Below are positions 1 through 23,772 of a DNA stretch of 23,772 nt, one piece after another. The stretch's first letter is position 1; the number at the start of each line of letters is the position of its first letter. This stretch comes from Ectocarpus siliculosus. Lineage: Eukaryota > Sar > Phaeophyceae > Ectocarpales > Ectocarpaceae. The stretch lies in NCBI GenBank assembly GCA_000310025.1, contig FN648803.1, forward strand, positions 13,384 through 37,155, given 5' to 3'. The notes under the pieces are model-generated. The model did not search any database. It had not been told where the DNA came from and saw nothing but the letters and a program-made list of their open reading frames with translations. The position numbers and the translations under genes are program-made.

Positions 1-704
1 GAGAGGGGTGTAGACTAGAACTAAATACGGCCCGGTCTATCAATCAATGTTGTCTGCTTGGACTATGCGGAGAGCACCAAGCGAGCACTCAGCATCGTCG
101 ATACCTAAGCGCAACGTTCTAAGAAGAATGTTGGATCAGGACCCCTCTTCCGCCTCTAGCATTCCTCGGTGGAGCAATGCAAATGTTAGAGCCAATCACG
201 GGTAGTGGACATAAGCACGAGTCGCGAAAGACTCGTCATGACATGGCGTGCTTCTGCACGGAGTTGACGAGTCCTTGACAAGGCCAAAACTCCCCCGGCG
301 TAGGTTTGAAAAAAATCGTAAACCTCGCAAAAATAATTTGTCGCCGATGCCACATTTACGATGACCGAATCTACAATCGTCCACCCTATGTTGGTACCGG
401 GACTTGTTCACCGTGGACTCCGCTGGAGCGACTTCGGTTGTAGGATACCTAATGCAGTGGACGACCCAAGAACCGGTATGATCATCGCCAAACAATGGAA
501 TTGGGGGTGCATCTAAACATACCTTTGGGCGGCGGATTGAACAACTCGCATTCATCTTCTTGATTTTTTTTTTCTGGTTGAGAACAGACAAATCGAGGAA
601 GCTCGGGGAGAGTAAGAATCGACAAAGCGTCCATCTCCTTCGTGAATTCCGGTAATACTGCCTTCGAAAGCGCAAGTGTGCGTACGTTTGAGGTTTGACG
701 CTTG

Positions 705-820
705 ATTGCTCCACAACCAAGAGGGTGCCGACGCTGAAATAGTTGGAGCAGTATCTCGGCGAGAGATTGCCTTCTCAGGTCGGACGTGTTTATTTCGCAC
801 CCTCTTGGTTGCGGAACAAT
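705..820. repeat. 27-bp imperfect inverted repeat with 62-bp spacer
   Basis: The arm at 705-731 and the arm at 794-820 are reverse complements with about three mismatches. The exact core is CAACCAAGAGGGTGC against GCACCCTCTTGGTTG. It could be the ends of a very small MITE or a cruciform-prone palindrome. I saw no flanking target-site duplication, and the internal 62 bp has no ORF. Confidence 0.6.
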
Positions 821-1524
821 CGGTTGTTTAGCCTCCATCGCTCACCAACGCATTGGCCTGCGCTATTACGGTATCCAGCAAAGCTTCGCTTCCGACCCTT
901 CATTCCACAAAGGTACGGAACAACTCTTAACCGATCCTTTCAAGCAATCTTGTACCAGTTTTCGCGGGTCGCATTCATGGGGAACCATGGGAACAAACGC
1001 TGGTGGTTTGGAAAACCCCGTTGACACGAGCAGTATTTAAATTTTCTTCGACTTGTTTTGTTGCGTTTGCTGAACAAGCTACGTAATATCGGACATCCTG
1101 CCATGATCTTGATTGAAGGAAGACTGCCGGGTTGCTTTCAGCGATAGACTAGTTGGCCAGGTCGCCGTACAGTTGTTTTTCGTCGGCATTCTCGGCTGCG
1201 TTGGCCTTGTGCTAGGCCCAATCGTTGTTTCTCCCTGTTTCGGGGCAGCATTTCTTGCCCCAATGGTGATTTCCCGAAGCCGTTCTGTGGTGTGTTTCCT
1301 GGAGATGGGGGGACTCTATCCTTACCTGGAGGCTATAATGTGCCAGGGTTGTTGAACACGCACGTGCTTGTGACGCTGGACATTTGTATCTCGCTATCTA
1401 TCTCCAACAAATGACATTTGGAGGTCTCTGATTCGTCGAGCTTCTTTTTCGCCCCTTTTTATCACTACCACGTGGGCAATGAAACAAGTCACGATCGCGC
1501 AGCGATGCCACCCTGCTCCCCTGT

Positions 1525-1985
1525 TCATGGTGGTCCCCACCGTATCAATTTCGTGGTCATTTTCGAATGTTGGTGTCGTTTCGCTTGGAATTCGTCGGAG
1601 AAAGAACTTGGGTACATGCCCTCAATCAGCTCGGTAGTACAGTACATAGCTCTAAGCAAGTGTGACGCCGCCACAACCGTTAAGAGTAATGCAATGAGCA
1701 CATGACGGACACAGATTCCCGGCATCAAGTGCAGATGAACACGCACTTCCTTTCTGCCGATCCCCGCAGCGGCAGCAACAACAGCAAATATTCACGCCGA
1801 CTTTCCCTCGTCATTTTTTCCCTTATCACTTCCTTCTTCACACCTTCCTGCAAAATATTCGCAAGCGCCAGCGACCTCTTGGTCTGAAACACGGTATTTA
1901 CATTCCGCACCGTCAAAACGTCTTCAAAGAAAATTGTGGCAAGCACCGCAGGGGGTCGAGGTCCTGCTGTAGCTATCAATGACAT
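1525..1985 (-). CDS. Possible exon(s) of an unknown protein
   Basis: Two overlapping minus-strand frames have protein-like composition. The first (1985-1725) is 86 codons from an ATG, with a charged amphipathic stretch followed by a leucine run. The second (1746-1525) has a hydrophobic segment of about 17 residues and a polar tail. They could be neighbouring exons or one frame broken by a single indel near 1740. I recognise no family. GC at third positions is not strongly raised, so this may be chance. Confidence 0.15.
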
Positions 1986-2470
1986 TCAAACACACATACA
2001 TTCTGGTACGCATTTTCCTACTAAGGACTGACGTGTTTTCATGAGCCATCCGGCTAGGGCAGTCGATACTAATGTTAAAAAAGACGCACCCACGTGCGTT
2101 CACCTCTCTCTCTCCTAAGCCACGCGTCAATCATGTACCGAATGGTGTTGACTGGCTACACACAGCACTCCGATAAAACGAACTCAAACACACGAATTCA
2201 AATTGCAAGGCGTGCTGGCCAATTATTTTCGCGCTGCTCCTGTGGTCTCCTGTGGTCTCAACCATCAAGCATATGGCACGCAAAACAACGCGGTCTATCT
2301 GTACCAATCAACTGACAACCCCACAAAAACAAAAAATGCCCAGTACGGACCCGAATCCCCTCGACCGCGCACGCACACAACACGCCTCCACCTCTCTCCA
2401 ACCATTCCGTACCCATCCCACAAGTCCACGCAATTTTCACTAGCATCAAATTCCAACAATCGGCAGGGCA

Positions 2471-2472
<2 letters not shown>

Positions 2473-2504
<32 letters not shown>
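2473..2504. repeat. (CT)16 microsatellite
   Basis: A perfect dinucleotide CT run of 32 bp. On the minus strand it reads (AG)n and forms the Glu-Arg stretch in the shadow frames. It is typical of eukaryotic nuclear intergenic or intronic DNA and is likely length-polymorphic. Confidence 0.95.
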
Positions 2505-2509
<5 letters not shown>

Positions 2510-3100
2510 CCCAGACCACATCCACACGGACAGAAACGCCATGAACATGAACCTGTCATTCCAAAAAACGATGAGCTACTGTAAGTAAAGTGAGCGGCTA
2601 CGCGGGAGAGGTGAGTGACACCAACATAGGTGCACAAGACCTACGATTTAGATACACAGACTGTTGTTACGTTTCAGCTACCGCGCGGTTCCAATAACAT
2701 AATGGTGCCCTAATATTGGGGAGGTCAGAGAGGATAAATGCCGGGAAAGCACTCCGCCACTCAGTTGCACTCCGTGGTTCGATGAAAAACGTCTGCAACG
2801 AAACATTTGCCGGAGAGAGAAAACCCTCCTGTACGCTACACATATCCGTTGGTGTGCGTAGGATACCTTAAATTTCGCAGCTCGAATATGTACCCCGCCG
2901 CGCCAAACGGGGACGGTGTCTAAAACTACGAACCGTCACGTCGTCGAGAGCTTTCCGGAAACACATAACTTAATGTTGGCAGTAAGCATCCTCTTCGTCG
3001 TGGAGTAATCTAGCCCTTCAAAAACCCTGTCCACGGGGGAGCGGTGGGTGGTATCGTACGCAGCATACGTACGTACGTACGCGTACATGCACAAACCCCC
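2505..3100. other. Unassigned stretch with short simple repeats
   Basis: No gene is recognised. A short ACGT-type tetranucleotide run lies at about 3063-3082. Just downstream, a CG dinucleotide run (about 3265-3280) and G-homopolymers (about 3124-3132 and 3284-3293) fall inside or beside the exon candidate at 3101-3259. Confidence 0.5.
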
Positions 3101-3259
3101 CTATGCCGCCTTGTCCTTGACGGAGGGGGGGGGTGGTGTCGGTCGCCCGCTCCTTCTTCCTTCCGGAGACGCTCCCTTGCCGTAGGCCAAGTTCTGCTGC
3201 TCCTGCACGGCTATGGGGTAGTCGTAACCCACGTGCCCCGTGTGCACGACCTGGTCCAT
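3101..3259 (-). CDS. Possible small ORF or exon, unknown function
   Basis: The minus frame begins with ATG at 3259 and gives 52 codons ending at 3101. Third positions in the first 30 codons are mostly G or C, unlike nearby non-coding DNA. The product begins Met-Asp-Gln-Val-Val-His and ends with a proline run and a lysine-rich tail. The frame stays open upstream to about 3394. It may be a terminal exon of a minus-strand gene whose other exons, perhaps including 3724-3835, I cannot connect. No family is recognised. Confidence 0.25.
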   Translation of the reverse strand: MDQVVHTGHVGYDYPIAVQEQQNLAYGKGASPEGRRSGRPTPPPPSVKDKAA

Positions 3260-3580
3260 CCGGCGCACGCGCGCGCGCGGAGAGGGGGGGGGGGCGTACT
3301 CTGATGTTTTGCATGCCTTAGCGGCTAGACCATTGACCACGCGTCCTCGAGAGGACGGAGCATTGTTCCCACAGGACCGATCATCGATGGCCAATCGTTC
3401 CTTCCTACTTTGCCAAAGGTGGCTCAGAAATGTCTTCCCTAGTCTGTCTATCCTACCGATGTCCTTCCCGCCTTTTCAAACCACTTCCTACTCCCCATTG
3501 CGGCCCGAAAAAAGAAATACGTGAAGCCGCCAAGACCTTGCCGCTCACGGTTGGGGGGGAATAGAAGAGTTCCACATGTT

Positions 3581-3691
3581 CCCACTCCATCTCCCTTTTC
3601 CGCTTGGAAGGCGATACACAGACGGGATGACTAACATAACGGTGTTTAGTAGAACTCACCTCTCCCCACTCCATCTTCCTCCTCCGCTTGG
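3581..3691. repeat. Diverged 27-bp direct repeat pair
   Basis: Bases 3581-3607 and 3665-3691 share CCCACTCCATCT followed by a pyrimidine stretch and CCGCTTGG, with a few substitutions, 84 bp apart. No function is evident. They are a small local duplication. Confidence 0.5.
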
Positions 3692-3723
3692 GGCTGAAGT
3701 ACCTCCAGAAGCGGCGGGTTTAG

Positions 3724-3835
3724 TAGCGGGCGGGGGCTTCGGCCTTGAGGGTCTCCGGGGATGGGAGGCTGTGCTCTTGCGCGGTCGCCTTGACCCTCGC
3801 TTCCAGCCCCCGGCGCACGTCGCGTAGTTTCTCCA
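3724..3835 (-). CDS. Possible terminal exon, charged helix, unknown
   Basis: Just downstream (minus sense) of an AG at about 3836 there is an open frame of about 37 codons. It has strong GC third-position bias and an amphipathic, Arg/Glu/Ala-rich helical composition, starting Val-Glu-Lys-Leu-Arg-Asp-Val and ending at TAA (3724-3726). The preceding sequence is only weakly pyrimidine-rich. This could be the last exon of a minus-strand gene or a decayed fragment. It lies outside the repeat mosaic that begins near 3910. Confidence 0.25.
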
Positions 3836-3910
3836 CCTATTTCAGGGTCGATGACAAATATTGTGTTGCTTGGGGGAATCGTCGAAAAACAGGCAGTGCT
3901 CCGCTAACCG

Positions 3911-4219
3911 GTGCTGACCAAGACGGTCAAGCGGGCCCTTCGCATGGCGGGCACGGAGGCCGAAGCGCGCCGCATCACCCTATCGGCAGTGCTCCGCACC
4001 GACAGAGACGTTCCGGGGTCCTCCACAGGGTTGCCGCAGCAGCAGATGGGCGAGAGGGTGGAGCACACGCTCGACTTCTTGTGCTCCCCTGAAGCGAGCG
4101 GCCTCGGACGCAAGAGGCGGATGTGCTTCGGCAGGAAGGTAATCAAGACAATCTTCTGGGCCCACGCGGCGACCATCGCCCGGCATAGGAGGCTTGCCAA
4201 TGTGGACGCGCTTCCTTAA
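3911..4219 (+). pseudogene. Truncated duplicate of the long ORF's C-terminal domain
   Basis: This open frame encodes about 100 residues that match residues 715-813 of the minus-strand ORF at 13771-16488, with about 11 substitutions in 98 aligned positions. The upstream coiled-coil part is absent: homology starts at 3910 in mid-domain, with GTG rather than ATG as its first codon. A stop (TAA) occurs at 4217-4219 where the other copy reads on with Gly-Ser. The splice-donor consensus found in the intact copy is also changed here, to CTACAGGAAAGA near 4350. I read it as a broken, non-functional duplicate. The domain is basic and belongs to no family I recognise. Confidence 0.8.
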
Positions 4220-4489
4220 AGTACGGCGAAGCGGCAGGGGTGCAACACCGGTGGTTTCCTACCCCGCTCCTGGCGTCTCTTCCCCACGGGGACAGGAACA
4301 GCGGGAGGCGCTAGGGTTGCACGAGTGACAAGAACGGGGGATTCTACAGGAAAGAACGGCCGGTGGCTCGTGTGAGTGCAGACTAGGCTATTACGTGCGA
4401 AATCGTTGGCGTGACCAGCTTTTAGCCGACCTTCCCGGTATTCATCTGCCGGTCTCCGTTCCGGGTACATCGTTTGCCAACCCTCATAC

Positions 4490-5160
4490 ACCACATTCGA
4501 GGCATGCATACGACGATGGACTCGATGGGAAAACAACTGGCTCTTGACGATGTATCCCACCCGCTTCTTCGCACGTTGGGGCATTGCAGACGACCTTCCG
4601 TCCTTCGGTACCCCAGACGACCGTCGAGGCAAGGCCGCTGCCTGGCCTGACGCGGGGCGCACGCGTTGAAGGTGGAGCACCCGCCGAAGAGTTCGTAGGG
4701 CGGGTTCTCCATTGGAAAGCGGCCGCTACGTGAGATTAACAACAACCCTCTCCGTGCCAAGAAGCTGCCACACAAACTTGGGAGCTCTGGTTGATCTTTC
4801 GATGCCGGTGTTGCTGAGCGAGGTAGACAAATTTGGCGCCACCTTTGGACTGTGGGACACGCAGACTTGCCGTGACCTTGTCTAGGTGTCCGTGACGACT
4901 GGCCGCGAGAGATTTCTCAACCTCGCAGCTGTGGTTTCCGCGGGGGTAACCGTTTTGCCTTCCAACAAAACAGGCAAGAAGTCCCAATCGTCGTTTCTCA
5001 TGACGACCCACGGCGGAAAGACCGTCAATACATTCCCGTCTTTGGTAATTCTGCCTGTGACACCAGTGGAAGTAGGACGGGGAGGGGCATTGGGAGCGTT
5101 GGTAAGAAGAAGGATGATGGGGAAGTTGCTCTTGTTGTTTTTCGTATGCATTGAGCCTTT
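4490..5160 (+). repeat. Module B repeat unit, copy in plus sense
   Basis: This is homologous in inverted orientation to the tandem units at 12440-13740. In this sense one frame carries the conserved peptide stretches PLPGLT, VEHPPK, GVTV and GGKTV and a tail ending IEPFAR. The same stretches read on the minus strand of the other units. In-frame stops interrupt the path, so the unit as a whole is not one ORF. It is better described as a dispersed repeat with remnants of coding frame. Confidence 0.75.
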
Positions 5161-5640
5161 CGCAAGGTCCAAATCGATGGGCGAAAAACAGGTGCGGATC
5201 TCACTATTTGCTCGGAGACAAAATGTTGGAAGATATATTGCACAAGCGAGGAAAGTATCCTCGTTGTCCATCGCGTGTGAGTCGAATCGCGAGTACAACC
5301 AGCAGTTTCGCATGTCCGCTTCTGCGTTCCCTGGTGTCTGTTGTAAGAGTCTTGTGTGTCCAATTTCGGCCAATCCGCGACGGTGTGGTGCCTCCAGGAC
5401 AATCTAGGTATTATTGGCATACACCACATCGCCAAATACTGCTTCCTACAAGCTAAAACCGATCGAGGAACGAGAGACAACCCTATGTATACTAAGCTCT
5501 GAGCAGCACGCACAATATGCTCCCGTCGGCCTTTCTTGTCGTCCCACGTCCCATAGCTCCTTGTGTTGTTGTTGCCCATACCCACCTAACGAACGCTGCA
5601 TCCGACCGAGTCGTACCCCAGGCCAACACACGCAAAGACC
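5160..5640 (+). repeat. Module C, anonymous repeated block
   Basis: It is repeated in direct orientation at about 6840-7340 and inverted at about 12440-11990. Shared landmarks are TCCTCGTTGTCCATCGCGTG, the segment around CTACAAGCTAAA and a TGTTGTTGCCCA segment. No frame is conserved across the three copies, so it is probably non-coding, either intron-like or part of a transposable element. Confidence 0.7.
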
Positions 5641-5725
5641 CCGACCCTGCGCATAAGACGGAACCAGCGGTTCTTGCCGTAACCATCCGGACTGCGTCCG
5701 TTACCACCGTCGCCCCGGCCGCTCC

Positions 5726-6120
5726 CGTAACGACCGGAGTGGAAGATGACCCGATCCACGGAACGGATTCCGTACCCTTTGCTGCCACCGCGCCTGCCAT
5801 CCCGTGACGACCGGAGCAGAAGAGAACTCGAAGCGCGGAACGGATTCTCCGTCCACTACCTCCGCCGCCGCTGCCGTTGCCGTGACGACCGGAGCAGAAG
5901 AGGACCCGATCCACGGAACGGGTTTTGCACCCTTCGCCACGGCCACCGCCGCCGTTCCCGTGGCGATCGGAGCGGAAGAGAACTCCAACCACGGGACCAA
6001 TTATGCGTCGGTTACCGCCGCCGCCTCTGCATTCCCGTGAATACCTGGGTGGAAGAGGACTCCAACCACCGAACGGATTCTGTGTCCACGCCGCCGCCGC
6101 CGTACCCGTGACGACCGGAA
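5726..6120 (+). repeat. Module D minisatellite, period 71-78 bp, six units
   Basis: Unit starts (CGTGACGACCGGAG and variants) fall at 5726, 5803, 5881, 5959, 6036 and 6107. In plus sense the unit encodes a Pro-Val-Thr-Thr-Gly-(Ala/Val)-Glu-Glu motif, then His-Gly-Thr and an alanine run. The frame is broken by unit lengths that are not multiples of three and by stops after 5807 and 6040. The corresponding array in copy III (about 11610-11930) has an 81-bp period, a multiple of three, and stays open. Confidence 0.8.
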
Positions 6121-6445
6121 TCGAAGAGGGAGCACACGGCGGGTCGGGATTTTCTCCCACTAACGAGACGTCCGTAAACACGGTGATGTCGATTCCCGAT
6201 TTACCGGTGAGGCTGCCGGCGGAGGTGCTGGGGGACGGCTCTTGGTGTTGTTCCGCGTGGTTTCTGTGGTGTTGGAACCCAGGTGGGGGTGCTATCATGA
6301 GCCACCCCTGCTAAAACCATGATTTTCATGGTTGAGGATCGCAATAGTGCTATGTTGCACACACACGTGTTTCGGCTGCCCAAGCCAGGTCACTCCGACA
6401 TTTTTTTCCGCCACCTGCCAGTACGTAGGTGATACCCCCCAGTTG

Positions 6446-6703
6446 AAATTTACATCTACACGACCTGAGAAAGTCGTCTGTTCCCGTGTCCTCGGCTCTA
6501 ACAGCTTCTTGGCATGCAGAGTTGTTGTGGAACTCACGTCGTCAGCTCCCTTCCAAGCGGGAACCCGCCTGATGAGTTCTTCGGCGGGTGCTCCACCTTC
6601 AACGTTAGGTGGTCGCGCGTCAGGCCAGGCAGCAGCCTCGCCTCGACGGTTGCCTGGGGTAACGAAGGGGCCGAAGGGGGGCGTGTGTGTGAAAAGTTTG
6701 TAA
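6446..6703 (+). pseudogene. Chimeric remnant of the module E exon
   Basis: From 6446 the frame encodes Lys-Phe-Thr-Ser-Thr-Arg-Pro-Glu-Lys, matching the start of the minus-strand frame at 11283 (Lys-Phe-Thr-Pro-Thr-Arg-Pro-His-Lys). After about 6504 the sequence switches to an inverted piece of module B, although the reading frame happens to stay open to 6703. The SRQEYEE-type middle and the acidic tail of the E frame are missing. It is a rearrangement product, not an intact exon. Confidence 0.55.
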
Positions 6704-7451
6704 TATCCCACCACACGAAGTGCCATGTACTGTGTGGGGAGCTTGGGGAAATGCTCAATGCACATGACAAACAACAACTAACAGCAATATCCCCATCATG
6801 ATTGTGTCATTGCAGGTGTTGCTTGTCAATAACAGAGCCATTCGACAAGGTCCTACATAGTCGATGATCACAAAGCAGGCACGGATTTCAATACAGGCCA
6901 GTAGCCCAAAATGAGATAAGCGTATCACACGCAGAGGAGGTATATGCATCACACAGGAGAAGAGAGGAAGACTTCCTCGTTGTCCATCGCGTGTGATTCG
7001 AATCGCGGGTACACACAACGGTCTCGAATGTGCGCTTGTGCATTCCCTGGTATCTGTTGTAAAGTATAGTGTGTCCGATTTCTGCCCTTCCGCGACGGTT
7101 TAGGGTCATTGTATATCCCCAGGACAACGAATAGCAGCTATCTTTGGATCCACCATCTCTCCAAATACTTCTTCCTACAAGCTAAACCCGATCGCAGAAT
7201 GGGGGACAGTCCTACGGTCTGCCTAATCCCTCACGGTACGGTTAACATACACCCGCCCCCCCTTTTCTGCCAACTCGTGCCCCGCAACTCCATGTGTTGT
7301 TGCCCACATATATCTACAGTAGCGAAGGATGCATCCGGCCGCGTCCCTCGGCAGAAAAACATGCACGAAGAGTGAAAACAGTACCTGCAGAAGGGACCAC
7401 ACTCTCGTCCCGTAGCCACCAAGGTTGAACGTGATGCGCGTTTCACCGCCT

Positions 7452-7506
7452 AACTGTTGATGCTGGTCCGTGACGCAGAAACTGTTGGTGCGGGTCCGTG
7501 ACGCTG
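7452..7506. repeat. 28-bp tandem duplication
   Basis: Two head-to-tail copies (7452-7479 and 7480-7506) share AACTGTTG-TGC-GGTCCGTG and differ at about four positions. It lies in the degenerate D region of copy II. Confidence 0.7.
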
Positions 7507-7779
7507 CAACGGACCAGTACCCACAATTCAACGGTGAGGATCGACCCACCTTCACCGTTGGGAGCTACTGGGAAGAGGGCTAGGCGTCTCCTGCGGCGAT
7601 GGTTCGCGTTCATCGTGATACAGGGAGGTCGATTTCCTACATGCCAACGGTGAGATTCCCGCTGGAGGCGCCGGGCGACGACTCCGGGTGTGGTTCCTTT
7701 TCTGTGGGAGGATCCGAAGGTGTGTGTTATTCGGAGCCGCCCTGGTCGATCTGTGCGTGCGTTTCTGGGTTGAGGCCTC

Positions 7780-8196
7780 GTGTTAGCATGTATGCTGCCG
7801 ACGCTTTCCGGCTGCCGAAGTCAGGTCATTTGGACAGCTTCTACCGCCACCCGCCACCTCATCATCGATACCCTACGGTTGAGATATAAGCCGACCCGAC
7901 CTAGCAAAAGAGGTATACTCTCATGCCCCTGGCTGCGGTACTTGTTTATTCAACAACCGGCACCTGCTGTTGCCACTGGCGCTCCCCTCTCCCGTCAGGA
8001 ATACGAAGATTGGAGCATCGAAGAGCAACGAACGGCCACCATGACCAACACCCCTCACCGTTTGCGACGCGGCAAGCCCATCGACTGCAGAACCGTTCAT
8101 GCCCAGGACAGTTCAGGAGGTCCCATTGGGGGCAGGAGGGATCGTGGAGTGAACTCACAACACAACTACGAGAGTCCCGACAAGGATGATCCGTAG
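7780..8196 (+). pseudogene. Module E exon-like frame, copy II
   Basis: The frame holds two stretches similar to the minus-strand E frame at 10915-11283. One is Arg-Tyr-Lys-Pro-Thr-Arg-Pro-Ser-Lys near 7885-7915, the other is Ser-Arg-Gln-Glu-Tyr-Glu-Asp near 7996-8016. Similarity then fades, and the last 40 codons lie in one arm of the foldback at 8045-8293, so the acidic C-terminus of the other copy is replaced. No known domain. It may be a terminal exon, but the foldback disruption favours a pseudogene. Confidence 0.4.
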
Positions 8197-8293
8197 TCGC
8201 TTGTGAGTTCCCTCGACGCCCCTCGGTCTGTCCGGGGCTTGACGGGTTCTGCCGTCGATGGGAGTTTTTCCTCGTCGCAAAAGGTGGTGTTGG
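8045..8293. repeat. Foldback: long imperfect inverted repeat
   Basis: Arm 1 (8045-8169) and arm 2 (8193-8293) are inverted copies separated by about 23 bp. Clear blocks are CCCATCGACTGCAGAACC against GGGTTCTGCCGTCGATGGG, and GAACTCACAA against TTGTGAGTTC at the inner end. Arm 1 has about 24 extra bases, so the stem would contain bulges. Transcription through here would give a long hairpin RNA. Confidence 0.75.
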
Positions 8294-8429
8294 GATGGGT
8301 GAGGTCGGTCGCTGCGGCCGCATTCTCGTCTGTCTCGGGCGTGACGGGTAGTGCGGCGATGAATGCGGGAAGAAGGGAGACGGGGAGGCTTGACCGGCCT
8401 TGGTCTCTGCAGGTCGTGTGCGCCACCAC
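8166..8429 (-). pseudogene. Minus-strand fragment related to module E
   Basis: Because arm 2 of the foldback is inverted, the minus strand here reads in E sense. Short matches to the E frame at 10915-11283 are Ala-Ala-Leu-Pro-Val-Thr-Pro-Glu-Thr and Ser-Thr-Ala-Glu-Pro-Val-Lys-Pro-Arg-Thr, followed by Leu-Thr-Ser-Asp-Tyr. No start context or partner exon is visible. The similarity is short, so this is a weak call. Confidence 0.25.
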
Positions 8430-8489
8430 AAGTCATTTCTTCTGGGCGGTCGACAGTAGCAAATTCTGCTCTGGCTGTATTTCTGTGTG

Positions 8490-10400
8490 AGTATATATTT
8501 CTCCTATATAATACTTTGAAGTAAATAGTTCTGCGGAGAGCCCGACTATCGTAGTTCTCGTAGGGCTTACACCGCAACTTGCTTCTCTTTGGCGTGATTG
8601 GGGCGCTTTGATACCGTGCGGTCATGCAATTAGGTGTGTGCGCCCTCTGCCGTGTTGAAATATCGCGGATTGGGGTATGTTCATCGGCTCAAGAGCTTGT
8701 TTTTTCATCCTAGTTGAACGTACAATTGCTTTGATAACCTTGAATGGAAACGCCGCCGCTGCCCCTGATGGATGGATATTGCTGACGTTGAAGAGGTCGG
8801 CCTTGCCATAGAGGAATGGCGCAGCCATGAGAATCAGAATAGCCGTTGATTGTTCGGTCGAGGGCCGACATTCCAGCATCAGGAGACGGCTAATCACCAT
8901 GTCATGAACATCCTAGCTGCTCCTGTGGGCCGCCGTCATGGCTTTTGGTCATTTCGGATGAAAGGAAAAATTGAGACCGTAGTGGTGCGCCCAGATCAGG
9001 AGCGGGACTCCTCATGAGCTCTTGACCGTGTTTGATTCGGCTTTGATAAGGTCCAAATTGTGTTTGAAACACACAAGTAGTCCTTTTTCTGGTCATCATC
9101 CGGGGAGGGAACCAGTTGTTTTGGACCTTTCTTGCATCGGGGGTTGCTTCAAGCCCGTCAGGGTTGGTGTCGAGTAATTTGTCCATGTCCCGTTCCCAAG
9201 CGGATGAATATTAGGGAGTAGGGCGCAATCGTTCCAGTGTGGCGAAGTAGGACGTCACCATGGTAAGGACTCACCGTCTTACTGCAGCAGCAGCAGCCTG
9301 AAATGTGGCCACCTTGCTCGTTGTCTCTGCGCTACCCTCTCTGGCACGCCAAGACTCTCTTTGAGAACACCGTATTTCGACGGAGTGGTAGAGTACAACT
9401 CCTTCTCTCGTTCGGGGACGCCCTTGGACTACGAAATTCTCCAAGCGCACCCCAAACAAAACGCAATGGCAATTCGACATGTATGTTTCAGGAACCCGGG
9501 TTGTGTTGTCTGCACTTGCTACTACGCCGTCAGCAAACAAACCTGCTCTTGGATAAATCTACCGCAAACGTATTATACGTATGTTTAAACTCTTTCGCGG
9601 CGTTCGTGTTTGTTCATAACATATATTGCGCTGGTAGCTCGGACCCTTACGCAACCATCATCGTGTGAGTTGCCCATGCTGATTTTTGTTTCCCCAGATA
9701 TCCCCAAGTCCCCGCATTGTAGCGCCTGCTGGGACCCCGGACATGCGGTGAAAGCAAAACAAAGACAGCAATATAACACCGCTTCTCGTCTTGGCCCAGC
9801 TCGTTGTTGTTATTTTTTCGATGGAGTCATAATAAGCTAATGAATACTACACGACACATATCTGAAGGGTTTCATAGCTTCGCATCTGCAAATTCTGGGC
9901 TACCATCTCGCTCGGTGTTTTTTGGTGAAGGTGATATGGGCAGCGGTGGTGATGATCGTCGTCGTACTACCAATCGTCGCCCCCACCGGAGGGGGGCATC
10001 CTTCCGTGGCACTCTTCACATCCGACATCTCCAAGGATGTTCATCCCCTTCGCCAGTGTAGCCTAGTTTGCTCCTAAACGAGATGTGCCCCTCGCCGGGT
10101 GGTGATCGCGAAAGGCTAGTGGGTGAATAAAGCTCAGTTTGACAGATACGAAGTTCGAATAACCTGCGGTGAGACACAGAGGGGGCGTCGCGCTCCTGAC
10201 CTGGGCGTATCATACGGCTTGAATTCATCTTTCATCCGAACTAACAACGGTGTGACAGCCGCCCACAGGAGCAGGTAGGATAAACACATGATAGTGTTGT
10301 GGCATCTCCTGCTGCTGAAATGGCGGCCCGTGACCATCGCACGAACCCTGATCGGTCTCGTTCCCGTGATCACACCATGCCTCTGATAGAAAGACCGACT
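8490..10400. other. About 1.9 kb without a recognisable gene
   Basis: Minus-strand frames at 9186-8902 and 8900-8622 lie almost end to end (one stop between) and have ordinary protein-like composition. Plus-strand frames at 9361-9588 and 9804-10061 are similar in quality. None shows a motif, domain or splice arrangement I can defend, and I found no match to the repeat modules. It could be a decayed gene or unique spacer between repeat copies. Confidence 0.4.
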
Positions 10401-10417
10401 TCTTCGACGTCAGCATT

Positions 10418-10759
10418 ATCCCTCCATCCGGAAGGGGCGCCGTTGAATATTTAGGTTACGAAGGACTACTGTAGGGTATCCACGAGATCAAAACAAATTT
10501 GCTCACGCAGGTACACCTCCATCAGTGGTGTTGATAACGACAGTAAAGGGTACCCGTACATGCTTGCATGACCGCATGGTGTCAAAACCCGTCACAATAT
10601 CCCTCCACCCGGAAGGGGTGCCGTTGAATACTTAGGTTACGAAGGCCTACTGTAGCGTATCCATGAGGTTAAAAAACATCAGCCCACGCAGGTACACCTC
10701 CATCCGTGGTGTTGGTAACGACAGTATAGAGTACCCGCACATGCTTGCGTGTCAAAACG
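10418..10759. repeat. Tandem duplication, period about 180 bp
   Basis: Copy 1 (10418-10589) and copy 2 (10598-10759) begin with TATCCCTCCA-CCGGAAGGGG and share GGTTACGAAGG-CTACTGTAG, CACGCAGGTACACCTCCATC and the GTCAAAAC end. Divergence is roughly 10-15% by eye, and copy 2 lacks about 10 bp near its end. It sits just beyond the 3' end (minus sense) of module E in copy III. Confidence 0.85.
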
Positions 10760-10914
10760 CGCGAATCGCCCCAAAGAGAAGAAAAACGTTGTAAAGACCA
10801 GAAAAAGTGTAACAGTCGGACACCGCAGGATGACAACGCTGCCAGGGAAACAGTGTTTCGATCGCACAGAAGCAGCGACTTGTGGTGGCGTGATCGGCCG
10901 CCAGAGATCAACAA

Positions 10915-11283
10915 TCACCCCCACCCGTGTTCCTCCCCCGAACCATCTTCGCTGTCCGTGCTCAAGTAGTCTGCTGTGAGGACCCTCCATTTCCCTTGCT
11001 TCACCCGTTCGAACGGCTGCTCTGTCTTGGGCGTTACGGGCGCGGCGGTCGATGTGCTGCGTGTGTTGCCAACGGTGGTGTCAGGCGGGGAGGGGTCGGT
11101 CTTGGTGGCCGGTCGATTGCGGTGGATCTGAGCTTCCTGTGCGGCTCGCTGCTCCTCGTACTCCTGGCGGGAGCGGGAGCCCACGTCGCGAGAAGGAGTG
11201 TTGGCGGTGGAATACGTAGTCACGATAGCAGAGCCGGGGGCGCGGGAACGGACGTCTTTGTGAGGTCGTGTAGGCGTAAATTT
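10915..11283 (-). CDS. Module E exon candidate with acidic C-terminus
   Basis: A minus frame of 122 codons plus stop runs from just after an in-frame TAG (11284-11286) to its stop at 10915-10917. Its 5' edge lies at a plausible acceptor: pyrimidine-containing sequence ending CCCCCAG or AGTAG. It contains PTRPHK, a charged SRQEYEEQR helix, a Thr/Pro/Ser-rich linker, VTPKTEQ, and a tail with Asp-Ser-Glu-Asp and Glu-Glu. There is no in-frame ATG at the start, so it is likelier a terminal exon than a gene. Related frames occur at 6446 and 7780, which supports past coding use. The upstream partner could be the long ORF through the donor at 13897. No known domain. Confidence 0.4.
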   Translation of the reverse strand, partial: KFTPTRPHKDVRSRAPGSAIVTTYSTANTPSRDVGSRSRQEYEEQRAAQEAQIHRNRPATKTDPSPPDTTVGNTRSTSTAAPVTPKTEQPFERVKQGKWRVLTADYLSTDSEDGSGEEHGWG

Positions 11284-11466
11284 CTACTGGGGGTATCAGC
11301 TACGTAGCGGCGGGTGGCGGCAACAATTCTCCTCCAAGTGACCTGACATGGGCAGCCGGAACGCTTGTGTGTGTGCAACAAAGCACTAATGTGGTTCTCA
11401 ACCAAGACAAACATGGTTTTCGCGAAAGGGTCGGCTTATGATAGTACACAAAGCTGGGTTCCAACA

Positions 11467-11930
11467 CTACAGAAACCACGCGGAACGACACCAACATGCG
11501 CCCCCCAGCGCCTCCGCCGGCCGTCTCACCGGTAAATCGGGGATCGACATCACCGTGCATGCCACGGACGTCTGGTTGGCGCTAGAAAATCCCGCCCCGT
11601 CGTGTGATACCGCTTCGATTCCGGTGGTCGTCACAGGAACGGCAGAGGCAGCGGCGGCAACCAGCGCAGAAACCGTTCCGTGGGTCGGGCCCTCCTCCGC
11701 TCCGGTCGTCACGGACACGGCAGCAGCGGCGGCAGCGGTAACGTACCCAGAAACCGTTCCGTGGGTCGGGTTCTCTTCCGTTCCGGTGGGCACGGGAACG
11801 GCAGCGGCTGCGGCGGCGGTAACGGGTGCAGAATCCGTTCCGTGGATCGGGTTCTCTTCCGTTCCGGTGGGCACGGGAACGGCAGCGGCGGCGGCGGCGG
11901 TAACGGACGCAGCCGGGATGGCTACGGTAG
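11467..11930 (-). CDS. Alanine-rich open frame over the D minisatellite
   Basis: Three to four 81-bp units (TCCGGTGGTCG/GGGCACGG boundaries at about 11620, 11701, 11782 and 11863) keep one minus frame open to the stop at 11467. The product repeats a Thr-Gly-(Thr/Ala)-Glu-Glu-(Asn/Gly)-Pro-(Thr/Ile)-His-Gly-Thr core and poly-alanine, followed by a unique segment with SIPDLPVR. The opposite strand is also open, so openness alone is weak evidence. The period being a multiple of three, in contrast to copy I, is mild support for coding. It could be an internal exon of a gene that includes the long ORF. Confidence 0.3.
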
Positions 11931-11989
11931 GAGTCGCTGGCTTCTCCTGCTGCGGAGGGTCCGGGTAGGACGCGGTCGGATGCAGCCGT

Positions 11990-12440
11990 CGTTAGGTGTT
12001 TGTGGGCAACAACAACACATGGAGCTATGGAACGCGGGACGTCATGAACTAGGGGGACGGGGGCATATTGTACGTGCTGTTGAGAGGTTAGATTGCGTAG
12101 GATTGTCTCTCATTCTGCGATCGGTTCTAGCTTGTAGGAAGGAGTATTTGGCGATGTGTGGTATGCAAAAAGGGCTATGCGTTGTCCTGGAGACATGCAA
12201 GGGTACTAAACCGTCGCGGAATGGCACAAATTGAACACTATTACAACAAATTCTAGGAAGCGCAAAGCGGACATGCCAGACCGTTTCGTGTACTCGCGAT
12301 TCGACTCACATGCGATGGACAACGAGGAAGCCTTCCTGTCTTGTTTGTGATGCATATACCTCCTCTGCGTGTGATATATCTACCAATACGTTGTCGACGG
12401 GCTAGTGATTTCTGTACCTTGTTTGTGACCATCGGTTAGG
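11990..12440 (-). repeat. Module C, copy III
   Basis: This is the inverted counterpart of 5160-5640 and of 6840-7340. It carries the reverse complement of the TTTAGCTTGTAG-type and TGTTGTTGCCCA landmarks. No frame is shared with the other copies. Confidence 0.65.
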
Positions 12441-13740
12441 GCCTTGCGAAAGGCTCAATATATACGACAAACAACAACATCAATATCCCCATCACCCTTC
12501 TTCTTACCAATTCTCCCGAAGCCCCTGCCCTTCGTTCTGTCAATGTTCTCACCGGCGGAATCCGCAGGAAAGGGAGCGCATCCACCGTTTTGCCGCCGGA
12601 GGTCGTCTTGAGGAACGACGATTTCACCTCTTGCCTGTTTAGTTGGAGGCACAACGGTTACCCCCGGGGAACGTACAGCTGTGAGGTTGAGAAATTCCTC
12701 CCGGCCAGCATCCTCGGACATCTAGACCGCATCAAAGCAAGTTCGCATGTCCCACAATGTCAAATTTGTCTACCTCACTCAGCAGCACCTGCATCGAAAG
12801 ATGAAAGACACCTCCCAAGGTTGTGTGCAGCTGATTGGCATGGAGGGCTGGTTCGGAACTCACCTCGTCGCCTCGCTTCCCACCGAGAACCCGCCCGACG
12901 AACCATTAGGCGGGTGCTCCACCTTCAACGGGTCACCCCGCGTCAGGCCAGGCAGCGGCCTCGCCTCGACGGTCGTCTGAGGTACCGAAGGGCCGAAGGG
13001 GCAGAAGGCGCAGAAGGGCGTGTGTGCGACGAAAACGTTAGAACTTCCCAACGAGCGAAATACCATGGACAAGGAGCCTGGCGAAAGGCTCAATGCGCAT
13101 GACAAACAAACACAGCAACGACCCCATCATCCATATTCTTACCAATGCTCCGAATGCCCCTCCACGCCGTCCTGCCAATGGCCCCACCGGCGGAATCGGC
13201 AGGAATGGGAGCGCACTGACGGTCTTGCCGCCGGAGGTCGGCTTGACGAATGACGATTGTGTCTCTTGCCTGTATAGTTGGAGGCGAAACGGTTACCCCC
13301 GGGGAAAGTCTGGCTGTGAGGTTGAGAAATCCCTCGCGGCCAGCATCGTCACGGACACCTTCTGTAGACCGCGTCACAGCAAGTTTTTCATGTCCCACAG
13401 TTCATACGTGGTGTCAAGTTGGTCTACCTCACTTAGCAGAACCTGCATCGCAAGATGAACGACGGCTCCCAAAGGTTGTGTGCAGCTGGTTGGCATGGAA
13501 AGTTGTTGCGGAACTCACCTCGTCGCCTCCCTTCCAAGGGAGAACCCTGCCGACGAACTCTTAGGTGGGTGCTCCACCTGGATCGTCCGGAAATCCCGCG
13601 TGAGACCAGGCAGCGGCCTCGCCTCGATGGTCGTCTGAGGTACCGAAGAGACGGGAGGTCGTTTGCAAGGCCCCAACGTGCGAAAAAGCGGGTGGGATAC
13701 ATCGTCAAGAGCCAGTTGTTTTCCCATCGAGTCCATCGTC
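12440..13740 (-). repeat. Two tandem module B units, period about 635 bp
   Basis: The marker AGGCTCAAT begins at 12451 and again near 13086. After each come the CACCGGCGGAATC block, a CGGTTACCCCCGGGGAA block, the ACCTGCATCG block, the GAACTCACCTCGTCGCCTC block and the GTCGTCTGAGGTACCGAAG block. Read on the minus strand, both units carry a frame with GGKTV then LPFL and a tail ending IEPFAR, and another with VEARPLPGLT-like then VEHPP. Stops break the full length. If the long gene continues downstream, these units would be intronic. Confidence 0.8.
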
Positions 13741-13770
13741 GTATGCATGCCTCGGGTGAATGAGGGCCGG

Positions 13771-16488
13771 TCAAACATGTCCCCGAACGGAGACGGGCGG
13801 ATGATAACCGGCAAGGTCGGCTAAAGGCTGGTCACGCCAACGATTTCGCACGTAATAGCCTAGTCTGCACTCACACGAGTCATCAGTCATCCTCACCTGT
13901 GGAATCCCCCGTTCTTGTCGCTCGTGCTGCCCTAGCGCCTCCCGCTGTTCCTGCCCCCGTGGCGAGGAGTCGCGAGGAGCGGGTAGGACACCACCGGTGT
14001 TGCGCCCCTGCCGCTTCTCTGCACTTCCAGGAAGCGCGTCCGCCTTGGCCAGTCTCCTTTGCCGGGCGATGGCCCCAACGTGCGCCCAGAAGATTGTCTT
14101 GATTACCTTCCTGCCGGAGCCCATCCGCCTCTTGCGTCCGAGGCCGCTCGCTTCAGGGGAGCACAAGAAGTCGAGCGTGTGCTCCACCCTCTCGCGAATC
14201 TGCTGCTGCGGCAACCCTGTTGAGGACCCCGGAACGTCTCTGTCGTTGCGGAGCACTGCCGACAAGGTGATGCGGCGCGCTTCGGCCTCCGTGCCCGCCA
14301 TGCGAAGGGCCCGCCTAACCGTCGTGGTCAGCACCGAGGTCGTGCCCCTTCGGGGCTCGGTGGGCGTTCCCGAAGTAGCGCCGGAGTCACGGCCTGGGTA
14401 CGGGGGCGGTGTCTCCGACGCATTCTTCACGGCATGAGAATCACCGAGACGTGCTAGACCTTGCCGCTGCTGCTGCTGCTGCTGCTGAAGCTGCTGCTGC
14501 TCCTGAAGCTGCTGCTGCTGAAGCTGCTGCTGCTGCTGAAGCTGCTGCTGAAGCAGCTGCTCCCGCTGCTGCTTTTGCTGCTGCTGCTGCTTTTGCTGCT
14601 GCTGCTGCTGCTGCTGTTGTGACGTCTGTTGCCTGTGTTGCAACCTCTCGTGAGATTTCGCGTGGTCATCCGCCCTCTGTTGCCGCTCCTGCTGCATTTT
14701 CTTTTGGGCTCGCCGGTCCCGCTCCTGCTCCCGCTCCTGCTCCCGCTGCCAGAGCCTGCCAAAGTATGCTTCCCGCTCCTGCTCCACCTTCTTCTTCCTC
14801 TCCCGCTCCTGTTCTTGCTGCCGCAGCTTCAGCTGCTCCAGCTCCTGCTGCCGCGCCATCTTCTTCCTCTCCCACTCCCGCTCCTCCTGCATTTTCTTTT
14901 GGGCTCGCCGGTCCCGCTCCTGCTCCCGCTTCTGCTCCCACTCCTGCTCCCGCTCCTGCTCCCGCTGCCAAAGCCCGCTAAAGTATGCTTCCCGCTCCTG
15001 CTCCACCTTCTTCTTCCTCTCCCGCTCCTGTTCTTGCTGCCGCAGATTCAGCTGCTCCAGCTCCTGCTGCCGCGCCATCTTCTTCCTCTCCCACTCCCGC
15101 TCCTCCTGCATTTTCTTTTGGGCTCGCCGTTCCCGCTCCTGCTCCCGCTTCTGCTCCCACTCCTGCTCCCGCTCCTGCTCCCGCTGCCAAAGCCCGCCAA
15201 AGTATGCTTCCCGCTCCTGCTCCACCTTCTTCTTCCTCTCCCGCTCCTGTTCTTGCTGCCGGAGCTTCAGCTGCTCCAGCTCCTGCTGCCGCGCCATCTT
15301 CTTCCTCTCCCACTCCCGCTCCTGCTGCTGCCTCTCCAGCTTCTTCTTCTCTCGCTGCTGCTGCTCTTGCTGCTCCTGCTCCCGCTCCCGCTGCAGCAGG
15401 TGCTGGTAGCCCTGCTCCAACAGCAGATCCAAATCCTGCTGTTGCGTTTTCGCCTGCTCATCCGCCTCCTGCTCCCGTCGCCGCTGCTGGTTCTCCTGTA
15501 GCTCCCGCTCCTGCTGCTGCAGCTTCTTCCGCTCCCGTTTCTGCTGCTCCAGCTTCGCATTCTTCTCCCGCTCCTGCTGCCACGCCTGGGTGACCCCAAT
15601 GCAGCTCCGCTCCAACCGCTCCTGGTCCGACCGCTTCCGCGACATCGCCAGGTACTCTGGCAACCGCACCTGATCCCGCAGGCACGGGAGTTCCACCTTA
15701 TTGTGCACCCGGTTGCACGCCTTGTCCATCGGCTCCTTTTTCTCCTGCCGCAACTGCTTTTGCCCCTGCTGAGCTTCTCGCTCCCGCTCCTGCTGCTGCA
15801 GCTTCTTCCGCTCCCGTGTCTGCTGCTCCTGCTTCACCTTCTTCCCCCAGTTCTGATGCAGCGCCTGGGCGTACCGATTGGGGTTACGCTCCAACCACTC
15901 CTGCTCATGCTTTTCCTTTTCCTCCTGGTCCAGTAGGTTCATCTGGGCGACTAAATAGCGGCTCCGCTCCAACCGCCGCTCCTGATCTAACCGCTTCCGC
16001 GACATCGCCAGGTGCTCCGGCAACCGCACCTGATCGCGCAGGCACGGGAGTTCCGCCGTATTGTGCACGCGGTTGCGCGCCTTGTCCATCGGCTCCTGCA
16101 TCTCATGCCGCAACTGCTGCTGTTGCCTCTGCTGAGCCTCCCGTGGCTCCTGCGGTACATGGCGCCGTTGCTGTTGTTGTGGCTGCGGCTGCGCCCGCTG
16201 CCGGTCCCGAAGCCTCAAAGTCGCACGTCCGGCAAGGTGCGCCCGCCCGTGGGACGGCCCTTGCCGCTCTGGCCTTTGCTGTTCCTGCGCGTGCTCAGCC
16301 TGCATACGTGCGTCAAGAATGCCACGAATACGTTGCGCTTGTTGATACAGAGTCTCGGCTTCAGTGCGGGTAAACTCCGATCTGGCCAAATATATCTCCG
16401 ATTCTACTGTACCTATGCAGCGCTGGTATGCGGGATTAGGTTTCGGCACACAAAACAATGAGGGGTGTAGCGGCAGCCTGGACCGCAC
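13771..16488 (-). CDS. Glutamine-rich coiled-coil protein with C-terminal domain
   Basis: One open frame of 905 codons. The frame opens after a TAG, and its first codon (16488) is GTG. The first in-frame ATG is at 16305 (residue 62), but residues 20-61 look coding, so a spliced 5' exon is likely. Residues 62-130 are Gln/Arg-rich. A 45-residue module beginning EPMDKA occurs near 133 and again near 254. Residues 270-620 form a long Glu/Arg/Gln coiled coil with three 73-residue repeats, each containing AYF(G/S). Residues 621-675 are polyglutamine. Residues 719-813 form a compact basic domain of unknown family. The tail follows a strong donor (CCACAG|GTGAGG, 13897/13896), so the true product may splice out before the TGA at 13771-13773. 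Probable role: scaffold or filament-like protein, by composition only. The domain is duplicated at 3911-4219. Confidence 0.65.
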   Translation of the reverse strand: MRSRLPLHPSLFCVPKPNPAYQRCIGTVESEIYLARSEFTRTEAETLYQQAQRIRGILDARMQAEHAQEQQRPERQGPSHGRAHLAGRATLRLRDRQRAQPQPQQQQRRHVPQEPREAQQRQQQQLRHEMQEPMDKARNRVHNTAELPCLRDQVRLPEHLAMSRKRLDQERRLERSRYLVAQMNLLDQEEKEKHEQEWLERNPNRYAQALHQNWGKKVKQEQQTRERKKLQQQEREREAQQGQKQLRQEKKEPMDKACNRVHNKVELPCLRDQVRLPEYLAMSRKRSDQERLERSCIGVTQAWQQEREKNAKLEQQKRERKKLQQQERELQENQQRRREQEADEQAKTQQQDLDLLLEQGYQHLLQREREQEQQEQQQREKKKLERQQQEREWERKKMARQQELEQLKLRQQEQERERKKKVEQEREAYFGGLWQREQEREQEWEQKREQERERRAQKKMQEEREWERKKMARQQELEQLNLRQQEQERERKKKVEQEREAYFSGLWQREQEREQEWEQKREQERDRRAQKKMQEEREWERKKMARQQELEQLKLRQQEQERERKKKVEQEREAYFGRLWQREQEREQERDRRAQKKMQQERQQRADDHAKSHERLQHRQQTSQQQQQQQQQKQQQQQKQQREQLLQQQLQQQQQLQQQQLQEQQQLQQQQQQQRQGLARLGDSHAVKNASETPPPYPGRDSGATSGTPTEPRRGTTSVLTTTVRRALRMAGTEAEARRITLSAVLRNDRDVPGSSTGLPQQQIRERVEHTLDFLCSPEASGLGRKRRMGSGRKVIKTIFWAHVGAIARQRRLAKADALPGSAEKRQGRNTGGVLPAPRDSSPRGQEQREALGQHERQERGIPQVRMTDDSCECRLGYYVRNRWRDQPLADLAGYHPPVSVRGHV
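13886..13902 (-). other. Consensus 5' splice site within the long ORF
   Basis: In minus sense the sequence reads CCACAG|GTGAGG, with the last exon base at 13897. This is a near-perfect eukaryotic donor. It falls after the conserved C-terminal domain. The equivalent place in copy I reads CTACAGGAAAGA and has lost the GT. The best candidate acceptor downstream is near 11284-11290, before the E frame, or one before the D frame. Confidence 0.45.
14466..14619 (-). repeat. CTG/CAG trinucleotide tract (polyglutamine)
   Basis: The plus strand is an interrupted CTG array. On the coding minus strand it gives CAG codons, with occasional TTC/CTT-derived Leu, Lys, Glu and Arg interruptions. It encodes roughly residues 621-675 of the long ORF. 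It is a pure codon repeat, likely unstable, and it preserves the frame. Confidence 0.9.
14690..15350 (-). repeat. Three 219-bp in-frame tandem repeats
   Basis: The marker AAAGTATGCT recurs at 14761, 14980 and 15199, exactly 219 bp apart, giving 73-residue protein repeats. Units 2 and 3 are nearly identical. Unit 1 is shorter by a segment on its 3' side (minus sense). The repeat encodes heptad-like Glu/Arg/Gln/Lys sequence. Because the period is divisible by three, copy-number change would lengthen the coiled coil without breaking the frame. Confidence 0.92.
15590..16100 (-). repeat. Internal duplication of the EPMDKA module
   Basis: CTTGTCCATCGGCTCC occurs at 15721 and 16081, 360 bp apart. 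The encoded 45-residue modules share EPMDKA, NRVHN, ELPCLRDQVRLPE and LAMSRKR. The module is less repetitive than the surrounding coiled coil and has a conserved Cys, so it may be a folded insert or a binding segment. Confidence 0.85.
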
Positions 16489-16499
16489 ATGCTGCTACA

Positions 16500-16522
16500 G
16501 TACTACTGTGCAGCAGTAGTAC
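16500..16522. repeat. Perfect 9-bp hairpin upstream of the long ORF
   Basis: GTACTACTG at 16500-16508 pairs perfectly with CAGTAGTAC at 16514-16522 across a 5-nt loop. It lies just 5' (minus sense) of the open frame, within the presumed 5' untranslated, intronic or promoter region. Function unknown. Confidence 0.6.
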
Positions 16523-16529
16523 CAGTCGA

Positions 16530-17930
16530 GGCTCTGAGATGGGCGGCTCTCGTCCCAAACAGTCAGTTCTGGTAACGAAAACACACTTTTCGAAATACTT
16601 CAAGCTCATTTTCCGACATACCAGACTAAAACTGTACACCTGAACAAGCCAGATACGTCGGCCACGGTGCGGCCGGCGTACTACAAGGTCGGAGATGAAT
16701 GAGTTCAGGTTTATAGATATACCCATCTCACCGTGGTATCGCCAGGTTCTGCTACTACTCCTCCGTCCGGGCGGGCACCCGATCGCAATCTCCTCCGCAG
16801 GCTCGAAACGCCCTGCTGGATCATCTTGGTCACCAGCCCCCTGCCAGTAATGTGCGTGGGTGTCGCAGGCAAAGTACAGCAGAAGTAGTGACCGCTATAG
16901 CAAGAAATCTGCCTGCAAGTACTGTTGATCATACAGTATCTCAGAGCCCCAGATCCTGTACATACATACAGTAGTACTGCAGTCTACGGTGACAACCTCC
17001 TGGAGGAGAGCGTTTGTTTCATACGGTTAAAATCCTCAAGAGGCATCTGATCCAGTAGACTAGCTGATCCGGGGTCTATTCTCTCAGTCTAGACAACGCC
17101 ATGCTGTTCTGTCTATGTACCATGTTTGCGCGGATCGGTCTTCCTCGGTAAGTGAAACGGGGTGCGTCTCCTGTCCACACGCCCTTCGACAGCGCGATTG
17201 GCTTACCCTCTCCGTCTGACGGGTGGATGTTGGATCGCAGCAGCAACTTTGACTCTGATGCACAGCAGTAGCACGCACTCCATAGACTAGGTGGCGAACG
17301 GCGCCCAGCCTACAAGTAGCTGGGCAAGTACCCCCATCAACTCTCCTGATCCGCGCCCTTCACGCCCGCTTGATCCCCGGCCTCTGCTAGGTACATAGAT
17401 AGCGTGAACCTATTGCTCACCAGATCAGCAGGCTGAAGAAGATGCTCCCAGCCAAAACAGCGGTAACAAGGAGGGCGAAGCCAACGAAGTTGCATCCATC
17501 CCACCCCCAGCATGGCGTCAGGATTGATGCGATCACCGCAATGAGAAGGCGCTCCATCCCGATCTCGAAAAACATCTTGTCCACACAGGATCAGTCGTGA
17601 AACCTTCAGGTGTGTATCTGATGTCTGATGTGCCAACCTCCTCAGAGCTGGTTGCTGCATGTCTTTTTTGGTCCCGCCGCGTTTTTTGGCTCTCCGCCGT
17701 TTTTTCTGTTTGATATCCGATGCGACCGCCTCCTTGTTTGAAACCCTGAAACCGTCAGACGAAAAGCGACAGAAAGGCTGCAGCTGCGTGTAGACTGACG
17801 TGCTGTAGACCGGACCAACTGCCTGGCGATTGGTAGTGGTGTTCTATTGTTGTGAAACAGAAACATTAGTCTATAGGTGTGCGGATATGTAGGCGTGTAA
17901 GTATCGAAAGAGATTCACTGAAAAAGGAGG
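16530..17930. other. About 1.4 kb without an assignable gene
   Basis: A minus frame from an ATG at 16726 to 16436 overlaps the start of the long ORF in another frame and could supply a 5' exon, but no splice pair is clear. Other frames (17660-17337 and 17278-17084, minus) have no motif. A small perfect stem, GCCCAGC against GCTGGGC, lies at 17303-17325. No RNA gene is recognised. Confidence 0.35.
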
Positions 17931-18168
17931 TTTATTTTGTTTTCTTTCGAATTGCTTCATTATTTCTTCGGTTTCTAGGCTACGTGTTGGGGAGAGAGAC
18001 GCACGAAACGCTCATCGTCTCTCCGGCCGCGTTAGCTGCAAAGGCCGGCGTCAACTCTTACAAATCCATCTCTCTCCCCACAAATACTAGCCGGGGGACT
18101 ACGACTGCAAACGCAGGAGTCCCAAAACTGACCAAGTCCTCAAATGGTACACACCATTCTACAACACC
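17931..18168 (-). repeat. 238-bp direct repeat, distal copy (B2-like)
   Basis: It is identical over 238 bp to 18500-18737 (offset 569). In minus sense it ends with AATAAA (17931-17936), a possible polyadenylation signal. It lies downstream of the YR ORF. In PAT/Ngaro-type elements this place is held by split direct repeats, and this copy would be B2. The ends are not TG...CA, which argues against an LTR. Confidence 0.9.
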
Positions 18169-18499
18169 TGACTAGATACCGAATATTCCCGAACTTATGC
18201 CCCCACCTTCGAAAGAAAAGGGATGGGAGGGCGGGATTTTCTAAACTGCCGCCGCTACTGCGTTAGGCGGCTGCTGCTGTCCTTCCGTTGCTTCACGCGC
18301 TCTGTAGCTGTCACACGTTACCCGACTTTGCTACAGCCCCTGCGTGGACTCGATCACGGAATGACACCCCCAACTATAGACTAATAATTCCAAACACCGT
18401 GACCCTGGGTTTCCGGTAGAAAATGAAGCCAAATTCTAATTCGACTGTTACAAAATAAACACCAGTTTATTCTATCTGCTTCGACGAACAAACCTTCCT
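18169..18499 (-). other. 331-bp spacer between identical repeats (A2-like)
   Basis: This is unique within the window and has no ORF. In the split-repeat model it would be A2 and should match an A1 at the element's 5' end. I looked for that around 21030-21345 and found only a chance-level CCGAATATT. It includes a short stem, CCGCC against GGCGG, near 18250-18275. Confidence 0.5.
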
Positions 18500-18737
18500 T
18501 TTATTTTGTTTTCTTTCGAATTGCTTCATTATTTCTTCGGTTTCTAGGCTACGTGTTGGGGAGAGAGACGCACGAAACGCTCATCGTCTCTCCGGCCGCG
18601 TTAGCTGCAAAGGCCGGCGTCAACTCTTACAAATCCATCTCTCTCCCCACAAATACTAGCCGGGGGACTACGACTGCAAACGCAGGAGTCCCAAAACTGA
18701 CCAAGTCCTCAAATGGTACACACCATTCTACAACACC
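18500..18737 (-). repeat. 238-bp direct repeat, proximal copy (B1-like)
   Basis: Identical to 17931-18168. It begins 41 bp past the stop of the YR ORF in minus sense and ends in the same AATAAA. Perfect identity against the frame-broken gag points to recent formation or gene conversion of the repeats. Confidence 0.9.
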
Positions 18738-18778
18738 CACATCGAGGTCAGTTTCTGGACGACTACCGAATAAGTCAA

Positions 18779-19990
18779 CTATCCGTTCCCCCAGACGGTC
18801 CCCTCCCCCGGCTGTCTCGATACGATCCTACTGCCGTCTGTAAGTTTCCGTGACACTCGCCGCGAATCCTCTACATTGTTTCGCGCGTACGGCTTGTATG
18901 CATCCGACCTCCACTTCCCTTCTCTCTGAATCACTCGTTCTGCGATGTCTCCGCCCGATGCAAGAGCCGTCGCGCCTCCAATTCGCAACGAGTGCAACGC
19001 GTACTCCTGGGGGTTACGCCCCGACCTCGCTACCACTTCTCTGAGTGCACGGAGGGCAGCAGTATACCTCACTACTCTCACTGCTCTTCCACTACGGTAC
19101 GAAGCCAACGGTGCGGAGTCAGGGAACGTCGCATGACACGATAACAGCTCCACCACAAGAGCCACCGCGCCACCGCGTGCTCTCACACCTGACTGCGGTC
19201 CGGTGACTTCGTCTCGCGTACGAACCCGTATGTTTCCTTTCTGCTCTTGATCGGCCTTGTGCCCTCTAAACCTCATTTCGACACGGTCTGCTCTACGATA
19301 GTGACTAAAGACTAATTGCGTCTCGCCAGCAAACAATGCTACGTCCGCCCTCGTAAGACAGTGTGCCTCATGCACCCTGCCCGCATCATTCGCGAACACC
19401 TCATCAGACCGTGTGATAAAGAGATAGGACAAGCACAGACACAGCCACATCACTCTGCCCCCTTCCCCCCAGTTCTGGCTTGCGCTTTCCCCGTCCAGCA
19501 GCATACGCCAAGGCACAGGCAGGCGCACACGGCGTACCGTCCCCACAGCCACGTGGTTCCTCGCAATCCCCCTTAGCGCACATTTCAACATCGGAGACGA
19601 CAAGTCTAGCTCGACAGAAGCTTCCAGCCTATGAAAATGTTGTACAGCCGTGAGTTTTCCGGATATTGTACTCGCTAGATTACCCTCAGACTCGAAACAC
19701 CAGGCTACGAAGTCTATCAACTCCCACACATGAAGGTCCCCGGCACGTTGCCCTAGGAACTTGGGCTTCTCCGTCAGCCTGCGAAACGTGCACCAAGAGT
19801 TGAAGCCTGACGTGTAAGTCCTTCTAGACGAAGACGCAACTGAGTGCTCGACGAGCTGCATGCCAAGACGTCGGTAACAAAGTCCCGTCCTGCCTGTCCC
19901 AGGTCCTGAACCTGCTGATAGCCCTGGAGCCAACCTCGTGTAGACCGGCGTGCTGCCTTGTCCTGAACCTGCTGATAGCCCTGGAGCCAA
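18779..19990 (-). CDS. Tyrosine recombinase/integrase of a YR mobile element
   Basis: This enzyme class cuts and rejoins DNA through a tyrosine-phosphate intermediate. Numbering from codon 19990, residues 44-150 resemble the helical core-binding domain. In the catalytic domain the visible residues are Arg194 (in FITRSDE), Lys245 (HKADQ), His333 and Arg336 (HSLRIGG), Trp360 and Tyr368 (YKPYAR). The Arg336-Tyr368 spacing of 32 fits the family, so Tyr368 is the likely nucleophile. The core looks intact. The codon at 19990 is TTG. The first in-frame ATG is at 19861 (360 residues), and the frame is open up to a TAG at 20084-20086, which alone separates it from gag-like sequence in the same frame. 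The match is closest to DIRS/PAT/Ngaro-type recombinases. A Crypton is an alternative. Confidence 0.88.
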   Translation of the reverse strand: MAPGLSAGSGQGSTPVYTRLAPGLSAGSGPGTGRTGLCYRRLGMQLVEHSVASSSRRTYTSGFNSWCTFRRLTEKPKFLGQRAGDLHVWELIDFVAWCFESEGNLASTISGKLTAVQHFHRLEASVELDLSSPMLKCALRGIARNHVAVGTVRRVRLPVPWRMLLDGESASQNWGEGGRVMWLCLCLSYLFITRSDEVFANDAGRVHEAHCLTRADVALFAGETQLVFSHYRRADRVEMRFRGHKADQEQKGNIRVRTRDEVTGPQSGVRARGGAVALVVELLSCHATFPDSAPLASYRSGRAVRVVRYTAALRALREVVARSGRNPQEYALHSLRIGGATALASGGDIAERVIQREGKWRSDAYKPYARNNVEDSRRVSRKLTDGSRIVSRQPGEGTVWGNG

Positions 19991-20014
19991 CCTCGTGTAG
20001 ACCGGCGTGCTGCC
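19904..20014 (-). repeat. 57-bp tandem duplication at the YR 5' end
   Basis: 19904-19960 and 19961-20014 are identical over 54 bp with period 57. On the minus strand each encodes a 19-residue repeat containing RLAPGLSAGSG then STPVYT. The period keeps the frame. It lies before the first ATG of the recombinase, in the linker between gag-like and recombinase parts. Confidence 0.92.
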
Positions 20015-20083
20015 GTTCGATTTAGCCGCAGGTGCGCTGCCATCCGAGGTAGGCCCCCCCGCTACGCGGGAGAGCCCGCACCC

Positions 20084-21031
20084 CTATTTGTCTTTCCCGT
20101 GGGTGAAGAAGCCAGCGGCCTTGGGTCTCGCGCCGCCCTCGCCAGCGGCGCGCGCCTCTCCTCCGCGCCCTCCCCCGTTGCCGTGGCCAACGCCGCGCGC
20201 GCCGGTTGCCGGAGTTTCGGACGCTCCGCGCCTAGCGTGGGAAGGGTTCTGGGCGTGGATGTGTGGGCAGTTACGATCATGGCAACCGGACGACGAGTTG
20301 AAGGCGAAGCAGTAACCACGAGCGTGTCGAGCGATGCCGCCACTTTCTCTGTCACCAGGACGCCTTTGCGAAGCAAGGATTGCCACTCCATCTGCGACAG
20401 TTTTGAAACTGCCGGGGGCCGCCCCAGGATGAGCCACGCTTTTACCCGGCGGAGGTCCCCCCACATCCGCGCTCTATCCTTTGCCGTAGCCTTAGCCGCC
20501 TCGGCGCTGGGTGTAGCGGGGGCCCGAGAGGCCGATGGTGGGGCGGTTGTGCCCACAAGTTGCACCCCCCCCCGGAAGGGCAGGTCCTGCTGCTTGGGTG
20601 GCGATCAGGTCGTCGATCGTTGCTTGAAGCTGCTGGCGATCACCGGCAGCCTCATCGCGCTTCCGCTGCAGCTCCTCCCTCAGGCCGTCCACCAGCCCGC
20701 GGAGAGAAGCGAGCTCAGTCTCATCAGCGGGGGGGTCGCCGCGGGTGCCTGTCCCTGGCGCTCGCGAGGAGGATACCGCTCGACGCCTCGCGGGAGTACG
20801 TGATCCGCTGCGCGTCGAGGGGCGAGCCGTCGAGCTCGCCACCGATCGCGCGGTAGACCTCTCGTGCGTGGTGTCGAAGGTGTCGCCGCCCGACCTCGCC
20901 CTGCTTGCCCAGCCGCTGCCCTGCCGCTCCGCGTGGAGGCCCGTGTCGGCATCTGGTCGCGGTTGGAGTCGTATAAGCAGCGGACCGGCGGCAGGCGGCG
21001 GGCGAGCGTCAGGGCGGCGTTGCGGGAACAC
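20084..21031 (-). pseudogene. Gag-like ORF of the YR element, frame-disrupted
   Basis: In minus sense the frame begins near 21031 (GTG, after a stop at 21044-21046, so the 5' end is truncated or mutated). An Arg/Ser-rich region leads to a coiled coil (about 20720-20600, ETELASLRGLVDGL). At a run of nine G (plus-strand C, 20565-20573) the protein-like sequence moves to another frame, seen from 20565. It returns to the first frame near 20320-20345. There a C-x8-C-x4-C-x3-H zinc knuckle (about 20330-20270) follows, then a Gly/Arg/Ala-rich tail to TAG at 20084. Such knuckles are common in gag of YR retroelements. Two compensating frame changes mean it is defective unless a frameshift is used. No reverse transcriptase or RNase H lies between it and the recombinase. 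Confidence 0.65.
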
Positions 21032-21324
21032 TTCTTTTCCTCTTCATCGTGGGCGTAGTCGATCGCGCGCCTGGATCTGCAGTTAGAAATGGTCTACAAA
21101 TCCTATCTTCGGGCGAAACTATCTGACGTGGGTTTTCGTCGGGCCCAGAACGACGCGTTGTTATATCGCGAGCTCGCGTTAGTTCATTCTCGACGCCTGT
21201 GGATTGAATGGAGTGATTATTGCTGCTGACGCTACGGTCACCGGACGTCGACCAATCCCGAATATTTCTCTCTTTGGAACACTAGCGATGGTTTCTCTTT
21301 TTTTTTTTTTTTATATATATATTT
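21032..21324. other. Spacer between gag-like ORF and minisatellite
   Basis: No ORF or match to the 331-bp spacer is seen. It ends in a T-homopolymer followed by a TA run (about 21298-21322). It may contain the 5' edge of the YR element, but no boundary is visible. Confidence 0.4.
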
Positions 21325-23090
21325 TCTTGGATTCGGTGAACCCCGGTTCGCCATCGGCACGGGTGCTTCCACTCATTGGCGCGTCCCGTGCTGATACGTG
21401 TTTTTTTTTTTTTTCGATGCGTTGGATACGGTGAACTCCACTTGCCAACAGCGCGGGTGCTTCCACTCATTGGCGCGTCCCTCGCTGAAACTGACAACAC
21501 ATATGCAGCACGGGTGCTTCCACTCATTGGCGCGACCCGCACTGATGATACTTGTACGCAGCGCGGGTGCTTCCACTCATTGGCGCGTCCCTTGCTGAAA
21601 CTGACAACACATATGAGCACGGGTGCTTCCACTCATTGGCGCGTCCCGTACTGATACGTGTATGACTTCGTTTTCGATGCGTGGAGATCGGTTAATTCTA
21701 CTCGCCCAACAGCACGGGTGCGCCCACTCATTGGCGCGTCCCGTACTGATACGTGTACGGCGTTTTTGTTCTTTCTTTTTGAGATCGGTTAACTCTACTC
21801 GCCAACAGCACTCATTGGCGCGTCCCTTGCTGAAACTGACAACACATATGCAGCACGGGTGCTTCCACTCATTGGCGCGTCCCGTACTGATACGTGTACG
21901 ACTTCGTTTTCGATGCGTTGAATTCGGTTAACTCTACTCGCCAACAGCACGGGTGCGTCCACTCATTGGCGCGTCCCGTGCTAATACGTGTACGGCGTTT
22001 TGTTCTTTCTTTTTGAGATCGGTTAACTCTACTCGCCAACAGCACGAGTGCTTCCACTCGTTGGCGCGTCCCGTGCTGAGGCTGACAACACATATACAGC
22101 ACGGGTGCTTCCACTCATTGGCGCGTCCCGTACTGATGCATGATTTGTGGTATTTCCTACCGCTGCGTTGAATTCGGTTAACTCTACTCGCCAACAGCGC
22201 GGGTGCTTCCACTCATTGGTGCGTCCAATGCTGATACGTGTACGGCGTTTTGTTCTTTCTTTTTGAGATCGGTTAACTCTACTCGCCAACAGCACGAGTG
22301 CTTCCACTCATTGGCGCGTCCCGTGCTGAGGCTGACAACACATATGCAGCACGGGTGCTTCCACTCATTGGCGCGTCCCGTACTGATGCATGATTTGTGG
22401 TATTTCCTACCGCTGCGTTGAATTCGGTTAACTCTACTCGCCAACAGCGCGGGTGCTTCCACTCATTGGCGCGTCCCGTGCTGATACATGTACGGCGTTT
22501 TGTTCTTTCTTTTTGAGATCGGTTAACTCTACTCGCCAACAGCACGAGTGCTTCCACTCATTGGCGCGTCCCGTGCTGAGGCTGACATCACATATGCAGC
22601 ACGGGTGCTTCCACTCATTGGCGCGTCCCGTACTGATGCATGATTTGTGGTATTTTTCTACCGCTGCGTTGAATTCGGTTAACTCTACTCGCCAACAGCG
22701 CGGGTGCTTCCACTCATTGGCGCGTCCCGTGCTGATACATGTACGGCGTTTTGTTCTTTCTTTTTGAGATCGGTTAACTCTACTCACCAACCGCACGAGT
22801 GCTTCCACTCATTGGCGCGTCCCGTGCTGAGGCTGACATCACATATGCAGCACGGGTGCTTCCACTCATTGGCGCGTCCCGTACTGATGCATGATTTGTG
22901 GTATTTTTCTACCGCTGCGTTGAATTCGGTTAACTCTACTCGCCAACAGCGCGGGTGCTTCCACTCATTGGCGCATCCCGTGCTGATACATGTATGACTT
23001 CGTGTTTCGTTGCGTTGAGATCGGTTAACTTCCACTCACCAACAGCACGGACGAGTGCTTCCACTATTGGCGCGTCCCGTGCTGGTGCGT
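21325..23090. repeat. Minisatellite with 250-bp higher-order repeat, hairpin cores
   Basis: About 22 copies of a roughly 38-bp core share GTGCTTCCACTCATTGGCGC. The typical core is bounded by CAGCACGGG and CCCGTGCTG, which are reverse complements. Cores are separated by recurring linkers: GGTTAACTCTACTCGCCAAC, GGCTGACA-CACATATGCAG and a TTTTGTTCTTTCTTTTTGAG stretch. The linker TTTTTGAGATC ends at 22020, 22270, 22520 and 22771, so the array from about 21780 has a 250-bp higher-order unit with three cores. Units toward the left edge are shorter and more diverged. Both strands have 92-codon frames that end in each unit, so coding is unlikely. Confidence 0.93.
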
Positions 23091-23772
23091 GTCCTTGTTT
23101 TTTTTATTTTCATTGAGATCACTTCCGCATAGACAATCCTACGGCAGGTTGACGAGTTTTTGGCATGCATCAATTGCTGTCCGTGCGTTTTTGGTCGCTT
23201 AATCGTCGATGGACGTGACGTATTCTTATAGAAGGTTTGTGTCACGGCGGCAATAAATTTGACGTGATGCCCCTCGAGACCGTGATGCACTCACATGGAC
23301 CGCTACCTGACGTCCCTCGCGAGTTCGAACCTCGCGTGTCACATCCACCTCCCCCCCCTATTTTTTTCTCATCTTCTTTTTCCTTATGCATACAGCACGT
23401 AGTTCGCTGTCTCGTTTTTTTTTTCTCGTCTTCATTGTTTTTCAGTCTTTTTCTTTGAGTCTTTCTCTCGCATGCATGTGTTTTTGCTTTTATCCGTTCC
23501 CGTGAATGCTGTTGAATGCACTTTCCGATTACGTATGCGGCCGCTTTGTATGCCATGGGACTTGTCGATACCATCAGTGGGGACTTGTCAATACCATCCG
23601 TGGAGACGATTGCTTACGTGAGTGGGCATATTATCGTCGATTCCTTCAGCTATATGCCCCTCTGTGCGCGGCACAGACAAGATTGTACCGGCAAGTAGTC
23701 CCTAGTAAGCCGGGGGAAACAGAAAACAAGGCACCTGCCTCATGTGCATAATCGTGACAGCATCATGCCCTA
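23091..23772. other. Unassigned right end
   Basis: No gene is assigned. Pyrimidine-rich and T-run sequence occupies 23345-23490. A plus frame at 23516-23698 (60 codons) has no motif. A palindromic GCGAG-TTCGAAC-CTCGC stem at 23319-23335 resembles a tRNA T-arm, but no full tRNA can be folded. Confidence 0.4.
23557..23602. repeat. 23-bp tandem duplication
   Basis: GGGACTTGTC-ATACCATC-GTG occurs at 23557 and 23580, head to tail, with two differences. It lies in the unassigned right end. Confidence 0.75.

Follow-up and report, generated by a model that had tools for sequence, protein, structure and literature searches.

A probable defective copy of a Ngaro-like tyrosine recombinase retrotransposon in Ectocarpus siliculosus, with a putative RNase H remnant over the start of its recombinase gene

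Overview of the locus

The stretch of DNA analysed here (the window; 23,772 bp from Ectocarpus siliculosus) very probably carries, on its minus strand, a defective copy of a Ngaro-like tyrosine recombinase (YR) retrotransposon, a reading that takes origin by internal deletion and origin by simple 5' truncation jointly. We judge the element to be new but defective and of a known type; membership of the Ngaro group is likely, and the copy is most likely a commonplace relic and no novel class of element. The case is built on the recombinase itself, on the direct repeats that follow it, on a second reading frame conserved over the start of the recombinase gene, and on a related contig in which an RT-RNase H-like frame precedes and overlaps the YR.

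On the minus strand the order is gag-like frames (about 21043 to 20084), YR, 41 bp, B1, A2 and B2 (Table 1). Much of what a preliminary description of this DNA had proposed for the layout holds: the zinc-finger frame and the YR share one reading frame, with a single TAG between them and the first start in the list, a TTG, 93 bp further on; the 238-bp repeats flanking the 331-bp spacer are identical (100%); and no RT lies between gag and YR, the gap after the last gag-frame stop being too small for one. The proposed lack of a spacer copy (A1) upstream is likewise borne out within the window, where the matches are no better than those of shuffled sequence. As for the "gag-like ORF," gag-like coding that bears a CCCH motif stands, but as a single ORF it does not, given its frame changes and two stops.

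Table 1. Positions of the features of the element in the window
Feature	Position	Strand	Remarks
N-terminal gag-like piece	20495..21043	-	YR frame but ends in stops; coiled-coil-like by eye
Middle gag-like piece	20330..20604	-	Other frame, inside ORF 20065-20604; putatively coding
Zinc-finger gag-like piece	20084..20464	-	YR frame; CCCH motif CX8CX4CX3H at 20255-20311
Presumed junction, RT and most of RNase H missing	20015..20083	-	Between gag-frame TAG and RNase H tail
57-bp tandem duplication	19903..20014	-	At YR frame start, beside presumed deletion junction
Putative RNase H C-terminal tail	19792..19942	-	+1 frame relative to YR, inside open frame 19777-20061
YR frame, 403 aa from TTG	18779..19990	-	Open stop to stop over 18782-20083, 434 codons
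Repeat B1, 238 bp	18500..18737	-	Starts 41 bp past YR stop
Spacer A2, 331 bp	18169..18499	-	Between B1 and B2; no A1 partner in window
Repeat B2, 238 bp	17931..18168	-	No differences from B1; presumably the 3' end of the element

The tyrosine recombinase

Judged from its sequence, the YR frame encodes a genuine tyrosine recombinase. An ORF matching its 434 codons was found in none of 200 simulated 23.8-kb sequences, the longest simulated one reaching 408. A profile of four integrases from viral contigs, run against the 502 ORFs of the window, recovered the YR at E 6.8e-11 as its sole significant match; when the motif was masked, the same profile gave E 0.011, while the best among 200 shuffles gave 0.32. 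Since the four integrases had been picked via a motif derived from the window, their match to that motif is partly circular. They came from motif scans of the viral_contigs set, in which earlier patterns returned 0 loci and a later one 12; four of the 12 (L001, L002, L005, and L012) were kept as integrases on the basis of the frames around the motif, and the other eight, with the motif in other frames, were dropped.

In an alignment of five YRs, from which L002 was omitted because it is truncated where its stretch ends, R194, K245, H333, R336, W360, and Y368 are invariant, and the enzyme looks catalytically complete. The catalytic R, K, H, R, W, and Y of the phage/bacterial tyrosine integrases (L001, L005, and L012) align with those of the window YR, although these proteins share only 20-22% identity with it. 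The YR went unrecognised in sequence searches of Pfam, PHROGs, NCBIfam, and PDB, and single-protein searches of the viral_contigs, genome_contigs, and phages sets with it returned no relative. AlphaFold2 models of the protein are poor, with a mean pLDDT of 31 from the single sequence and 34 from five sequences.

A relative with an RT-RNase H-like gene before the recombinase

A second pattern scan of genome_contigs returned three loci, one of which is a relative (L015; JALZUV010000302.1), a 3704-bp contig filed under a Rickettsiales MAG. Its YR shares 46% identity with the window YR over 389 aa (E 6e-107). Upstream of it lies an 803-aa frame, open at the contig start, which shares 157 bp with the YR frame and contains motifs, found by eye, that we take to be those of an RT and an RNase H. 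This frame matches the PADLOC RT model weakly (E 0.0015), and its RNase H region matches PF05380 (Pao retrotransposon family) at E 0.0064, under the curated cut-off, while no match was obtained among Pfam RT families, PHROGs, or PDB sequences. From these modest profile matches and the motifs seen by eye, the frame looks RT-RNase H-like. The contig ends 264 bp beyond the YR stop, so that neither repeats nor gag are seen on it. The YR pair and the RT-like frame of this contig were also used to scan viral_contigs, with no matches.

The contig is probably eukaryotic contamination of the MAG, a reading suggested by another contig of the same MAG that has a partial YR fragment together with a stretch that is RING-finger-like by eye. 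Matches were found in one of 262 genomes of the order of L015 and in one of 385 of its class, the genome being its own MAG in both cases, and this MAG yields the partial YR fragment plus a third weak match at E 0.002. Against plasmids, the YR of the contig gave 11 weak partial matches, all to Acetobacter records. The comparison involves a single close relative.

A second conserved frame over the start of the recombinase gene

The YR genes of the window and of the relative were aligned codon by codon and each reading frame was scored by BLOSUM62. In the 50 codons of the overlap, the +1 frame scores 1.26 per codon with 38% identity, as against 0.08 per codon and 23% identity over the remaining 331 codons. 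The YR frame scores 1.98 per codon in the overlap and 2.34 elsewhere, and the +2 frame 0.08 and -0.19, respectively. The only 33-codon stretches in which the +1 frame equals or exceeds the YR frame are those starting at codons 53-60, which lie within the overlap. In a tblastx comparison of the overlap, the second frame shows 51.5% identity over 33 aa vs 39% over 56 aa for the YR frame. The +1 frame is also positive elsewhere, in strongly conserved parts of the YR, where it reaches at most 54 per 33 codons among the stretches listed, as against 65 in the overlap. An alternate-frame match at the catalytic motif (62% over 29 aa) is a by-product of the strong conservation of the YR frame. When the RT-RNase H-like frame of the relative was compared with the whole window by tblastn, the tail was the best match (E 6e-4, the next being 0.41); the alignment is gapped and crosses a stop upstream.

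The +1 frame of the window is a probable surviving tail of RNase H, and its conservation in the overlap indicates that the window YR most likely comes from an element in which RNase H ran into the YR. An apparently RT-less element can be resolved in this way, with a conserved second frame inside the recombinase gene betraying a lost RNase H.

The direct repeats and the missing A1

The B1 and B2 repeats show 0 differences in 238 positions, with an upper bound on their divergence of 1.25%, and this identity points to a young insertion. The predicted RNA folding of the B repeat is better than that of shuffled versions (z -3.0). The GC skew on the minus strand has the same sign over the YR and over the B-A-B block. 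A search for the B repeats in the MAG of the relative gave no match, though an empty answer there is uninformative.

The A2 spacer was aligned locally against 18738-21031 and 20500-23772, on both strands, as a search for A1, and in neither did its scores exceed those of shuffled spacers; an A1 may lie past the end of the window. Against 13930-17930 on the plus strand the spacer scored 32, vs 28 for 30 shuffles; this slight excess, one of 12 spacer/repeat tests, is treated as chance. In the model for elements of this kind, a circular DNA made by reverse transcription is inserted by the YR, and full ends are restored by way of the internal B1/A2 junction. The missing A1 suggests that the present form would not have arisen directly from a full round of transposition. 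An inverted repeat at the B1/A2 junction that resembled a recombinase site by eye was rejected, as 35% of window positions equal or exceed its score; for the outer end, 9% of positions do so.

The gag-like region

The likely gag coding switches frame at a run of nine Gs (20565-20573) and returns near 20320-20380; the N-terminal and zinc-finger pieces share the frame of the YR but have two stops between them. The CX8CX4CX3H pattern, set after the motif had been seen, occurs once in the six-frame translation of the window, where 0.28 occurrences are expected. At the composition of this region long ORFs are expected by chance, the longest per kb of one strand having a mean of 179 aa and a 95th percentile of 281. 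Pfam gave no match for the N-terminal piece, and no gag-like relative was found in the MAG of L015, where an empty answer is again uninformative. A resemblance between the 5' part of the L015 contig and the gag frames was rejected, as the score of the best frame (53) was reached by one of 100 shuffles and exceeded by three of 24 control frames; the scores of the other two frames were reached by 50 and 75 of 100 shuffles.

The attribution of this region to the element is one that we infer from its single CCCH motif and its position, and the gag-like frames are tied to the element by no homology. A young insertion, as indicated by the identical B repeats, fits poorly with a broken gag; the damage may predate the insertion, be very recent, or be a sequencing error.

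Origin of the window copy and alternative explanations

We envisage an ancestor in which an RT-RNase H gene would have been followed by an overlapping YR gene and then by B1-A2-B2, with gag and A1 presumably at the 5' side. The window copy would have lost the RT and nearly all of the RNase H, and it seems to retain the RNase H tail over the YR start. This copy is unable to make its own cDNA; with its YR frame open and the catalytic residues present, action in trans on circles from intact relatives is conceivable. The deletion event and any remaining activity, like the membership of gag, are what we infer from these features. Keeping gag while losing both RT and A1 takes two events. The preliminary description had left the choice between a deletion derivative mobilised in trans and a separate, compact lineage of gag-YR elements. 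Origin by deletion is supported by the RT-RNase H-like frame that precedes the YR of the relative, together with the conservation of the second frame in the overlap of the window, and the separate lineage is disfavoured on the same grounds.

The loss might have been brought about by a single 5' truncation near 20015-20083, leaving an element that consists of the RNase H tail, the YR, and B1-A2-B2, with the GC-rich "gag" being unrelated DNA. One event would then account for the loss of A1, gag, and RT. The GC content drops at this border, from 0.61-0.73 in the gag region to 0.51-0.60 across the YR frame, the gag frames are discontinuous, their region has no homology to the 5' part of the L015 contig beyond controls, and the long ORFs in it are of the kind expected by chance. 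However, the CCCH motif lies on the same strand just upstream of the YR, and its pattern, chosen post hoc, occurs 0 times in 500 simulated kb of local composition. Moreover, the 5'-most 300 bp of the L015 contig are likewise GC-rich (0.71), and the CFAFN..GC....CPHIH form of the motif presumably resembles the gag fingers of such YR elements. Both histories fit these observations, a simple truncation being less likely than not. For the B-A-B block, an origin as a tandem duplication, or as part of some other element, with no link to the YR is unlikely. Although no further B copy ties the repeats to another YR, the block begins 41 bp past the YR stop, has the orientation of the YR, and follows the order published for the 3' ends of Ngaro and VIPER, and it shares the sign of the minus-strand GC skew with the YR.

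A propagating non-autonomous gag-YR family, using its own recombinase and borrowing RT in trans from full-length relatives, would agree with the identity of B1 and B2, and hence with a recent insertion, with the open YR frame and its full set of catalytic residues, and with the existence of published derivatives (SIRE of VIPER and ORF1-deleted Ngaro copies). Yet a complete cycle should restore A1, which was not found in the window, and the gag frames are broken, making such a family unlikely. If the RT-less form were multi-copy, it would represent a recombinase-bearing parasite of a parasite. A compact lineage that never had an RT, either Crypton-like or a gag-YR element that gained split repeats, is very improbable. 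The window does lack an RT, and passages of PMC3212892 present Cryptons as YR-only elements. However, the second frame is conserved over the YR start and the relative has an RT-like gene before its YR. Cryptons are also described in the same passages without long direct repeats and carry short terminal repeats, whereas the window has 238-bp direct repeats and a putative RNase H tail.

Relationship to known elements

In the part of PMC8547959 that deals with them, Ngaro elements, such as those of Cafeteria burkhardae, end at their 3' side in a YR followed by B1-A2-B2, and the window has the same arrangement. The RT-RNase H-like gene before the YR in L015 is likewise as in Ngaro. The window differs from Ngaro in being without an RT-RNase H ORF and without A1, and L015 differs in that its RT-RNase H-like and YR frames overlap, while Ngaro frames usually do not, as stated in a passage of PMC3266345. 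The overlap gives a lead to a lineage of YR retrotransposons whose RT-RNase H gene runs into that of the YR, in Ectocarpus and in the probable eukaryote from which L015 derives. For Cafeteria, PMC8547959 also describes type 2b Ngaro variants, from which ORF1 is deleted, as well as solo AB repeats. Type 2b resembles the window copy as a deletion derivative of a split-repeat YR element, but it misses ORF1 (gag), whereas the window copy misses RT-RNase H instead.

A methyltransferase domain accompanies the split direct repeats in PAT-like elements but is absent from Ngaro. The window has these repeats in part, and no methyltransferase was seen in it or between the RNase H and the YR of L015, where no space for one is apparent; Pfam scans of these frames, which were not aimed at this domain, named none. 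The B-A-B layout is shared with the 3' end of VIPER, for which sections of PMC6681497 describe A1...B1-A2-B2 repeats in some species and SIRE as a short non-autonomous derivative. The gene order of VIPER is gag-YR-RT/RH, as we read Table 1 and the legend of Figure 2 in that paper. A VIPER-type order was dropped for the present element because the RT-like gene of L015 lies before the YR; in the window, too, the putative tail of RNase H lies over the start of the YR.

Within the open literature searched, no paper was found that uses a term for non-autonomous elements of the DIRS or Ngaro type. Most YR elements found in fungi are short, truncated, or incomplete, according to a passage of PMC3783388, and for Ectocarpus a passage of PMC12477816 lists 15 Ngaro families and five PAT-like families.

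Other features of the window

The window contains CTG-rich repeats, which together with its base composition are suggestive of a brown alga. It has no tRNAs, no Rfam match at the gathering score, and no EsV-1-7 repeats, the last searched for with a pattern for those of brown algae.

RNA folding and neighboring features

When folded as RNA, repeat B, the 238-bp repeat present in two identical copies, is predicted to be more stable than its shuffled versions (z -3.0), with 1 of 200 shuffles folding equally well, and its predicted structure contains a long stem formed by GGGGAGAGAGA and TCTCTCTCCCC. The fold of the spacer between the copies is not stabler than that of shuffles (z -0.5).

Another contig of the Rickettsiales MAG that holds the closest relative found of the tyrosine recombinase (YR), namely contig 76 of genome G001 (L020), carries a partial YR fragment and, downstream of it, a stretch judged by eye to be RING-finger-like. 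This contig is probably eukaryotic contamination in the MAG.

Some 300 bp separate the gag-like region from a satellite array on its upstream side. The repeat unit of this array is nested and measures ~250 bp, and a 66-bp core including ACTCATTGGCGCGTCCCGTGCTGA recurs in 18 copies. The window also contains a Gln-, Glu-, and Arg-rich ORF of 905 aa with internal repeats of 219 bp, for which no Pfam family scored over its cut-off. Numerous arm pairs with 76-96% complementarity form a long imperfect inverted repeat around a center of ~4 kb; the whole structure could represent a palindrome or a DNA transposon of large size.

Coordinates of the features discussed
Feature	Sequence	Positions	Strand
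Inverted-repeat arms	window	3909-7216 and 11427-14336	
905-aa ORF	window	13771-16488	minus
Repeat B (as folded)	window	17931-18168	minus
Satellite array	window	21346-23084	
Partial YR fragment	L020	328-561	
RING-finger-like stretch	L020	about 1335-2060
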